Shown: positions 1-64,000 of the stretch, in pieces
How positions within the stretch are numbered: the first letter of the stretch is position 1
Layout of the letters: the number at the start of each line of letters is the position of its first letter
NCBI GenBank assembly: GCA_030149205.1
Contig: JASBSB010000005.1
Coordinates: forward strand, 1 to 64,000
Direction: 5' to 3'
Source: Candidatus Heimdallarchaeota archaeon
GTDB taxonomy: Archaea > Asgardarchaeota > Heimdallarchaeia > Heimdallarchaeales > Kariarchaeaceae
Length of the DNA: 64,000 bases
Position numbers and translations under genes: made by a program
Notes under the pieces: generated by a model
What the model saw: only the letters and a program-made list of their open reading frames with translations
Told to the model about the DNA's origin: nothing
Database searches by the model: none

Positions 1-98
1 CTGAAGCAGCGAGCTCCGCTCCTGCGGGATCATAAGCCTCAGAACAAGCGGAAGAGTCTGCTGTGCTCTGTGGTCTGGTACAACCACAGAATCCGAGC

Positions 99-1529
99 TC
101 AGGGGGTGATTCCAGTGTAAACGAATTTTGGGACAAGCTTATTTTTAAATTCATTTACTATTTTAATTAACTGTTCTTTTGAAAATGATATTAACTCTTT
201 TTTATTAAATATCATTTTTTCTAATTTCCCGCTTGATATGTTAAGTGCTTTCTCTTGATAAATCTCTTTCTTATTGATAATGTTAAAATCTAAATCTAAG
301 AAATAAGAAGAAGTATTGATTATGCCCTTAGCTAAAAAATGACCTTTGGCAATTTCAATTAAATAACAATTGTTGATTTTTTTGATTATACCCGAAAAAT
401 CAGCATCCCAAAATTCTTGTATTATAGCGATTGAGATCCAAGTATAATTTTGAACAAGCTTCATCAATTTAAACAAACTCGCATTAACACTTTTCTTATT
501 GTCTAATGCTCTAATTCCATACCTATAGCAAAATGAAATAAAATTTTTATCTTCTATCTGATTATTTGCGAAAAGCCTCTGTACTTTTCCGTTAATAGAT
601 GATGGGTGTATAAGAACCGTACTATATCCCATACAATACTTTGATGGAGAGATATCTATTTTATTAGGTATCTTAGGAATCCGGGATAAATTGTTTGAAA
701 TAAAGATATGTGCTTTCGATATATTGACACCAAACTCTTGTGCAATAAGTCTAATCTTAATTTTATCATTTGAGATTATAATCTTAGGTATAATTGATCT
801 GTTTTGCAATGAAACTTCAATTAATTTGTTGGTCTTAAAAAAAAGCCCTGTTATTGGTCTCGTTTGTATAATATATATTTCTCTGTTGTCACTAACCCAT
901 TCAACATCAACCGGAAAATTAATTTTTTTCTCTATACTCTTAATAATTTTCCCCAATTCAATAATTTCAGCATCCAACTCTCCGGTTTTATTAAATTCAA
1001 TCCCATTTTTCGTATAATTTAATTTAATTTCTGTTCCCCTAACATCCCCAGCCATTAGTTTTTGGCCATATCCTCTTACATAAGAAATCTGCCCAATTAA
1101 TTTATTTCCAGTTAGAGGGGATGAAGAAAAAGCAACCCCTGAAAAATTTGCTTCAATTTTCTTTTGAATAATCACTCCAATTTTTTGTTTACCAGAATTT
1201 TGAACTTTTTTACAATTGTTTAACAATTCGTTTTCATCAAATTCACCTAATATTGAAAGAAAATGACCTGCTTTGCTTTCTTCTTCAGAGTCTTCAGTTG
1301 AAGATGAGCTTCTAATAGCTACACTAAATTTTCCTTTCCGAGAAAATTTTTGAGTGTTTTTAAGAATATTTTTAACAACCAACTCATCATCTAAATTGAT
1401 GTTTTTTGATAGAAAAACGCAAGGCGGGACTTTGAATCCATTTTTATTAAGCCAGTTTAACCAATCTGCTTTATTTCCAAATTCCAACTTATCAATTTTT
1501 TCACTAAAATTTTTAATTAATTTAATCAT
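99..1529 (-). CDS. PEP synthase/pyruvate phosphate dikinase N-terminal-domain-like protein (PPDK_N), no phospho-His or PEP-binding domains visible
   Basis: Translated ORF contains PPDK_N-type motifs (VAIRSSSSTEDSEEESKAGHF, VIIQKKIEANFSGVAFSSSPLTG, DVEWVSDNREIYIIQTRPI). C-terminus runs into a GC-rich window edge. Confidence 0.8.
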   Translation of the reverse strand: MIKLIKNFSEKIDKLEFGNKADWLNWLNKNGFKVPPCVFLSKNINLDDELVVKNILKNTQKFSRKGKFSVAIRSSSSTEDSEEESKAGHFLSILGEFDENELLNNCKKVQNSGKQKIGVIIQKKIEANFSGVAFSSSPLTGNKLIGQISYVRGYGQKLMAGDVRGTEIKLNYTKNGIEFNKTGELDAEIIELGKIIKSIEKKINFPVDVEWVSDNREIYIIQTRPITGLFFKTNKLIEVSLQNRSIIPKIIISNDKIKIRLIAQEFGVNISKAHIFISNNLSRIPKIPNKIDISPSKYCMGYSTVLIHPSSINGKVQRLFANNQIEDKNFISFCYRYGIRALDNKKSVNASLFKLMKLVQNYTWISIAIIQEFWDADFSGIIKKINNCYLIEIAKGHFLAKGIINTSSYFLDLDFNIINKKEIYQEKALNISSGKLEKMIFNKKELISFSKEQLIKIVNEFKNKLVPKFVYTGITP

Positions 1530-2071
1530 CTCCCTATAAGTAATTTCTCCCTCTTAATATAATTAGATACTGCATTAGGTACGAATTTTTCCCATTGTTG
1601 ATTGTTTTTCATCATATCTCTTATTGAAGTTGCTGAAATTATTCGTTTACTCTGAACTGTTTTAACCTCTAGTTTTAAAGATTTTAATATTTCAATTTTC
1701 TCATAATTCCATTTATTATCAGATTCTGAATTTAAAAGTGTAGTATAATATGTTGCATTTTGTGGAGCATAATTGAGTATCAAATCTGGGTAATTTATAG
1801 GAAAAGGGAGTATTGAGAAAGATTCCAAAGGCCTTTTTAAGTCAGTTAAAACCTCACGTATCATTTGTTGTCTATGAAAATAGCTGAAGGGATTGGATTC
1901 AGGTAGTGATCTTGAGGGGTCATTTCTAGTAAATTTATTTTTTGTAGGATCTGGGTTGGTAATTCCGATATAAACAAAGTCACACTCTTTAAAGGCTGTG
2001 CTGATATGATCGATATGACCATTATGAAACGGTTGAAATCTTCCAAAAACCAATCCCTTCCTCTTTTTCAT
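1526..2071 (-). CDS. Nicotinamide-nucleotide adenylyltransferase-like / HxGH nucleotidyltransferase
   Basis: GRFQPFHNGH (HxGH) and ISATSIRDMM motifs; likely ATG at 2069-2071 (MKKRKGLVFGRF) rather than the ORF-track start at 2131; 4-bp overlap with the PPDK_N-like gene. Confidence 0.8.
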   Translation of the reverse strand: MKKRKGLVFGRFQPFHNGHIDHISTAFKECDFVYIGITNPDPTKNKFTRNDPSRSLPESNPFSYFHRQQMIREVLTDLKRPLESFSILPFPINYPDLILNYAPQNATYYTTLLNSESDNKWNYEKIEILKSLKLEVKTVQSKRIISATSIRDMMKNNQQWEKFVPNAVSNYIKREKLLIGR

Positions 2072-2382
2072 TGAAATATACATTTTTAGTGAGACTTCCA
2101 AATATTTTAAGGTACCGTACAGCCAACTCAAAATATTAGATATTTTTTAATTCTATCATAAATTTGTGAAACGAGTCTATTAATTAGACCTCTATAAATT
2201 CGAATTATCAAATTTGCATTGAACAATATTCCAATTATGATAAACCTCAATGGTACTTAGTTTTTTGCAATCACCATTACCCCGAAAAATATAAAATTGA
2301 TCAAAATATATTTTAACCAATGAAGGTGAAAAACAAGCCTATTGCTTCGAACAAATTGAAGGCGAATATTGATCTGTACTAA

Positions 2383-2593
2383 ATATATGCTTTAATTCTA
2401 ATGCTTATGGGGGTTTTGATTTTTTTTTTCAGTAGATCCCATTTATCAATTTGCACCTGAAGTCACAAATCTATTTGGGTTGTCAAAACCTTTTTTCTCA
2501 TTAGTTGTTAGTTTAATTGGTCTAACTTTTATATTATTGTCAATAACATGTTCGGTTTATAGATTGAATAAAGCAACAACTCAACCCTGGTGA
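2383..2593 (+). pseudogene. Possible frameshifted remnant of a membrane protein
   Basis: Frame 1 reads ..YALILMLMGVLIFFF; across a T10 tract the adjacent frame continues DPIYQFAPEVTNLFGLSKPFFSLVVSLIGLTFILLSITCSVYRLNKATTQPW*. No intact ORF. Confidence 0.3.
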
Positions 2594-3057
2594 TAAAGGC
2601 AAAAATAACAAAAATGCAAATTACAAATACTGCCAACTGACTGTCATAATTTTGACTGTTTTGATTCTATTGACTAACAAGTTACCACTTGCTGAATTGC
2701 AAAACCCACTATTATGGGGATTTCGATCTCTGGAATATTACACTTTTTTTATTTGTATATTTTCTATACTTTCTTTGAAATTCAGAGCTGTGGTTGGAGG
2801 CACAACAGTTGTTTCTTACAGAGTGGTGCATTTTTTAATTTCAGTGCTTAATCTGACCAATTTTTTGATCTCTAACTTTTTTATCTATGTTAACCTAATT
2901 TTGTATCTCAGAACTCTAACAGATAAATATAATATTGTTTTTTGTAAATTCACCTTAAAGAATCTAGTAATCTCCAGCATTAATCCTTGTTTCTTGTAGT
3001 GTTAAGTCAAATAGGATTCCCTTCTTGATTTTCAACTTTAGGGATTCAATTGTGTTT

Positions 3058-3091
3058 TTGCGTATAGCTACGGCTAAACGCAATTTTTTTT
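3058..3091 (+). terminator. Stem-loop followed by T8, intrinsic-terminator-like
   Basis: TTGCGT-A-TAGC-[TACG]-GCTA-A-ACGCAA followed by TTTTTTTT in a region with no convincing CDS. Confidence 0.45.
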
Positions 3092-3550
3092 GAAGCTTGA
3101 ATTTGAAAATGTGATAATCTCAAAATTTAGGGTTAAAATTAATGTTTGTTATTAACATACACTCATAAACCTAATTGATCCAAAAAACAGACTGAGGGAC
3201 TTCATATGGAATCTCTTGTGAAAGCATTTCTTTTGCGTTGCAACAGAACTTTATATCTTGTAGGGATTGAGAGCGTAATATCTGACTTGGTCGTCATTAA
3301 AGACTTAGATGGTTGGATTTTACATCTAAATTGGATTTAGACTGTCCATTAATAAATTCAAACAAACTAACTTAAGCTGCATAGGGAAATACAAGGTTAA
3401 GAAACCATGCGTGAGATTATAACCATAGGATTAATCCAGTTGCTTACTTTACAACGTTTGTCTTATCTCCATGAACGAAGAAGTTTTGATATCAAAACTC
3501 AAAATTGATTGCTAAAATTATATGTTATTGTTAATATTCTAAATAAGGGA

Positions 3551-3745
3551 TTAATATCTGTTGTTTCTACGTGGGGGCCTCTTTGCTCTGTAGCAATCTT
3601 GACAGTAGACAGGTCTCACACCGTCTGGTTTGAAGGGAACTTGGGTTTCCTTACCACATTCTGAACAGACAACTGTATGCATTTCTCTGGGTTCTCTATG
3701 ACCTCTTTCGGGTCTTCTTTCTGATTCGTCATTGGAATAGCTCAT
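3551..3745 (-). CDS. Small CxxC-x(n)-CxxC zinc-ribbon protein with Arg-rich tails (copy 1)
   Basis: CSECGKETQVPFKPDGVRPVYCQDCYRAKRPPRRNNRY; paralog at 4739-4915. Confidence 0.85.
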   Translation of the reverse strand: MSYSNDESERRPERGHREPREMHTVVCSECGKETQVPFKPDGVRPVYCQDCYRAKRPPRRNNRY

Positions 3746-3760
3746 TCTATCACCATTTGT

Positions 3761-3849
3761 GTAATATTACGGAACTATTTTGATTTACAGTGAAAGGAAA
3801 GATAATTACGTAATCTACGATACAATATACTGTGTTGAAGTTTATAAAG
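3761..3849 (-). promoter_or_regulatory. Promoter/leader of zinc-ribbon copy 1: TATA-like TTTATAAAG (3841-3849), palindromes ATTACGTAAT (3805-3814) and GTAATATTAC (3761-3770)
   Basis: Same elements at same spacing upstream of copy 2. Confidence 0.6.
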
Positions 3850-4199
3850 GGTTGTTTATGAATGAATTATTCTATCATTTGAATTAATTTTTTATTGATT
3901 CTCAATAAATTCATTTTAATTTTTAATATGGGATCCCACCTCTTTCTTCTAATCCTAAGAACCATATCTGTATTAATTTGGATGTACCATATACACATTT
4001 CAATCTCTACCAGGGTTAACATTCTATAGCAACCGAGGTCATTTTTCTAAGGGGAAATAACTATGCATTTTGATTTTCAAAATCTTGGAACTATCGGAGT
4101 GGACAATTTGATTTTTTGTTAGATTCGGCCTCGAATAACCAAAAAAGATTTGTACAAATTTCTTCATAATAGTTTCTATCTTTTGGAATGATTGAATTT

Positions 4200-4511
4200 T
4201 CATAAATTAGTTTCTGGATGTAATGAGAGTTTCACCTCTCTTAAAGTCTCAATTGTCTGTACGCCACCTTTTATGGATGGATCATTTTCCATTATATTAC
4301 GAGCCTCGTTAAGGCTGTCTGCTTTGAAGATGTAAATTCCGAATGGGCTACCCTCATCGATTATTGGACCTGCAAGATAGAGCTTGCCCTCTTTCTGTAA
4401 TTTTTGAAGATATTGAAAATGTTCACTCATCAGTTTCTCATCTTTTTCTGTAAAATTAGTCATGAAGTCTTCTTTATATGGTTTAGCTGTTGCAAAAAAT
4501 GTTTTGACCAT
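4200..4511 (-). CDS. YciI-family (YCII-related domain) protein
   Basis: 103 aa; HFQYLQKLQKEGKLYLAGPIIDEGSPFGIYIFKADSLNEARNIMENDPSIKGGV matches the YciI pattern. Confidence 0.8.
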   Translation of the reverse strand: MVKTFFATAKPYKEDFMTNFTEKDEKLMSEHFQYLQKLQKEGKLYLAGPIIDEGSPFGIYIFKADSLNEARNIMENDPSIKGGVQTIETLREVKLSLHPETNL

Positions 4512-4738
4512 AAAAAATAACGTTCAGTTAATAATTTAAATTGATTGTTACGCTAGTGTTGGTTAGATTAAGAAATTAAAGTTTTGGAGATACCCGATAG
4601 TTGATTTTTTTTGGGTTTACAAGTTCTACTTAGTCTCAGTTGCAAGCATTGCTAATAGTTCAAAATGTTCGAATTTTAAATTTGAAACAAATTTTTTTGT
4701 TGTTTAAATTATATATTTTTTAATATTTTATTATTGAA

Positions 4739-4915
4739 TTAATATCTGTTGTTTCTACGTGGGGGTCTCTTTGCTTTGTAGCAATCTTGACAGTAGACAG
4801 GTCTCACACCGTCTGGTTTGAAGGGAACCTGGGTTTCCTTTCCACATTCTGCACATGTAACTGTGTGCATTTCTCTTTCGGATCTTCTATCTGAATCGTT
4901 GTTGGTATAGCTCAT
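4739..4915 (-). CDS. Small CxxC-x(n)-CxxC zinc-ribbon protein (copy 2), absent from supplied ORF track
   Basis: Manual translation: MSYTNNDSDRRSEREMHTVTCAECGKETQVPFKPDGVRPVYCQDCYKAKRPPRRNNRY* (58 aa), near-identical to 3551-3745. Confidence 0.85.
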   Translation of the reverse strand: MSYTNNDSDRRSEREMHTVTCAECGKETQVPFKPDGVRPVYCQDCYKAKRPPRRNNRY

Positions 4916-4936
4916 TCTATCACCTGTTTTTATTTT

Positions 4937-5025
4937 GTAATATTACGAAACTATTTTAGTTTTCTGAGAAAGGAAAGATAATTACGTAATCTACTAATTA
5001 ATGGTAAACATGATGGTTTATAAAG
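4937..5025 (-). promoter_or_regulatory. Promoter/leader of zinc-ribbon copy 2: TTTATAAAG (5017-5025), ATTACGTAAT (4981-4990), GTAATATTAC (4937-4946)
   Basis: Identical element spacing to copy 1. Confidence 0.6.
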
Positions 5026-5250
5026 GATTGTTTAGAATTAACTTTTCCAGCAGAAGAATAATCCAATCTCTACATCAGTCTCAGAAAATAAAGAAATTAT
5101 AAAGAATTCAGGGTGATTTAGGCTCTGCATCCTTTGAAAAGTTAGTACTATCCATAAAATTTTTAGAGAATAACTTGTTTGAGTTGATGGATCAATAATT
5201 CAAAGTGAAGAAATAATATTTTACAAAATCATCATGTGAATTCTCGTATT

Positions 5251-6060
5251 CTAATACTCCAGAAGTGTTCCACTTCTTCTGGCGTCCCTTTCTTTTTTGA
5301 GGTAATATTTTACACCAATATAGGGAAAAGCCACTGCTGAAATTAAGCTTATTATAATTTCATACTCAATGGGAATAATTGTCTGAATTACTCCATTTGT
5401 CGAAAAAGCAACTCCTCTCAGGGCATCCACATTGTAGGTGAAGGGAATCATTAATGCGATATAATACCCTGTCTCTGGTAAAGAAGAAACTGGAATAAAG
5501 ACTCCAGATAGAATTATCACAAAAAACGGTAGAAAAAAGGCAGCTCTTAAGCCAGTTTCTTTAGCTGTTATTGTAAATCCGGACATAAATATTCCAAACC
5601 CAAAAGACTGGGCAATTATACCTAAAAATAAAAGAGTAGACCATATTGGGTTATGTAAGGCTGGATTTCCAAATGAGATGAGAACAATAAAGTAATACAA
5701 CACAATAATTCCAACTAAAAATCCAGCCCTGACAAAGAGTACTCCCAATACTGAGGAAAATCTAGGTGCAGGCGATAAAAGTATTGATTCAAGTGTTCCC
5801 TGTTGTTGCTCCTCTGTTATTCTCATCGGGGCATCAGAAGAGATGCTCACAATCATAAAAATGACCATTCCCAGAAATACCTCAGGAGCAAAAGTTCTAG
5901 AATTAATGCCTCCTGTTGGTTGGTATAATATCGCAGTAAAAGCAAATATCAGTGTTAAGAAGAGAGGAAATACAATGGCCCCTAGAATTCGAGCTGGATA
6001 GCGAAGAAATATTATCCTCTCTTTATCTATCATGGCCAAAATAAGTTTGATGTATTTCAT
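5251..6060 (-). CDS. ABC-2 type transporter permease
   Basis: Multiple TM helices; EEQQQGTLESILLSPAPRFSSVLG; 1-bp junction with upstream permease. Confidence 0.85.
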   Translation of the reverse strand: MKYIKLILAMIDKERIIFLRYPARILGAIVFPLFLTLIFAFTAILYQPTGGINSRTFAPEVFLGMVIFMIVSISSDAPMRITEEQQQGTLESILLSPAPRFSSVLGVLFVRAGFLVGIIVLYYFIVLISFGNPALHNPIWSTLLFLGIIAQSFGFGIFMSGFTITAKETGLRAAFFLPFFVIILSGVFIPVSSLPETGYYIALMIPFTYNVDALRGVAFSTNGVIQTIIPIEYEIIISLISAVAFPYIGVKYYLKKERDARRSGTLLEY

Positions 6061-6950
6061 TAGAAAACCCCCAATCCCTGTGTCTTTCTCATAGATCTGT
6101 CGGTCATTGAATAAACCTTAGCTCCAACCAGAGGATAAAAGAGTGATAGGGCTAGAATCACCATGAGGTCCCCATACCAACTTCCTAATATCCATTGAGT
6201 TCCAATCAATGAAGAACGTATCCCATTATTTTGCCAGGTTGGCGGGAGAAGATAGGAGAAAACCTGAAAATATATCGGAAGCAATGTGATTGGGAAGAAG
6301 ATTCCCATTGCCACACCCATGAAATTTGAAATGATTCCCTGTAGGCTCTGCATATCCTTGTACTTCACTACAAGAGCACCAAATCCAAAAGCAAGTCCAT
6401 AGAGGGGAAGCATTCCCACTAAAAGAAAAAGCAGTGCGAACATCACCCCCGAAAATGAAGTGAATGGGTTCACCCTAAAAATCAATCCAGCAAGTATCAA
6501 AGAAACAAAAAAGTTGATAAGAGCTCGCACTATGGCATAAAATCCAGTTCCAAGTAAAACATATATCTGGCTGATTGGTGCTAGATATAATGATTCTAAG
6601 GTTCCGGTAACCTGTTCTCTTCTCAAAAAAAAGCCAAAATTGAACAGGGCACCATTTATGATTTGAAAGACATTAGCCCCTAAAATAGAATAAATGACAA
6701 AATTCGCAGTTGTAGAACCCACTGAGCTTTGAAAGTTTTTCACAGCGTTTCCATATCCTCCTGCGACCGAAATCCCTATAAAAATTGGAAAGACTGAAAA
6801 GAGAAGTGGTGTTATAATGTCAAAGAACAGTGCAGCTTTGTATCTTGATATCTGGGTTGTCCTCTGAACGAATACCCCCCAAGTTATAGACCAATTCGCC
6901 CTCCAAGAGAATTTAGTGTGGTGAGGTTTTGAAATGAACTCTTTATTCAT
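6060..6950 (-). CDS. ABC-2 type transporter permease
   Basis: Multiple TM helices; RREQVTGTLESLYLAPISQIYVLLG; overlaps ATPase gene. Confidence 0.85.
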   Translation of the reverse strand: MNKEFISKPHHTKFSWRANWSITWGVFVQRTTQISRYKAALFFDIITPLLFSVFPIFIGISVAGGYGNAVKNFQSSVGSTTANFVIYSILGANVFQIINGALFNFGFFLRREQVTGTLESLYLAPISQIYVLLGTGFYAIVRALINFFVSLILAGLIFRVNPFTSFSGVMFALLFLLVGMLPLYGLAFGFGALVVKYKDMQSLQGIISNFMGVAMGIFFPITLLPIYFQVFSYLLPPTWQNNGIRSSLIGTQWILGSWYGDLMVILALSLFYPLVGAKVYSMTDRSMRKTQGLGVF

Positions 6951-7954
6951 TTTCTGGTGTCCTCCGATAATGATCTCCCTGTTAATTCAATGAAAACATC
7001 TTCTAGGCTAGGTTCTGATCGACTGAGCGCATCTATTATTCCACCATTATTAATGATTACCTCCATGATTTTATGGAGACTTGAATCACCAGAAACCTCA
7101 ATTTGAAGTGATGTTAATCCATCATTGGTTTGTGAGGTTCCCACTCCTTTGACAAACTCCAATGAATTAAGTTTTGCAACAATATCCTCTGAAATTACAC
7201 CTGTGACTTTAACACTTCTTTCCATTTTAGAAAGCTTTTTGATGTTATCTGGCGTATCCTTTGCTATAATTCTTCCCTCATCAATTATGGCAACCTCATC
7301 ACAGAGTTCTGTTATCTCAGACATAATATGTGAGGTATACACAACAGTTTTACCCTCACTTGGAAGCTTTTTCACTATTTGTCTGAGCTTTCGAGCTCCT
7401 TGAACATCCATCGCAATGGTTGGTTCATCAAGAAATATGACCGGAGCATCATTAAGCAAAGCTTTTGCAAATGCCACTTTCATACGTTGTCCCGATGAAT
7501 AACTCTCCACAGTCCTATCAATAAATTCCTCCAATTCGAGAAGCTTAATCAAATATTGAATCCTATCCAAAATGAAATCTGGATCAAGTGAATACAACCT
7601 CCCAAAAAAAGTCAAATTCTCTCGACCAGTAAGTTTCCAATAAAGCCCCCGTTCTCCCATCAACATACATCCTATACTGGCTCTTACCTGTTTTTCATCA
7701 TTTATAACGTCATAGCCGTTGATCTTCAAGATTCCAGAGGTAGGGATTAAAAGGGTGGTCAAACATTTGATTAATGTGGTTTTTCCAGCACCGTTTGGAC
7801 CTAGCAGACCAAAAATAACTCCCTCTGGAATATCTAGGTCAATAGATTTTAATGCATGAACTTGTTTGGTTTCTGCACCAGAGAATAAGCCCTTTCTAAT
7901 TTTGGAACTGTAAGTCATTTTCAGATCTTTTATAGATATTATGGCACTCAACAA
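6947..7954 (-). CDS. ABC-2 type transporter ATP-binding protein
   Basis: Walker A GPNGAGKT, signature YSSGQ, Walker B VIFLDEPT, C-terminal SLEDVFIELTGR. Confidence 0.92.
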   Translation of the reverse strand: MLSAIISIKDLKMTYSSKIRKGLFSGAETKQVHALKSIDLDIPEGVIFGLLGPNGAGKTTLIKCLTTLLIPTSGILKINGYDVINDEKQVRASIGCMLMGERGLYWKLTGRENLTFFGRLYSLDPDFILDRIQYLIKLLELEEFIDRTVESYSSGQRMKVAFAKALLNDAPVIFLDEPTIAMDVQGARKLRQIVKKLPSEGKTVVYTSHIMSEITELCDEVAIIDEGRIIAKDTPDNIKKLSKMERSVKVTGVISEDIVAKLNSLEFVKGVGTSQTNDGLTSLQIEVSGDSSLHKIMEVIINNGGIIDALSRSEPSLEDVFIELTGRSLSEDTRK

Positions 7955-8265
7955 AGCTTTATGTGGATATAGTTTAATAAGCCTTTTCTTTCAAATAAAA
8001 TTATTGGCATGAGAATATCCCCTCAATCTTAATTCTACTATGTTAATTTAAAGCAATAATGTATGTGATTAATAATTACCATGAAGATTGGATGAAATGT
8101 TATGGTAAATAAAAACCTTAGAATTTAAATGGGAGATTATCTGAAATCTATCTTTAGAAGTTACCATTAATTAATAATTCTCTTTCTAATTGAAATCATG
8201 AAACAAATCATAGGCTACAGGAAGTGAATTGATTTATTGATGAACTGCCTATGCTATACCTATTT

Positions 8266-9621
8266 CTACTTTTTCTTTGCACCATTTGTTCTCCTTAGGA
8301 GTATGTAACCAGAAATCCCAGCAATGAATGAAGCAATTAAGATTGCTATTTTTGACACTGATAACACAATCGGGTTCAATTCAAATGCTAATGTTGCGAT
8401 AAACGTCGACATGGTAAATCCTATCCCTGCCAGAAACCCGAGCCCTAGTATATGATTCCACGTTAACCCCGTTGGTAATTTTGCAAAGCCTGACTGTAAA
8501 GCTATATATGATGCAAGAAATATCCCCAATGGTTTTCCAATAGCCAACCCAAGAATTATCCCAAGAGAAACAGGGTGGGAAATAGCATCTATCGAGTTAG
8601 CTGAAAATTTAACCCCTGCATTTGCTAAGGCAAAAATGGGCATAACCGTAAATGTTACCCAAGGAGCAAGTGAATGTTCCAACCTTTGAAGGGGAGATTC
8701 AACTTCTTGACAATTGTGTTCAAGTTTGGCTATTGTATCCATATAGATGGATAACTCCTTCGCTGAAAATTCCTTATCAATTGTTGCATCTGTAAGGTTT
8801 TGAATTAATAATTTTGATTTGTCCCTAAATTCTACAAAATCAATTTTTACGGTTGCAGGGATTGTCATAGCTAATATGACTCCAGCGATAGTAGCATGTA
8901 TTCCAGACCCAAAAAAACCGTACCACATAACAGCTCCAATCAACATATAAGGGAGGATTCTCCTCACATTTAGCAGGTTTAGACCGACAAGCAAAAGAAA
9001 CATCACCAGTGCCAAAACCAAATAATTGAACTTGATGCTACCTGAATAAAATACTGCAATAATCAATATGGCAGCAATATCGTCAATAATCGCAAGTGAA
9101 GCTAAAAATACTCGAGCTGTCATTGGAACCCTGTTTCCGAGTAGATAGAGCACACCAAGTGCAAATGCAATATCTGTGGCTGCTGGAATAGCCCAGCCCT
9201 TTGTGTTTAGTGGGTTTGACATATTAAAGGCAAGATACAACCCTGCTGGGACTAATATCCCACCTATAGCTGCAGTGATGGGTAGCATGGCTGCTTTCAA
9301 GTTTCTAAGTTCCCCGATAAGAATCTCTCGCTTAACTTCTAAACCAACCAAGAGAAAGAAAATTGCCATAAGAAGATCATTAATCCAAAGTGTAAGAGGT
9401 TTTGAAAGTATGAAACTCCCTGAAGAAACAGTAAAATAAATGTGCCAAAAATCATAATATCCTTTATTGTCAACATTTGCCCATATCAGGGCTACAATTA
9501 CTGTGGCAATCAAAATTATTCCACTGGTTGCTTCATATTTTAAGAATTTTCTAAAGGGTGTTGCTATTTTTTCAGCTGGGGTATCACGCCTCATTCTCAT
9601 GATGTTTGTACTATGAACCAT
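8266..9621 (-). CDS. nhaA: NhaA-type Na+/H+ antiporter
   Basis: FLLVGLEVKREILIGELRN, GWAIPAATDIAFALGVLYLLGNRVP, SPLQRLEHSLAPWVTFTVMPIFALANAGV. Confidence 0.95.
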   Translation of the reverse strand: MVHSTNIMRMRRDTPAEKIATPFRKFLKYEATSGIILIATVIVALIWANVDNKGYYDFWHIYFTVSSGSFILSKPLTLWINDLLMAIFFLLVGLEVKREILIGELRNLKAAMLPITAAIGGILVPAGLYLAFNMSNPLNTKGWAIPAATDIAFALGVLYLLGNRVPMTARVFLASLAIIDDIAAILIIAVFYSGSIKFNYLVLALVMFLLLVGLNLLNVRRILPYMLIGAVMWYGFFGSGIHATIAGVILAMTIPATVKIDFVEFRDKSKLLIQNLTDATIDKEFSAKELSIYMDTIAKLEHNCQEVESPLQRLEHSLAPWVTFTVMPIFALANAGVKFSANSIDAISHPVSLGIILGLAIGKPLGIFLASYIALQSGFAKLPTGLTWNHILGLGFLAGIGFTMSTFIATLAFELNPIVLSVSKIAILIASFIAGISGYILLRRTNGAKKK

Positions 9622-9794
9622 AAATTAGGTGAAGTGTCTTAAATTATAAATTAATTCGTTAAAACCCATGAAAAATAATTGAATTACTAAAAAATCCTAA
9701 AATTCTCATTTAAAATTAAAATATCCTTATAGTATTAGAGTATCTCATATTTTATAGTATTATTTAGTTTATTTATCGCTAGATTCTATTACAA

Positions 9795-11243
9795 TTAAGG
9801 CTCAAGTTTTGATGGGGGATAAAGCTTGTTCGATCTTAATTTGATTCTCTTCCTAACTCTAAAAATATGTGTCATGACACCAATTATAATTCCACCAAAG
9901 ATAAATATTGACAGTACCGCTGGTGGTGGTGGAAATAGAAGGAAAATTAATTCCTCATAGAAAGGCCTTCGTTGGTAATAACCATTATCGGGAATAATTC
10001 CAGCGTTAGTAAACAGGAGGGTGCTAATATTTATGGTTATCTCTGTGAAATTATATCCGAGATTCCCTGCACGATCCCTTGTTTCAATAAAAAATGTAAG
10101 CTTTTTTTGTTCTTTAGTTCGCTCAGAATACGATAAATTTGATATCCAAGTTTTATTCCATGTAACTTGAATATATGTTTTGTTGTAACCAGTCTTCAGT
10201 ATTTCATCTGCAACCATATCACCTGAGAAATCCAGAGAAATATTGTAAATAAACCCATTATCTGGTGGGTTAGAATCATTGGCCTTCCAATTCAAGGTTA
10301 TGTTTGTATAATCTAGGGTTTTGTGGTTTGGCTTAATAATCACCATTGGAGAGAGCCTATCAAGAATGATCTTCACTGGAACTATAAGCTCTTGCATATT
10401 ATTTTCAATGTCAAATGCTCTTAGAAGAAGCAGACCAGAGCCAACAAATCTAAAAAGTTTTGCAAAAGAAATGTTATATCCAACGTATTGAATTGTGGTT
10501 CTGTTCATGAGGACCCTATACTTGTTACTGTTTAGATAAAATGGTTGATTCTCACCTAAGTTATCGCCCCCAGTCAGAAATGTCATGTTATAGGAAGAGT
10601 CATTTGTTAAAAAATAAATGTAAAGACTTCTTGGAAACCTGTTATCTGTCACGATTATGTTAAAGTTGGTCTGTAACCTTGGGTTAGAAGAGAAATCTAA
10701 TACAGAAGGAAGAGTCCCTTTAGACCCATTAAACCTATTAGTAAAATCATTTGAAGAAATCTCTATTTTTGGCTTTGTCGTGTCATTGTTATAGTTAACC
10801 TGAAGGTAATACTTAACTGATGCAATTTCCATATCATAGTTTAACCCAGTTATTTTTAGGGTGTAGTTCCCAGAACCATACCCTCTGCGGTCCTTTGGCA
10901 AGAAAGTGATGTTCCAATTTGTGGAATTTATCTGTATCACCCTCGCTGGCACCTTTAAATATTTGTAATAACTTGGTCCACCAATTAAAGACACGTTTAT
11001 TGAAGGTTTCGGAACCAAGGAACCATTGGAATATTTGAACAGAACCGTCTCAGTTAGATTATCAAAATCTAGATGAACTGTTCCTGATTTATGGGATAAA
11101 TTTAACATGGCATTTGATTCAACTGCAAATTCGGAGTTAGATTTATCCTGGCTAATTAAGTCCAACTCAGAAGGTATATCCATGTTTCCAGTTGGTAGCA
11201 TTAACCAGATAAGAAGTATGAAGATACATGAACTGAATTTCAC
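9795..11243 (-). CDS. Secreted/membrane-anchored surface protein (beta-rich ectodomain, C-terminal TM)
   Basis: N-terminal hydrophobic signal, many N-glycosylation sequons, C-terminal TM (AVLSIFIFGGIIIGVMTHIF) plus short basic tail. Confidence 0.7.
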   Translation of the reverse strand: MKFSSCIFILLIWLMLPTGNMDIPSELDLISQDKSNSEFAVESNAMLNLSHKSGTVHLDFDNLTETVLFKYSNGSLVPKPSINVSLIGGPSYYKYLKVPARVIQINSTNWNITFLPKDRRGYGSGNYTLKITGLNYDMEIASVKYYLQVNYNNDTTKPKIEISSNDFTNRFNGSKGTLPSVLDFSSNPRLQTNFNIIVTDNRFPRSLYIYFLTNDSSYNMTFLTGGDNLGENQPFYLNSNKYRVLMNRTTIQYVGYNISFAKLFRFVGSGLLLLRAFDIENNMQELIVPVKIILDRLSPMVIIKPNHKTLDYTNITLNWKANDSNPPDNGFIYNISLDFSGDMVADEILKTGYNKTYIQVTWNKTWISNLSYSERTKEQKKLTFFIETRDRAGNLGYNFTEITINISTLLFTNAGIIPDNGYYQRRPFYEELIFLLFPPPPAVLSIFIFGGIIIGVMTHIFRVRKRIKLRSNKLYPPSKLEP

Positions 11244-11385
11244 ACATATTGATACCTTTGCACAGTAAAAAGTCTTACCACCTAAAATTTATTACAAGGA
11301 GAAAATGTTTGATTAAATCAATTTTTAGTCTGAACAATCTACAAATTATCCTTATCCTACAAATTATCTTATTCTAGATATTGCA

Positions 11386-11763
11386 CTAAACTGTATTTAC
11401 CTGTTGAACAGGTCTCAAAGATCCCTGTTCTTGTTTGGTAATTTTGTGATAAACCCAGAAACTTGCCACAGCAATGGCTATCTGCAACCAAACACCAAAC
11501 CATTTAATCAAAGGATGAATAGTATCAGTTAAAATTGGTAGCCCCAACCAAGGAATCACATAATTCAATGCTATTAGATAAAAGATTACGAAAGTGTTTA
11601 CATATCTGCTTCCTCCAAAGTTATGACTAAACGAGCAGTAATTTGCTATCCAAAGTGGCTTGGTAGGGGAGTCTTTGTTTAATAGAGATGAGACAACCCC
11701 CATATTCCATTTGGATGCAGGTTTTTGACAGATGAAGCAGTGTTTGTCTTTAATATGTATCAA
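11386..11763 (-). CDS. Small membrane protein with CxxC motif
   Basis: HCFICQKPASKW plus two predicted TM helices. Confidence 0.6.
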   Translation of the reverse strand: MIHIKDKHCFICQKPASKWNMGVVSSLLNKDSPTKPLWIANYCSFSHNFGGSRYVNTFVIFYLIALNYVIPWLGLPILTDTIHPLIKWFGVWLQIAIAVASFWVYHKITKQEQGSLRPVQQVNTV

Positions 11764-11905
11764 TCATTTTTAAAATTTAAAACTTTATAGTTAAGTTAAG
11801 TCCAATAGATTACGGAAATGACCTCTCAAGTGTTTTTTAAGACTTAACTCAAGAATTATCATACCACAATCAAGGTAGTTGTTCCTAGAATGAACCATTT
11901 TATGT

Positions 11906-12601
11906 CTAGCCAAAAAACTCTCTTGTGATCTGGGTTTTGTCCACCCCAATTCCGATGAGTTTTGATCGTAAGGATTTCACGAACTCAGATTTACCAGCAA
12001 TGTAAAACTCATTGGTTAGATGTTCTGCAAATATTTGATCCAATTCTTTTTTCTTGGGTTTTCCCTGAGCCCATCCAGGGTTTTGGTCTGTAATTTGTAT
12101 CGGGACATATTGAATTTGAAGTAGATTAGAAAATTTCTCAACAAAGGGAGGGTAAAGAGAAGTGAATTCAGGAGTTAAGACATCTATAATGAGGTTCTCT
12201 TGTGTGTATAGATCTTTGTGATCAGCCATAAACTGTAGGTGAGCAATATTTGCAACAGAGCCTATGTTTAATGAGATAAACACTTTTTTTGTCTGAGTTT
12301 TTTGTAGAAGATATCGTCCCTTTGGACCGTTGAACTTGAAAGTCTCACCATTTTTCAACGAGTGCAAAAATTCACCAACGTGAGATCCTGGGTAATTTTC
12401 AACCATTATTTGGAAGATTTCTGGGTGTTCCACACTGGAGGTGATTGTGTAGTCTGCAACCCTTTCCTCACCTTCTATTCGATTTTTAGTCACAATAAAC
12501 TGTCCAGAATCCCAGATAAATGGAGTGGATGGATGAATCTCTATGAGCTTGACTGAATCTGTTAGGCTGATGCTCTTGGTTATCTCACCCTTTTGGTACA
12601 T
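11906..12601 (-). CDS. Ferredoxin reductase-like FAD/NAD(P)-binding oxidoreductase
   Basis: DYTITSSVEHPEIFQIMVENYPGSHVGEFLHSLKNGETFKFNGPKGRY (FNR-like FAD domain); C-terminal EFYIAGKSEFVKSLRSKLIGIGVDKTQITREFFG. Confidence 0.8.
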   Translation of the reverse strand: MYQKGEITKSISLTDSVKLIEIHPSTPFIWDSGQFIVTKNRIEGEERVADYTITSSVEHPEIFQIMVENYPGSHVGEFLHSLKNGETFKFNGPKGRYLLQKTQTKKVFISLNIGSVANIAHLQFMADHKDLYTQENLIIDVLTPEFTSLYPPFVEKFSNLLQIQYVPIQITDQNPGWAQGKPKKKELDQIFAEHLTNEFYIAGKSEFVKSLRSKLIGIGVDKTQITREFFG

Positions 12602-12961
12602 ACATTGTTATTTTGTGTTAACTTAAAAAAATTGAGGAAACGGAAGACTCTGTTCTTTTTTATTTAATAGCTAAATGAAGAATATGAATATTTACAACTT
12701 ATGACCTCCCTATTAAAAGATCTAGTCTTGCTAAATTAAGTTCTAGTAACTTAAATTCTTTCATTGATAAAGCTGAGATATAGACCTGAATTATCCTCTT
12801 CACGATAATCCTTTTACATAGAATAGATTAATAAAATTATAATCAGTTAATTAACGACTTTGACTAAAAAATTAAAATTAGAAGAGGAATAATAGGAATG
12901 AAAGTTGTTAGGTTAAATCAATAAAAAACGAAATCCATCCTTCAATATTTCAATTGATATT

Positions 12962-15900
12962 CTATTCTTCAGACAATTCCTCATTAAAGTTAAATTCTGG
13001 CAGATCATCAAATAGAGACTCTGTGGTTGAACCATTGGTGATGGTATCAATGACATTATAGTTCCAACCCTCTTTGATAGTTTTGTAGATTGTTTCTAAG
13101 ATGAGATCTTTGGACCTCAGATACTCCACCAGTACCTCCAACGTTAAGGGAAGTTCTGCCTCTTTCAAAGAATTTGCTAGTGGAATGAATAGATCAAAGT
13201 TCATTCTTATATTTCTGCTGATTGAGTTGTTATTTTGAACCTTTGGTATTTGAGAAACATCTATCTTAAGAAAATCCTTTAGCTGTAGGTTAAGATTAGA
13301 ATCAATCAACATTTGCTTCACAACCTCAGGGTCAATGTCATGGATCTTGATGGCATCGTTAATGAAACCCTTAAATTTGTCCTCAATTCTTTGATGAGCT
13401 ATTGTGATCTTTTTCAGGTATGACTCAGGTAGTGGTTTTTCTGCAACTATGATAAATGTTGAGCGTTTGTTTTTGTGGGAGATAATTGAGAGCCCAGATC
13501 GTTGCATAACCTCAACACCTAACTCTTCATCCTTTAACTCACTGAGGACAGAGGAGATTGCTGTGGTTAACCCAGAAAGTAACGCTGGATCGACAGTAGA
13601 ACTTTCAGACCAAATTTGATCATAGAAGGGGATACCTGTACTGTTGCTCTTTATCAAAATTGTGGAGATCGAACGTAAGGCATCAATTTCTTCGACAATA
13701 TTGAGGTTCTCCGCTTCAATCATTTTCTTTTGTATTTTAGTCTTTCTTCGTCTGATCAAGAGTAAGAACAAGAATAGAGCTAAGAAGGCAAGTATACCAA
13801 CAAAAACTAAAAGATTCTTCTCAATGAGTTTCCTTGCTTCTTGGACATAATCTAGCCATGTCTTGTTGGGACTAAGTATTTTTGGTAGGACACTTGAATT
13901 AATAATTCCTGGTGAAGTCAAGTTCTGGTCAACAACGCTTGCCTGGATTGAGGTGATAGATTTAAAGGTACTTGTTACACTTCCTGGGATTGTATAGATT
14001 GCATACCCCTGTTTGTTTGTCTTTACTGTTGTTAATATCTCTGACTGAGTATTTGTGACACCAGTATAAACAATCTTGAAAGTAATATTAACCCCAGCAA
14101 CTGGACCATTATCGTATCCTATTAATGATTGAAGATTTAACATTGAGCTAGTCTGTTTTCTTGGTGCGTAAGTTACCAGAGCAGAAACAGTGTAATTTTC
14201 TCCCTGTCGCAAGGTATTGGACGCCTCTAGTGAAAGTAATACCTGTGGGTTTTCTACAACAACAATCTTTCCAAAGTTGAGTGTCTCATAGCTGAATCTG
14301 TTTGTTCTAAACTTCCATTCATAGGTTCCCTTAGCTAAGCCTGTGTAATTCAACAAGAGATTAAAGTATCCACTGGAATTTGTTTGTGCTGGTGCAAAGC
14401 TCTTGATTACCTGTCCCTTTGTATAACCAGTCACATTTAGAGCAGTCAGGTTCATGTAAAGCTCACCCTTAGGTACAAATTCACCGGTCAGATTTGTCCA
14501 TCTTAGTGTAATTAGCTCTAAGTCTCCTCTAAAGACCTTTGGAGTAACCTGGGAGATCATATTAATTTTTGTCTCAATGATAACTGGATTCTTTATGGTT
14601 AATGTCACTGATTGAGAGACTGAGTTTCCATAGTTGTCCTGGAATTTCACGGTTATATTGTGGACACCTAGACTAAGGTTAGTTACATTAAATGAGATTG
14701 TCTGGTTATTTGCAAAAGATCCACTCTGCACAGTTTTTCCATCTAATATTATAGAATAATCTTTAGGGTTAATTTCCTGCACTCTCCACATCAGTAAATT
14801 TGTCTTCTCTGGATTCTTAAAGATTCGAAGAGAAGTTGGGGGAGAAGAAAGGAGTTTGGGTGGTGTGGTGTCTTTAACTGTAATAATCACAACATCCCTT
14901 GACATCAGATTGCTGGTGTCATAGGCAACAATGGTGAAATTATAAATCCCCACATTAAATGAATCTAACAACACAGAGACATTTTGTCCACTAACCCAAG
15001 AACCAGACCTATAAACGCTATTGTTCAACAGAATCTGATATTGATAGGGATGCACATCTGTGAGTACCCAGGAGATGATTGTGCCATTGATTCCTGCTTC
15101 TTTTATCACGTTTGTCTGAGGAGTTATGTTCGGAGGGGTGACATCTGATACTGTTATCGGTTGAGATATTTCTGCATAGTTTCCTGCGAGGTCATAAGTC
15201 CTTAACTTAAAGATGTAAACACCTTTTGGAAGTCCATCTACATTAATTGATACCTCTGCTCCGCTTGTCCATGTATTTGTGTACGTAAGAGTGTTGTTGA
15301 TGAACACATCATAGTAAGAGGCATGAAGATCTGTTGATATGAATTTAAACTGGTTCCCTGTTGTTCCCTCAGCATATCCTGAGAGGCTTGTAAATGTTAT
15401 AACTGGCTTAGTTACATCTCTTACAGTCACAGTTACATTACTCACTGCCTTGTTTCCTGCACTGTCTAATACCTGAAGTGAGTAATAATATACACCATAA
15501 ACCATTGAGTTTAGATTGTATGATATAGAGGTACCACTCCAAGGTTGATTCGTGACAGTTATTGAGTTATTTAGATAAATCGAATACGTGGCAGGGTAAG
15601 TGTCGTAGACCGTCCATGATAACACCGAGCTTTGTCCTTCATCCATGGTCACATTTGAATGAGGTACTATGGTTGGACTTTTGTTGTCTGTTACTTGGAA
15701 CTCATATAACACTGTTGTGTTTGCTAAAGATGCACTAGTTCGAAATCCTGGGTATACCCAGTTGAATTGGATTGCATTCCACCCAAGTCTGAACACAGAA
15801 GACCAAGGGATGGTAAAGTTAAATTGTGCTAATCTGTAATCATACACAAATGAAGAGCTGATGTTGTTAGACACAAGGATCTTAGATGAATTAACGGGAA

Positions 15901-18184
15901 CAGATCCCCCTGTAACATTCAACAACGAGAAGTATAGTTTGTATGTGTTGTTTGCCTGCAGAACGCTTTGCGTGGTTGCTTTACCTTGTTGATCAACGAT
16001 TTTGGCAAGACCACGATAATAAACATTAAGGGTAAAACTGACAGATTTTATGATTTGAAAATCATTAAATGTTATGGCCACAGAATACGTTGTGTTCTTT
16101 ACAGGGTTTGCAGGATATGCTAACACAGAAAGGTCAATGATGTAAGAATACATGTATCTTGCATCATTTGGAACCTTACCCAGTAAAGTCATCGCACCAG
16201 TTGAGATCTGCCAATCAAGTAAATTTGATGAGCTGCTCCAACTGGAGTTATGTGTTCGATCCAATACCAAAACCGTCACATTGACCTTGTCACCTTCTAA
16301 TGCATTATAACTCCCAATTGGGCTGTTTAACTCCAGAGAAACGTTTGCTTTAACCAAAAACTCTTCAAACACCCCTCCAATTGCAGTTCCATTGTTGAAA
16401 ATATATTGGAAACTGTAATAACCTGTGGTGATGTTTGGATCAAGATTTGTGATAAAAGACCCATTTGTGACTAATCCTAAATTTGCAGAACTTAGATATC
16501 CATCCTTGTATGTTAAATATGATTGATTTGTATAAATCTGACCGGTCTGAGACCGTAAGGATGCGTTCAGTACCCCATTTTCTAATTTGTAACTTGCAAG
16601 GTTGACTACCTCACCCCTCACAAGACTTCCCTGTTTTACACTTGGATAAAGGGTTCCAGCGGTTCCGATCTTCTTTGGAATCCAAGTAGAATTCAATACA
16701 TAGGTTTTCACCGTTGAGTAAAACAGTAGGTTTGGAGTGGTTGCATTGATTTCTAGTGTTCCTGAGGTTGTGTAGAACTGAAGTGTGTCATTTGCTGAGC
16801 TAAATACCTTTCTTGTATAATCCGAAGGTGTTGTTAATGTCAATCCACTCCGTCTTAATGTTGTTAAGGTAAAGTTATGTGGAATGTACATGAATTTCTT
16901 TAGTGTTGCATTAGATGTGGGTAATGTATCTAAGTAAGTTACAGACCAGTTAACAGATGCGATCTTGGGGGAGAACTCATAATAGACTGATGCAAGTGAA
17001 TTAGTAACCTTGGTTTGATAATAGGTGATATTAAATTGAACAGGGTATCCATATGCTAAAGTGGCATTATGACTAAAAATATAGGTTTGTGTGGTAGTAT
17101 ATGATTTATATTGATTATAGGTATTACTGGGACTCAACGGAGTTATAACAGCGTTATTTTCAACTGTCACATTGAGATTGCTCGGGTTAAAGTTAACAGT
17201 ATAGTTAAAATCTGACCTAATATCAAAGTTAGGTCTATAGGTCCAATTGTTAGGAAGAATGTTTGCAGTATCAATTTTTGAAGCTGAAGTAAAATTATAA
17301 TTTAGCCCTGAATCAACTCCAGTGGTATTGTAATCTAAAAACAATTGCTTTGTTGGATCTGGAACTTTTATATAAAACAGAAAGAAAAAATATCCAGCTG
17401 TGATATTTGAATAAGTGGTACTCTTACTTATAATTGTATTGGAAGGAAAATTTAAAGATAATTTTGGATTAGTTCCTGGACTAGTTACATTTACTTCTGA
17501 AATTTTAAAGGAAGGAGTTAACCGTTGATCCAAAGATCGATTTATTGCACTCCACAATTCAACCGTTAACAATCCAGGATTTGAGAAGGGATTAAAAACG
17601 TAAATATTCATAGAATTAAAATTTACTGATTTGACCGAACTTGAAATATTATTCAATACTGGTAATTGGAAACCTTGTGCTTGTACTATATAATTGGAAG
17701 CTTGACCAGAACCAGCCTTAGTACTCCCTGACTCTATTATTGCTTGAGTTTCTTGTGATTTTGCAGAAACAGTTGCATTAAATGCATCATACCTTCCGTT
17801 TTGCACTGGGACACTCATAGAATATGGTGAGGGTTGATTTATAGCAGTTCCAGCCTTTGAGTTATTGACCTGAAACCTGAAACCTTTAACAGATGTCTTC
17901 TTTACAGTATCAATCTTTGCAATAGAGGTTGTATTTCCATTTGATTTAGATGAAACATCGTTCTGAGGTAAATTAACAGTGGGTGAATTAACAGGTAAAT
18001 TTGGTGTATTTGTGGGTTGTTTCGGATGATTAATCTGAAACGTGGGGTTATTTTCCCTGGGGATGACAAGTGAAGTCTGAAAATAAATTGTGGAGAAAAC
18101 AAGAAGAACAATTATTGAAATTGTAAAAATTTTTATTTTACTGTTATTTACCTGAGGGAATCTAAGATGCATCAATTTCAGCAT
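12962..18184 (-). CDS. Giant surface protein: signal segment, beta-rich ectodomain with four Ig-like repeats, TM, cytoplasmic longin/roadblock-like region
   Basis: 1740 aa; four ~95-aa repeats (DxTPPxI..SW..xDxxPxxYxIxLNNS..GxYxFxLxxxDxxGN) at about 14585-15700; TM near 13754-13813; cytoplasmic tail GIPFYDQIW..DPALLSGLTTAISSVLSEL. Confidence 0.8.
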   Translation of the reverse strand: MLKLMHLRFPQVNNSKIKIFTISIIVLLVFSTIYFQTSLVIPRENNPTFQINHPKQPTNTPNLPVNSPTVNLPQNDVSSKSNGNTTSIAKIDTVKKTSVKGFRFQVNNSKAGTAINQPSPYSMSVPVQNGRYDAFNATVSAKSQETQAIIESGSTKAGSGQASNYIVQAQGFQLPVLNNISSSVKSVNFNSMNIYVFNPFSNPGLLTVELWSAINRSLDQRLTPSFKISEVNVTSPGTNPKLSLNFPSNTIISKSTTYSNITAGYFFFLFYIKVPDPTKQLFLDYNTTGVDSGLNYNFTSASKIDTANILPNNWTYRPNFDIRSDFNYTVNFNPSNLNVTVENNAVITPLSPSNTYNQYKSYTTTQTYIFSHNATLAYGYPVQFNITYYQTKVTNSLASVYYEFSPKIASVNWSVTYLDTLPTSNATLKKFMYIPHNFTLTTLRRSGLTLTTPSDYTRKVFSSANDTLQFYTTSGTLEINATTPNLLFYSTVKTYVLNSTWIPKKIGTAGTLYPSVKQGSLVRGEVVNLASYKLENGVLNASLRSQTGQIYTNQSYLTYKDGYLSSANLGLVTNGSFITNLDPNITTGYYSFQYIFNNGTAIGGVFEEFLVKANVSLELNSPIGSYNALEGDKVNVTVLVLDRTHNSSWSSSSNLLDWQISTGAMTLLGKVPNDARYMYSYIIDLSVLAYPANPVKNTTYSVAITFNDFQIIKSVSFTLNVYYRGLAKIVDQQGKATTQSVLQANNTYKLYFSLLNVTGGSVPVNSSKILVSNNISSSFVYDYRLAQFNFTIPWSSVFRLGWNAIQFNWVYPGFRTSASLANTTVLYEFQVTDNKSPTIVPHSNVTMDEGQSSVLSWTVYDTYPATYSIYLNNSITVTNQPWSGTSISYNLNSMVYGVYYYSLQVLDSAGNKAVSNVTVTVRDVTKPVITFTSLSGYAEGTTGNQFKFISTDLHASYYDVFINNTLTYTNTWTSGAEVSINVDGLPKGVYIFKLRTYDLAGNYAEISQPITVSDVTPPNITPQTNVIKEAGINGTIISWVLTDVHPYQYQILLNNSVYRSGSWVSGQNVSVLLDSFNVGIYNFTIVAYDTSNLMSRDVVIITVKDTTPPKLLSSPPTSLRIFKNPEKTNLLMWRVQEINPKDYSIILDGKTVQSGSFANNQTISFNVTNLSLGVHNITVKFQDNYGNSVSQSVTLTIKNPVIIETKINMISQVTPKVFRGDLELITLRWTNLTGEFVPKGELYMNLTALNVTGYTKGQVIKSFAPAQTNSSGYFNLLLNYTGLAKGTYEWKFRTNRFSYETLNFGKIVVVENPQVLLSLEASNTLRQGENYTVSALVTYAPRKQTSSMLNLQSLIGYDNGPVAGVNITFKIVYTGVTNTQSEILTTVKTNKQGYAIYTIPGSVTSTFKSITSIQASVVDQNLTSPGIINSSVLPKILSPNKTWLDYVQEARKLIEKNLLVFVGILAFLALFLFLLLIRRRKTKIQKKMIEAENLNIVEEIDALRSISTILIKSNSTGIPFYDQIWSESSTVDPALLSGLTTAISSVLSELKDEELGVEVMQRSGLSIISHKNKRSTFIIVAEKPLPESYLKKITIAHQRIEDKFKGFINDAIKIHDIDPEVVKQMLIDSNLNLQLKDFLKIDVSQIPKVQNNNSISRNIRMNFDLFIPLANSLKEAELPLTLEVLVEYLRSKDLILETIYKTIKEGWNYNVIDTITNGSTTESLFDDLPEFNFNEELSEE

Positions 18185-18380
18185 GTTTATGGTTATTAAG
18201 ATTAATAACTTTTATAGATTATCACCAAAGTATACTATAATTATGTTAATTAAAGAAATAATATCAAGTTTTAGTATAACCACTATTTTTGTTTAACAAT
18301 TCGTGAACCAAAATTAACTAAGAAATAAGGAAGAAATCACCCGTTAGAGATAAGATATTTAATTAGGGTAATATTACCTC

Positions 18381-19436
18381 TTGCTTGTGAAAGGTTTTTC
18401 ATACCTTGTTGAAGATGAAAAGGACTCTAAACAACTGGTACTGAAAACTTCTAAAATTCCGGTTTCGTTAATTATCGATCTGATCAAGAAAGATAAGACC
18501 TTTCATCAGATAAAAGAGCAATATTCCTCATTAACAGAGGTAGAGTTTCAGGAAACTTTGGATTTCATTAAATTCGAAAATGAAAGGTTGCTATTTGCCT
18601 TTGACAGTGTTCAAAAAACCTATAGAAATGTTGTGGCGTTGAAAAAACTCACATATAAGACTTCTGCCAGGTCAATTGGATTGTTTGGAAGGAATGGAAG
18701 TGGAAAATCAACACTGATCAAGCTCTTACTTGGACTGATAAAACCAGAGTCTGGAAGTGTGACCTTTAACTACTCAACTCAAGACCTAAGAGTTGTACCA
18801 GATTTCCCAAAGCTTCCAAGCCATTACTCTGTTAACAAATGGATGGAAACACTCGAGAATCTCTATGGACTTCCTGATATCAACGTTGATTTTGAGGGAT
18901 TATTTGATCTTAAGGGAGATGAGTTACTTGGTGAACTATCTGCTGGGCGATATCGTGTTGCTGCCCTACTGCCAATATTTTATGGCAAACCAAAGATCAT
19001 TATATTGGATGAACCCACCACCTTCTTAGATGCCGTGATGAAGGATTTGGTTCTCACTTTGATAAAAAGGCAGGTTGAGAAATATCAATCCAAGGTAATT
19101 ATCGCATCACATCAAATTGATGAGATCAATCTTTTTTCAGATGCTGTTCTTTTGTTGGATGATGGGTTGTTACTTGCTGAGATTCCCATGACTGATGATA
19201 TTGAGACCAAATATAGTATACGTGTGAGTGACACGATGGAATTTGAGGGGGTTCTAAAGAAGAACAAGATTAAGTATGAATTGAAGGAGACACGTTTTGG
19301 GTTCATGTTTGTGACCCCTTTGAATACAAAGCTTTGGACTGCCACAAGACAGTATCTCTCAAATGAGAAAATGATTTACTCAATAAAGAAAATTGACAAA
19401 CTACAGGAAAAACTGGGAGGGATTATAACTGAGTAA
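18381..19436 (+). CDS. ABC transporter ATP-binding protein with extra N-terminal domain and atypical signature (LSAGR)
   Basis: Walker A GRNGSGKST, GELSAGRYRV, Walker B IIILDEPTTFLD, H-switch ASHQ; TTG start; N-terminal ~75 aa resembles a small helical/PqqD- or wHTH-like domain. Confidence 0.85.
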   Translation: MLVKGFSYLVEDEKDSKQLVLKTSKIPVSLIIDLIKKDKTFHQIKEQYSSLTEVEFQETLDFIKFENERLLFAFDSVQKTYRNVVALKKLTYKTSARSIGLFGRNGSGKSTLIKLLLGLIKPESGSVTFNYSTQDLRVVPDFPKLPSHYSVNKWMETLENLYGLPDINVDFEGLFDLKGDELLGELSAGRYRVAALLPIFYGKPKIIILDEPTTFLDAVMKDLVLTLIKRQVEKYQSKVIIASHQIDEINLFSDAVLLLDDGLLLAEIPMTDDIETKYSIRVSDTMEFEGVLKKNKIKYELKETRFGFMFVTPLNTKLWTATRQYLSNEKMIYSIKKIDKLQEKLGGIITE

Positions 19437-19452
19437 AGGAGTATCAACAAAT

Positions 19453-20211
19453 ATGTTCACAGGTCTTCATAATTATATTCAGAATTATTCAGAATCTGAT
19501 AAATTTGAGAAGGAAGCAGTTAAGGCCCTCTTTTTTAAGTCTTACCTCAAAGAAATACTGATTCTTGTGCCCATGAGTCTTGGTTTCCTATTTTTTCTCT
19601 TTACTTCCTCCGACACGTACACCTCAGGGACATCCATTGTCACACAATTCGAATTGATGCGCAGTCGCTTGATATTTAGTTTTCTTGAGGGTGTTTTTGT
19701 TGGGATTACGGTTATTATAGCCATGGTACAGTTGATCCGTTGGATAAGCTCACAAAGTGATGGAAGCTTTGGATACTGGGTGGGTATCGGAGCTAAGAGA
19801 GAGAAAATTTTACGACATACCTTGATCTCGACGATCTATTTTTCAACTCTTGGTGTAATAATCGGGTTTATACTAGTATTCTCAATTGGTGGAATCTCAT
19901 TTGGTTCAATTGAAATTTTAGCTCTGTTGATAGCTACAGTGTCGAATATAATCACATGGCTATTAATTGGTTTAATTCTATCTCAGTTTATACAAAATCA
20001 GGTCTTGACACCAATACTCTTTCTTTTCTTGGCAGCAACAAATCTATATGCTCTAAGACCACTAAGTGAGGTATATAGGTACTTCCTCGCACCTCAATTT
20101 AACACAACCATTAACTCCCTCATGGTTGGTATATTACTAAGCTTACTGCTTAACATCCTTCTCTTTATGAGTACTTTGTGGGTACACAAAAGGAGTGAAC
20201 TTGTTCTATAG
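19453..20211 (+). CDS. Multi-TM ABC permease-like membrane protein
   Basis: Six hydrophobic helices; directly downstream of and co-oriented with the ABC ATPase. Confidence 0.7.
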   Translation: MFTGLHNYIQNYSESDKFEKEAVKALFFKSYLKEILILVPMSLGFLFFLFTSSDTYTSGTSIVTQFELMRSRLIFSFLEGVFVGITVIIAMVQLIRWISSQSDGSFGYWVGIGAKREKILRHTLISTIYFSTLGVIIGFILVFSIGGISFGSIEILALLIATVSNIITWLLIGLILSQFIQNQVLTPILFLFLAATNLYALRPLSEVYRYFLAPQFNTTINSLMVGILLSLLLNILLFMSTLWVHKRSELVL

Positions 20212-20637
20212 GTGAATGTTATGAGGTACAAAAATATTGTTTTGGTATTGTTTATAATTTCTATCATTACCTTTCTCCCTGGATTCAAACCTAGTCAGAC
20301 CTATTCACTTGTTCCGAGCACTCCCAGATCTATAATTTTTGATGTGACATCACCAACTCTTGAGCTAACGCTGAGTCAAAATTCAGGTGTGTCGATAAAT
20401 CTATCCTATTATTTTGGTGGAAATGTGGTGCAGATCAAGCAGAATCTTAACTTTACAAACTCATTGGTTTTGGACAATCTGTCTCCAGGATTATATTATC
20501 TTCAGATTTTATCAAGTAACCTAAATGAAATTACTATTGGAAATTCTGGTATATATATTGCTCAAATTGGTGTCTTTGTTTTTCTTGGTTTGCTCAACCT
20601 CTATGTCTTTAATAAGGAGCTAAAGATACGATCCTGA
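20212..20637 (+). CDS. Small membrane protein with extracellular beta domain between two TMs, same operon
   Basis: Immediately abuts upstream stop; N- and C-terminal TM helices. Confidence 0.65.
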   Translation: MNVMRYKNIVLVLFIISIITFLPGFKPSQTYSLVPSTPRSIIFDVTSPTLELTLSQNSGVSINLSYYFGGNVVQIKQNLNFTNSLVLDNLSPGLYYLQILSSNLNEITIGNSGIYIAQIGVFVFLGLLNLYVFNKELKIRS

Positions 20638-20789
20638 ATCAATTACAAATTTCCAGATCTTAAGACTGCTTTAATTGAGATTCCTCAACAAATAACAAAA
20701 AGGCTCTAAATTTACAGATGATTTAATTTTGAAGGCAAAATTTCTTTTTTGCCCTGAATTAGAGATTATTATTTGATGGTTGGGAATGC

Positions 20790-21644
20790 TTATCCACGAT
20801 ACTTATAGAACCCTTCTCCAGTCTTTATTCCTAGTTTTCCCTCTTCAACGAGCTTTACAAGTATGTTTGCTGGTTTGTAAGCTTCTCCAAGCTCTCTTTC
20901 CATGGTTCGTTGGCTTGCTAAGGCAACATCCAACCCTACCATATCTGCAAGTGTCAGTGGGCCAGCTGGAAAGTTAGCCCCTAACATAAGTGCCTGATCT
21001 ATATCTTCCTTAGTTGCGACTTCTTCGTCTAAGAGTTTAGCAGCTTCGTTTAGTGAGGGTAATAAGACCCTGTTCACAATAAATCCGGGTGAGTCTTTTG
21101 CAACAATTGGAACTTTTTTGAGTGTTGTCACAAATCCTTTGGCTGACTCTACAACCATATCACTGGTCTCTTTACCCTTGATAACTTCAACTAATCTCAT
21201 AGCAGCTGGTGGATTGAAAAAATGTAACCCTAAAACTCTCTGTGGATTTTTCACAACTTCAGCAATCTTAGAGATAGATAAGGTGCTTGTGTTACTAGCG
21301 AGTATAGTGTTTTCATCTGCAAATTTTGATAGCTCTGAAAACACCTCATGCTTTACATTCATGTCTTCAAAAACTGCCTCAATAACCAGATTAGCCCCTT
21401 TGACAGCCTCTTCTACTGACAATGTAGATTTAATTCTTGAAAATACTTTTTCACCCTCTGCAGGTGTGAGCTTTTTCCTTTCAATTCCGTCCATCAATGC
21501 TTTTCTGATCTTGTCCAACCCAGCATCAAGGAATCTCTGTTCCTTATCCAGAATGGTCACATTAATTCCTGCAACAGCAGACACATAGGCAATTCCAGAT
21601 CCCATTGCACCGGTACCAATAACAACTAGATTTTTGATTTCCAT
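20790..21644 (-). CDS. 3-hydroxyacyl-CoA (3-hydroxybutyryl-CoA) dehydrogenase
   Basis: GTGAMGSGIAYVSAVAGINVTILD, ASNTSTLSI, GLHFFNPPAAMRLVEVI, DSPGFIVNRVL, GxKTGEGFYKY. Confidence 0.95.
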   Translation of the reverse strand: MEIKNLVVIGTGAMGSGIAYVSAVAGINVTILDKEQRFLDAGLDKIRKALMDGIERKKLTPAEGEKVFSRIKSTLSVEEAVKGANLVIEAVFEDMNVKHEVFSELSKFADENTILASNTSTLSISKIAEVVKNPQRVLGLHFFNPPAAMRLVEVIKGKETSDMVVESAKGFVTTLKKVPIVAKDSPGFIVNRVLLPSLNEAAKLLDEEVATKEDIDQALMLGANFPAGPLTLADMVGLDVALASQRTMERELGEAYKPANILVKLVEEGKLGIKTGEGFYKYRG

Positions 21645-21897
21645 GAGGTATGATGTTATCTTCTATTTATTTAACTTAAGAAAACAATCAAAACAAGATT
21701 CTTAAATTCTTATATTTTTTTATCAATTTTAGGGTGTCTATCATACATGGAATCCTGCTATAATACCTTAGATACTAAATAAATAGGCTAATTAAACAGA
21801 ATTTTCTCTCAAATTATCAATACTTTACTCTGATCAAAACTGGTCAGAACACTGTTCTACTCCCTATCTTAATAAACTATCAAGAGGAATAACGAGT

Positions 21898-23562
21898 ATG
21901 CAATCAATAAGAAAGTTCTTTCTCTTTGGAGTCCCCATCAAGCAGATTTCAGTAGTTTTTTTACTGTCTGGATTGTTGATGACTGGAGTAGTTTTCTTAA
22001 CAGATAATAATTTGATTCCTAAATATGCATCACATTATTATCCCGCTCCATATTTTTCAAATGTGATACAGGTCAACAGTGCTTTATACTGGATAGAATT
22101 GAACAGTTCTGGTTCTTTCAATTTGTCGTTTGATCTTCATTCAAGAAATCTACAAAGCAACATTAGCACAGTTTCTAAACTCGTGGGACTGAATACAGGG
22201 ATGATCCTTGCAAATACAACATCAATTAATTTTCAATTCAAATTACTACCGTATGGTGTCAATGCTTTCCTTATTCTAATGCAACAATATCATAATTATG
22301 ACTCATTTCGTAGTTTTGTTTATCCAACAGAGACTCCATATTCAATGGATATTCTGCCAGTTCATATACTAAGTTCTGGAGATTTAAATTTTGGAACGCT
22401 GACCTTAATCAACAAAACACGGTCCCTTCAATTTAATCTATTTTCAAACTTCAATAATTATTTGAATAAAGAGATACTTCTGACCTTTAGTAATGGTTCT
22501 GAACCAAGAACTCATTATATGTTCACGTCATCATTATTTCAAAAAATATTAAGTACCTCAACTGAAGGGTCTGTGTATTTACCACCTTTTGAAATCGCCA
22601 CAAAGCTATCAACACAGTTTATTCAATTAGATTCTTTTATTCAAAAAGAGGCACATGTTTCAAATATCTCAAAAATTTCATCAATCAATCTTATAGATGC
22701 TAGAGTAAAATTAATCGATAGCTACGGAAGAATCCATTTCTTCGGGCAAGGAATAATTAAAGATGAAACTGAGGGAACTTTGGCAGCATTAAATGTGCCA
22801 GATTATGCTGTATTAATTCCCAGTACAAATAATGTTCAGTATTGGCAATTGCTACCAAATTTTTTCAAGTCTGTAAATTATAACAATTTCTATCCTAGAA
22901 CAGTCTCACTTTTTCAGCTAAATTCAAGTATAATGGTATCTTTTATATCTCCAGATGTAAATGGTTTTTACAACAATTTGAGGTTCTGGGAGAAATCCTC
23001 TACTTACAATTACACTCAATACATGGATTATTCGAAGTCAAATAGTTTCCAAATTTCCTTCTTTGATCCTCTAAATATTACACACTCAATGAATATTTCA
23101 TTTACAGGGAATCGGACAACTTTTCCTCGGTTAAGTTCTTCTCATGTGATTCTAAGGGATATTTATAATACCCAAACCTTTCATTCTTTTGCGTATTCTT
23201 ACTATTTACTATCATCAATCCCTGGAAATTCAGAGACTCAATTCTACTTAACCATTAAATTAAACAAGGAAAACAGCTCATACGTCCCGATAACTGATTC
23301 TGTTACCCAGAACAAGGTTTTAACACTTGTTCGATTCAATGTATCTAAAAATTATCAAACAGGTCCCATAGTAACGAGAGACATATTGTATACACCTAAA
23401 ACAACTAATTCTTCATCTCAGCTCCGTCATTCCGGTGGAATAAACATTGGTAGTTTATTTCTAATTGCAAAAAATAATAAATCTCTCATTTTAATATACT
23501 TTGATTATTCCTCTGAGGGAAGTTCCATGGCTATGATAGTAATTTGGGGGATTAAAACCTGA
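21898..23562 (+). CDS. Membrane-anchored surface protein of unknown function
   Basis: 554 aa, N-terminal TM/signal, Asn/Ser-rich beta-type ectodomain. Confidence 0.65.
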   Translation: MQSIRKFFLFGVPIKQISVVFLLSGLLMTGVVFLTDNNLIPKYASHYYPAPYFSNVIQVNSALYWIELNSSGSFNLSFDLHSRNLQSNISTVSKLVGLNTGMILANTTSINFQFKLLPYGVNAFLILMQQYHNYDSFRSFVYPTETPYSMDILPVHILSSGDLNFGTLTLINKTRSLQFNLFSNFNNYLNKEILLTFSNGSEPRTHYMFTSSLFQKILSTSTEGSVYLPPFEIATKLSTQFIQLDSFIQKEAHVSNISKISSINLIDARVKLIDSYGRIHFFGQGIIKDETEGTLAALNVPDYAVLIPSTNNVQYWQLLPNFFKSVNYNNFYPRTVSLFQLNSSIMVSFISPDVNGFYNNLRFWEKSSTYNYTQYMDYSKSNSFQISFFDPLNITHSMNISFTGNRTTFPRLSSSHVILRDIYNTQTFHSFAYSYYLLSSIPGNSETQFYLTIKLNKENSSYVPITDSVTQNKVLTLVRFNVSKNYQTGPIVTRDILYTPKTTNSSSQLRHSGGINIGSLFLIAKNNKSLILIYFDYSSEGSSMAMIVIWGIKT

Positions 23563-23636
23563 AAATAGATAAACCTAAAGTACAGAATATAGCTACTTCT
23601 AAGGACGACCTATATCCTGATGAGCAAAACTTACCT

Positions 23637-24074
23637 GTGATTCAAAAGGATGTGAGAGGTAAAACGCTTGAGGTTTATTATTTCTTAACATCACATCCTG
23701 ATACAGAATTTGGTGTTAGAGAAATCCAACGGGAATTGAACTACTCCTCACCATCTGTGGCATCTTACCATCTGTCAAGATTGTATAACTTCCATTTAGT
23801 TGAAAAAAATGAGAACGGGAGATACTTTGTCAAGAAGAAGGATCCATTGGTTCTCGGTGAGCTTGCAGATCATATCCGGGTTGCAGAATGGTCTATTCCT
23901 ACTTTGGTTGTGTATGTGTTTTTTGGCGTTTTTGCTATTTTAATAGCAATAGCGTTTTTTGTGGTTAAGATGCCCAATGAATCCTGGTTCGTATTTGTGT
24001 TATTCTACAACCTGATTTTCATTTTTTGGGTTATTCGTGACGTAATGAGGTACTACAAGAAAATAGAACAGTGA
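23637..24074 (+). CDS. Membrane-bound winged-helix transcriptional regulator (wHTH plus two TMs)
   Basis: VREIQRELNYSSPSVASYHLSRLYNFHLVEKNENGRYFVKK followed by two TM helices; GTG start (frame is open upstream to about 23556). Confidence 0.75.
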   Translation: MIQKDVRGKTLEVYYFLTSHPDTEFGVREIQRELNYSSPSVASYHLSRLYNFHLVEKNENGRYFVKKKDPLVLGELADHIRVAEWSIPTLVVYVFFGVFAILIAIAFFVVKMPNESWFVFVLFYNLIFIFWVIRDVMRYYKKIEQ

Positions 24075-24171
24075 AAATGTAGGGGTTATCTTTTATTCTA
24101 TTACAAAATTAGATACATTATCATCTTATAATCTGAAAACGATTTTATATCAGTAATACTTTACAAATGTA

Positions 24172-25269
24172 GTGGAATGGCAGGAATTTAATCTGGGAGT
24201 CTATAATCTTATAAATGGAGAAATTGCCCCAAATTCTCTGCTCCAGAAACTAATAGAGTCATTCTCTAAGACATATTCAATTAAAGATGTCTTGATTGTT
24301 AAGGATAACAAGAACTCCATCACTGTGTTCAGTGGAAAGTATCCTCATTGGCAGGATATTTACAATTTTGGTGTAACCTACAAGGATATTTATTCAACCC
24401 TATCAGAGTTCTCCTTACTTACCAATGAATCTCATGAGGGTATCAAATTTTATACTGAGAGAAGAGTGTTTAAGCTGGTAAACAGATATTATCAACCTCT
24501 TCTAAAAACCGAGAAAACGACCTTATCTGAGGAGTACATTATTCTTGCAGTTTTAGGGTCTCAAGATTCAGTCATTCAACTTCTTCCCACCTCAGAAAAA
24601 TCCCTTGGACTGATAACCATACTTCAGATAATTTCTGTGTACCAACAAAATTTAATCCTAAAAGACCTGTTAAATTATTTTGCTAACGAGTTAATTGATG
24701 CCTATAAAGTTATTCCGTTTCATCTTCGCGAGGTTGACAAATCAAGAATTACACCCGAACAGATGGATGAGATTATTCCTGTCGCATATACAGCCTATTT
24801 TAATGAACAACTTGGCCCCACTGCCTTTGTTTCCTCTCCCAGAAATTACAATATGGTCAATCTTTCGCGTCAGCTTGTCTCAAGTTACACAGTTATAGAT
24901 TTTGATTTTGTCATTGAGGCGGAGTTCATATTAAACACCAGTCAGCAGGTTGTTCCAGAGAAAGGAGAGTTTCTCTCCTTGTTCTTTGTAAGGGATACAT
25001 CTGAGGCTAGGGCAGGAAAAGAACTTCATTCAATGAACGTGATTATCAATGAAAAATACAACTTTCAACTGTTACAGACAATGCCCCTGATAAAAGCAAA
25101 CCTTATGGTTTTTGGGAAGCATTATAAGCAGATGATATCTGAATTACCCACATTAATAGATAAACTTGACAAAGGTGAGAAAGAAACACTAAAGTCTCGG
25201 ATTTCAGATTTATTGTTTGAGCTACGAAGGGACCTTGCAACACATATAATTAAAATAATTGAAGGTTAA
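24172..25269 (+). CDS. Conserved-looking hypothetical cytosolic protein, possible sensor/longin-like domains
   Basis: 365 aa uninterrupted ORF, GTG start; stop overlaps the convergent gene. Confidence 0.6.
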   Translation: MEWQEFNLGVYNLINGEIAPNSLLQKLIESFSKTYSIKDVLIVKDNKNSITVFSGKYPHWQDIYNFGVTYKDIYSTLSEFSLLTNESHEGIKFYTERRVFKLVNRYYQPLLKTEKTTLSEEYIILAVLGSQDSVIQLLPTSEKSLGLITILQIISVYQQNLILKDLLNYFANELIDAYKVIPFHLREVDKSRITPEQMDEIIPVAYTAYFNEQLGPTAFVSSPRNYNMVNLSRQLVSSYTVIDFDFVIEAEFILNTSQQVVPEKGEFLSLFFVRDTSEARAGKELHSMNVIINEKYNFQLLQTMPLIKANLMVFGKHYKQMISELPTLIDKLDKGEKETLKSRISDLLFELRRDLATHIIKIIEG

Positions 25270-25817
25270 AACTCTAAATCATCCCAAAGGTCTTTATTTT
25301 TTTGTCTGCGCTTTTTGCGGTCTTCAAGAACAGTTTCAACCTTTTCTTTTGGAACCTCATTAAACTCAAGATCACCCAGATCGAGTGCTTCCTCTAAAGT
25401 GAGATTCTCTGTAGACCCTTTCTGTTCTTTTCTCTTCTTTCGCCTCTTAAAAACTCCTCTTATCCCGCTTGGTTCTTCCTTTGTGTCTCTTTTACTCTTC
25501 TCTTTCGGTTTTTTAAAGGTGCCAGTTAGTTCTGCCTGTGGTGTTGATGGTAAATCTGTCTGTTCATCACCATCTCTAAATATATCTGCTGTGGCACCTG
25601 GTGCATACATGTCAAGGGAGTTAATAATTTCTTTTGCTAACAGCTTTAAAGTTGGATTAAGGCTTGTTTGGTTTTGGGCAAAGTGGGTTTTAACCTCATT
25701 CAAAAAATGGATACCTGTATCAAAATCTCTAGATACAAAGCCAGATATTGCCTGTATTATGAAAAGCCTCATCATTTTATCAACAATCGATCTGTCTCCA
25801 GCTTTCTGATTATACAT
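25266..25817 (-). CDS. Hypothetical protein, helical N-terminus and charged C-terminus
   Basis: 183 aa ORF; antisense ORF 25315-25809 is less plausible. Confidence 0.6.
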   Translation of the reverse strand: MYNQKAGDRSIVDKMMRLFIIQAISGFVSRDFDTGIHFLNEVKTHFAQNQTSLNPTLKLLAKEIINSLDMYAPGATADIFRDGDEQTDLPSTPQAELTGTFKKPKEKSKRDTKEEPSGIRGVFKRRKKRKEQKGSTENLTLEEALDLGDLEFNEVPKEKVETVLEDRKKRRQKNKDLWDDLEF

Positions 25818-25954
25818 TTAGTCACTTCCTTGTTTAGGTATATAGTGGACTTATTTAAATCTTCCATTAGAAAGTTTTGAAGATTCAGTTAAAAATTAAA
25901 TAATTCTTGACCTTGAGAATACGATTTATAATTATTGATTTTTGGACTATCTTC

Positions 25955-26905
25955 ATGAGAATCGTTATTGCACTGGGAGGAAATATGATTGTCGAGGGCA
26001 AAAGTACTGGTACGTATCAAGAGCAGAAAGCTAAGTTAGAAAAGAGTGCAAAAGTTATAGTTGATCTTCTCAAGATGGGACATGATCTGATCTTAACTCA
26101 TGGAAATGGCCCACAGGTGGGTAATTTGCTTCTACAACAGGCAAGCATTTCTACTGTTCCAGCATTACCCCTTAGAATTTTAGGAGCAATGACGCAGGCA
26201 CAAATTGGAGTTATGCTTGAATTGGCTCTCAAAAATGAGCTATTAAACTCAAAGGATGCGAATTTATCAGAAAAAGAGGTAATTGTGGTACCAACTTCAG
26301 TCCTGGTCAATTCTGACGACCCTAGCTTTCAGGATCCCACCAAACCTATTGGACCTTTCTTTGATGAGAATCAATTCACAAAAATCAAGATCGGTGAGGA
26401 TGAGATATATAAGACCTTTAATTTAGGATACAGACGTGTTGTTCCCTCTCCAGACCCAGTTGATATTATTGAGAGGCAGTTGATCGAAAGTTTATCTAAA
26501 GCAGGAAATCTGGTAATTGCTGTTGGAGGTGGGGGAACCCCTGTAGTTAGCAAAAAAGGAAAACTTGAACCTGTAGATGCAGTAATTGATAAGGATAGAG
26601 CCTCAAGCCTTCTGGCAAGAGAGATCCATGCTGATGGTTTATTGATATTGACGAATGTTGATGGGGTTTACAAAAGATTTGGGTCTGCTGAACAAAAACT
26701 GATCTCAAAACTAGATAGAATGATTGTTGATGACTTAGAAAAGGATGGGGAGCTGCAATCTGGAACAATTAAACCTAAAGTTTATGCCTGCCAAACCTTT
26801 GTTGAAAATGGGGGGAAATTTGCAATTATCACATCTCCTGACAAAGCTCTAAAAGCCTTAACCGGTAAAGCTGGGACGATTTATGGTACACCAATAGAAA
26901 TTTGA
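25955..26905 (+). CDS. arcC: Carbamate kinase
   Basis: MRIVIALGGNMI, LTHGNGPQVGNLLLQQ, VVPSPDPVDI, AVGGGGTPV, LTNVDGVYKRFG; start moved to ATG 25955. Confidence 0.93.
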   Translation: MRIVIALGGNMIVEGKSTGTYQEQKAKLEKSAKVIVDLLKMGHDLILTHGNGPQVGNLLLQQASISTVPALPLRILGAMTQAQIGVMLELALKNELLNSKDANLSEKEVIVVPTSVLVNSDDPSFQDPTKPIGPFFDENQFTKIKIGEDEIYKTFNLGYRRVVPSPDPVDIIERQLIESLSKAGNLVIAVGGGGTPVVSKKGKLEPVDAVIDKDRASSLLAREIHADGLLILTNVDGVYKRFGSAEQKLISKLDRMIVDDLEKDGELQSGTIKPKVYACQTFVENGGKFAIITSPDKALKALTGKAGTIYGTPIEI

Positions 26906-27063
26906 GATCAGAGTACTCATCTTACAATTAGGGTAATTCTATTGAATTAAAATTAAAGATTATGGGTTTTTGCAAAACCCTTCAACAATACCTCAGGTAT
27001 AATCTACAACTAGAACAGTCTAAAATCCGAACAATTTTAAAATATGACAATATATCTCTATTT

Positions 27064-27480
27064 ATGCTTTTGAATGACTCAGAAATCAAAAAATTATTAG
27101 AAGAAGCCGAAGTTGTTGCTGTTTACGGTTGCTCTACTAATCCATCAAAACCATCTCACGAGGTTCCAGAATTCCTACAAAACAAGGGGTATAAAATAAT
27201 TCCAATGAATCCTAAGGCTGAAAATATACTAGGAGAAAAAGTAATACGACAACTTAAGGATCTTCCTAAGGATGTTGATATTATTGATGTCTTTAGACCA
27301 AGTGAAGAAGCTAAAGAAGTTGTACGAGAGATAGTGAGCCTTGGTTTAAAACCAAAAGCTATTTGGTTGCAGCTTGGTATAAAGCATCCTGAAGCTGAAA
27401 AACTGGCCAATGATGCTAACATCCCAATTATTATGGATAAATGTATGAAAATTGAGTATAACAAACATTTCACCAAGTAA
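27064..27480 (+). CDS. CoA-binding domain protein (YccU/succinyl-CoA ligase-like Rossmann fold)
   Basis: VVAVYGCSTNPSKPSHEVPEFLQNKGYKIIPMNPKAENILGEK; VDIIDVFRPSEE; IWLQLGIKHPEAEKLA. Confidence 0.85.
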   Translation: MLLNDSEIKKLLEEAEVVAVYGCSTNPSKPSHEVPEFLQNKGYKIIPMNPKAENILGEKVIRQLKDLPKDVDIIDVFRPSEEAKEVVREIVSLGLKPKAIWLQLGIKHPEAEKLANDANIPIIMDKCMKIEYNKHFTK

Positions 27481-27526
27481 TTCACACAGACAAAGTATTT
27501 ATTAAAATTCAAATCTACCGTTTCAT

Positions 27527-28258
27527 GTGTTCAATCTCTTTCGACCAAATCTTCCAGAAAGAAAATACAAAAAATACACCAAAGAAGAACTAGAATTAAG
27601 AAAAAGTTGGATTGAAAGACGGGGAAATCAGAAACTTATTGTGTTACATACCTACCATTCCATCGTAGATTCTTTGGTACCAATCCTGATTACTGGATTC
27701 TTAATGAGTTCAGTGGTAGGAGTGATCGTCGCATATTTCGCAAGAAATCTTACAGCAGTCTTTATTTCAATGCTTATTGTCTTTATCATCATAACTTCAC
27801 TAAGAAACAAAGAATTTTCACTTATTGAATTTGACTTAAATGATAATATCTTTTATTACAAGGGGATTATTGAAATTGGTGGTGAACCACGCTTTACGGA
27901 TTATCTGGGACCATTAGAAGCAGTCGAAGGGGTCGAAATTATTCGTACTGGAAAAATCCGCAAGAATTGGGAAACAAGATTTATTACGTCCTCTGGCTAT
28001 TTGAGGCTTCCTTGGCCACTACCCACAGAAGTTGTCACATATTTAAACAATAAAAAAATTCTAACTGAAGCTTTCACAATACCTGATGAGCCCATTGAAA
28101 AAAAATATGGACGTGAAATTTTCTACAGAAACATTATAGATAGAACTGAGTTCTACAAAGAATTGAGAGCTTTAAAGGAAAAGGAAAAGGGACTCCGAAT
28201 GCAAGAAAGAATAGAGAAAGGAAAGATAGATGATAATTCACCATCTCCAGAAGAATAG
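27527..28258 (+). CDS. Membrane protein, PH-like/unknown
   Basis: Two TMs followed by a soluble domain; GTG start. Confidence 0.6.
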   Translation: MFNLFRPNLPERKYKKYTKEELELRKSWIERRGNQKLIVLHTYHSIVDSLVPILITGFLMSSVVGVIVAYFARNLTAVFISMLIVFIIITSLRNKEFSLIEFDLNDNIFYYKGIIEIGGEPRFTDYLGPLEAVEGVEIIRTGKIRKNWETRFITSSGYLRLPWPLPTEVVTYLNNKKILTEAFTIPDEPIEKKYGREIFYRNIIDRTEFYKELRALKEKEKGLRMQERIEKGKIDDNSPSPEE

Positions 28259-28396
28259 GTCATAAATCAGAATCCCTTTCAATAAAATTCTATTTCTTGT
28301 GCGTTTCAGACTTTTGAATCGAATAATTTTAGTCTAACGCGTAGTATCATGGTTTTTATGATAAATCTAAAAAAGAATATTTTATGAAGATAGAAT

Positions 28397-29182
28397 ATGA
28401 AGATTGTTGTACTTCTAAAAGCAGTGCCAGACACAGAAACGAGATTCAAAATTCGTGAGGATGAGACTGACGTAGTATATGATGATTCTATAGAATGGAT
28501 TGCATCCCCATACGATGAATATGGGTTGGAAGCAGGCATTCAGTTCAAGGAGAAACTAGATGGCACTGAACTGACCATATTGACTCTGGGCAAAGGTAAT
28601 GAGAGTCAAGTGATTAGAAAAGCATTGGCAATGGGAGCTGACAAGGCTTCCTTGATAAACAACGAGGATCTTGCTAGCAGCGACCCACTGGGAGTTGCAA
28701 AGGTACTAGCAAAGGAGCTTGAAGAGCTGAAACCAGATCTGATAATAGCAGGTAGGTTAGCCACTGATTCATCAGATAGCTTTGTAGGACCAGCACTCGC
28801 TGAAATAATGAAATACAGTTTGGTTTCAGAAGTATCAACTATCGAAAATTTTGATGAATCTCATCTTGTTGTACTGAGGGACGCGACAGGCAGAAAAGAG
28901 AAGTTTGAAGTCAAGCTCCCCGCATTAATTACCACAGATAAGGGTTTAAACGAGCCTAGATATCCCAAACTTCCAGATATTATGAAAGCAAAAAGAAAAC
29001 CACTTGATGAGAAAGACTTAGCTGAGTTGAGTGCAATTTCAGGAGTTGCAAATCGCAAAGTAAAACAAGTAAAGGTAGCATTTCCACCGAAGAAACAGGG
29101 TGGAGAGATATTTACTGGAGACCTCGATGAAGCTGTTGATAAACTTGTAAAGGCGTTACATGATAAGGAGAAGGTGTTTTAA
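28397..29182 (+). CDS. etfB: Electron transfer flavoprotein beta subunit
   Basis: KIVVLLKAVPDTETRFKI, DEYGLEAGIQFKE, LGKGNESQVIRKALAMGADKA, AGRLATDSSDSFVGPALAE. Confidence 0.95.
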   Translation: MKIVVLLKAVPDTETRFKIREDETDVVYDDSIEWIASPYDEYGLEAGIQFKEKLDGTELTILTLGKGNESQVIRKALAMGADKASLINNEDLASSDPLGVAKVLAKELEELKPDLIIAGRLATDSSDSFVGPALAEIMKYSLVSEVSTIENFDESHLVVLRDATGRKEKFEVKLPALITTDKGLNEPRYPKLPDIMKAKRKPLDEKDLAELSAISGVANRKVKQVKVAFPPKKQGGEIFTGDLDEAVDKLVKALHDKEKVF

Positions 29183-30129
29183 TGAAAATCGTCATATTTT
29201 TAGAAAGTTATAACGGAAAGCTGGTCAAGGCAGCCAAAGAAGCAATTTCAGTTGCAGATAAAATTGATTCAGGTGCTGAGAAGATAGGGGTACTTTTGGG
29301 TACTGATTTAGATTCTATAGCAAATGATCTTAAGAATTATGGTCTGAAGGAAGTTTACAAAGGTGAGGGTGGTGAATATGCAACTTATCATTCCAGTATC
29401 TATGCCAAAGCCATTAAATCAGTAGATGCTGATTATTATGTAATTCCTGGAACTGTCTGGGGTAGAGAAATCGGTCCAAGATTAACTGTCATGCTAGATT
29501 CATCATTTGCTGGAGATGTCACCGAAGTATTAGACAGTACCAAATTTGTAAGATCAATACACGGAAACAAAGTTCTTTCAACCGTAGAGGTTTCTGGTCA
29601 AACTGTTGTAACAGTCAGACCTGGAGTCTTTGACTTACCATCAGAAACACCCTCTGAATATGAGCTAAAAACACTTGAAGGACATAAGGAAGACCATGAT
29701 GAAAATGTTTCACTTGTTGAAGTTTTAGCCGCTGAGAGTGGTAAAATTGAGCTTACTGAGGCAGACATCATAGTCTCTGGGGGTAGAGGTGTTAAAGGCC
29801 CCGAAAACTTTCATTTGATTGAAGAATTAGCTGGTCTGTTAGGTGCCGCAGTGGGTGCATCTCGAGCTGTTGTTGATGCAGGGTGGAGACCACACTCAGA
29901 GCAAGTTGGTCAAACTGGTAAGTTTGTCAGTCCAAAACTTTACATGGCTGTGGGAATCTCAGGTGCAATTCAACATTTAGCAGGAATGTCAACCTCTGAT
30001 ATTATTGTAGCAATTAACAAAGACGAAGAGGCACCTATTTTCAAGGTTTCAGATTATGGCATTGTAGGTGACCTCTTTGTGGTAGTTCCTAAACTTATGG
30101 AAAAAATAAAGGAAGTCAAAAATCAATAA
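29182..30129 (+). CDS. etfA: Electron transfer flavoprotein alpha subunit
   Basis: C-terminal FAD domain IVSGGRGVKGPENFHLIEELAGLLGAAVGASRAVVDAGWRPHSEQVGQTGKFVSPKLYMAVGISGAIQHLAGM; overlaps etfB by 1 bp. Confidence 0.96.
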   Translation: MKIVIFLESYNGKLVKAAKEAISVADKIDSGAEKIGVLLGTDLDSIANDLKNYGLKEVYKGEGGEYATYHSSIYAKAIKSVDADYYVIPGTVWGREIGPRLTVMLDSSFAGDVTEVLDSTKFVRSIHGNKVLSTVEVSGQTVVTVRPGVFDLPSETPSEYELKTLEGHKEDHDENVSLVEVLAAESGKIELTEADIIVSGGRGVKGPENFHLIEELAGLLGAAVGASRAVVDAGWRPHSEQVGQTGKFVSPKLYMAVGISGAIQHLAGMSTSDIIVAINKDEEAPIFKVSDYGIVGDLFVVVPKLMEKIKEVKNQ

Positions 30130-30173
30130 ATAATCTCTAAGAAACTAAAGTCTTCATCTGATATTTTACGGAA

Positions 30174-30182
30174 TATATAAAA
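30174..30182 (+). promoter_or_regulatory. TATA box of the tRNA gene (TATATAAAA)
   Basis: Centred about 30 bp upstream of the mature 5' end at 30208. Confidence 0.5.
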
Positions 30183-30207
30183 ATTAGAAATTAATCTTAG
30201 AATTATA

Positions 30208-30326
30208 GAGGTAGTAGCTCAGCTTGGAAGAGCGCTGCCCTTCTAAAAATGTGGTTAAACCTCATTTGTAGCAAGGCAGATGTCGCGGGTTCGAAATCCA
30301 ATAAGACGAAATTCCCGTCTACCTCG
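30208..30326 (+). tRNA. tRNA-Arg(UCU) interrupted by two introns: 30246-30273 (37/38) and 30296-30312 (59/60)
   Basis: Acceptor GAGGTAG/CTACCTC, D stem GCTC/GAGC, anticodon stem CTGCC/GGCAG with spliced loop CTTCTAA, T stem GCGGG/CCCGT with spliced loop TTCGAAT; both introns fit BHB folds. Confidence 0.9.
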
Positions 30327-30361
30327 TAATTTATTATCAATTTTATTTTTATGTTTTAATT

Positions 30362-31588
30362 TCACCAAAGAGTTTTGACATTTACTGATGGTGCATCTTG
30401 ATCCCAAGATGAACTAGTATTTCCAACCTCTTCACCCAAATCCAAAGCATATGGAGAATCCACCCCAGATAATATAACTGTTACTTCAAGCTTGTTCCCT
30501 AAACTTTCGTCCTTGTCAGTTCCCCAAATAATTTCAGCACCCCTACCAATTTCTTGAGTAATCATTCTAACACTTCTCTTAATCTCATCCAAGCTTAGTG
30601 ATTCTCCTCCTGTTATCTGAATCAAAGCAGCCTTAGCATCCGAGATTTGAATATCCAAAAGGTTTGAAGCAAGTGCCTCTGCTATGGCTTCTTCCACTCG
30701 ATGTTCTCCTTCTCCTTCTCCTACTCCAATTACAGAACTACCACCCCTGGTAAGAATTTGTCTGATGTCTGCGAAATCTACATTCACATAAGCTTTGCTT
30801 TTGATTAGGTTAACAATTCCTCTAACAGCTTTGATTAAGATCTCGTCAGCGACCTTAAATGCCAAATCTAAGGGGAGGTCTGAACTTAATTGTAATAATT
30901 TCTCATTTGGAATTACTATAACTGTATCACATGATTTGTATAGCTCTCTTAACCCTTCCAATGCATTTTTGATCTTGTACTCTCCTTCCATCTCAAATGG
31001 TAATGTACAAACTCCAACAACCAAGGCACCTTGTTCTTTTGCTACACTTGCTATAACTGGAGCAGCACCAGTTCCTGTTCCACCTCCCATTCCTGCTTGC
31101 ACGAAAACTAGATCTGCACCAGACACCAATTCTTCAATCTCTGGGATTGATTCCTCTGCAGCTGCTCTGCCTATCACGGGGTCATTTCCTGCTCCAAGCC
31201 CCTCAGTTAGGTTTTTTCCAAGTATCAATTTCTTGTTACTATTGGTACTGTAGAGATGAAAAGCGTCAGTGTTCGCTGCAACTGACACCGCCCCCTTCAA
31301 GCCCTTTAGGTGCAATCTGTTAACAGCATTTGAACCTGCTCCACCCACCCCAAACACCAGTATCTTGTTTAGATTGTTGGTAATCAAGACTTTTATAATA
31401 TTGTCAACCTGGTCAGAGTTGTATTTGCTCTTTTTATCATTCAGCGGAATTTCATTAGATGATTTCTCTTGATGTTTCCTCTTTATACTGGAAATAAAGG
31501 ATGGTTCTTTGATTTTGGGTTCTTGTGACTGATAAACAGTCTCCAACTCATCCCACATATCAAGATGATCTTTAATGGGAGAACTCAT
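30362..31588 (-). CDS. ftsZ: Cell division protein FtsZ
   Basis: Tubulin signature GGGTGTGAAPVIA, GVGGAGSNAVNRL, NTD; likely start at MSSPIKDHLDMW. Confidence 0.96.
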   Translation of the reverse strand: MSSPIKDHLDMWDELETVYQSQEPKIKEPSFISSIKRKHQEKSSNEIPLNDKKSKYNSDQVDNIIKVLITNNLNKILVFGVGGAGSNAVNRLHLKGLKGAVSVAANTDAFHLYSTNSNKKLILGKNLTEGLGAGNDPVIGRAAAEESIPEIEELVSGADLVFVQAGMGGGTGTGAAPVIASVAKEQGALVVGVCTLPFEMEGEYKIKNALEGLRELYKSCDTVIVIPNEKLLQLSSDLPLDLAFKVADEILIKAVRGIVNLIKSKAYVNVDFADIRQILTRGGSSVIGVGEGEGEHRVEEAIAEALASNLLDIQISDAKAALIQITGGESLSLDEIKRSVRMITQEIGRGAEIIWGTDKDESLGNKLEVTVILSGVDSPYALDLGEEVGNTSSSWDQDAPSVNVKTLW

Positions 31589-31768
31589 AGAAAAAAATCT
31601 AGTACTTAGAATTAATAAAGAAGTCAATATAGATGTGTTATGTCAGTAGTATCGAACCAAGGAGTATACTGAATTATTACAAATAAAAAGTATATTTTAG
31701 TAAGCTAATGGAATAGGGAGAAGCCTTTAATCAATATATTAAAATATGTTACTTACAGTATATCTACA

Positions 31769-32158
31769 TTGATAGATTTCAATATCGAAGATGCTGAAAG
31801 TGCCGAGAAGGATTTTACCCAAAATTTCTCTAGACTTCATCTTACAGATTTTCAAATGACAATTGTGGATAATATCACAGAGTTTCTTGATGATAAATTA
31901 GTTCTAAGTGTATTTGCTTTAAAGGGGTTCATTTATAGAGCAGTCAAGGTTTGGCAACAAACCATGGAAAAACCCGGTAACAGTATTGAGTCTTTTACTC
32001 CTAAGGAACGAATAGAGGCAGTTAGATCTATGTTCAAAACTTTGGAAACTCTCTTAAAACCAGCTTTAAAAAACTCAACAGATGATGAAGAATTAACAAG
32101 AATCATGACTGATGGCTTGAAATTTTACACTGATAAATTTGCATACCGTGAAGACTAG
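31769..32158 (+). CDS. Small helical protein of unknown function
   Basis: 129 aa ORF, TTG start; stop overlaps convergent plsC stop. Confidence 0.6.
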   Translation: MIDFNIEDAESAEKDFTQNFSRLHLTDFQMTIVDNITEFLDDKLVLSVFALKGFIYRAVKVWQQTMEKPGNSIESFTPKERIEAVRSMFKTLETLLKPALKNSTDDEELTRIMTDGLKFYTDKFAYRED

Positions 32159-32898
32159 ATTCCTAACTGAGTATAATGGTTATATAAATCAATAATCTGT
32201 TCGTTGGGTACTTGATACCATCCAGTTAATAGTCTGATCTTCTTCATTATTTTATCTGTAACCAACCGTATAATTTCGAAATTCTCTTTGTCTGAATAAT
32301 ACTCTTCAAATGAGATAGGGGTTCCTATCTTCATAATCACCGGACGTCCTAATCTTGGCATCTTTGCACCATAAGGCCAGAGTCCATCAGTTCCAAATAA
32401 GCCTACAGGTACCACAGGGACCTCTGCATTAAGGGCCATTCGTGCGATCCCAGTTTTACCATCGAATCGTTTTCGACGGTTAAGAATTGCACCTTCAGGG
32501 AAGATGCCAACACATGCACCCTCCTTCAAAGCAGTGACTGCTGTATTTATGACACTATTTTTGTTCTTTTCCTTACGCTCAGGAACTGGAATTGTGCCAA
32601 TAAAATCATTGATCTTGCCAAATATAGGGTTAGACCATAAGGTTCTTTGTCTCCCAACAAATCGAACCCTGTGTGAATTAATCTCTAAACCCATAACAAA
32701 AGCATCCACAATTGATCCGTGATTTGCAGCGAGAATAAACCCTTGGTTCTTATCAATATTTGAAAGATTTTCAGTTCCATAGGTTTTAACGTTATAAGTA
32801 AGATGCAACAAAAATTTGAAAATACCCTTTACAGATTGATAGGCCCATTCTGCTGGTACATCATATCCTTTAGGTTTGGTTGTTATTTGGTTGTGCAT
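32155..32898 (-). CDS. 1-acyl-sn-glycerol-3-phosphate acyltransferase family protein (PlsC-like)
   Basis: NHGSIVD (HxxxxD), FVGRQ, GTIPVPER, GIFPEGA, VPVVPVGLFG. Confidence 0.92.
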   Translation of the reverse strand: MHNQITTKPKGYDVPAEWAYQSVKGIFKFLLHLTYNVKTYGTENLSNIDKNQGFILAANHGSIVDAFVMGLEINSHRVRFVGRQRTLWSNPIFGKINDFIGTIPVPERKEKNKNSVINTAVTALKEGACVGIFPEGAILNRRKRFDGKTGIARMALNAEVPVVPVGLFGTDGLWPYGAKMPRLGRPVIMKIGTPISFEEYYSDKENFEIIRLVTDKIMKKIRLLTGWYQVPNEQIIDLYNHYTQLGI

Positions 32899-33148
32899 TA
32901 ATTGCCTCCTCGTAAGCTTCTTCGTATGATAACAGAATAGGTTCCTTGGTCACAATCATAGTATAACCAACCCAAGCAATAACTCCGCCTACAGTTAATG
33001 AGAGAATAAGTAGCGGTACTATCAATCCTACATACTGAATTGTAAAGCCACTCTGATCCATGATTTTGGTTGCAATTAGAGCATAAATCTCAAATCCAAT
33101 TATTAAAATCCCTGAGATAAATATTAGTGACCCCTTGAATTTACTCAT
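32870..33148 (-). CDS. Small membrane protein (two TMs)
   Basis: 92 aa; 29-bp overlap with plsC-like gene. Confidence 0.6.
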   Translation of the reverse strand: MSKFKGSLIFISGILIIGFEIYALIATKIMDQSGFTIQYVGLIVPLLILSLTVGGVIAWVGYTMIVTKEPILLSYEEAYEEAINAQPNNNQT

Positions 33149-33326
33149 ATTATCACAAAAATTATAGTATTATTTAAGAACATTTTTTGTTAAGGTTAGT
33201 AAATTGTAACCATTGACTTTATGGAAGAATTTAATCAGTTGTTCGGATTTTTATTTTTAGATGGTTTTTCGTATTCTACTTAATGCTTGAATGAAATGTT
33301 TAAGAAAATCTGAATGATAATTAATT

Positions 33327-33842
33327 ATGGCAGTTATCCATGAGGTCATTATTTGTCCAAATTGTGAGAAAGAGATAAACCCCAGTGAGGCGACACATGT
33401 TGTAAAAAGAGGTCAATCAAGATTTAATTGGTGGGTCACCCCAGTGAATCTATTTCTGATTTCTATTATGTTTCTGCTACTTGAACTAGGGACGAATTCC
33501 GGTTCTTTTACATCTTTCAAATGGAGCCCGTGGGTGGTTGCGGGTATTTGGATAATTTACTTTGGAGCACTCTTTCTTACACTCAGGATTGAAGATTCTT
33601 GGTTTTACGCTTCCTTAATCTTCGTGGGATTTTGTGTCTATCTTGCTCTTTTGGATCTTGAATTCCCATCCAAGCAACCTACTGTATTAGGTTTAACTTG
33701 GAGTTTTTACCCTATCGTAATCATTCTATTTCTGCTTGTACTTCTACCAGTCAATTCATATTTCGGACAAAAACGAAAACAATCAGTAGAGTTACTAAAA
33801 GAAGTTATAAAACTAGAGGAAGAACATGTCAAGGGGGCATAA
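33327..33842 (+). CDS. Zinc-ribbon membrane protein
   Basis: CPNCEKEINPSE N-terminus plus four TM helices. Confidence 0.6.
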   Translation: MAVIHEVIICPNCEKEINPSEATHVVKRGQSRFNWWVTPVNLFLISIMFLLLELGTNSGSFTSFKWSPWVVAGIWIIYFGALFLTLRIEDSWFYASLIFVGFCVYLALLDLEFPSKQPTVLGLTWSFYPIVIILFLLVLLPVNSYFGQKRKQSVELLKEVIKLEEEHVKGA

Positions 33843-33843
33843 T

Positions 33844-34776
33844 ATGAAAGAATTTAATTTTATAGATATTGTTTCTGATCCCTCTCCAACTCTGCTTTCC
33901 ACTTTTTTTCACTCTTTAAGAAATTCGGTTTATGTAATTATTAGTGTTCTTCATTTTTTATTGTTGCCTCTCATGGCTACATATCAATCAATATGGCCTA
34001 AAGGTTATGATCGTACAGTCAAACCAGAGGCAGAGGAATTTTATTGGCACCCTGGTGGAGACCCAAAATCTGGTGTTTTAATGATACACGGTTTTGGGTC
34101 AACACCACAGATATTTAGAGAATATGGGAAACAATTTTTAGAGGATGGGTATATAGTTTATGGTATCAGAATTATCGGACACGGATCGAGCGAGGCACAT
34201 CTAGCAGACACATTACCAATCGATTGGTATCTTTCGGTTAGAGATAAATATAGAGAGTTACAGGCTCAGTGTGAAGAGGTTCACATCGTAGGACATTCAC
34301 TTGGCTCATTGAATGCATTGATACTTGCATCAATTTACCCTATAAAGTCACTGGTGTTACTTTCATGTCCTATAAAAATTCGAAGAACTCCATTATTTAG
34401 GGCACATTTTCTATTGAGACCATTATCTGTGGTGATTAAGTACTGGCCAGTTGGTCGAGAAAAACGCCGTAAACTTAAGGAGTTTGGAATTCATCAATAT
34501 CAAAAAAATCCACTTAAGGCTGTTGAAGGTTTGTTTGAAATTGCAGAAGTCACAAGAGAGAGACTCCCGAAAGTAACTTGCCCTGTTCTTGCTATGGTGG
34601 GTGATGATGATGAATATGTGGAGCTATCTACTCTAGATTTACTTGAGAGCAATTTAAGTGTATCCGAATTCTCAACTTGGGTTGCACCAAACGCAGGTCA
34701 TCTGATCATAGAAACTTCAGAGAAGACGATATTGGACAAAAAAATACATGATTGGGTTATAGATCATGATCAATAA
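33844..34776 (+). CDS. Alpha/beta hydrolase (esterase/monoacylglycerol lipase-like)
   Basis: VLMIHGFGSTPQIFREYGKQFLEDGY, GHSLGSLNAL, GDDDEYV, GHLIIE; start moved to the ATG of MKEFNFIDIV. Confidence 0.85.
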   Translation: MKEFNFIDIVSDPSPTLLSTFFHSLRNSVYVIISVLHFLLLPLMATYQSIWPKGYDRTVKPEAEEFYWHPGGDPKSGVLMIHGFGSTPQIFREYGKQFLEDGYIVYGIRIIGHGSSEAHLADTLPIDWYLSVRDKYRELQAQCEEVHIVGHSLGSLNALILASIYPIKSLVLLSCPIKIRRTPLFRAHFLLRPLSVVIKYWPVGREKRRKLKEFGIHQYQKNPLKAVEGLFEIAEVTRERLPKVTCPVLAMVGDDDEYVELSTLDLLESNLSVSEFSTWVAPNAGHLIIETSEKTILDKKIHDWVIDHDQ

Positions 34777-34797
34777 AAATAAAATATCCTCCTAATG

Positions 34798-35676
34798 TTA
34801 GATAAGAAATTGTTCTATTTCTTTTGAAACTTGGTCTACCTTCTCATAATAAGGTAAATGTTTTGCCTCAGGAATTAATATACCTTTAGCGTTCAATTTA
34901 TTGACAACAAAATCGAAATATTCAGCTGGAACTATATCATCAAGCTCTCCCCAAAGAACTAATACAGGAATGTTCGCTTCATTTATATTGGTGCAAAGTG
35001 AATCAATAATCTCTAAGATCCAGTCAGGGACTCCAGACAATGATATGAATTTATCCAAGATGTATTGATATGTCCTTCTTGAATGTTTACTTTTTCTAAA
35101 ACTTAAGGCATCAGTGATTAGCTCTTGGTTTATCACTGAGCTATCGTGGAATAGATATTTGTAAGACCTTTGAATGCTATTTTCATCCACAAAAGAATTT
35201 ATTGTTAGATAAGCAAAAAACCTATTAACTATTGGAAATGATGCAACTCTATAAGCCCACCAAACTTTTTTCCCAAATCCAGCTGGTGCCGAAAGAATAA
35301 TTTTATCAAAAGAGTTTGGTATTAATTCAAACAAACCAAATGTCACTCCAGCACCAAATGAGGTCGCAAAAACATCAAACTTATCAAATGAATTGAGTTT
35401 CACCCACTCTGCCAAAGCCAGAGAAAAAATTTGGAATGAAAATTTAGGGGTATCGATGAACCTTGAACCACCAAATCCAAGCAAATCAACTGATATGAAT
35501 CTGTATTCTAAATTTTTCAATTTCCTCATTAATGGCTTGTAAATGTCCGCAAAACTGCCTAACCCTGGGATAAAGATTAAAATTTTCTTAAATTTTCTCT
35601 CCGTGGCTTCAATATGTCGTATTTTGGCCTTACGATTTTCAATTGAGATTTCAGTAAATCTCTCCTCAAATTCCAC
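34798..35676 (-). CDS. Alpha/beta hydrolase
   Basis: IFIPGLGSFADIYKPLM, ATSFGAGVTFGLF (G-x-S-x-G region variant), VLWGELDDIVP, EAKHLPYYEK. Confidence 0.8.
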   Translation of the reverse strand: MEFEERFTEISIENRKAKIRHIEATERKFKKILIFIPGLGSFADIYKPLMRKLKNLEYRFISVDLLGFGGSRFIDTPKFSFQIFSLALAEWVKLNSFDKFDVFATSFGAGVTFGLFELIPNSFDKIILSAPAGFGKKVWWAYRVASFPIVNRFFAYLTINSFVDENSIQRSYKYLFHDSSVINQELITDALSFRKSKHSRRTYQYILDKFISLSGVPDWILEIIDSLCTNINEANIPVLVLWGELDDIVPAEYFDFVVNKLNAKGILIPEAKHLPYYEKVDQVSKEIEQFLI

Positions 35677-35806
35677 ATCTGTCTTTTGTTGAAGAATTAA
35701 TAATCATTATTGGTAACTACTGTATTTTCGAGCTTGGTTAGATTTTTTTTTCAATTGTACAATTAAGAATGATAATCTTATTATTAGTCAATTAGTATTT
35801 TGAGGC

Positions 35807-36508
35807 ATGACAGTTAAACTGACTTGGTTAGGACACGCAACTTGTCAATTGGAATATGAAGATAAAGTAATACTTATTGATCCATGGTTGGATAACCCTA
35901 AATTTCCAGGAGATGAGTATAAACCAAAAAAAATAGATGTATTATGTATAACTCATGGACACAATGACCATTTTGGTAACGCAATTGAACTTGCTAAGAA
36001 ATTTAAACCAAAAATCCCAGTCATTCATGAAATGAGTGTCTATTTAAATTCCAAAGGCGTTGAGGCCATTGGAATGAATTTTGGTGGCACTTTTGAATAT
36101 GAAGGGATCAAATTTAGCTTGGTTCCGGCGAGTCATTCTGGTGGATATCAGGATGGAGAAAAAATGGTTAATATGGGTAACCCTGGGGGTTATGTTATAA
36201 CATTTCCGGATGGAAACTCTTTCTATCATGCAGGAGACACAGGAGTTACGAAAGAAATGAAAATTACAAGTGCTTTATTTTCTCCAAAAATAGGCTTATT
36301 TCCTATTGGAGGACATTACACCATGGATCCCCGTGGTGCAGCATATGCGGCAAAAATGATGGGGTTGACTCATGTTATTCCGATTCATTGGGGAACTTTT
36401 GTCCCACCTTTAAATGGAACCCCAGATGAGTTAAAAAGTTATATAAAAGAATTTGAATGCAATACTGATGTAATTGAGTTGAAACCAGGGCAATTTCATA
36501 CCTTTTAA
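35807..36508 (+). CDS. UPF0173-type metal-dependent hydrolase (metallo-beta-lactamase fold)
   Basis: WLGHATCQLEYEDKVILIDPWLDNP, ITHGHNDHFG, HAGDTGV, GGHYTMDP, IPIHWGTF. Confidence 0.93.
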   Translation: MTVKLTWLGHATCQLEYEDKVILIDPWLDNPKFPGDEYKPKKIDVLCITHGHNDHFGNAIELAKKFKPKIPVIHEMSVYLNSKGVEAIGMNFGGTFEYEGIKFSLVPASHSGGYQDGEKMVNMGNPGGYVITFPDGNSFYHAGDTGVTKEMKITSALFSPKIGLFPIGGHYTMDPRGAAYAAKMMGLTHVIPIHWGTFVPPLNGTPDELKSYIKEFECNTDVIELKPGQFHTF

Positions 36509-36662
36509 AGTTCTATTATTACTTGTTTTAGTTTCAAATTATTGATTTGAACTAAAGTGGATCTAAGAATATTGCAACTAATTCTTATTTTATGTTGGAT
36601 TAGGATTACAATACTAAGAAGTCAAAGAATAAGTTAATTACCCATATTAGGTCTCTAATTTT

Positions 36663-37451
36663 GTGGAAGACTTAAAGGAATACAAGCTTGATATAGAGGC
36701 AGCATTAAATTCTTGGACTAAGATACTCAGAGACCTTTCGGTTAATCTTGCCTATGCAAAAGGTTCTGCTATTAAGCCATGGGATAGTCCCATAGATTAC
36801 GTTCCTATACTCTCAGACATTGATATTCATATCAATTTATCTCCAATGAATAAGCTAGACATTGGTGATGCACTTAGAATTTCTGAATTATATGAAGAAA
36901 CCTTTAAACTGATTCGTCCCAATTACTCACATATTCCTCGACCACAAATAATGCTGTTATCTAGGCTACATCAAATAGAAACCTATGTACCTCCTGATTA
37001 CTCTTCTGTTAAGTTCCTTATAGGCACTTGCAATGATATAGAAGAGGAAAGGGTCTTGAGTGTTGAAAATTTAAGAGAAATAGATAAAAACACTTTACTG
37101 GCTGAAAAGAACTTTATTCAAGAGATTCCCATCAAACTGTTTGATAGAATTGGGTTGGATTATTGGCAATTCTTGAGACAAATTGTTTGGAGAATCGGAC
37201 CAACTCCGACAAGAGTGCTTTCACAATTTATGGACGATCCTTTTAAGCTTTGGTCACTAAATAGGTCAAGTATTCATAAACTTTTGTTGGATTATGATTT
37301 GGAACAGGTTGCAGATCCTTTTTATGATTTCTATTCTTTAGGTTGGGAGTTGTTTAATACCAATTTCACTGATAATTCAATCTATAGAAAAATCCTAAAA
37401 CAAGGTTATTTAGTTCTCAAAGAATCTTTTAGTTTGGTCGAATCGTTGTGA
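36663..37451 (+). CDS. Hypothetical protein, possible nucleotidyltransferase-fold (GS..DxD)
   Basis: AYAKGSAIKPWDSPIDYVPILSDIDIHINL resembles the NTase GS-x(n)-DxD signature. Confidence 0.55.
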   Translation: MEDLKEYKLDIEAALNSWTKILRDLSVNLAYAKGSAIKPWDSPIDYVPILSDIDIHINLSPMNKLDIGDALRISELYEETFKLIRPNYSHIPRPQIMLLSRLHQIETYVPPDYSSVKFLIGTCNDIEEERVLSVENLREIDKNTLLAEKNFIQEIPIKLFDRIGLDYWQFLRQIVWRIGPTPTRVLSQFMDDPFKLWSLNRSSIHKLLLDYDLEQVADPFYDFYSLGWELFNTNFTDNSIYRKILKQGYLVLKESFSLVESL

Positions 37452-37530
37452 ATATAAGATTTAAAACTAATTGAATATTTGATTTTTAGATTTATTGAAA
37501 AGGATTATATTGACTGAATTATTGACATTT

Positions 37531-39147
37531 CTATCTTGGTACACCTTCATTAGACCATTTCTTCAATAAATTAATTAACTCCTTCTTTTTATCCAAAGGC
37601 TTCCCAACAAATGCGTAAACTTGACTCAATCCCAGGCTACCCAAGACCTCATACGCTTCATCCATATCACAAATTGAGCTTATTCTATTATGGAAATTTT
37701 TGTTTGTTGTTGATTCATTAATAAATTCAATGAATAAGGATAAGACCTTTTTTGTGTTATCATCAACAGTTGGCTTTGGTTTTGAAGTTTCTTTCGGTTT
37801 AGCTTTTTTAGCTTCTTCTTGTTTTTCTTCTTTCTTCTTTTCATTGATAGTTGATGAAGTTTCATTAGGAACAGCTTTTGCTTTTGTTACTGTCTCTTTT
37901 TCCATTTCTTTGGCATCTTTAGCTACATCTGTTTCAGAATTCACCATGGGTTCTGGGCTGTCATCTTTATTTTTTGCCTCCTGTCGCTTTCTTCTGTGTG
38001 CTAAATATTCTGAGGGTTTAATCCAACCCTCTGTTGAAACCTCTACTGTCTTTGTAGGTTCAGGATCCTGTGTAGGTGTGGATTGTTGTTCCTCAATTGA
38101 AGTTTCTTGCTGCTTTTCTTCTACCTTCTCTTCGATTTGTTTTTCTGATTCAGGTTTTGTTTTTTCAGGAATACCAGCAGAAGGAACCTTTTGAGGCGTT
38201 GGAGCAGAGGGTGATTCATCAAACGTTTTAACAGGTTTTTTGACCTTCTCTTTATCAGGTTCTACAGGTGTTGGTTGTGGACTTTCCTTGACCGTTTCTG
38301 TTGGTTTAGATTCAGGGATTTTCTGAGGGATTGGAGCAGAGGGTGATTCATCATACGTTCTAACCGGTTCTTTTACAATTTCTTTCACTGATACTTCTTT
38401 TTCTGTTTGTACCATTTGAGCAGATGGCTTGGTTTCGTGCTCTTTCTCCTGAACATTTGTTACATTAGATGTTTGAGTTAAAGGAGTTGTTTTTGTCCCC
38501 CTTAATTCCTCCTGTTCTGTGTTAAACTGGTTAACAAATTCATTGACAAGAGTTTCAAAATCTTCCACATTAAACTCATAGTTCTCTGGATCAGAAACAG
38601 CTAGAGATAACTCATCAATCAGAGGAAGAAATAGTGTCATAAACTCTTCATATTCAACAGAAATCAACTTTAACCCATTAATTATTGTCGAGATAGCATC
38701 GCTAACTGTATTATGAATCTCGACAATCTGTTCCTCCGAGGGAAAGCCACCCTCTTGAACCATCATCATCAGTTGCTGTCTTAATGTTTCTACCTCGCTA
38801 TCTAAGACCTCTGATTTGCTGGCAAGAAACACCTTCTCCTCATCAATCTTCTTTACTTCCTGACCCAGCTCTGCTAGCCGACTGTTAGCCTCATTGAACT
38901 TCTCTTTTAAAGCCTCATTTTCACTTATGCGAAGATTTAGCTCTTTTGTGAGGTGTTCATTTTTCTTTTTTTCAGTCTCTACTTTTTCCTCAGTTTTTTC
39001 TTTGATCTTATCAAAGGCTTTTATTCTTCGCATGACAAGTTGGGGACTCATGTTTTCTTGCTTAATGAAATTAACTATGAAGATGATGTCTGCAGGATCA
39101 ATATTGTTCTCTCTGAATACTTCTTCCAGATTCGAAGAGTTGCTCAT
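37531..39147 (-). CDS. Coiled-coil protein with long Pro/Glu/Lys/Thr-rich linker and conserved ends
   Basis: 538 aa; N-terminal coiled coil, low-complexity middle, compact C-terminal domain. Confidence 0.7.
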   Translation of the reverse strand: MSNSSNLEEVFRENNIDPADIIFIVNFIKQENMSPQLVMRRIKAFDKIKEKTEEKVETEKKKNEHLTKELNLRISENEALKEKFNEANSRLAELGQEVKKIDEEKVFLASKSEVLDSEVETLRQQLMMMVQEGGFPSEEQIVEIHNTVSDAISTIINGLKLISVEYEEFMTLFLPLIDELSLAVSDPENYEFNVEDFETLVNEFVNQFNTEQEELRGTKTTPLTQTSNVTNVQEKEHETKPSAQMVQTEKEVSVKEIVKEPVRTYDESPSAPIPQKIPESKPTETVKESPQPTPVEPDKEKVKKPVKTFDESPSAPTPQKVPSAGIPEKTKPESEKQIEEKVEEKQQETSIEEQQSTPTQDPEPTKTVEVSTEGWIKPSEYLAHRRKRQEAKNKDDSPEPMVNSETDVAKDAKEMEKETVTKAKAVPNETSSTINEKKKEEKQEEAKKAKPKETSKPKPTVDDNTKKVLSLFIEFINESTTNKNFHNRISSICDMDEAYEVLGSLGLSQVYAFVGKPLDKKKELINLLKKWSNEGVPR

Positions 39148-39192
39148 TAGTATACCGATTAAGAATAATTAATTTTAGTATTCTGTTAGATA

Positions 39193-39579
39193 ATGATAAA
39201 AAGCAAAAAAATTCACTTTTCTTTGTTTATAAAACTACATCTCATTAAAAATTTCATGTTGTTTGAGCAACAAGGTTCGCTAACAATTTTTGAACTTTGG
39301 AAGAGAATATTGAGTATCAACGAAATTTATTTTCGATTTTCAAGTGGAACCAAGGTTCATATTGAAACTCCAAAAAAGAAGGTGTTAGCAACCCACATGA
39401 CTCATCGCATTCCCCTTGAATTACTAAATAGTTATTTATTTGAAGCTCTGGTTTTCAGCTTCAGAGACTATAACCCGAAAAAATTTTATAAAGTAAATTT
39501 ACATCCATATCAATATCTTTTACATTCCAAGATACAAAATAAGATATTCTCTTTAGAATATGTAAAATTAACACACTAA
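39193..39579 (+). CDS. Hypothetical protein
   Basis: 128 aa ORF in an otherwise empty interval; no recognisable domain. Confidence 0.4.
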   Translation: MIKSKKIHFSLFIKLHLIKNFMLFEQQGSLTIFELWKRILSINEIYFRFSSGTKVHIETPKKKVLATHMTHRIPLELLNSYLFEALVFSFRDYNPKKFYKVNLHPYQYLLHSKIQNKIFSLEYVKLTH

Positions 39580-39634
39580 ACTTAATTTTTTCCTTTTCAA
39601 ATATCTTGATGATTTTATATTAGACGAAATAACT

Positions 39635-41083
39635 ATGGTTGTGCAGGTTCAGGTCTTTAAAGAACAACTCGTTGAAAAATACAGACCGAAATCAAAGTCA
39701 GACCTAATCGGTAATGAAGAGGCGGTGAAGAAAGTTTTTGATTTTCTATCAAATTGGAAACCTGGTGACAAATTAAAGTCCCTGCTACTTGTGGGTCCAC
39801 CAGGGACTGGAAAGACATCATCAGTTTACGCAATAGCAAATGATCTTGGATATGATGTTGTAGAGTTCAATGCTTCAGACACACGTAGAAAAAATGAAAT
39901 TAATGAAACCGTTTTACCCATATCAAAGTTTGGTTCTATTGATGGTGAGGTTAAGAGGGTCATCTTACTAGATGAAATAGATGGGCTATCAGGACAGAAA
40001 GATAGGGGGGCAGTCCCAGCGATCAAAAAATTAATTTCTGATTCTAATTATCCAGTCTTATTATGTGCTAATGATCCAGAAAGCAGATATGTTGAAGCTT
40101 TAGCTAAATCAGCTCCTTTGGTCGTATTCACCCGTCCAGATGAATTCACAATCTTTGATTTATTAGAATCTATAGTTGAAAAAGAAAAATTGAAGGTTGA
40201 TGAAATTACCTTACAAATTATTTCGGAAATGTCAGCGGGCGATATTCGTGCTGCATTGAATGAATTAGAAGCTGCAGCAGTTGGTAAAGATAGAGGATAT
40301 ATACCAGCCAAAAGGGATAAAATGAGGATATTACTGGATTACTTTAACAATTTCTTCCAGTCAAAAACTCCTGAAGAAGCAAAAAAAGCCTGGGAAGGAG
40401 CTCCGAGTGATTATGCGCTTATTTTGAACTTTCTGGTAGACCTGACATCATCTCAATGTAAAAATAAACATGAAATTGCTAACGCTTATAGAGTTCTCGC
40501 CTACGCAGATTTGATCTTTACGCGAATAATTTGGACTCAAAATTGGGGACTCCTACGATTCTTTTTTGATATGATTGGTCCCGAATTAAGAAGATCAATA
40601 GAGGTAAGAAGAACCCCCAGAATCAAAAGATTAAATAATCTTCCGAATTCATATTTTGCCAGAGGAAGGAGTAAAACTGTAAACAAGCTTGCCTGGGAAT
40701 TATCAGAAGAGGTTGCCCATAAATTACACCTTGGAAAAAACACCTTTGTTTTTCGTGAATTTCCATATTTCTTGAAAATTATGAAAGGAAAAACTGGAGC
40801 TAATGTGTTAGCTTCATTAGATGTAAGCGAAGAGTTAGTTCAGAAGATTGTCAGAACAACTGGCTCAAATGAAATTCTAAAATTCATTGAGGAATCTCGG
40901 AGAGATATTGGTCTTACAAGGGTAAAAGACCAAAACGAAAGTATTAAGCCTGAAGAAGATGTGGTTCAAGGTTTATTGGATCGTTTTTTAATAGATGAAA
41001 CAAAACCCTCAGAAATTGAATCGACCTCAAAGAAAAAACAGGAAGATGTAAAAGACCAACAAACCCTTGACAGCTTTTTCTGA
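39635..41083 (+). CDS. rfcL: Replication factor C large subunit
   Basis: LVEKYRPKSKSDLIGNEEAV, VGPPGTGKTS, LLDEIDGL, C-terminal PIP box QQTLDSFF. Confidence 0.96.
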   Translation: MVVQVQVFKEQLVEKYRPKSKSDLIGNEEAVKKVFDFLSNWKPGDKLKSLLLVGPPGTGKTSSVYAIANDLGYDVVEFNASDTRRKNEINETVLPISKFGSIDGEVKRVILLDEIDGLSGQKDRGAVPAIKKLISDSNYPVLLCANDPESRYVEALAKSAPLVVFTRPDEFTIFDLLESIVEKEKLKVDEITLQIISEMSAGDIRAALNELEAAAVGKDRGYIPAKRDKMRILLDYFNNFFQSKTPEEAKKAWEGAPSDYALILNFLVDLTSSQCKNKHEIANAYRVLAYADLIFTRIIWTQNWGLLRFFFDMIGPELRRSIEVRRTPRIKRLNNLPNSYFARGRSKTVNKLAWELSEEVAHKLHLGKNTFVFREFPYFLKIMKGKTGANVLASLDVSEELVQKIVRTTGSNEILKFIEESRRDIGLTRVKDQNESIKPEEDVVQGLLDRFLIDETKPSEIESTSKKKQEDVKDQQTLDSFF

Positions 41084-41090
41084 TGCAATT

Positions 41091-41900
41091 ATGACAATTC
41101 TAAAACTAATGACATTAAATCAGACAATTTCAAAAGGTCAATCAATCCTTGACTTTATGATTTATCAATCACAGCTTGTATACGATAAAACAAAAGAATT
41201 AAACCCGGACATGATTGTTTTTCCTGAATACTCATTTGGTAGAGATTTATTAAAAAGCAGTGATCTGGAAAATCTGATAAACCTGTATGTGGAACCTCAT
41301 CCAACATTGGTTCTAGGTACAGGAGTTCATCAAGCTAAAGACAAGTATAGAAATACTGCAATTGTTCTCTCGAAATCAAATGAAATTCATCTTATTCAAA
41401 AATCACATTTGATGTCGCATGAAAGGGATAAAGGTCTAATTGCAAAGGATTGGAATAATCTAAGCCAGAATATTGTTGAATTTTCAAATGGGTTAAAAGC
41501 TGGAATCGTTATCTGTGCAGACCTTTGGAATTCTGAATTTATAGGTATGTTGGTTGCAAAGGGTATAGATATTCTCTTGGTTCCAACTATGTCTGTTACA
41601 CTTGACAACCATGATATGTATGCTAGATATCAATGGTATTCATTAGCTTTAGTTAGGTCTAGAGAATTTGTAATTCCTATCGTAGTATCAGATCAGCTAT
41701 CCAGACCCAGGGTAACAACAGGGTTTGCCAGCTGTATCGTAGATCCTTCAGTTAAAAATTCCAAAATTAAATCTCTTGAGGATTTTTTGATTCTTCCTGA
41801 CAAAGCTGGAGTTGCTTATGGTGAGATTGATTTAAGTAAAATAAATGAGTACAGAAAGTACCGACAGAATGAGGGTTTGTACAAGGAGCGATTAGACTAA
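41091..41900 (+). CDS. Carbon-nitrogen hydrolase (nitrilase superfamily)
   Basis: IVFPEYSFGRDL, RNTAIVLSKSNEI, KSHLMSHERDKG, GIVICADLWNSEF; overlaps rfcL 3' end if an earlier ATG is used. Confidence 0.85.
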   Translation: MTILKLMTLNQTISKGQSILDFMIYQSQLVYDKTKELNPDMIVFPEYSFGRDLLKSSDLENLINLYVEPHPTLVLGTGVHQAKDKYRNTAIVLSKSNEIHLIQKSHLMSHERDKGLIAKDWNNLSQNIVEFSNGLKAGIVICADLWNSEFIGMLVAKGIDILLVPTMSVTLDNHDMYARYQWYSLALVRSREFVIPIVVSDQLSRPRVTTGFASCIVDPSVKNSKIKSLEDFLILPDKAGVAYGEIDLSKINEYRKYRQNEGLYKERLD

Positions 41901-42047
41901 AGACCTTCAAAATTAAATTACAGTGCAAATTTCCAATTATCACTATGTATAATTAAATTAAATTAAATTTTAAATTTAAAAATTTGACATGGAGTATACT
42001 TTAAATTTATAAAAATAACTATATTGGTATTCATAGAAGGCTTCATC

Positions 42048-42860
42048 ATGATTGAATTAGAAGTAGTCAATAACTTTGAAAATCAGAGAAGAGATAATTG
42101 GTGGTTTGCCCCTGCCTTAATGGCAAGCTATCTTATCATCTTTGGGATATATACCTTTTGGGTGATTTTATTTCTTCCTCGAGACCAAGCATTTTTGCAT
42201 TGGAATACTAGTGCTTCGGGAACAAATTATCTGAGCCCCTTTTATTCTCCAGATATTGAGGTGTTTGGGATAAAACCCCCAACAATCAATATTTTTGGAT
42301 TTTTGTGGGCAGTCTCCCCAGCAATTTTTGTGATCTGGGGACCCGTTGGATTTAGAGCCACCTGTTATTATGGTAGAAAAGTTTACTACAGGAGTTTCTT
42401 TATGTCTCCTCCTGCATGTGCAGTTGATGGTTTGAAAACAAGAAAAGGAAAATATCACGGAGAGGAATGGTCTGTCTTTAAGGTAGTACATTTTCACAGG
42501 TACTTCTTCTATTTAGCTGTTATCTTAGTAATTTTCCATTGGATTGAAACATTTCAAGCATTCCAATTTAGAAATTCTGGAGGTGGATTGAGCTATGGAA
42601 TTGGTTTAGGGACATTGTTGAGCTTAACTGATGCCATACTTCTTACGCTTTATACTATGACTTGCCACTCATTCAGAAATCTGCTTGGTGGTACAAACAC
42701 ACCAGGCTCTTTCAGATATTGGCTCTGGAATAAAATATCTAAAATCAATAAGTACCATGGAAACTTCTTCTGGTATTCCATTGTTACAATACTGGTTGTT
42801 GATGTGTATTTTAGATTTGTTGCATGGGGAACAATTGTTGATCCAAGGTGGTTATTCTAA
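42048..42860 (+). CDS. Succinate dehydrogenase/fumarate reductase membrane subunit (actinobacterial Sdh1-like multi-TM type)
   Basis: FRATCYYGRKVYYRSFFMSPPACAV, HRYFFYLAVILVIFHWIETFQAF, MTCHSFRNLLGG, SKINKYHGNFFWYS; directly upstream of the flavoprotein gene. Confidence 0.8.
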   Translation: MIELEVVNNFENQRRDNWWFAPALMASYLIIFGIYTFWVILFLPRDQAFLHWNTSASGTNYLSPFYSPDIEVFGIKPPTINIFGFLWAVSPAIFVIWGPVGFRATCYYGRKVYYRSFFMSPPACAVDGLKTRKGKYHGEEWSVFKVVHFHRYFFYLAVILVIFHWIETFQAFQFRNSGGGLSYGIGLGTLLSLTDAILLTLYTMTCHSFRNLLGGTNTPGSFRYWLWNKISKINKYHGNFFWYSIVTILVVDVYFRFVAWGTIVDPRWLF

Positions 42861-44692
42861 TGAAAATAGATGTAAATGAAGAATTTAAAAACATTAAGAG
42901 GTATGAAACTGACGTACTAGTTATAGGAGCTGGAGGTGCCGGATTAAGGGCTGCAATCTCTGTTGCTGAGGCAGGATTGCATGGAATTATTGTCTCAAAA
43001 TCTCTATTAGGAAAGGCCCACACAGTCATGGCAGAAGGTGGTGCTGCGGCTTCTTTGGGGAACGTAGATCCAAGAGACAATTGGATGGTACATTTCAGAG
43101 ACACAATGAAAGGTGGAAAATACCATAACAATTGGAAAATGGCTGAAGTTTTTGCAAAGGATGCTCCTGAGAGAATCAGAGAATTAGAGCTTTATGGAGC
43201 TGTATTTGATAGAACCGAACAAGGGAAAATCAAACAAAGAAACTTTGGAGGACACAAATTCCCACGTCTTGCCCATGTTGGAGACAGGACTGGATTAGAA
43301 TTGATAAGGACATTACAAGATAAAGTTGTCCATTTTGAAAATATTGATATCCATATGGAAACTGCAATTTCTAAACTACTTGTCGAGAATGGAGAGGTCA
43401 CAGGAGCTTTTGGATACGACAGACAATCTGGAGACCTTCTTTTATTTGAGGCAAAATCAGTAATTTTAGCAACAGGGGGTTTTGGAAAGACCTTTAGGAT
43501 AACCTCTAACAGCTGGGAGCTGACTGGTGATGGTGAAGCTATGTTGTATAATGAAGGTGGAGAGCTTACAGACATGGAATTTATTCAATTCCATCCTACT
43601 GGGATGGTTTATCCCAACTCTGTTAAAGGAACTCTTGTTACAGAAGGTGTAAGAGGAGAAGGTGGTATCCTGAGAAACTCAGAAGGTAAAAGATTTATGT
43701 TTAACTATGTACCAGAGATGTTTAAGGATGATTATGCCACCACTGAAGAGGAGGCGGATAAATGGATTACTGGTGACCCTAATGCCCGCAGGCCACCTGA
43801 ACTTCTCACTCGTGATGTAGTCTCAAAGGCCATCCGCTCAGAAGTTAAAGCAGGGAGAGGTTCTCCCCATGGTGGTGCGTTTCTTGATATTGCATCAAGA
43901 AGGACCCCTGAAGAAATTAAAAAAGCTCTTCCAAGTATGTATCACCAGTTCAAAAAGCTTGCAAAATTAGATATCACAAAAGAACCCATGGAAGTGGGGC
44001 CAACAGCACATTATGCTATGGGAGGCATAAAGGTTGATGGTGTTACTCAAGAAACAAATATTAAAGGTATTTTTGCAGCAGGAGAGGTTGGTGCTGGTCT
44101 TCATGGTGCAAACAGATTAGGAGGTAACTCATTAACTGATTTGCTTGTATTTGGGAAAATCGCCGGTGACTATGCCGCGAAACGAGCAAAAGAAACAACA
44201 CTGAAAAAACCATCAGAACAAAAGATTAAAGAAGCAATAGAAGTGACTTTAGAGCCGTTTAAGGATGGTAATGACATCAATCCTTATGAAATTCATGCTG
44301 AATTAAGAGAGAAGATGGAGGAATATGCAGGGATTGTTCGAGATGAACAAGGAATGAAAAAAGGGTTAGACGTTCTCTATGAGTTTCTTGAAAGGTCAAA
44401 ACACGTAAAAGCCTCAGGAGACTCCAGAATGTACAACTCCTCATGGCATCAGTCATTAGATGTCAAACACATGGTTATTACCGGAATTATTCTAACTACT
44501 GCTGCCTTACAAAGAAAAGAAAGTAGAGGAGCACATACAAGAGAAGATTTTCCGAAACCTGTAGATGACCTAATAAAGGTACTATATGTCATTTCAAAGG
44601 GACCTGATGGTAAACCTATTGTGAAAGAAGAACTTTATGATGACCTTCCAGCTGACCTTCAAAAAGCAATGGAAGAAGGAGAGGATGCATAA
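42860..44692 (+). CDS. sdhA: Succinate dehydrogenase/fumarate reductase flavoprotein subunit
   Basis: DVLVIGAGGAGLRAAISVAEAG, HTVMAEGGAAASLGN, MEFIQFHPTGM, TEGVRGEGGIL, PTAHYAMGGIKVD. Confidence 0.97.
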   Translation: MKIDVNEEFKNIKRYETDVLVIGAGGAGLRAAISVAEAGLHGIIVSKSLLGKAHTVMAEGGAAASLGNVDPRDNWMVHFRDTMKGGKYHNNWKMAEVFAKDAPERIRELELYGAVFDRTEQGKIKQRNFGGHKFPRLAHVGDRTGLELIRTLQDKVVHFENIDIHMETAISKLLVENGEVTGAFGYDRQSGDLLLFEAKSVILATGGFGKTFRITSNSWELTGDGEAMLYNEGGELTDMEFIQFHPTGMVYPNSVKGTLVTEGVRGEGGILRNSEGKRFMFNYVPEMFKDDYATTEEEADKWITGDPNARRPPELLTRDVVSKAIRSEVKAGRGSPHGGAFLDIASRRTPEEIKKALPSMYHQFKKLAKLDITKEPMEVGPTAHYAMGGIKVDGVTQETNIKGIFAAGEVGAGLHGANRLGGNSLTDLLVFGKIAGDYAAKRAKETTLKKPSEQKIKEAIEVTLEPFKDGNDINPYEIHAELREKMEEYAGIVRDEQGMKKGLDVLYEFLERSKHVKASGDSRMYNSSWHQSLDVKHMVITGIILTTAALQRKESRGAHTREDFPKPVDDLIKVLYVISKGPDGKPIVKEELYDDLPADLQKAMEEGEDA

Positions 44693-45471
44693 TGCCTGAG
44701 AAAATAGATATTTATTCTGGTGCTACACTTGATAGCAAAATTGATCTTAGCATCCAAAGGGGAAGCAAGAATTCAGAAGTTAAAATGGAGAAGTATACAG
44801 TTGAATATGATAAAACTGAGGTAGTATTAGACCTCGTTCATCGTGTTCAAGCAGAATTTGCCCCTGATTTAGCAGTTCGATGGAACTGTAAAGCCGGGAA
44901 ATGTGGTTCTTGTTCAGCAGAAGTTAATGGTAGTCCCAAATTAATGTGCATGACAAAAATGTCAGATTATACTAATGCTAAATCCATGGAAATAAGACCT
45001 ATGAGAACATTTCCATTAATTAAAGACCTTGTAACTGATGTTTCATGGAACTTTGAGAAAAATAAGCAAATCAAACCATTCAAACCCCCTACTGGTGTAA
45101 AAGAGCTGACTATGTATCAACAGCATGTAGACCGAATCCAAGAGTATAGGAAGTGTATCGAATGTTTCCTTTGCCAGGATACCTGTCATGTATTGAGAAC
45201 ACATGAAGAGTTTAATCAGTATGCAGGCCCAAGGTTTATGATTCGATTGGCAACTCTAGAATTTCATCCTGAAGATCAGGAAGATAGAATTGGAGAAATA
45301 AAGAACACATTTGGTGTCAATATGTGTAATATAACTAAATGTTGCCAAGAGGTATGTCCTGAAGAAATTCACATCACAGACAATGGTATAATTCCATTAA
45401 AAGAACGAGTTGCAGATAACTTCTATGATCCTCTGATGATGGCAGTCTCATGGATTAAAAGACTCCTATAG
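44692..45471 (+). CDS. sdhB: Succinate dehydrogenase/fumarate reductase iron-sulfur subunit
   Basis: CKAGKCGSCSAEVNG (2Fe-2S), CIECFLCQDTCHV and CNITKCCQEVCPEEI cluster motifs; 1-bp overlap with sdhA. Confidence 0.96.
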   Translation: MPEKIDIYSGATLDSKIDLSIQRGSKNSEVKMEKYTVEYDKTEVVLDLVHRVQAEFAPDLAVRWNCKAGKCGSCSAEVNGSPKLMCMTKMSDYTNAKSMEIRPMRTFPLIKDLVTDVSWNFEKNKQIKPFKPPTGVKELTMYQQHVDRIQEYRKCIECFLCQDTCHVLRTHEEFNQYAGPRFMIRLATLEFHPEDQEDRIGEIKNTFGVNMCNITKCCQEVCPEEIHITDNGIIPLKERVADNFYDPLMMAVSWIKRLL

Positions 45472-45503
45472 ATTAATAACAGAATAATTTAATTAATAAC
45501 ACA

Positions 45504-46010
45504 TTACATTTCTTGATTATTTGAAGACATTTCTTTAGCTTTAGACCGATCAAAATAATAAATTTTTGGATCTCCTTCTTCATTTATAAGACCATTTTTT
45601 TCAACCTCTTTTTCAAAGATTTGTGCTCTATGAAAAATCTCATCTTCTATAGTAAGTCTGTTGTTTATCGTTTCAACCAAAATATAATTTTCATTATTAT
45701 AGGTTCTTGGTCTTCCCATTACCTCTATAATTTCTCCCTCATTTACTTTCTCTATTTCCTCTAATTCTCCCCATGCCTTTAACCTAATCACAGCAGTCCC
45801 ATCATCAAGATCTAAACTTGCGTATCTCTTCTCCTTATTTCCCTCTGAAACAAATTTACTTTTCACAACTCCTAAACAATTGATTCTCGAAATTTGTGTG
45901 TTATTAACATAAAATCTTACCTCACCATCAGGTAATTCTGTTGGGGTCATGGATTTAAATTGTGCCAATGAAAGCTGTAAAGCTGGCTTCCTTTTAAATT
46001 TATTAGTCAA
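45504..46010 (-). CDS. OB-fold nucleic-acid-binding protein (RPA-like/RPA-associated)
   Basis: ISRINCLGVVKSKFVSEGNKEKRYASLDLDDGTAVIRLKAWGELEEIEKVNEGEIIEVMGRPRTYNNENYILVE. Confidence 0.8.
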   Translation of the reverse strand: MTNKFKRKPALQLSLAQFKSMTPTELPDGEVRFYVNNTQISRINCLGVVKSKFVSEGNKEKRYASLDLDDGTAVIRLKAWGELEEIEKVNEGEIIEVMGRPRTYNNENYILVETINNRLTIEDEIFHRAQIFEKEVEKNGLINEEGDPKIYYFDRSKAKEMSSNNQEM

Positions 46011-46094
46011 TATAACTCAATTATGATAATTAAGAAAACCTTTGTGATTATTAAATAGATGAATTAAATAAAATTTTCAATTTATTGTGGTCAT

Positions 46095-48140
46095 TTATAC
46101 TGTTAAGAGTAGGTTCATCTCAGCCATATTCTTTGAGATCACTTTTTCTAACTTATCGATATCTTCAGTGTACTGAGAATTTAACCTCATATAAACTGTT
46201 TTTGGAATTTCCTTTTTGAGATACTTTGCCTCGTTTTTCTCCATAGAAGTTCTTACATCTAGCTGGTTGAAATGTGCGTCCATAACCTTGTTTACCAGAT
46301 TCTTATACTTTGGACCTATAGGTTGAGATGCTCTAACCGCAGCATTTAGTTGCTCGTTTAAGTTCTTTAATTTCTTATTCAATGATTTCATCGTGGCATT
46401 GTATTCTCGCTTTTTCATTTTGCCCTTTTTAACAGACTGTTTAATAAAATCAATTCTATCAGTGGTAGCTTTAACCTCTATAAAGACATTGTAGAAATTC
46501 TCAAGTTCTTTAACTGGAATTTTCTCACGAGAGACGTCAATAACTGTTTCTTCAACTAACCCTTCGGTTTGACTAAATTCATTCCATTTCTTATTTAATT
46601 GATATAATCCAATATATGCTAAAATTAGCACTAAAAATATAAAGAATAAATTAAGTATTGGTAGTAACAATGCCACTCTATTGTATCCAAATGTGATTTG
46701 AAAATCTCGGTTGTCAAATTGAGAGACATTGTATCCACGAATAACAAAATCAACATTTCTGAAAAGACTTAAAGGTGGACGAGCAGTCTTCACATCTACT
46801 TGGAAAACAGCTTGCTGTGAGACTGGATCAAATGTTGTGGAGAACAAGGTCGCAGATGTGGGGAGCTTATAGGTGGAAGTAAATCTTTCAACTGTGGCAT
46901 TAAACAATGATGATAGGCTGGTGTTTAACGTTAATCCAGAAGAACTGGTTGTTATTACTTTATTTGAGTCGAATTGATAGAAGACTGAAAAGGTGTAAGA
47001 ATCTCCTCCGAATAATTGATCTCTAAAAACGACTGATAATGAATTAAACCCAGATATAGCCGAAGCTTTCAGGTCAGGGTATCCTGTACTGGCATTTCTT
47101 GCACCAAGATTTAAACTTCCCAATTTATCACTGACTTGAGTTACTACAGCATTGTTGGGGATAAAAAGTGTGGTACCCTTAACACCATAAAGCTTCTTAT
47201 AACCACCTGTTCTATTTGGATCTAAAGGAGCCCCAATATGTTTTATCGTAATTAACTCAGCTACATACACCTTTCCAAAAGGGTCAATTCTTACGGTTCT
47301 ATCAATACTTGGGTAAGTGATAGGTGTCGTCGTTCCCTGCTTAGGTTGTGTTGGGCTTGTGCTATCAAAAATCACAAGAGCATAATCAATCCCAGAAACT
47401 AATTTATGTGTGGCATTAATCTTAACATAGTCTAAATTACGCCATACTAGATTTGATGCTGTATACTGGTATTGACCAACCGAATCTGAAGAGAATTTAT
47501 CATTTTGACCTTCTAACCTAATTCCTGCTTCTGCACTGACATTTAAATTGAAAAAGAGTGGTCTAACTGGTAATTTAATAGTCCCTCTCTGTTCACCATT
47601 ATAGGCTGACCAAGTAAAGAAATCTGGGGTTCCCAATGTTGCATGAATATAAACTTTTGAGTTATTAATATCTGCTGGCTTAGTTCCATTCATTACTGGA
47701 ATGAAATAAGTGGTAAGCTCAGAGCCCTGAAGAACATATGGGGTTCTTGTGTTGTTTGCATTAAGGATGCCTACATCACTTCCATATTGTACATAGAACT
47801 TTGCTAGATCTACATGCTTTTGATAGAATGTAGGAATGGTATAGTTAAAGTAACTGATTTTTGTCTTATTATCGTGAATGGTTAAAGACATCGCGTCTTC
47901 AACTAGTGTTCGAGCGGAAACTTTGATTGTTATGGTTCTGTTCACAAATGCAGAAGCATTAAGATTTGGATTTGCAGGAGGTTGGGTTATGAACCCGTTT
48001 GTTTTTACCTCAGTTGAATTTACAGCATTTGTAGTACTGTTTGATGGCAATGTATTATCATGTCCAAATATCCCTGGAGCGGGAGCAACAACTGTAGTTG
48101 CAAAGATTAGCAATATAAGCCAAAACTTAAGTGATTTCAA
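46095..48140 (-). CDS. Membrane-anchored surface protein with cytoplasmic coiled-coil tail
   Basis: Signal peptide, beta-rich ectodomain, TM (VALLLPILNLFFIFLVLILAYIGLY), then about 180 aa charged coiled coil. Confidence 0.75.
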   Translation of the reverse strand: MKSLKFWLILLIFATTVVAPAPGIFGHDNTLPSNSTTNAVNSTEVKTNGFITQPPANPNLNASAFVNRTITIKVSARTLVEDAMSLTIHDNKTKISYFNYTIPTFYQKHVDLAKFYVQYGSDVGILNANNTRTPYVLQGSELTTYFIPVMNGTKPADINNSKVYIHATLGTPDFFTWSAYNGEQRGTIKLPVRPLFFNLNVSAEAGIRLEGQNDKFSSDSVGQYQYTASNLVWRNLDYVKINATHKLVSGIDYALVIFDSTSPTQPKQGTTTPITYPSIDRTVRIDPFGKVYVAELITIKHIGAPLDPNRTGGYKKLYGVKGTTLFIPNNAVVTQVSDKLGSLNLGARNASTGYPDLKASAISGFNSLSVVFRDQLFGGDSYTFSVFYQFDSNKVITTSSSGLTLNTSLSSLFNATVERFTSTYKLPTSATLFSTTFDPVSQQAVFQVDVKTARPPLSLFRNVDFVIRGYNVSQFDNRDFQITFGYNRVALLLPILNLFFIFLVLILAYIGLYQLNKKWNEFSQTEGLVEETVIDVSREKIPVKELENFYNVFIEVKATTDRIDFIKQSVKKGKMKKREYNATMKSLNKKLKNLNEQLNAAVRASQPIGPKYKNLVNKVMDAHFNQLDVRTSMEKNEAKYLKKEIPKTVYMRLNSQYTEDIDKLEKVISKNMAEMNLLLTV

Positions 48141-48250
48141 TCAAAATTCCTCGCTTGATAAGTTGTTTCATATTTAGGGAATTAAATAGTTTGTGAGATT
48201 GACAATGAAAACGCGTTGTCTGATTTGAATTGAAAATGAAAATGACCAGA

Positions 48251-48814
48251 TTAAGAAACATGAATGGAATTGATCCGTTCACAATATTCACATTGGATTT
48301 CATGTGTTCCAACTGGTAAATCAGAGTCTGCAATTTTTCTCGCACAGAAACAAACCCATCCCTTCAATCTTGCTGGATTTCCTGCAACCAGAGCATGAGG
48401 TTGAACATCCCGAGTAACCACAGAACCAGCTGCAATGAGACAATTTTCTTTTAAGATAGTTCCACATATTATAGTCGCATTTGCCCCTATACTTACCCCA
48501 TCTTCAACTGTGGTTGAAACTATCTGCCAATCTCCAACCGCTCTTGGGTACAGATCGTTTGTAAAGGCAACATGTGGGCCTATAAACACATCATTTCCAA
48601 CAGTAACCCCATGATATACTGAAACTAGGTTCTGGATCTTTACATTGTTTCCTATCCTGACTCCTTCGTCTATATAGGAGCTTTTACCAACGATCACATT
48701 TTTACCAAGAATTGCCTTTGATCGTACATGTGCATAGTGCCAGACCTTGGTTCCTTGTCCAAGTTCTGCTCCATCATCAACAGTAGCTGTAGGATGAACA
48801 TAAATCTCATTCAT
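48251..48814 (-). CDS. Hexapeptide-repeat N-acetyltransferase (WbpD/WlbB-like)
   Basis: VHPTATVDDGAELGQGTKVWHYAHV, IGKNVIVGKSSYIDEGVRIGNNVKIQNLVSVYHGVTVG, FTNDLYPRA. Confidence 0.9.
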   Translation of the reverse strand: MNEIYVHPTATVDDGAELGQGTKVWHYAHVRSKAILGKNVIVGKSSYIDEGVRIGNNVKIQNLVSVYHGVTVGNDVFIGPHVAFTNDLYPRAVGDWQIVSTTVEDGVSIGANATIICGTILKENCLIAAGSVVTRDVQPHALVAGNPARLKGWVCFCARKIADSDLPVGTHEIQCEYCERINSIHVS

Positions 48815-48953
48815 AGAATACCTGCAAATATCTAACTTTAATTAGTTAATTGTTTTGTATGGACAAATATCATTTCTGACACAAATTTCAGTATTATCTA
48901 CCTCTGTGCGCTATAAGAATTAAATATGGTGAAAATTTATTGAGCAAGGGAGA

Positions 48954-50045
48954 ATGACAACAGAAAAAATCATACGATTGGGTGAACTGGCAGAAAGAAT
49001 CGCACTCAAGGTACAATCGCTTGGAGAAAATCTATCTGAAAGTCTAAATTCAATTAATGTTGAATGGAATAAATTACCTGAACCAGATAAGGAAAACATC
49101 GTTTTTTGTCCTGTGGATGGGGGTTCTCGAACCAAACAACTTAGTGGAAGCACCATTATCTATGCTCAAGCTGCAGGTCGACCCATGGGAACAGAAAAAA
49201 CAAAGGGGATCGATTGGCAGATTGAACAGGACGCAGAAATATTAACATCAGGGACTAAGCTTGCTGAAGATTTGGCAGGACAGGTAAGATTAAGGTTGGA
49301 GGTGACAGTGGCTGCGAATCTTATTGAGAAACACAGTCCAGATATTCTTTTGTTAGATGGTACATTGAATTCCTTATTTTTAATAGGAATGCCTTCGAGA
49401 CTTAACACTTTTATCCAAGAAGATTCGGATGATGAAAATTTAGAAAGTGATTTATCCGTCTACAGACGTGAACTTATAGCGTATGGTGATGTTCTCCGAG
49501 AATTCATGGATTTAGTGAATGAAAATTCAACCACTGTATTATCACTCTCAAAGGATAGTTACTCCAAACTTTATATTCCGGATCTGTATTCAGATGAAGC
49601 ATTGACAGATACAGTTTTGTTAAGGCTAAAAAGTCAAGGTGAACCAGGATACACAAATTCCAAGATCAGTACACCTTCAGACCTTCTCAAAGGAAACAAG
49701 CAATTGCTGAGACTTTGGCAAAAATCCAATCCAAAGTTGAAATTCTCACCTAAAGAAATTGAATATTCGTCATTTTATACAAATTTTATTAAAAATGGGA
49801 TTCCCTTTAGGACTGATATTTTTAATTCTCAATTCCAAGCTGAAGAATCAATAATATCCAAACTTTTACAAATTACAAATGGACAGGATTGGTTAATACC
49901 CCCAAGATTAGCACATGAGGCAGCAGTGGTTAGAAATGAAATCTTAGATCACTTTTATCATCAAGTGTTTGTAAGGGCGGAAAAACAAAATCCAAAAATT
50001 GCGCACTATGTTTTAACACCCTCAAGGAGAGAGAGAACACAATAG
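48954..50045 (+). CDS. nurA: NurA domain 5'-3' nuclease
   Basis: FCPVDGGSRTKQLSGSTIIYAQAAG, DILLLDGTLNSLF, YSKLYIPDLYSDEAL, IPPRLAHEAAVVRNEI. Confidence 0.82.
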   Translation: MTTEKIIRLGELAERIALKVQSLGENLSESLNSINVEWNKLPEPDKENIVFCPVDGGSRTKQLSGSTIIYAQAAGRPMGTEKTKGIDWQIEQDAEILTSGTKLAEDLAGQVRLRLEVTVAANLIEKHSPDILLLDGTLNSLFLIGMPSRLNTFIQEDSDDENLESDLSVYRRELIAYGDVLREFMDLVNENSTTVLSLSKDSYSKLYIPDLYSDEALTDTVLLRLKSQGEPGYTNSKISTPSDLLKGNKQLLRLWQKSNPKLKFSPKEIEYSSFYTNFIKNGIPFRTDIFNSQFQAEESIISKLLQITNGQDWLIPPRLAHEAAVVRNEILDHFYHQVFVRAEKQNPKIAHYVLTPSRRERTQ

Positions 50046-50135
50046 ATAATATTGGCAAATCCAATGTGGTAATACATAAAATTACATAAAGTATAAGGTT
50101 TTATTAAAAGTATTAGTCAAGTAAATTTAAATTCC

Positions 50136-50537
50136 CTGTTTCGTGTACAATGTCTGCTGCTTCTAAGGGAAGGGCCAAAAAGCGGATATGACCTCGCAAA
50201 ACTCTTAAAGGAAATGACAGGCGATAAACCAAGCACAGGGAAGATTTATCCCTTTCTTCATGAACTTAAGGAAAAAGGATATGCTATTGAGATAGATGAG
50301 GTCGAGGATAACAGAGGAACAACTAAATATCATTTGTCCAAAGAAGGTATAGAACTTATTGATGATGTCCTTTCCAGAATGGGTAATCTAATCGAAGCAA
50401 GATTGGAGCAGCTCCTTGAATCTTGTTACCATTGTGGGATCAAATTATATGGACCAAAAGTTTATGGAAAGGGTAAGGAAGGCAAAAAACAGGCTTTCTG
50501 CTGTACTCATTGTCGAGACTCGTATTTGGAACATTAA
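50136..50537 (+). CDS. PadR-like regulator with C-terminal TRASH-like zinc domain; start uncertain
   Basis: In-frame upstream extension restores the wHTH: LFRVQCLLLLREGPKSGYDLAKLLKEMTGDKPSTGKIYPFLHELKEKGYA; C-terminal CYHCGIKLYGPKVYGKGKEGKKQAFCCTHCRDSYLEH. Confidence 0.75.
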   Translation: MFRVQCLLLLREGPKSGYDLAKLLKEMTGDKPSTGKIYPFLHELKEKGYAIEIDEVEDNRGTTKYHLSKEGIELIDDVLSRMGNLIEARLEQLLESCYHCGIKLYGPKVYGKGKEGKKQAFCCTHCRDSYLEH

Positions 50538-50601
50538 GGGTTTATTTTTTATTTAAAAAAAATTTCTCACAATTCATTTAACTTGAAAAAGTATAACTAT
50601 T

Positions 50602-53211
50602 TTAGGCGGTGATAGGAGTAGCAGACAAATTAAGGTCTATTTTAGGGACTTTGTAGCGCTTTAGAAGTAAACTGCTGGTAACGACAGAAACTGATGAAAA
50701 TGCCATTGCGAGTCCCGCGAATTCAGGAGGTAAGGTAAATACAATATTTGAAGCTGCATAGATTATAGGTACAAACACACCAGCTGCAAGTGGAATTCCA
50801 AGTACATTGTAAATAAAAGCCCATCCAAAATTTATTTTTATACGTCTGAATGTTGTTTTTGAGAGGTCTATTGCCTTAACCACATCTCTGAGATCGTTTT
50901 TAATCAAAACCAAATCTGCAGTTTCAATTGCTACATCAGTTCCCGCTCCAATTGCGATTCCTATGTCTGCTTGTGCAAGAGCAGGGGCATCATTTATGCC
51001 ATCACCAACCATTCCAACTTTCTTACCCTTCACTTGTAGCTCTTTTACCTTCTCTGCCTTCTCTTGCGGTAATACAGAAGCTAAAACGTTTGTAATGCCC
51101 ACTTGTTTGGCTATATAATTTGCAGTTCTTTGGTTGTCTCCTGTTATCATCCAAACCTCAATACCCATTTCTTGAAGTTTTTGAACTGCAACTTTTGAGG
51201 TTGGTTTTATTGTATCGGCAACGGCGAACAATCCAACTACTTCATCATTGACAACTCCTAACATAACTGTTTTACCCTGTCCTTCTAACTCCTGAACTTT
51301 TGAACGAGTGTTTTCAGGTATTGCTTTACCTTCTTCCTTAAGCAAGTCTGGTTTACCCAAGAGAACTTTATTGCCGTTTACAGTCCCTGTAACTCCTTTA
51401 CCAAGAACAGCCTGAAAATCTGTAGGTTCACTCAAATTAGCATTAGATTCTTTGGCATAATTCACAATAGCTTTACCAAGAGGATGTTCAGAACCTAACT
51501 CAACAGATGCCAATAATGACAAAGTGTTTTCGTCATTCTTGAAATTTACAAATTCAGTTACCTTGGGTTTTCCCTCTGTGATTGTCCCGGTCTTATCTAG
51601 AACTACTGCATTTAAAGAATGTGCACCTTCTAATGCTTCTCCACCTTTGATTAATATCCCATTTTTAGCCCCTAAACCTGTCCCAACCATTATTGCAGTA
51701 GGTGTGGCTAATCCTAATGCACAAGGGCATGAAATAACAACCACTGAGATTGCAAGAAGGAATGAGAAAAGAAATGGAGAAGAACCTGGAGGCACCCATG
51801 AAAGTGGTACTACGTTAAGCTGAAATAAGCTAAACCAAACGAAAAAGGTTAGGATTGCAATACTCACAACAACCGGCACAAAAACAGAGGATATTTTATC
51901 TGCTAGTGCTTGAACAGGTGCTTTTGACAATTGGGCGTCCTCAATAAGCTTTACAATCTGTGAGAGTGTGGTGTCTTTTCCAACCTTTTCTGCTTTTACA
52001 TAAATAACTCCAGATTGATTTATTGTGGAACCAGTAACAACTTCACCTTTAGTCTTAATAACTGGGATTGGTTCTCCAGTTATCATAGATTCATCTACAG
52101 AGGAACTTCCATCAACAACACTTCCATCAACAGGTATCTTTTCACCAGGATAAACTTTTAAGATATCACCAACTTCCACAAGTTCTGCTTCAATCTTTTT
52201 CTCTTCAATGATCTCACCATTTTCATTATAGGTCAATAGGTTTGCTGTGGTTGCTTGTTGATCCAATAAATCTTTAATGGCTGTTGAAGTCTTACCCTTA
52301 GCATTAGCTTCAAGATACTTTCCAAAAATGATGAATGTTATCAGATAAGCAGCTGTGTCAAAAAACACATCACTGTAAAATTGAGGGACGAAAAAGTGAT
52401 AGATCATCACAAACAGACTGTAGAAATAAGCAGCGGATGTACCAATCATCACTAATACATCCATTGTTGCACTTCTATGCCTGAGAACAGCAAAGGATTT
52501 CGTGTAGAAACTTTTACCAACCCAAAATTGAACTGGCGTTACGAATAGAAATAATAAGAAATCTTTAAGGAAAACATTTGGAAATATTTCAATGTGGTAA
52601 AATTGTGTGATTGCTGAAATCTGAAACATAAATGGTATCATATAAAGGAAAAAAATTGGGAGCGTGAATACTAGACTTGCTATTAATTTATGTCTCCAGT
52701 ATTGTATTTCTTCCTTTTTAGACAGTTTATCCAGTGTTACCCCACCTTGGGATAACTTGGCTTTGTAACCTACATCCTCAACTAAATTAATAAGATCTCT
52801 GGCTCCTAGTTTTAAGGGGTCATACTCAATTAAGCCTTTTTCGGTACTCAAATTCACCCTAATTGACTTTACACCATCCTGAGAACCCACGTAATTCTCT
52901 ATAGTGTTAACACAGCTAGCACAGGTCATCCCACTGATATCTAACTCCGCAACACCATCTTCATTGAACTTTTTCTCGATCTCTGCACCAAATCCCACAT
53001 CTTTGATTAATTCCGCAATCTGGTCTTCAGTGTACTTGGATCTATCAAATTCTACTTGCGCTTGTTCTGTTGTTAAATTAACTTTAACAGACTTCACACC
53101 TTCCTGAGATCCTACATAGTTCTCTATAGTGTTGACACAGCTTGCACAGGTCATTCCAGAGACGTTGATCATCAGAGGTGGTTCTTTGACTTTTTGCACA
53201 TCTTCTGACAT
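50602..53211 (-). CDS. copA: Cu+-exporting P1B-type ATPase with two N-terminal HMA domains
   Basis: Two GMTCASC motifs, [46 protein letters not shown]. Confidence 0.97.
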
Positions 53212-53293
53212 TTGTATCTAAGTAATGTATCAACAATTGATATATAAATTCTTTTGTTATGAACCTTTCCAAAATTTTGATGTTTAAGTATAC

Positions 53294-53509
53294 CTAGTTT
53301 AAAACTTTGTATCCGAGTTGAGAGATTGCTTCCTTTAGTTTTTCTACATTCCCTTTTGATGCATCTGTGAGTGTGAAGTCACCTTTTGCAGCTTCCCATT
53401 CTACATCCGCTTTTTCAACAAAATCAAATTTTGATGTCCTTGCTTTAATTCCATTGGAACACCCATTGCAGGTCATTCCCTCTATTTCTAATGTTATTGT
53501 TTTAGACAT
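53294..53509 (-). CDS. CopZ-like HMA copper chaperone
   Basis: 71 aa, GMTCNGC motif, beta-alpha-beta pattern. Confidence 0.88.
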   Translation of the reverse strand: MSKTITLEIEGMTCNGCSNGIKARTSKFDFVEKADVEWEAAKGDFTLTDASKGNVEKLKEAISQLGYKVLN

Positions 53510-53750
53510 AATATCACCTGATGATATGTTAAATATTGATATATTAGAAATATTATAAAGGTATAGATAATAGTACTATTCCGCCTATTAATGAATGAGA
53601 GATTAGTTTCAATACACTGACTCTCCTAAATGTTTTTAGCAATATGAAACTTTCATAGGTTAGTCTTACAATGATTTTATCTGTGAATATTTGGAGTGGT
53701 AAATCTTTAAATAGAAAAACAAGATTGAGTCATTATGGAGGGAACACATA

Positions 53751-55364
53751 TTGAGTTCTAATTTAACTATTAATAATAATCAGTCAATCGGTGCAGTCAT
53801 TGGAGAAACAACCTCTCATGACTTAGAATTTATTGTTGATGTTGATCAAAATGAGATTCGACCTGTTGAGGTCGGTGAATATGTTGGAATATCATATGGA
53901 AACAATCGATATGCCATCGGATTGGTTACAGAAATTACTCGTGTAAACAATGAAATCATCAGTAGTTTCGCAAATTCTCCTTCATCAGTTTCTCGTATGA
54001 ATGAGCTATCCATGTACCCTGGTTCACAAAGAATTGTTGCCTCTGTCTCAGTTCAGGGAATCTTAAATGAAAATGGTCAGTTGATAAGACCGAGATACCC
54101 ACCAGCCCCGGGAGCGGAGGTCATTCGAGATCCAACTGAGATACTGGATGTTGTATTTGCAGGTGGTGGAGTTAAAGTCGGAAACTTAGTTGCAAATCCT
54201 GAAGTAGAAGTTAGCCTTGATATAAACAAGTTAATTTCAAGACATTTTTCGGTTCTTGCTGTTACAGGTGCAGGAAAGAGTTATACGGTAAGTGTCATAC
54301 TTGATGAAATTATGAAGAATATGCCTTTTGCTAGTATAGTTATTCTAGACCCACACCAAGATTACTTTTATTTAAGAGAAAACACAGAATATGGAAACAA
54401 AGTTCAGATATTTACACCTAGTGGAGACGGTAATAGCAGTAGAATCAAATTTAAAATCTCAAATTTCGATAATACTAAAATTATGGATATAATTGGATTG
54501 AGAGAAAATGCCAGCCGACAAAGAAGTTTCCTTTCAAATGTTTTGACAGAAATGAGAAATGCAAATGAAAACTGGGATCTTAGTGATGTCAGAGAAGAGA
54601 TAAACACTCAGCTAAACAACCCAGAAATCAGTGCCCAAACTAAGAGTCTTGGATATTCTGTTTTAAATTACCTCAACTGGGTTGTAGGGGAAGACTTTTT
54701 GGATGCATTGGTTGAGACACCACTGACAAGCCCAAATGAACCTTGCCTTACCAAGAAGGGTCAAATGACAATAATAGGTACAGGTCTACTTGATAATCGA
54801 GCAAAAGGTTTCTTGGTTGAAGAAGTATTGAAAAAAATCTTTACTGGGGCAGTAAATTATCGAAGAGGGACAAACCCTGAAAATGCCTTGGAGGGACCAA
54901 TATTAGTAATTCTAGAAGAGGCACATCAGTTTATTCCTGGGTTCAATGAAAAATCGTCCTGTAGAGGTATTATTAAACAGATAGCAGGTGAAGGTAGAAA
55001 ATTTGGGGTTGGTTTAGGAATCATTAGTCAGAGACCTGGGAAGGTCGATGAAAATGTGCTTTCACAATGTAACACACAAATTACCCTGAAAATTACGAAC
55101 CCCAAGGATCAAAATGCAATAGGATCTGCAAGTGAAAGCATTACACAGGACCTTCTTAACGATCTTCCCGGTCTTAACACTGGAGAGGCAATTATCAATG
55201 GTTCAGCTATTACATCTCCTGCTTTTGTTAAAATAAGGCAACTTGACCTTACCCCTGGGGGAGATGACATTGATATAGAATCAGAATGGGTAACCCCAAA
55301 TGAAAATGAAGATGTTGTTACAAGCTCTGTGGATCCAGAGCCTGATTACGAGGGAATGGTATGA
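53751..55364 (+). CDS. herA: HerA DNA helicase/translocase
   Basis: AVTGAGKSYTVSVILDEI, ILDPHQDY, VILEEAHQFIP, GEGRKFGVGLGIISQRPGKVDENVLSQCNTQITLKI; TTG start. Confidence 0.93.
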   Translation: MSSNLTINNNQSIGAVIGETTSHDLEFIVDVDQNEIRPVEVGEYVGISYGNNRYAIGLVTEITRVNNEIISSFANSPSSVSRMNELSMYPGSQRIVASVSVQGILNENGQLIRPRYPPAPGAEVIRDPTEILDVVFAGGGVKVGNLVANPEVEVSLDINKLISRHFSVLAVTGAGKSYTVSVILDEIMKNMPFASIVILDPHQDYFYLRENTEYGNKVQIFTPSGDGNSSRIKFKISNFDNTKIMDIIGLRENASRQRSFLSNVLTEMRNANENWDLSDVREEINTQLNNPEISAQTKSLGYSVLNYLNWVVGEDFLDALVETPLTSPNEPCLTKKGQMTIIGTGLLDNRAKGFLVEEVLKKIFTGAVNYRRGTNPENALEGPILVILEEAHQFIPGFNEKSSCRGIIKQIAGEGRKFGVGLGIISQRPGKVDENVLSQCNTQITLKITNPKDQNAIGSASESITQDLLNDLPGLNTGEAIINGSAITSPAFVKIRQLDLTPGGDDIDIESEWVTPNENEDVVTSSVDPEPDYEGMV

Positions 55365-56788
55365 CAACTTTTGTTCATACATCTGATTGGCACCTTGGCT
55401 TTTTTCAATATAACAAAAATCTTAGACATGATGACTTCTTTGCAGCAGCAAATAGAATCGTTGATAAAATAATAAAAATTGAGCCAGATTTTGTGCTTCA
55501 CACAGGGGATCTTTTTCATCATAAATCTCCTACACCTGGGAGTGTTCTACAGGCATTAAAGTTGCTTAACAAACTAACAAAGAAAAAAATACCAGTATTC
55601 ATCATCCGGGGTAACCATGATGCGTACACGACAAGGAACCTTCAGTACGGTGGAACTGCTTTACAGCTACTTAATGAGGCAACTGGATTGAACTATATCA
55701 ATGATGATGTAATGAACTTCAATGATGTGGATATCATTGGAGTCGGTCATTACTTCTCCGGAAGGGCTAATGAAACATTACAACGTATAAATCAAGAAAA
55801 GAGACCCTTTGATGATCGTTCAAACTTTAAAATATTAGCGATTCATAATTTTATAGAAGGACAAATTTCAGACACTTCAGAGGTAAGTTTGAGTCTGATT
55901 CAGGATCTAGCACCTGATTACGTTGCAGCTGGTCATTTTCATATCCCTTGGAAGCGAGAAAAATTAAATATATTTGTCCCAGGAAGCTCTGAATCTACAT
56001 CCGCTAATGATTGGAACAGAGAGGATAACCTGAATGGAAATATTACACTATATTCTTCATTTTACGAGGTAAAATTGGAAAATCATAATGGTTGGAGTAA
56101 GGAGGTGATTCAACATAGGATACCGGTTAGGCCAAAATTCAAGTTAGAGATTTCATCAGAGTCAATTGATCATCTGGAAATTAAATCTCAAATTTCAGAA
56201 GAAATCAATCAAGTAAAAAAATTTGCATTTTCTACAATTGTTGAAGAATTTAACTACAACTCTGATAAGAAACCAGTACGAACCGCATTTGAACAACCAT
56301 TAGTTCGAATAAGGCTAGATGCAAAAAATCTTCCACAGACCAACCAACATTTAATTAGCACACAAGAGTTAGAGTCAGAGTTAGGTTTGCTTAACCTTGA
56401 AATTTCATTTGATGATTCATTCGAATCTGATTTTCCAATAACTCAAGGTGAACATGTTGTTGTTGAAGATTTACTTCAAGAGTTAATCGAGGAAAGCGAA
56501 ATAGATGACAAACCTCACCTAACCCAATTAGTCCATCAAACTATAGATTATTTTGGTCAAAAGGCAAAAAGTACGACTCTTGGTCTGGACGACCTCAACC
56601 ATTTTCTGAGAATACAAGATGAAAGCTGGAAATTAGGATCTACCCCGAAAATTATGAAATACACAGAAGATGAGCCTCCGAAAGAGAATCTAAATGCTTC
56701 GTCTTCAAATCCAAATAAAAAAGCTTCAGCAGAATCATCCAAATCATCTCGAAAAAGAAACCAGCAATGGGAGGATCTCTTTGAATGA
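55361..56788 (+). CDS. mre11: Mre11 DNA repair nuclease
   Basis: HTSDWHLGFFQYN, HTGDLFHHKSP, IIRGNHDAY, AAGHFHIPW; ATGA overlaps with herA and rad50. Confidence 0.94.
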   Translation: MTTFVHTSDWHLGFFQYNKNLRHDDFFAAANRIVDKIIKIEPDFVLHTGDLFHHKSPTPGSVLQALKLLNKLTKKKIPVFIIRGNHDAYTTRNLQYGGTALQLLNEATGLNYINDDVMNFNDVDIIGVGHYFSGRANETLQRINQEKRPFDDRSNFKILAIHNFIEGQISDTSEVSLSLIQDLAPDYVAAGHFHIPWKREKLNIFVPGSSESTSANDWNREDNLNGNITLYSSFYEVKLENHNGWSKEVIQHRIPVRPKFKLEISSESIDHLEIKSQISEEINQVKKFAFSTIVEEFNYNSDKKPVRTAFEQPLVRIRLDAKNLPQTNQHLISTQELESELGLLNLEISFDDSFESDFPITQGEHVVVEDLLQELIEESEIDDKPHLTQLVHQTIDYFGQKAKSTTLGLDDLNHFLRIQDESWKLGSTPKIMKYTEDEPPKENLNASSSNPNKKASAESSKSSRKRNQQWEDLFE

Positions 56789-59613
56789 AAACATTAAAAA
56801 TCAACAGCTTACGCCTGAAGTCAATTCGATGCTATAATGATGATATTCTAAAATTTGATTCCGGTAAAAATATTATTACCGGGGCTAATGGGTCAGGAAA
56901 ATCAACCATCATTAACTCAATTGGTCTGGCTCTATTTGGTCAAAACTATCTCACAAACTTTGATTTGAACTATAATGATTTTATTACAAATGGAAAAGAT
57001 AAAGGTAGAATTATCTTAGATTTTTCTACAGATAAGGGGAATTTTCAATCAGAATTTTTGATTCAAAGAAAAGGGAGTAACAAATGGGTACTTTATGAAA
57101 TATTAGAGGACGAAAAGAGAAAGGAAGTCACAAAGTTGGTCTCAGAGACCAAAAACTATGTCCTAAACCTTTTTGACGGAATGCTTGATGCAACTACCTT
57201 TAAAAATGCAATATGCAGCCCACAAGGACAAATATCCAAGATAATGGATGCAACAGATTCTGAAAGGGCTGGAGAGATCTACAAAGTATTAAATGTTGAA
57301 AAATATAAAGACGTTGCAAACCTAACTAGAAAGTTGCTTAGGTTAATTGATGAAAAACAAGAGAAGACAACCAGTTATTTAGAAGGATTAGGGGATGTCG
57401 ATGCAGGTGTTTCACAATTTGAAAACAAACTAAAAGAAGAAGAGAAGAGTCTTAAGAGTTTAACAATAAACTTACAGGAGAATTTGAAAAATCATGAAGG
57501 ATTGGCAACCAATCTTATAGCTATACAATCAAAAATAACAAAGAAAAATGAGTTATCTACTCAAATTCGCAGTATTCAAGAGCAAATAGAAGACTCAAAA
57601 AAGGTAAAAACACAGGCTCAAAAATCCTTAAAAGATAAATTTGCAGGTCTTAATCAAACGAACTTGAATGAAATTGAGGTCAAACGAGATATTACCAAAT
57701 TGAACTCTGAAAAGAAGATTATTGATGCAGAATTAATTAATGTAATCGAGAAGGAGAAAGAATTCAAATTACTTACAGAAAACTCCAAGAGGTTAGAATC
57801 AAGGTTTAATGAGCTTAAGACTGATCAAAGAAGCGTTACAACAAAGTTAAATAAGTTGAAATCTGATATTTCCTCTCTTATTGATAGTAAAGATGTAACA
57901 TTAGAAAACTTGCAAAATTTCACTAAGGCTGAGTCTGATTTTTTGAATACTAAGATAAAAGAAGAAAAAGAGTATATTCAAAGCATTCAAAGCAAAAGCG
58001 AATCAAAAACAAAGAAACTGACTCAAAAGGAAGGATTAGAGAATAAAATTGCTAAATCAGAAAATGAATTTAAGAGAGAATTCGATTTAGATCCATCAAA
58101 CACAGATACAGAAATTCAAAACAAAGAAAAATTGCTTAAAGAAATCGACAAAAAAACAGAGGAAGTCAATTTATCATTAGAGGAGATATCAATTAAAAGA
58201 GGGGAGCTGAATAATAAGATAAAACAAACAAATGATGTTCTTAAACTACTAAAACACACTCATGAAACAGAAAAGACATGTCCAACCTGTAGACAAAGCT
58301 TACAGGGTGTTGACCTTAAGTCATTGACGAATATCCACCAAAAAGAGTTAGAAAGTGCAAATAAAGCAATTAAAGATATACTAACAAGTGAGAACAAACT
58401 GAAATTGGAATATAGAAAATTAGAGGAACAACAAAAGAAAATTTCAAAGGAACATCTGAAACTACAGAATTTCGCAAAGATATTCATGGAACTGAGAGAA
58501 GATAACACTCGGATCACTGAACTTACCGAATCTATCTCAATTATAGATGATGAACTATCTAAACTAAATAACGAGCATCAAAGCATTCAAACACTATTAG
58601 AAGACTCTATGAGGAAGGTTGATCTGGCTAAAGGCTATTCAAAGGATCTGCAGAATTCACTAAAAGAAGACAATAAGTTAACAAAAGATCTAAAAATGAT
58701 TGAGGAAGAGCTTTCTGAAAATTCTAAAAAAATTGCTCAAATTGATTTTAATAGACTTCAAAAAGAAAAAGCTCAACTTGAAACAAAACAAGAAAAGTTA
58801 ACTTCTAGTATTGACAAACTTCAGGAACTATTGCCATTATTTGTCAGAATACAAACTCTTACAGCGTCTATAGACTCCAATCAGGCAATCATTCTCAACA
58901 AAAGAATGAATTTAGATGAGATCTTAAAGGAACTCCCTTCAGATTCTGAGATTGAAAAACTAATTTTAGAGGAAAGGGAACTTGACAACACAATCAGTGG
59001 ATTAAAAGAGAGAATAAAAATATTGAGCAATGAGATTTTACCTGAGTTAAAGGCTAACTTGAACTCTTATCTAGAACTAAGAAAGGATAGGGATGATAAA
59101 GAAAGTCTTAGACAAAGATACATTCTTGCTCAAAAGGAATTTTCAGAGGTTTACAGGATAATGGACATTCTTCCTGAAAAGATAGTTTCAGCAGCTCTTG
59201 CGAGGGTATCAAACAATGCAACAAAAATTATCCAGAAACTTATGCCTGAAAAAGGCTTCAATCAAATTCAATTAAGCCCCAACGGTCAATTGATAGTGGT
59301 TAGACAAGGTGAAGAAATCAGGTACAATCAAATCTCAGGAGGTGAGAAAACAGCCCTCGCGATTGCCCTTCGAGCAGCACTCAGTCAGAGTGTAGTTCAG
59401 GTCAATTTTATGATACTCGATGAACCTACCCAACATTTGGATAAAAACCGGGTTGAAGAACTTATTGAAATAATGGACAAAGGAGATTTGCTGGGGAATA
59501 AAAACGGACAACTAATCCTTGTGACTCATGTTGATGAGTTCACAAGAATAGCTGATCAAAGCATAAAAATTGAGGTCGCAAACAGTGGCAAAAGAACCTT
59601 TGTGACCTCATGA
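56785..59613 (+). CDS. rad50: Rad50 DNA repair ATPase
   Basis: Walker A GANGSGKST, zinc hook CPTC, ISGGEKTALAIALR, ILDEPTQHLD, long coiled coils. Confidence 0.96.
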   Translation: MKTLKINSLRLKSIRCYNDDILKFDSGKNIITGANGSGKSTIINSIGLALFGQNYLTNFDLNYNDFITNGKDKGRIILDFSTDKGNFQSEFLIQRKGSNKWVLYEILEDEKRKEVTKLVSETKNYVLNLFDGMLDATTFKNAICSPQGQISKIMDATDSERAGEIYKVLNVEKYKDVANLTRKLLRLIDEKQEKTTSYLEGLGDVDAGVSQFENKLKEEEKSLKSLTINLQENLKNHEGLATNLIAIQSKITKKNELSTQIRSIQEQIEDSKKVKTQAQKSLKDKFAGLNQTNLNEIEVKRDITKLNSEKKIIDAELINVIEKEKEFKLLTENSKRLESRFNELKTDQRSVTTKLNKLKSDISSLIDSKDVTLENLQNFTKAESDFLNTKIKEEKEYIQSIQSKSESKTKKLTQKEGLENKIAKSENEFKREFDLDPSNTDTEIQNKEKLLKEIDKKTEEVNLSLEEISIKRGELNNKIKQTNDVLKLLKHTHETEKTCPTCRQSLQGVDLKSLTNIHQKELESANKAIKDILTSENKLKLEYRKLEEQQKKISKEHLKLQNFAKIFMELREDNTRITELTESISIIDDELSKLNNEHQSIQTLLEDSMRKVDLAKGYSKDLQNSLKEDNKLTKDLKMIEEELSENSKKIAQIDFNRLQKEKAQLETKQEKLTSSIDKLQELLPLFVRIQTLTASIDSNQAIILNKRMNLDEILKELPSDSEIEKLILEERELDNTISGLKERIKILSNEILPELKANLNSYLELRKDRDDKESLRQRYILAQKEFSEVYRIMDILPEKIVSAALARVSNNATKIIQKLMPEKGFNQIQLSPNGQLIVVRQGEEIRYNQISGGEKTALAIALRAALSQSVVQVNFMILDEPTQHLDKNRVEELIEIMDKGDLLGNKNGQLILVTHVDEFTRIADQSIKIEVANSGKRTFVTS

Positions 59614-61686
59614 AGCTCTAAATCCACCAGCAAAATCTCTATCAGGGCTTAGTAATGAGACACCCTTCTCATCCTCAACAGCAAGAACCATTCCCTCAGA
59701 TTTAATTCCTCCAAGTTTTCGAGGTTTTAAATTGTCAACAATCATTACAGTCCTGTTTTTCAGGTCTTCTGGATTGTAATATTTTGCAATTCCTGCAACT
59801 ATTGTTCGGTCTTTTCTCTCACCATCATCAACAGTTAGTACAAGCAATTTATCTGACTTGGGATGTTTCACGCAGTCTAAGACTTTTGCAGATTTGATCT
59901 TGACCTTATCAAAATCCTCTATTGTTATGAATTTGGATTCTTTAGTAGGTTTTTTAGACTTCTTGGGTTTTTCGGGTTGTTTGGACTCTTCATCACTGAC
60001 TACGACAGCTCCAAATTCTATCTCGTACTTCTTAACCTCTTTATCAGTAATTTTTTTGAAGAGGTGCCCTTGAAATTTCACAGTATTCCCTCGAATAGCT
60101 GTTCTGTCAATAATTCTCTCCCATTTATCATCAGTAATTGGATGTGCAATTCCAAGTGATAAATAGATTTTTTCAGCTGAAGAAGGGATAAAGGGATGAC
60201 TTAGCAGAGCAATAGATCTGAGGACATGAGCTAGATTAGATAAAATTTCACCTGCTCGCTTTTTGTCTGTCTTAATTACTTCCCATGGTTTTGTTTCTGT
60301 GAAGTATTTATTGACTCGAGCAACAAAGGTCTTAAGTGCTTTTAATGGTTTTTGGAACTCCACCTGTTCAAACGTCTCTTCATACTCTTTGACAGTATGC
60401 TCAAGGTCTTGCCACAGCTCCTCATCCTCTTTTTTATATGAATCAACAGTTGGAACTTTTCCATCAAAATTCCGTTCAATGAAGGTTACTGTTCTGTTGA
60501 CTAAATTCCCAAACTGATTATTCAAATCATTGTTTACTGCATCCTGAAAAAGTTTCCAGTTAAATTCTGTATTCTGTCTCTCAGGAGCAATCAATAGAAG
60601 ATAATACCTCCAATAATCTGCAGGGTAAAGCTCGAGTGCCTGATCTATGAACACACCTCGTTTTTGCGATGTAGAAAATTTCCCACCTGGATAGGTTAAC
60701 CATTGAAACCCCTTTACAAAAGTTGGGAGAATATATCCATCATCAGCCCCTATTATTGTACTTGGAAAAGTCACAGTATGGAATGGAACATTATCAATTC
60801 CCATAAATTCATAGTACCTTGTTTTAGGATTTTTCCAATATTCTAACCATAGGTTTTCATCGCCCTCTAACTTTGCCCATTTTTTCGTCATGGAGATATA
60901 ACCAATTGGAGCATCAAACCAGACATAGAAAACCAAATCTTCATAGCCTTGAAGGGGTACAGGGATACCCCACTTTAGGTTTCTTGTAATTGATCTGGGT
61001 CTTAAGCCTTCTCTAAGCCATTTTTGTGCTATTGAGAGAGTTGTAAGTGGCCATTGTTCCTGCTTGTTTACCCACTCCTCAACCTTTGGTTGAATTTTTG
61101 GTAAATCTATGTAGAGATGTTTTGTCTGTTTGATCACAAGATTGTTTGAATCTGAAATAACACTCTTCGGGTTTATTAGTTGGGTAGGATTAAGGAGTGT
61201 TGAACAATCTTCACATTGATCACCCCGTGCTCTTTCATACCCACAATGAGGACAGGTTCCAATGACATATCTATCAGGTAAGAATCTGTCATCATCAACA
61301 CTAAAGAGTTGTTCGTCCTCTTTTTCAAAAATATACCCATTTTCATAGAGTTTCAAAAACAATGATTGAGTGATCTCATGATTTTCAATATCGGAAGTTC
61401 TCCCAAAGTAATCAAAAGAGAGGTTGAAATCCTCATAATTCTTCTTCTGAACCTTATACATCTTTGTACAATAATCCTCTACAGACAGGCCAGCCTCTAA
61501 TGCTGCTATCTCCGCTGGTGTTCCATGATCATCTGTTCCACAGATGGCAACAACATCCCTTCCTCTAAGCCTGAGGTATCTTGCAAATACATCTGCAGGA
61601 AGGAGAGAACCAATTAAATTTCCAATGTGTTTGACTCCATTAATGTATGGTAATGCACTGGTTACGATATATTTTTCATTAGACAT
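59608..61686 (-). CDS. metG: Methionyl-tRNA synthetase with C-terminal tRNA-binding domain
   Basis: SALPYINGVKHIGNLIGSLLPADVFARYLR, CGTDDHGTP, zinc Cys pairs, KFSTSQKRG; C-terminal IEDFDKVKIKSAKVLDCVKHPKSDKLLVLTVD. Confidence 0.96.
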   Translation of the reverse strand: MSNEKYIVTSALPYINGVKHIGNLIGSLLPADVFARYLRLRGRDVVAICGTDDHGTPAEIAALEAGLSVEDYCTKMYKVQKKNYEDFNLSFDYFGRTSDIENHEITQSLFLKLYENGYIFEKEDEQLFSVDDDRFLPDRYVIGTCPHCGYERARGDQCEDCSTLLNPTQLINPKSVISDSNNLVIKQTKHLYIDLPKIQPKVEEWVNKQEQWPLTTLSIAQKWLREGLRPRSITRNLKWGIPVPLQGYEDLVFYVWFDAPIGYISMTKKWAKLEGDENLWLEYWKNPKTRYYEFMGIDNVPFHTVTFPSTIIGADDGYILPTFVKGFQWLTYPGGKFSTSQKRGVFIDQALELYPADYWRYYLLLIAPERQNTEFNWKLFQDAVNNDLNNQFGNLVNRTVTFIERNFDGKVPTVDSYKKEDEELWQDLEHTVKEYEETFEQVEFQKPLKALKTFVARVNKYFTETKPWEVIKTDKKRAGEILSNLAHVLRSIALLSHPFIPSSAEKIYLSLGIAHPITDDKWERIIDRTAIRGNTVKFQGHLFKKITDKEVKKYEIEFGAVVVSDEESKQPEKPKKSKKPTKESKFITIEDFDKVKIKSAKVLDCVKHPKSDKLLVLTVDDGERKDRTIVAGIAKYYNPEDLKNRTVMIVDNLKPRKLGGIKSEGMVLAVEDEKGVSLLSPDRDFAGGFRAS

Positions 61687-62012
61687 GCGAAATCACCTTT
61701 GATAAGTTCAGTACCCACTTATTTATTAAATATAGAATTTTATAAAAGACGGGATGTGGTGTTACACTTACGAGGTTTAAGCTAACAAGAAGATTTTGTT
61801 CGGAAATCCATTTCGCAATACCCCATGTAATTTACCACAATTTCAATTCAACAGGGTTTACAAAAAGGTTTCTCTACAACAATGCTCAATATCCTTAAAT
61901 GGTGTATAATTGTGGAAAAATTATAGAAAATACCTCTTTCCTACAAAAATTCACTTCGTTTTCTATTTATGGAAGTCAAAGAACTTATATAGCTAAATTA
62001 CTTCTTCACGAC

Positions 62013-63854
62013 ATGCAATCCATTGATTTAGCTCCAATCAAAGAGAAGGGTCATTTTGTACTTGAAGAGTTGGCATCTATGCCATCGTTTTATATGCCTA
62101 CTTTAAACCATAAAGAGGATAAACTTGCATTCTATTGGGACAAAACTGGAAGGATCGAACTTTTTGTTATGGATCTTAATACAAAAGAGATCAAACAAGT
62201 ATCCCATGGTGAGGTACCTAAGGCATTAAGGGCAGGTTTTATCTGGTCTAGAGATGATTCTACTGTATTATTTGCTCTGGATAATCAGGGTGACGAAAAA
62301 CATAACATCCATGAGATAGACGTTGAGACAGGTGAAGTTAGAATCCTTACAAACACACCTGAGCATCAAGAATATATTGTAGATTCATCACCAGATGGAA
62401 ACTGGTACACACTTGTGAGCACTAGAAACGGTCAGTTAAATCTCTTTAAGCTTTATAAGGATGGAAAGGTTGAGCAGCTTACAGCACATGAGAATCCTGC
62501 ATTTGGTGGTTCAATTTCACCAGATGGTAAACTTATAACATATTCAAGCAATGAGGAACAAAACTTAAAAAATTCAGATATTTATCTAGCTAAAAGTGAT
62601 GGTTCATCTGCTGAGAGACTTCTGCAAATCAAGGTCGGAAGCAGTGAATCTTTTGCAGACTGGGCAAAGAACAGTAAAATGTTTGCCTTCACTAGTGATG
62701 CAAATGGTGTGAGTCAACCTGGGATATATGACATTGAGAAAGGAGAATACAGGTTATTTGGAGATCAGAAACATGATGAGTATGCTGCCAAATTAACCAA
62801 GGATGGTAAATCCCTGATTGTATTAGAAAATGTGGATGGGTCTGTCTCTCCAGCTGTCTATAATATAGAAACTGGTGAAAAACGCTCACTCGATTTCCCC
62901 AAAGGTATTGCTGCTGGAAGTGAGCTTCGAGGAGACCGATATCTATATTTAACAGTTACCACACCAACTTCTCCCTCTCAGTTGGTTGAATATGATCTAC
63001 AGAATGATACAACCACCGTTATTCTTGAAACTGACACAGGAAATGTAGATTCAAGTTTCTTCGTTGATGGTGAGCATATTTGGTATAAGAGTTTAGATGG
63101 AACTGACATTCCTGCGATTGTCTACAAGCCCAATGATTATGACAAGAGTCTCAAATACCCAGCAATTGTTCTGCCACATGGTGGACCAACAGGGCAATAT
63201 TTCCTGAATTTCTCGATGATGGCACAATATTTAGCAGATCTCGGATATGTCGTACTTCTTCCAAATGTCAGAGGAAGCACAGGATACGGTGTGGAATTTA
63301 GAGACGCATGCTTAAAAGCATGGGGAGATAAAGATCATGAGGATTGGGTTGCAGGCAGACAATGGCTTGTTGATGAACTAAATGTTGATCCAAACCGTAT
63401 TGTGGTATTTGGAGGATCGTATGGAGGGTATGCAACCCTGGTCTGTATGACAAAATCCCCTGAACTCTGGGCAGCAGGATGTGCCTGGGTTCCTGTTTCA
63501 CACCTGAAGAATATGTATGAGCAATCCCAACCCCATTTTCAGTATTTCTTAAGAGAACAAATGGGAGACCCGGTGAAAGATGCTGATCTTTGGGAGGCTC
63601 ATTCACCTCTAAACTTTGTCGAAAACATCACAAAACCATTGCTTCTTGTTCATGGAAAAAATGACCCAAGATGTCCAGTTGATGAATCACGAAATGTTGT
63701 AAAGAGATTAAAAGAGCTGGGAAGAGTTGAAGGTCAGGACTTTGAGTATGTTGAATATCAAGACGAGGGTCATGGGGCAATGAGTGACATTCAATCTAGA
63801 ATTCGCTCCATTAAGCTATTCCAAGATTATTTCTACCGAAAGTTAGTAAATTAA
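62013..63854 (+). CDS. S9 family (prolyl oligopeptidase/acylaminoacyl peptidase) serine peptidase
   Basis: Beta-propeller repeats, PAIVLPHGGPTGQY, GSYGGYATLVC, HGKNDPRCP, DEGHG; likely start M at 62013 (ORF opens at 61899). Confidence 0.9.
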   Translation: MQSIDLAPIKEKGHFVLEELASMPSFYMPTLNHKEDKLAFYWDKTGRIELFVMDLNTKEIKQVSHGEVPKALRAGFIWSRDDSTVLFALDNQGDEKHNIHEIDVETGEVRILTNTPEHQEYIVDSSPDGNWYTLVSTRNGQLNLFKLYKDGKVEQLTAHENPAFGGSISPDGKLITYSSNEEQNLKNSDIYLAKSDGSSAERLLQIKVGSSESFADWAKNSKMFAFTSDANGVSQPGIYDIEKGEYRLFGDQKHDEYAAKLTKDGKSLIVLENVDGSVSPAVYNIETGEKRSLDFPKGIAAGSELRGDRYLYLTVTTPTSPSQLVEYDLQNDTTTVILETDTGNVDSSFFVDGEHIWYKSLDGTDIPAIVYKPNDYDKSLKYPAIVLPHGGPTGQYFLNFSMMAQYLADLGYVVLLPNVRGSTGYGVEFRDACLKAWGDKDHEDWVAGRQWLVDELNVDPNRIVVFGGSYGGYATLVCMTKSPELWAAGCAWVPVSHLKNMYEQSQPHFQYFLREQMGDPVKDADLWEAHSPLNFVENITKPLLLVHGKNDPRCPVDESRNVVKRLKELGRVEGQDFEYVEYQDEGHGAMSDIQSRIRSIKLFQDYFYRKLVN

Positions 63855-63932
63855 ATTCAATTTTATCTAGGAATTTTTGAGAATTAAACTCTAAAAGAGT
63901 AACATTCTAATTATAGCGTTCAAAGAAGAGGT

Positions 63933-64000
63933 ATGAACCATAAATTTCGCGTACTACCCTCAGTGATACTTACTTTGTTGCTTCTATTGATTGTATTAAT
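63933..64000 (+). CDS. 5' end of a signal-peptide-bearing protein, truncated by window
   Basis: ATG AAC CAT AAA TTT CGC.. encodes MNHKFRVLPSVILTLLLLLIVL. Confidence 0.5.
   Translation, partial: MNHKFRVLPSVILTLLLLLIVL

What the first reader, a model, noticed from the sequence alone, without database searches (positions are those of the whole stretch)
30208..30326. tRNA-Arg(UCU) split by two BHB introns
The gene is not a contiguous cloverleaf. Removing 30246-30273 and 30296-30312 yields a complete 74-nt tRNA-Arg with perfect acceptor, D, anticodon and T stems and standard 7-nt anticodon and T loops. Intron 1 (28 nt, 37/38) fits: anticodon stem CTGCC/GGCAG, central helix CTTC/GTAG with one U-U mismatch, 3-nt bulges TAA and CAA, inner helix AAATGTGG/CCTCATTT with one mismatch, loop TTAAA. 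Simple tRNA finders may miss or truncate it.
Basis: partly seen in the sequence, partly recalled or inferred. Interest (0 to 1): 0.78.

Follow-up and report, generated by a model that had tools for sequence, protein, structure and literature searches.

The report
tRNA-Arg(UCU) gene with two introns
An Asgard-type archaeon has interrupted its arginine tRNA gene with two short introns, one of them in the T-loop, a rarer site that at least 21 other tRNA genes of the same genome share; the kind of intron is known, but so many at one site is unusual.

Summary
30208-30326 encodes a 74-nt tRNA-Arg(UCU) interrupted by a 28-nt intron at 37/38 (30246-30273) and a 17-nt T-loop intron at 59/60 (30296-30312). 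ARAGORN finds nothing in the native sequence and Rfam gives 12.9 bits (cut-off 29). ARAGORN calls tRNA-Arg(tct) once intron 2 is removed, so the T-loop intron is what hides the gene. The same intron-tolerant search gives one hit in the window and none in 12 resampled windows. Intron 2 has a perfect UUCG/CGAA central helix but a 2-bp inner helix: a relaxed bulge-helix-bulge site.
The gene belongs to a genome-wide pattern. At least 22 of 43 tRNA genes found carry a 59/60 intron; at least 36 have some intron. At the one base pair left free by the search, tRNA position 57 and the intron match in 22 of 22 genes. The genome encodes a two-subunit splicing endonuclease whose catalytic subunit keeps the loop lysine linked to broad specificity, plus RtcB. 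Related genomes have far fewer such introns. Position 59/60 and heavy tRNA introns in Asgard archaea are already published. Verdict: real, very probably functional, a new member of a known kind.

The parts
30168..30185 (+). A+T-rich stretch around GGAATATATAAAAATTAG about 25-40 nt upstream of the gene, compatible with an archaeal BRE/TATA box
   Evidence: read from sequence; no promoter test run, weak
30208..30245 (+). exon 1, tRNA positions 1-37 (acceptor 5' strand, D arm, anticodon 5' stem CTGCC and loop CTTCTA, anticodon TCT)
30246..30273 (+). intron 1, 28 nt, position 37/38; central helix CTTC/GTAG with one U-U mismatch, bulges TAA and CAA, inner hairpin AAATGTGG/CCTCATTT
   Evidence: a 37/38 intron also in same-genus G002
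30274..30295 (+). exon 2, tRNA positions 38-59 (anticodon 3' stem, variable loop, T stem 5' strand GCGGG, T-loop TTCGAA)
30296..30312 (+). intron 2, 17 nt, T-loop position 59/60; central helix TTCG/CGAA, bulges AAA and ATT, inner helix TC/GA of 2 bp
   Evidence: same site and motif in 21 other tRNA genes of the genome
30313..30326 (+). exon 3, tRNA positions 60-73 (T60, T stem 3' strand CCCGT, acceptor 3' strand CTACCTC, discriminator G); no CCA encoded
30327..30360 (+). T-rich tract TAATTTATTATCAATTTTATTTTTATGTTTTAAT, plausible terminator
   Evidence: read from sequence; weak

Best explanation
This is the working, probably sole, tRNA-Arg(UCU) gene of an Asgard-type archaeon. The precursor folds so that each intron closes a bulge-helix-bulge site: one on the anticodon arm, one on the T arm. 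A heterotetrameric (alpha-beta)2 splicing endonuclease of broad specificity cuts within the two 3-nt bulges of each site, and RtcB joins the exons, giving a 74-nt tRNA to which CCA is added. Shown by sequence: both sites, the genome-wide set, and the enzyme genes. Inferred: subunit assembly, cleavage, ligation and expression.
For: Spliced form is recognised as tRNA-Arg(tct), native form is not. Parser: 1 hit in the window, 0 in 12 resamples. Precursor MFE contains the T-arm splice helix. Genome pattern GGTTCRAN{4,34}YGAANNTCC: 26 hits against 4 for the reversed control; 22 of the 26 parse as tRNA genes with a perfect 4-bp central helix. The pattern left tRNA base 57 (R) and its intron partner (Y) free, yet 15 genes are A-T and 7 G-C with no A-C or G-T; chance about 6e-6 (counts). 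Inner helix mean 4.0 bp against 0.64 in shuffles, 0 of 5000 as high. Seven of the 22 were also found by weak Rfam tRNA hits or over-cut-off hits independent of the pattern. Two endonuclease genes: the alpha subunit matches crenarchaeal catalytic subunits through the crenarchaea-specific loop, with A. pernix K44 aligned to K72 here, the loop lysine conserved in all 28 relatives aligned; the beta subunit lacks the catalytic His. RtcB present, E 9e-167. AGA is half of the Arg codons sampled in the window, 176 of 353, and no other UCU tRNA was found.
Against: No RNA data. Intron 2 of this particular gene has only a 2-bp inner helix, the weak end of the set. Intron 1 has a U-U mismatch in the central helix. 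In-vivo cleavage at 59/60 is inferred from structure only; the endonuclease type is inferred from sequence. Runs of A leave the exact cut position to be set by the motif.
Confidence: 0.92

Rival explanations
1. The gene is a decayed pseudogene or an assembly error, and the T-loop insertion is a disabling mutation; another tRNA reads AGA.
For: Standard finders miss it; inner helix of intron 2 is only 2 bp; genome 93.5% complete with three expected tRNAs not located (Leu UAA, Pro UGG, Arg CCG).
Against: All cloverleaf stems intact; the same insertion site and motif in 21 other genes, nearly all the only found copy of their isoacceptor; base 57 and intron partner match in 22 of 22; no other UCU tRNA located; AGA heavily used.
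Confidence: 0.03
2. The insertion at 59/60 is not removed; the mature tRNA keeps an expanded T loop that folds back as an extra hairpin.
For: The insert stacks as a hairpin on the T stem in the MFE.
Against: An expanded T loop would break the D-loop/T-loop contacts that tRNA tertiary structure needs (established knowledge); half of the genes in the same genome have a standard 7-nt T loop; the insert carries exact splice-site grammar with two 3-nt bulges, and the genome has a broad-specificity-type enzyme.
Confidence: 0.03
3. Intron 2 is spliced at a neighbouring phosphate (58/59 rather than 59/60), giving T-loop TTCGATT instead of TTCGAAT.
For: Local A repeats (TTCGAAAT...GAAATTCC) allow both readings with a valid 7-nt loop.
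Against: Only the 59/60 register puts a perfect 4-bp TTCG/CGAA helix between two 3-nt bulges with the cut after the second bulge base, and the same register fits all 22 introns.
Confidence: 0.05

Closest known systems
Noncanonical and multiple tRNA introns of Thermoproteales (Sugahara et al. 2008, as summarised in PMC4033280, PMC4090602, PMC8450103)
   Same: Several introns per tRNA gene, bulge-helix-bulge or relaxed sites, position 59/60 explicitly listed among known sites (PMC4090602), (alpha-beta)2 endonuclease with a specific loop
   Different: Here one noncanonical site (59/60) dominates, in 22 of 43 genes, with very short hairpin introns of 17-29 nt; at least 47 introns in 43 genes found (1.09 per gene) against an average 0.84 in Thermoproteales and a record 71 in 46 genes in Pyrobaculum calidifontis (PMC8450103)
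tRNA introns of soil Asgard archaea Atabeyarchaeia and Freyarchaeia (PMC11291895)
   Same: Asgard archaea; 92-95% of tRNA genes with introns, often at noncanonical positions, over half of genes with more than one
   Different: Probably a different class; the passages read do not describe a single dominant T-loop site; here 36 of 43 genes located have introns and 11 have two
Crenarchaeal (alpha-beta)2 RNA-splicing endonuclease with the crenarchaea-specific loop (A. pernix, PDB 3p1z, 3ajv; review PMC6379350)
   Same: Catalytic subunit aligns through the loop, lysine conserved, separate structural subunit
   Different: From an Asgard-type genome; lowest Pfam score for a full-length catalytic subunit among the relatives searched; activity untested

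Membership tests
archaeal bulge-helix-bulge tRNA intron (intron 1, 37/38) | 4-bp central helix flanked by two 3-nt bulges, splicing gives a 7-nt anticodon loop | tested here: met
   CTTC/GTAG 3 of 4 pairs with a U-U mismatch, bulges TAA and CAA, mature loop CTTCTAA; relaxed by one mismatch
archaeal bulge-helix-bulge tRNA intron (intron 2, 59/60) | 4-bp central helix flanked by two 3-nt bulges, splicing gives a 7-nt T loop | tested here: met
   TTCG/CGAA 4 of 4, bulges AAA and ATT, mature loop TTCGAAT
archaeal bulge-helix-bulge tRNA intron (intron 2, 59/60) | inner helix of the strict form | tested here: inconclusive
   only 2 bp, not formed in the MFE; counts as a relaxed bulge-helix-loop form
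archaeal tRNA intron | precise removal and exon ligation in vivo | not testable with these tools
   no RNA data
tRNA-Arg(UCU) | complete cloverleaf after splicing, anticodon UCU, conserved T-loop and D-loop bases | tested here: met
   ARAGORN calls tRNA-Arg(tct) on the spliced form; parser 7/7, 4/4, 5/5, 5/5 pairs
(alpha-beta)2 splicing endonuclease with crenarchaea-specific loop | separate catalytic subunit with Tyr-His-Lys and a specific loop with lysine | tested here: met
   L009 protein, alignments to 3p1z and 2cv8, alignment with relatives
(alpha-beta)2 splicing endonuclease with crenarchaea-specific loop | second, structural subunit without the catalytic triad | tested here: met
   L010 protein matches endonucleases, catalytic His replaced
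(alpha-beta)2 splicing endonuclease with crenarchaea-specific loop | cleaves relaxed noncanonical sites | not testable with these tools
   needs biochemistry
Asgard archaea (host) | eukaryotic signature proteins absent from other archaea | tested here: inconclusive

The most novel reading that the evidence does not exclude
The T-loop introns at 59/60 spread recently through half of the tRNA genes of this one lineage, as a wave into a single conserved site whose TTCR sequence itself supplies half of the splice helix, so that any hairpin ending in YGAA plus two bases becomes a spliceable intron.
Probability: 0.35. Interest if true: 0.62.

Novelty: new member of a known kind. Interest (0 to 1): 0.42.

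Why it matters
Two practical points and one evolutionary one. T-loop introns hide about half of the tRNA genes of this genome from simple finders, so tRNA counts and completeness estimates for such archaea will be too low. The universal TTCR sequence of the T loop provides the 5' strand of the splice helix, which explains why one site can be used again and again. Comparison of close relatives (0, 1 and 2 introns in tRNA-Arg(UCU) in family members, a same-genus genome and this genome) gives a natural series for how tRNA introns are gained beside a broad-specificity splicing enzyme, in a group close to eukaryotes.

Tried and rejected
A relaxed T-arm pattern in the own genome gave 129 hits against 69 in the control and was too noisy, with a truncated list, to find the three missing tRNAs. 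Copying of introns between genes was tested: hairpin parts of the 22 introns are only marginally more alike than structure-preserving shuffles (9 of 300 shuffles as high for the mean, 24 of 300 for the best pair), so recent transposition is not shown by sequence. The search for tRNA-Arg(UCU) across the phylum used a strict pattern and found it in only 4 of 232 genomes, so it says nothing about absence elsewhere. Pseudogene and retained-insert readings were considered and judged unlikely.

Full report
What is there. Window 30208-30326 (+) lies between an electron-transfer flavoprotein pair (28397-30129, +) and a convergent ftsZ gene (30362-31627, -). Read in tRNA order: acceptor GAGGTAG, D arm GCTC-AGCTTGGAA-GAGC, anticodon stem CTGCC with loop CTTCTA, then 28 nt, then A and GGCAG, variable ATGTC, T stem GCGGG with TTCGAA, then 17 nt, then T and CCCGT, acceptor CTACCTC, discriminator G. 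Without the 28 and 17 nt this is a 74-nt tRNA-Arg(UCU) whose MFE is the standard cloverleaf.

Is it more than chance. ARAGORN finds no tRNA in the window and Rfam none at its cut-off (the unspliced gene scores 12.9 bits against 29). ARAGORN calls tRNA-Arg(tct) on the fully spliced letters; it also does so, with a 28-nt intron, when only intron 2 is taken out; it finds nothing when only intron 1 is taken out. So the T-loop intron hides the gene. An intron-tolerant parser written here finds this gene and nothing else on both strands of the window, and nothing in 12 Markov-resampled windows.

Splice-site anatomy. Intron 1: CTTC/GTAG central helix with one U-U mismatch, bulges TAA and CAA, eight-position inner hairpin. 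Intron 2: positions 54-57 (TTCG) pair perfectly with CGAA at the 3' end of the intron; bulges AAA and ATT; inner helix only TC/GA. The precursor MFE shows the T stem continued by that 4-bp helix with a 3-nt bulge on the 3' side and a 13-nt loop, so intron 2 is a relaxed form.

The rest of the genome. The window is part of contig C12 of a 3.3-Mb, 12-contig genome, 93.5% complete. Rfam finds only 22 tRNA genes over cut-off there, too few for an archaeon. A pattern for a T loop interrupted at 59/60 and closed by a YGAA strand gives 26 places against 4 for the reversed control. Twenty-two parse as tRNA genes with standard cloverleaf and a 4 of 4 central helix; the other four are not tRNAs, as many as the control predicts. 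The 22 are Gly CCC, GCC, TCC; Thr GGT; Asn GTT; Ala CGC, GGC; one CAT; Ser GCT, GGA, CGA; Glu CTC, TTC; Leu TAG, CAA, CAG, GAG; Gln TTG, CTG; Trp CCA; Asp GTC; Arg TCT. Eleven of them also have a 37/38 intron, 14 further genes have a 37/38 intron only, and 7 have none: at least 47 introns in 43 genes (count; the 37/38 assignments of Tyr and Trp are less certain). Seven T-loop cases were also found by Rfam hits, most of them weak, that know nothing of the pattern.

Independent evidence for the splice helix. The pattern allowed R at position 57 and Y at its intron partner in any combination. All 22 genes have a Watson-Crick match, 15 A-T and 7 G-C; by random pairing this has probability 1/170544. 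The part inside the bulges forms hairpins with a mean of 4.0 closing pairs against 0.64 in shuffles, none of 5000 as high.

The machinery. Two PF01974 proteins. The catalytic one matches A. pernix, Sulfolobus and Pyrobaculum alpha subunits best, through the N-terminal stretch that contains the crenarchaea-specific loop, while the M. jannaschii enzyme aligns only from residue 83. The lysine of that loop, whose replacement disrupts broad specificity (PMC6379350; numbering K44 and basic residue 46 in PMC12397907), is present here and in the 28 aligned relatives. The other protein matches endonucleases but lacks the catalytic histidine. Two matches per genome is the rule among 58 genomes searched. 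RtcB is present.

Need for the gene. AGA is 176 of 353 Arg codons in 19 ORFs of the window. No other UCU tRNA was found among 43 genes or by DNA search. This argues for function, with the reservation of an incomplete genome.

Relatives. The same pattern over 232 genomes of the phylum puts this genome first, 26 hits with control 4; the next highest net counts are about 15. Parsed examples: at least 4 in same-genus G001 (two more of its hits look alike but were not fetched), 3 in same-genus G002, 6 in G006, none in G004. These are fragmented genomes, but 82-94% completeness of the first three does not account for 22 against 3-6 (G004 is only 68% complete). tRNA-Arg(UCU) has no intron in G004 and G007 (same family), a 37/38 intron only in G002 (same genus), and both here. 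His and Arg(UCG) carry the T-loop intron in G002 but not here, so gain and loss are quick. Direct copying between genes is not shown.

Organism.

What is known. Position 59/60 is a listed noncanonical site (PMC4090602). Multiple introns are typical of Thermoproteales, 0.84 per gene, record 71 in 46 genes (PMC8450103). Asgard genomes with introns in 92-95% of tRNA genes, often noncanonical and multiple, were published in 2024 (PMC11291895). No paper found by eight searches describes the concentration at one T-loop site in this group, but the library holds open-licence papers only, and the supplementary intron table of PMC11291895 could not be read.

Verdict. The finding is real and correctly read. 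It is a new member of a known kind, made more interesting by its genome context.

Noticed in passing
G000 contig ends: L188 1-150 (C5 start), L189 1-150 (C7 start), L190 (C4 end), L191 (C2 end); further hits near ends of C1, C3, C7: A near-identical repeat of about 140 bp (GCACTAGTCAGCTCTGACCCCCTC...TCATCCATTGAGCCTGAGGGCTCAATGCTTGTCCCAGGAGTTTTGGGACAAGC), with two hairpins, sits at most contig ends, so the assembly breaks at it; no Rfam family matches.
   Followed up: partly
L009 1135-1785 (G000:C4:500599-500844): The catalytic endonuclease subunit of this genome has the lowest Pfam score (77.6 bits) among full-length catalytic subunits of the relatives (mostly 88-102), in the genome with most T-loop introns; may be co-evolution or chance.
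   Followed up: partly
L125, L129, L148 (G001), L136, L147 (G002), hits in G016: T-loop introns of relatives are often longer (about 29-31 nt) and several carry a CTGYGGG, CTGCGG or CTGAGGG loop that could be UNCG-like tetraloops; those of this genome are 17-29 nt and lack it.
   Followed up: no
G000 genome: tRNAs Leu UAA, Pro UGG and Arg CCG were not located; they may carry introns that break both search methods, or lie in missing sequence.
   Followed up: partly
L076 1501-1627: tRNA-Tyr(GTA) has an unusually long 53-nt insertion at the anticodon loop compared with 10-32 nt elsewhere.
   Followed up: no

What the first reader, a model, noticed from the sequence alone, without database searches (positions are those of the whole stretch)
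30290..30313. 17-nt mini-intron inside the T-loop (position 59/60)
T-stem GCGGG/CCCGT is interrupted by TTCG-AAA-TC-caataa-GA-CGAA-ATT: a strict 4-bp central helix (TTCG/CGAA) flanked by two 3-nt bulges. Cutting between bulge nucleotides 2 and 3 restores exactly TTCGAAT. The TTC box itself forms the central helix, so the conserved T-loop sequence doubles as the splicing signal. Non-canonical 59/60 introns are known from some Thermoproteota; one this short with only a 2-bp inner helix looks minimal.
Basis: partly seen in the sequence, partly recalled or inferred. Interest (0 to 1): 0.75.

Follow-up and report, generated by a model that had tools for sequence, protein, structure and literature searches.

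The report
Tiny T-loop introns in Asgard tRNAs
A single-copy arginine tRNA gene of an Asgard archaeon has a 17-base intron inside its T-loop, and at least 22 other tRNA genes of the same genome are interrupted at exactly the same place, so this cell cannot make a full tRNA set without cutting and rejoining the T-loop; the intron type is known, but its abundance and its shrinkage in this one species have not been described in the papers I could search.

Summary
Window 30208-30326 is a single-copy tRNA-Arg(UCU) gene with a 28-nt anticodon intron and a 17-nt insert in the T-loop. The insert has the bulge-helix-bulge layout described, and removing it restores TTCGAAT. It is not a lone oddity. The genome belongs to an Asgard archaeon (Heimdallarchaeia, a congener of isolate S012_26), not to Thermoproteota. 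At least 23 of about 44 tRNA genes there carry an intron at the same T-loop site. A tRNA finder recognises 0 of 22 of these genes unspliced and 22 of 22, with the expected identities, after in-silico splicing. Position 57 covaries perfectly with the intron (15 A-U, 7 G-C). The same design is spread over Asgard genomes (467 pattern hits in 232 genomes against 25 for a control pattern). In relatives the introns are about 30 nt long and often share a YUGNGG hairpin loop; in this species they shrank to a median of 20 nt and lost that loop. The genome encodes both subunits of an alpha/beta splicing endonuclease, with the loop lysine linked to broad specificity, and RtcB ligase. Known intron type; new are the scale, the uniform position and the parallel shrinkage. 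"Minimal" is overstated. No RNA evidence could be examined.

The parts
30208..30326 (+). tRNA-Arg(UCU) gene, single copy, 119 nt as encoded, 74 nt mature
   Evidence: 7/7 acceptor stem, 5/5 T-stem; ARAGORN tRNA-Arg(tct) after splicing; only one match in the genome
30246..30273 (+). 28-nt intron in the anticodon loop (37/38); ends set by the 7-nt-loop rule
   Evidence: its bulge-helix-bulge was not analysed in detail
30285..30289 (+). T-stem 5' strand GCGGG
30290..30295 (+). T-loop 5' exon part TTCGAA (positions 54-59); TTCG forms half of the central helix
30296..30312 (+). 17-nt T-loop intron ATCCAATAAGACGAAAT (position 59/60): last nt of the 5' bulge, TC/GA inner helix with a 6-nt loop, CGAA half of the central helix, two nt of the 3' bulge
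30313..30318 (+). T60 and T-stem 3' strand CCCGT
30174..30180 (+). TATATAA, possible TATA box 28-34 nt upstream of the tRNA
   Evidence: read from the sequence, not tested

Best explanation
The insert is a protein-spliced (bulge-helix-bulge type) tRNA intron at position 59/60. In the precursor the T-loop cannot fold: U54-U55-C56-R57 pair with the intron's Y-G-A-A, stacked on the T-stem, which puts a 3-nt bulge on each side. The cell's two-subunit (alpha/beta) splicing endonuclease cuts both bulges, RtcB joins the ends, and the mature 7-nt T-loop appears only after excision. Shown here: the sequence anatomy, the covariation, restoration of 22 tRNAs of expected identity, and the enzyme genes. 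Inferred: actual cutting and joining, the heterotetramer, and the order relative to the anticodon intron. It belongs to a T-loop intron family found across Asgard archaea that spread to about half of the tRNA genes in this species and there shrank from about 30 to about 20 nt.
For: 23 genes with the same design in the genome. 0/22 recognised before and 22/22 after splicing. R57 covaries with the intron: 15 A-U and 7 G-C here, 63 A-U, 33 G-C and 2 G-U in 98 other Asgard matches. Helix covariation. Phylum survey 467 against 25 control hits. EndA alpha with invariant Y130, H138, K169 and K49, the last aligned with A. pernix CSL K44, plus a beta subunit. RtcB. Intron-free Arg(UCU) orthologues with a 7-nt T-loop. 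A 31-nt intron at the same site in congener G001 (L308).
Against: No RNA data were available. The 2-bp inner helix is not in the MFE fold, so the 5' cut site may sit in a 13-nt loop (a relaxed motif). The heterotetramer is inferred from subunit genes, not shown.
Confidence: 0.93

Rival explanations
1. The insert stays in the mature tRNA as an enlarged, structured T-loop.
For: TTCG/CGAA extends the T-stem into one stable hairpin in the fold, and the insert is short.
Against: The T-loop that makes the D-loop contact would be missing from 23 tRNAs, including what appear to be the only Trp, Asn and Asp genes found. Insert length and inner sequence vary freely between tRNAs, while the pairing needed for cutting is kept. 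Orthologues without the insert have an ordinary 7-nt T-loop.
Confidence: 0.03
2. The gene is a degenerating pseudogene or an assembly artefact.
For: Standard tools do not recognise the gene.
Against: All stems are intact. It is the only Arg(UCU) gene found. 22 other tRNA genes show the same insert design, with covariation. Independent assemblies of other Asgard genomes show it too.
Confidence: 0.01
3. It is an intron, but removed from a relaxed motif (helix-bulge plus a 13-nt terminal loop) rather than a true bulge-helix-bulge, so its removal depends on the broad-specificity loop of EndA. This is a variant of the best explanation, not exclusive of it.
For: The MFE fold lacks the inner helix. 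EndA alpha carries the specificity loop with its lysine. Congener G001 tolerates U-G or mismatched central helices.
Against: In the aligned family the two inner pairs are always paired and covary, which argues that the inner helix matters.
Confidence: 0.35

Closest known systems
Non-canonical 59/60 archaeal tRNA introns and the 59/60 junctions of permuted tRNAs in Thermofilum pendens (PMC4090602, PMC3218864)
   Same: Same position in the T-loop and same BHB logic.
   Different: Those are scattered examples among many positions. Here one position carries introns in about half of the tRNA genes of an Asgard genome, mostly 17-21 nt long.
tRNA intron expansion in Thermoproteales with transposition of similar introns between tRNA genes (reviewed in PMC4033280, PMC4090602)
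   Same: Many tRNA genes interrupted, often twice; near-identical introns in different tRNAs of congener G001.
   Different: Different phylum. The window's own introns no longer resemble each other beyond chance. Parallel shrinkage at orthologous genes is seen here.
Intron-rich tRNAs of Asgard Atabeyarchaeia and Freyarchaeia (PMC11291895)
   Same: Asgard; most tRNA genes with introns, many non-canonical or multiple.
   Different: Other lineages. That main text gives no T-loop position, length class or hairpin motif in the passages read; its supplementary table could not be opened here.
(alpha-beta)2 EndA of Aeropyrum pernix with the Crenarchaea-specific loop (PDB 3p1z, 3ajv; PMC6379350)
   Same: Best PDB match of the window species' alpha subunit; the loop aligns without a gap and its lysine is invariant.
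   Different: Asgard host, so the loop is not confined to crenarchaea; assembly and activity untested.

Membership tests
Archaeal bulge-helix-bulge tRNA intron | 4-bp central helix between 5' exon and intron | tested here: met
   TTCG/CGAA; 22 of 23 genes in the genome have 4/4 pairs; covariation
Archaeal bulge-helix-bulge tRNA intron | 3-nt bulges on both sides of the central helix | tested here: met
   AAA and ATT; the 5' bulge depends on a weak 2-bp inner helix that is absent from the MFE fold
Archaeal bulge-helix-bulge tRNA intron | Excision restores a normal tRNA | tested here: met
   22/22 recognised with the expected anticodon after removal, 0/22 before
Archaeal bulge-helix-bulge tRNA intron | Genome encodes EndA and an RtcB ligase | tested here: met
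Archaeal bulge-helix-bulge tRNA intron | Transcript is cut in both bulges and ligated | not testable with these tools
   no RNA data or enzyme assay
Non-canonical intron at position 59/60 | Junction between nt 59 and 60 of the T-loop | tested here: met
   TTCGAA|T60 leaves a 7-nt T-loop; orthologues without intron have the same loop length
(alpha-beta)2 EndA with broad specificity | Separate catalytic and structural subunits; specificity loop with lysine on alpha | tested here: met
   Two PF01974 genes; invariant Y130, H138, K169 and K49 in the alpha alignment; K49 aligns with A. pernix K44. Oligomeric state not tested
Transposed tRNA introns as in Thermoproteales | Near-identical introns in non-cognate tRNA genes | tested here: inconclusive
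   Met in congener G001 (Gly CCC/Arg TCG 0.91; Asp/Leu TAA 0.82; shuffle maximum 0.43); not met in the window's genome (best 0.60; shuffle maximum 0.64)

The most novel reading that the evidence does not exclude
Heimdallarchaeal T-loop introns form a spreading intron family that is normally held at 29-31 nt by a hairpin with a YUGNGG loop read by an unidentified partner. In the window's species that constraint was lost, and the introns collapsed in parallel to the bare core the endonuclease needs, leaving about half of the tRNAs dependent on T-loop splicing.
Probability: 0.3. Interest if true: 0.62.

Novelty: new member of a known kind. Interest (0 to 1): 0.45.

Why it matters
T-loop folding and the D-loop/T-loop elbow come late in this cell for about half of its tRNAs, which bears on when tRNA-modifying and processing enzymes can act. 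The matched set of about 30-nt and about 17-21-nt introns at the same tRNA genes in two congeners is a natural experiment on what the splicing endonuclease needs and on how tRNA introns spread and shrink. It also shows that standard tRNA finders can miss half of the tRNAs in such genomes.

Tried and rejected
The first survey pattern gave near-control counts in most genomes of the order and was replaced by the stricter GGG...CCC form. Model R1 also scores ordinary tRNAs, so its raw counts per genome were not used as intron counts. Five of the 27 pattern hits in the genome lack tRNA context and were rejected. No structure prediction was run: the EndA question was settled by alignment. Copying of introns within the window's own genome was tested and not supported.

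Full report
WHAT IS THERE. Window 30208-30326 reads GAGGTAG TA GCTC AGCTTGGAA GAGC G CTGCC CTTCTA[28-nt intron]A GGCAG ATGTC GCGGG TTCGAA[ATCCAATAAGACGAAAT]T CCCGT CTACCTC G. It is a tRNA-Arg(UCU) gene with a 7/7 acceptor stem and a 5/5 T-stem. ARAGORN and Rfam find nothing in the window. With both inserts removed ARAGORN calls tRNA-Arg(tct), 74 nt; with only the T-loop insert removed it does not. No second copy was found in the genome.

NOT ALONE. The genome (3.3 Mb, 12 contigs, 93.5% complete) gives 31 tRNA-model matches, several of them truncated at the T-loop. A pattern for T-stem-TTCRA...YGAA-T-stem hits it 27 times against 3 for the reversed control; 22 hits are tRNA genes. A covariance model built from 15 of them adds Pro(GGG), with a 30-nt intron and a 3-bp central helix. 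With 21 genes that lack a T-loop intron this makes 23 of about 44. Judged by length, about 37 of the 44 have at least one intron, and 12 have two. The 22 are Thr GGT, Glu CTC and TTC, Ser GCT, GGA and CGA, Leu TAG, CAA, CAG and GAG, Gly GCC, TCC and CCC, Gln TTG and CTG, Ala CGC and GGC, Trp, one Met, Asn, Asp and Arg TCT. Unspliced, ARAGORN recognises none; spliced in silico by the bulge rule (nt 2|3), all 22 with the expected anticodon.

PAIRING. TTCR pairs with YGAA: here 15 A-U and 7 G-C at the variable pair, with no mixed cases; in 98 matches from other Asgard genomes 63 A-U, 33 G-C and 2 G-U. The pattern itself allows mismatched A-C pairs, so this is a test and not built in. Those 98 were picked by eye from the listed matches, leaving out apparent chance hits and duplicates. 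Over six pairs in 15 genes, 100% are paired, 21 cells changed on both sides, covariation 0.622 against 0.165 +/- 0.042; slides of +/-1-3 columns fall to 23-58% paired. The window's own 2-bp inner helix is absent from its MFE fold, while the central helix and 3' bulge form. So the single case looks relaxed and the family argues for an inner helix.

WHOSE GENOME. The window's genome is of the same genus as G002, hence Asgard, Heimdallarchaeia.

MACHINERY. Every relative searched has at least one PF01974 gene and nearly all have two. In the window's genome one (L121) keeps the conserved Tyr, His and Lys and is closest to the Aeropyrum pernix enzyme 3p1z/3ajv; the other (L122) is divergent at the catalytic motif. 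The alpha subunit has the loop called CSL in A. pernix, and lysine 49, invariant in seven Heimdall alpha subunits, aligns with its K44, the residue tied to broad specificity (PMC6379350). One RtcB gene is present. Excision by an (alpha-beta)2-type EndA and ligation by RtcB is therefore the inferred route; no RNA evidence was available.

ORIGIN AND SHRINKAGE. In 232 Asgard genomes the strict pattern gives 467 hits against 25 control hits; 151 of 231 other genomes have at least one, and the window's genome has the most (21; next 14). Median intron length is 20 nt here (17-29 in the 22 pattern hits) and 30 nt in the other Asgard matches, peaking at 29-31 (Mann-Whitney p about 1e-11); the pattern allowed 12-42 nt, so short ones elsewhere were not excluded. 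In congener G001, 17 tRNA genes have T-loop introns; at all 11 shared isotypes the window species' intron is shorter (Arg(UCU): 31 against 17), Wilcoxon p 0.001. Congener G002 and family member G007 have no T-loop intron in Arg(UCU). So T-loop introns come and go within the genus and were trimmed in this species. G001's central helices are often imperfect (8 of 17 have one U-G pair, 3 more are weaker), while 22 of 23 here are perfect. In G001 introns of different tRNAs are nearly identical (Gly CCC/Arg TCG; Asp/Leu TAA), beyond any shuffle, which points to copying between tRNA genes; T-stems are also alike, so conversion of a whole T-arm is possible.

AN UNEXPLAINED MOTIF. Among 46 T-loop introns of other Heimdallarchaeales, 23 contain YUGNGG (shuffle mean 1.9, maximum 8), mostly 9-11 nt from the 5' and 14-16 nt from the 3' splice site, as the loop of the central hairpin; 0 of 23 in the window's genome do. 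The motif was noticed in these same data, so the shuffle figure is descriptive and not an independent test.

COMPARISON WITH WHAT IS KNOWN. Position 59/60 is listed for archaeal introns, and archaeal intron lengths of 11-129 nt are reported (PMC4090602). Permuted tRNAs join at 59/60 in Thermofilum (PMC3218864). Asgard Atabeyarchaeia and Freyarchaeia have introns in 92-95% of tRNA genes, often non-canonical (PMC11291895). The single intron is thus a new member of a known kind. What I did not find in the searchable literature is the T-loop as the main intron site in an Asgard genome, the length class with its hexaloop, and its loss here. Subscription papers and supplements could not be read.

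VERDICT. Real; correctly read; ordinary in kind; unusual in number, uniformity and evolutionary trimming.

Noticed in passing
T-loop introns of G001, G002, G007, G010, G016, G020, G028 (e.g. L240, L244, L304, L308, L320): A YUGNGG hairpin loop at a near-fixed place in about 30-nt T-loop introns of Heimdallarchaeales, absent from the window's genome; function unknown.
   Followed up: partly
L320 and L321 (G001): tRNA-Gly(CCC) and tRNA-Arg(UCG) of a congener carry nearly identical 30-nt T-loop introns, suggesting copying between tRNA genes.
   Followed up: partly
L251-L260 (several genomes of family f2): tRNA-Phe(GAA) genes share a conserved T-loop intron with the hairpin TTCAGATGCGTTCTGAA, apparently inherited within the family.
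   Followed up: no
L296 (G000:C2:480666-480783): tRNA-Pro(GGG) of the window's genome keeps a 30-nt T-loop intron with only three Watson-Crick pairs in the central helix; it looks like the older long form.
   Followed up: partly
L024 (G000:C7:215856-215982): A tRNA, probably Tyr(GTA), has an unusually long (about 50 nt) insert in the anticodon loop, possibly two introns.
   Followed up: no
window 29182-30129 and 30362-31627: The tRNA sits between an electron-transfer-flavoprotein alpha-like gene (+ strand) and an FtsZ-like gene (- strand); gene names are from reading the translations only.
   Followed up: no
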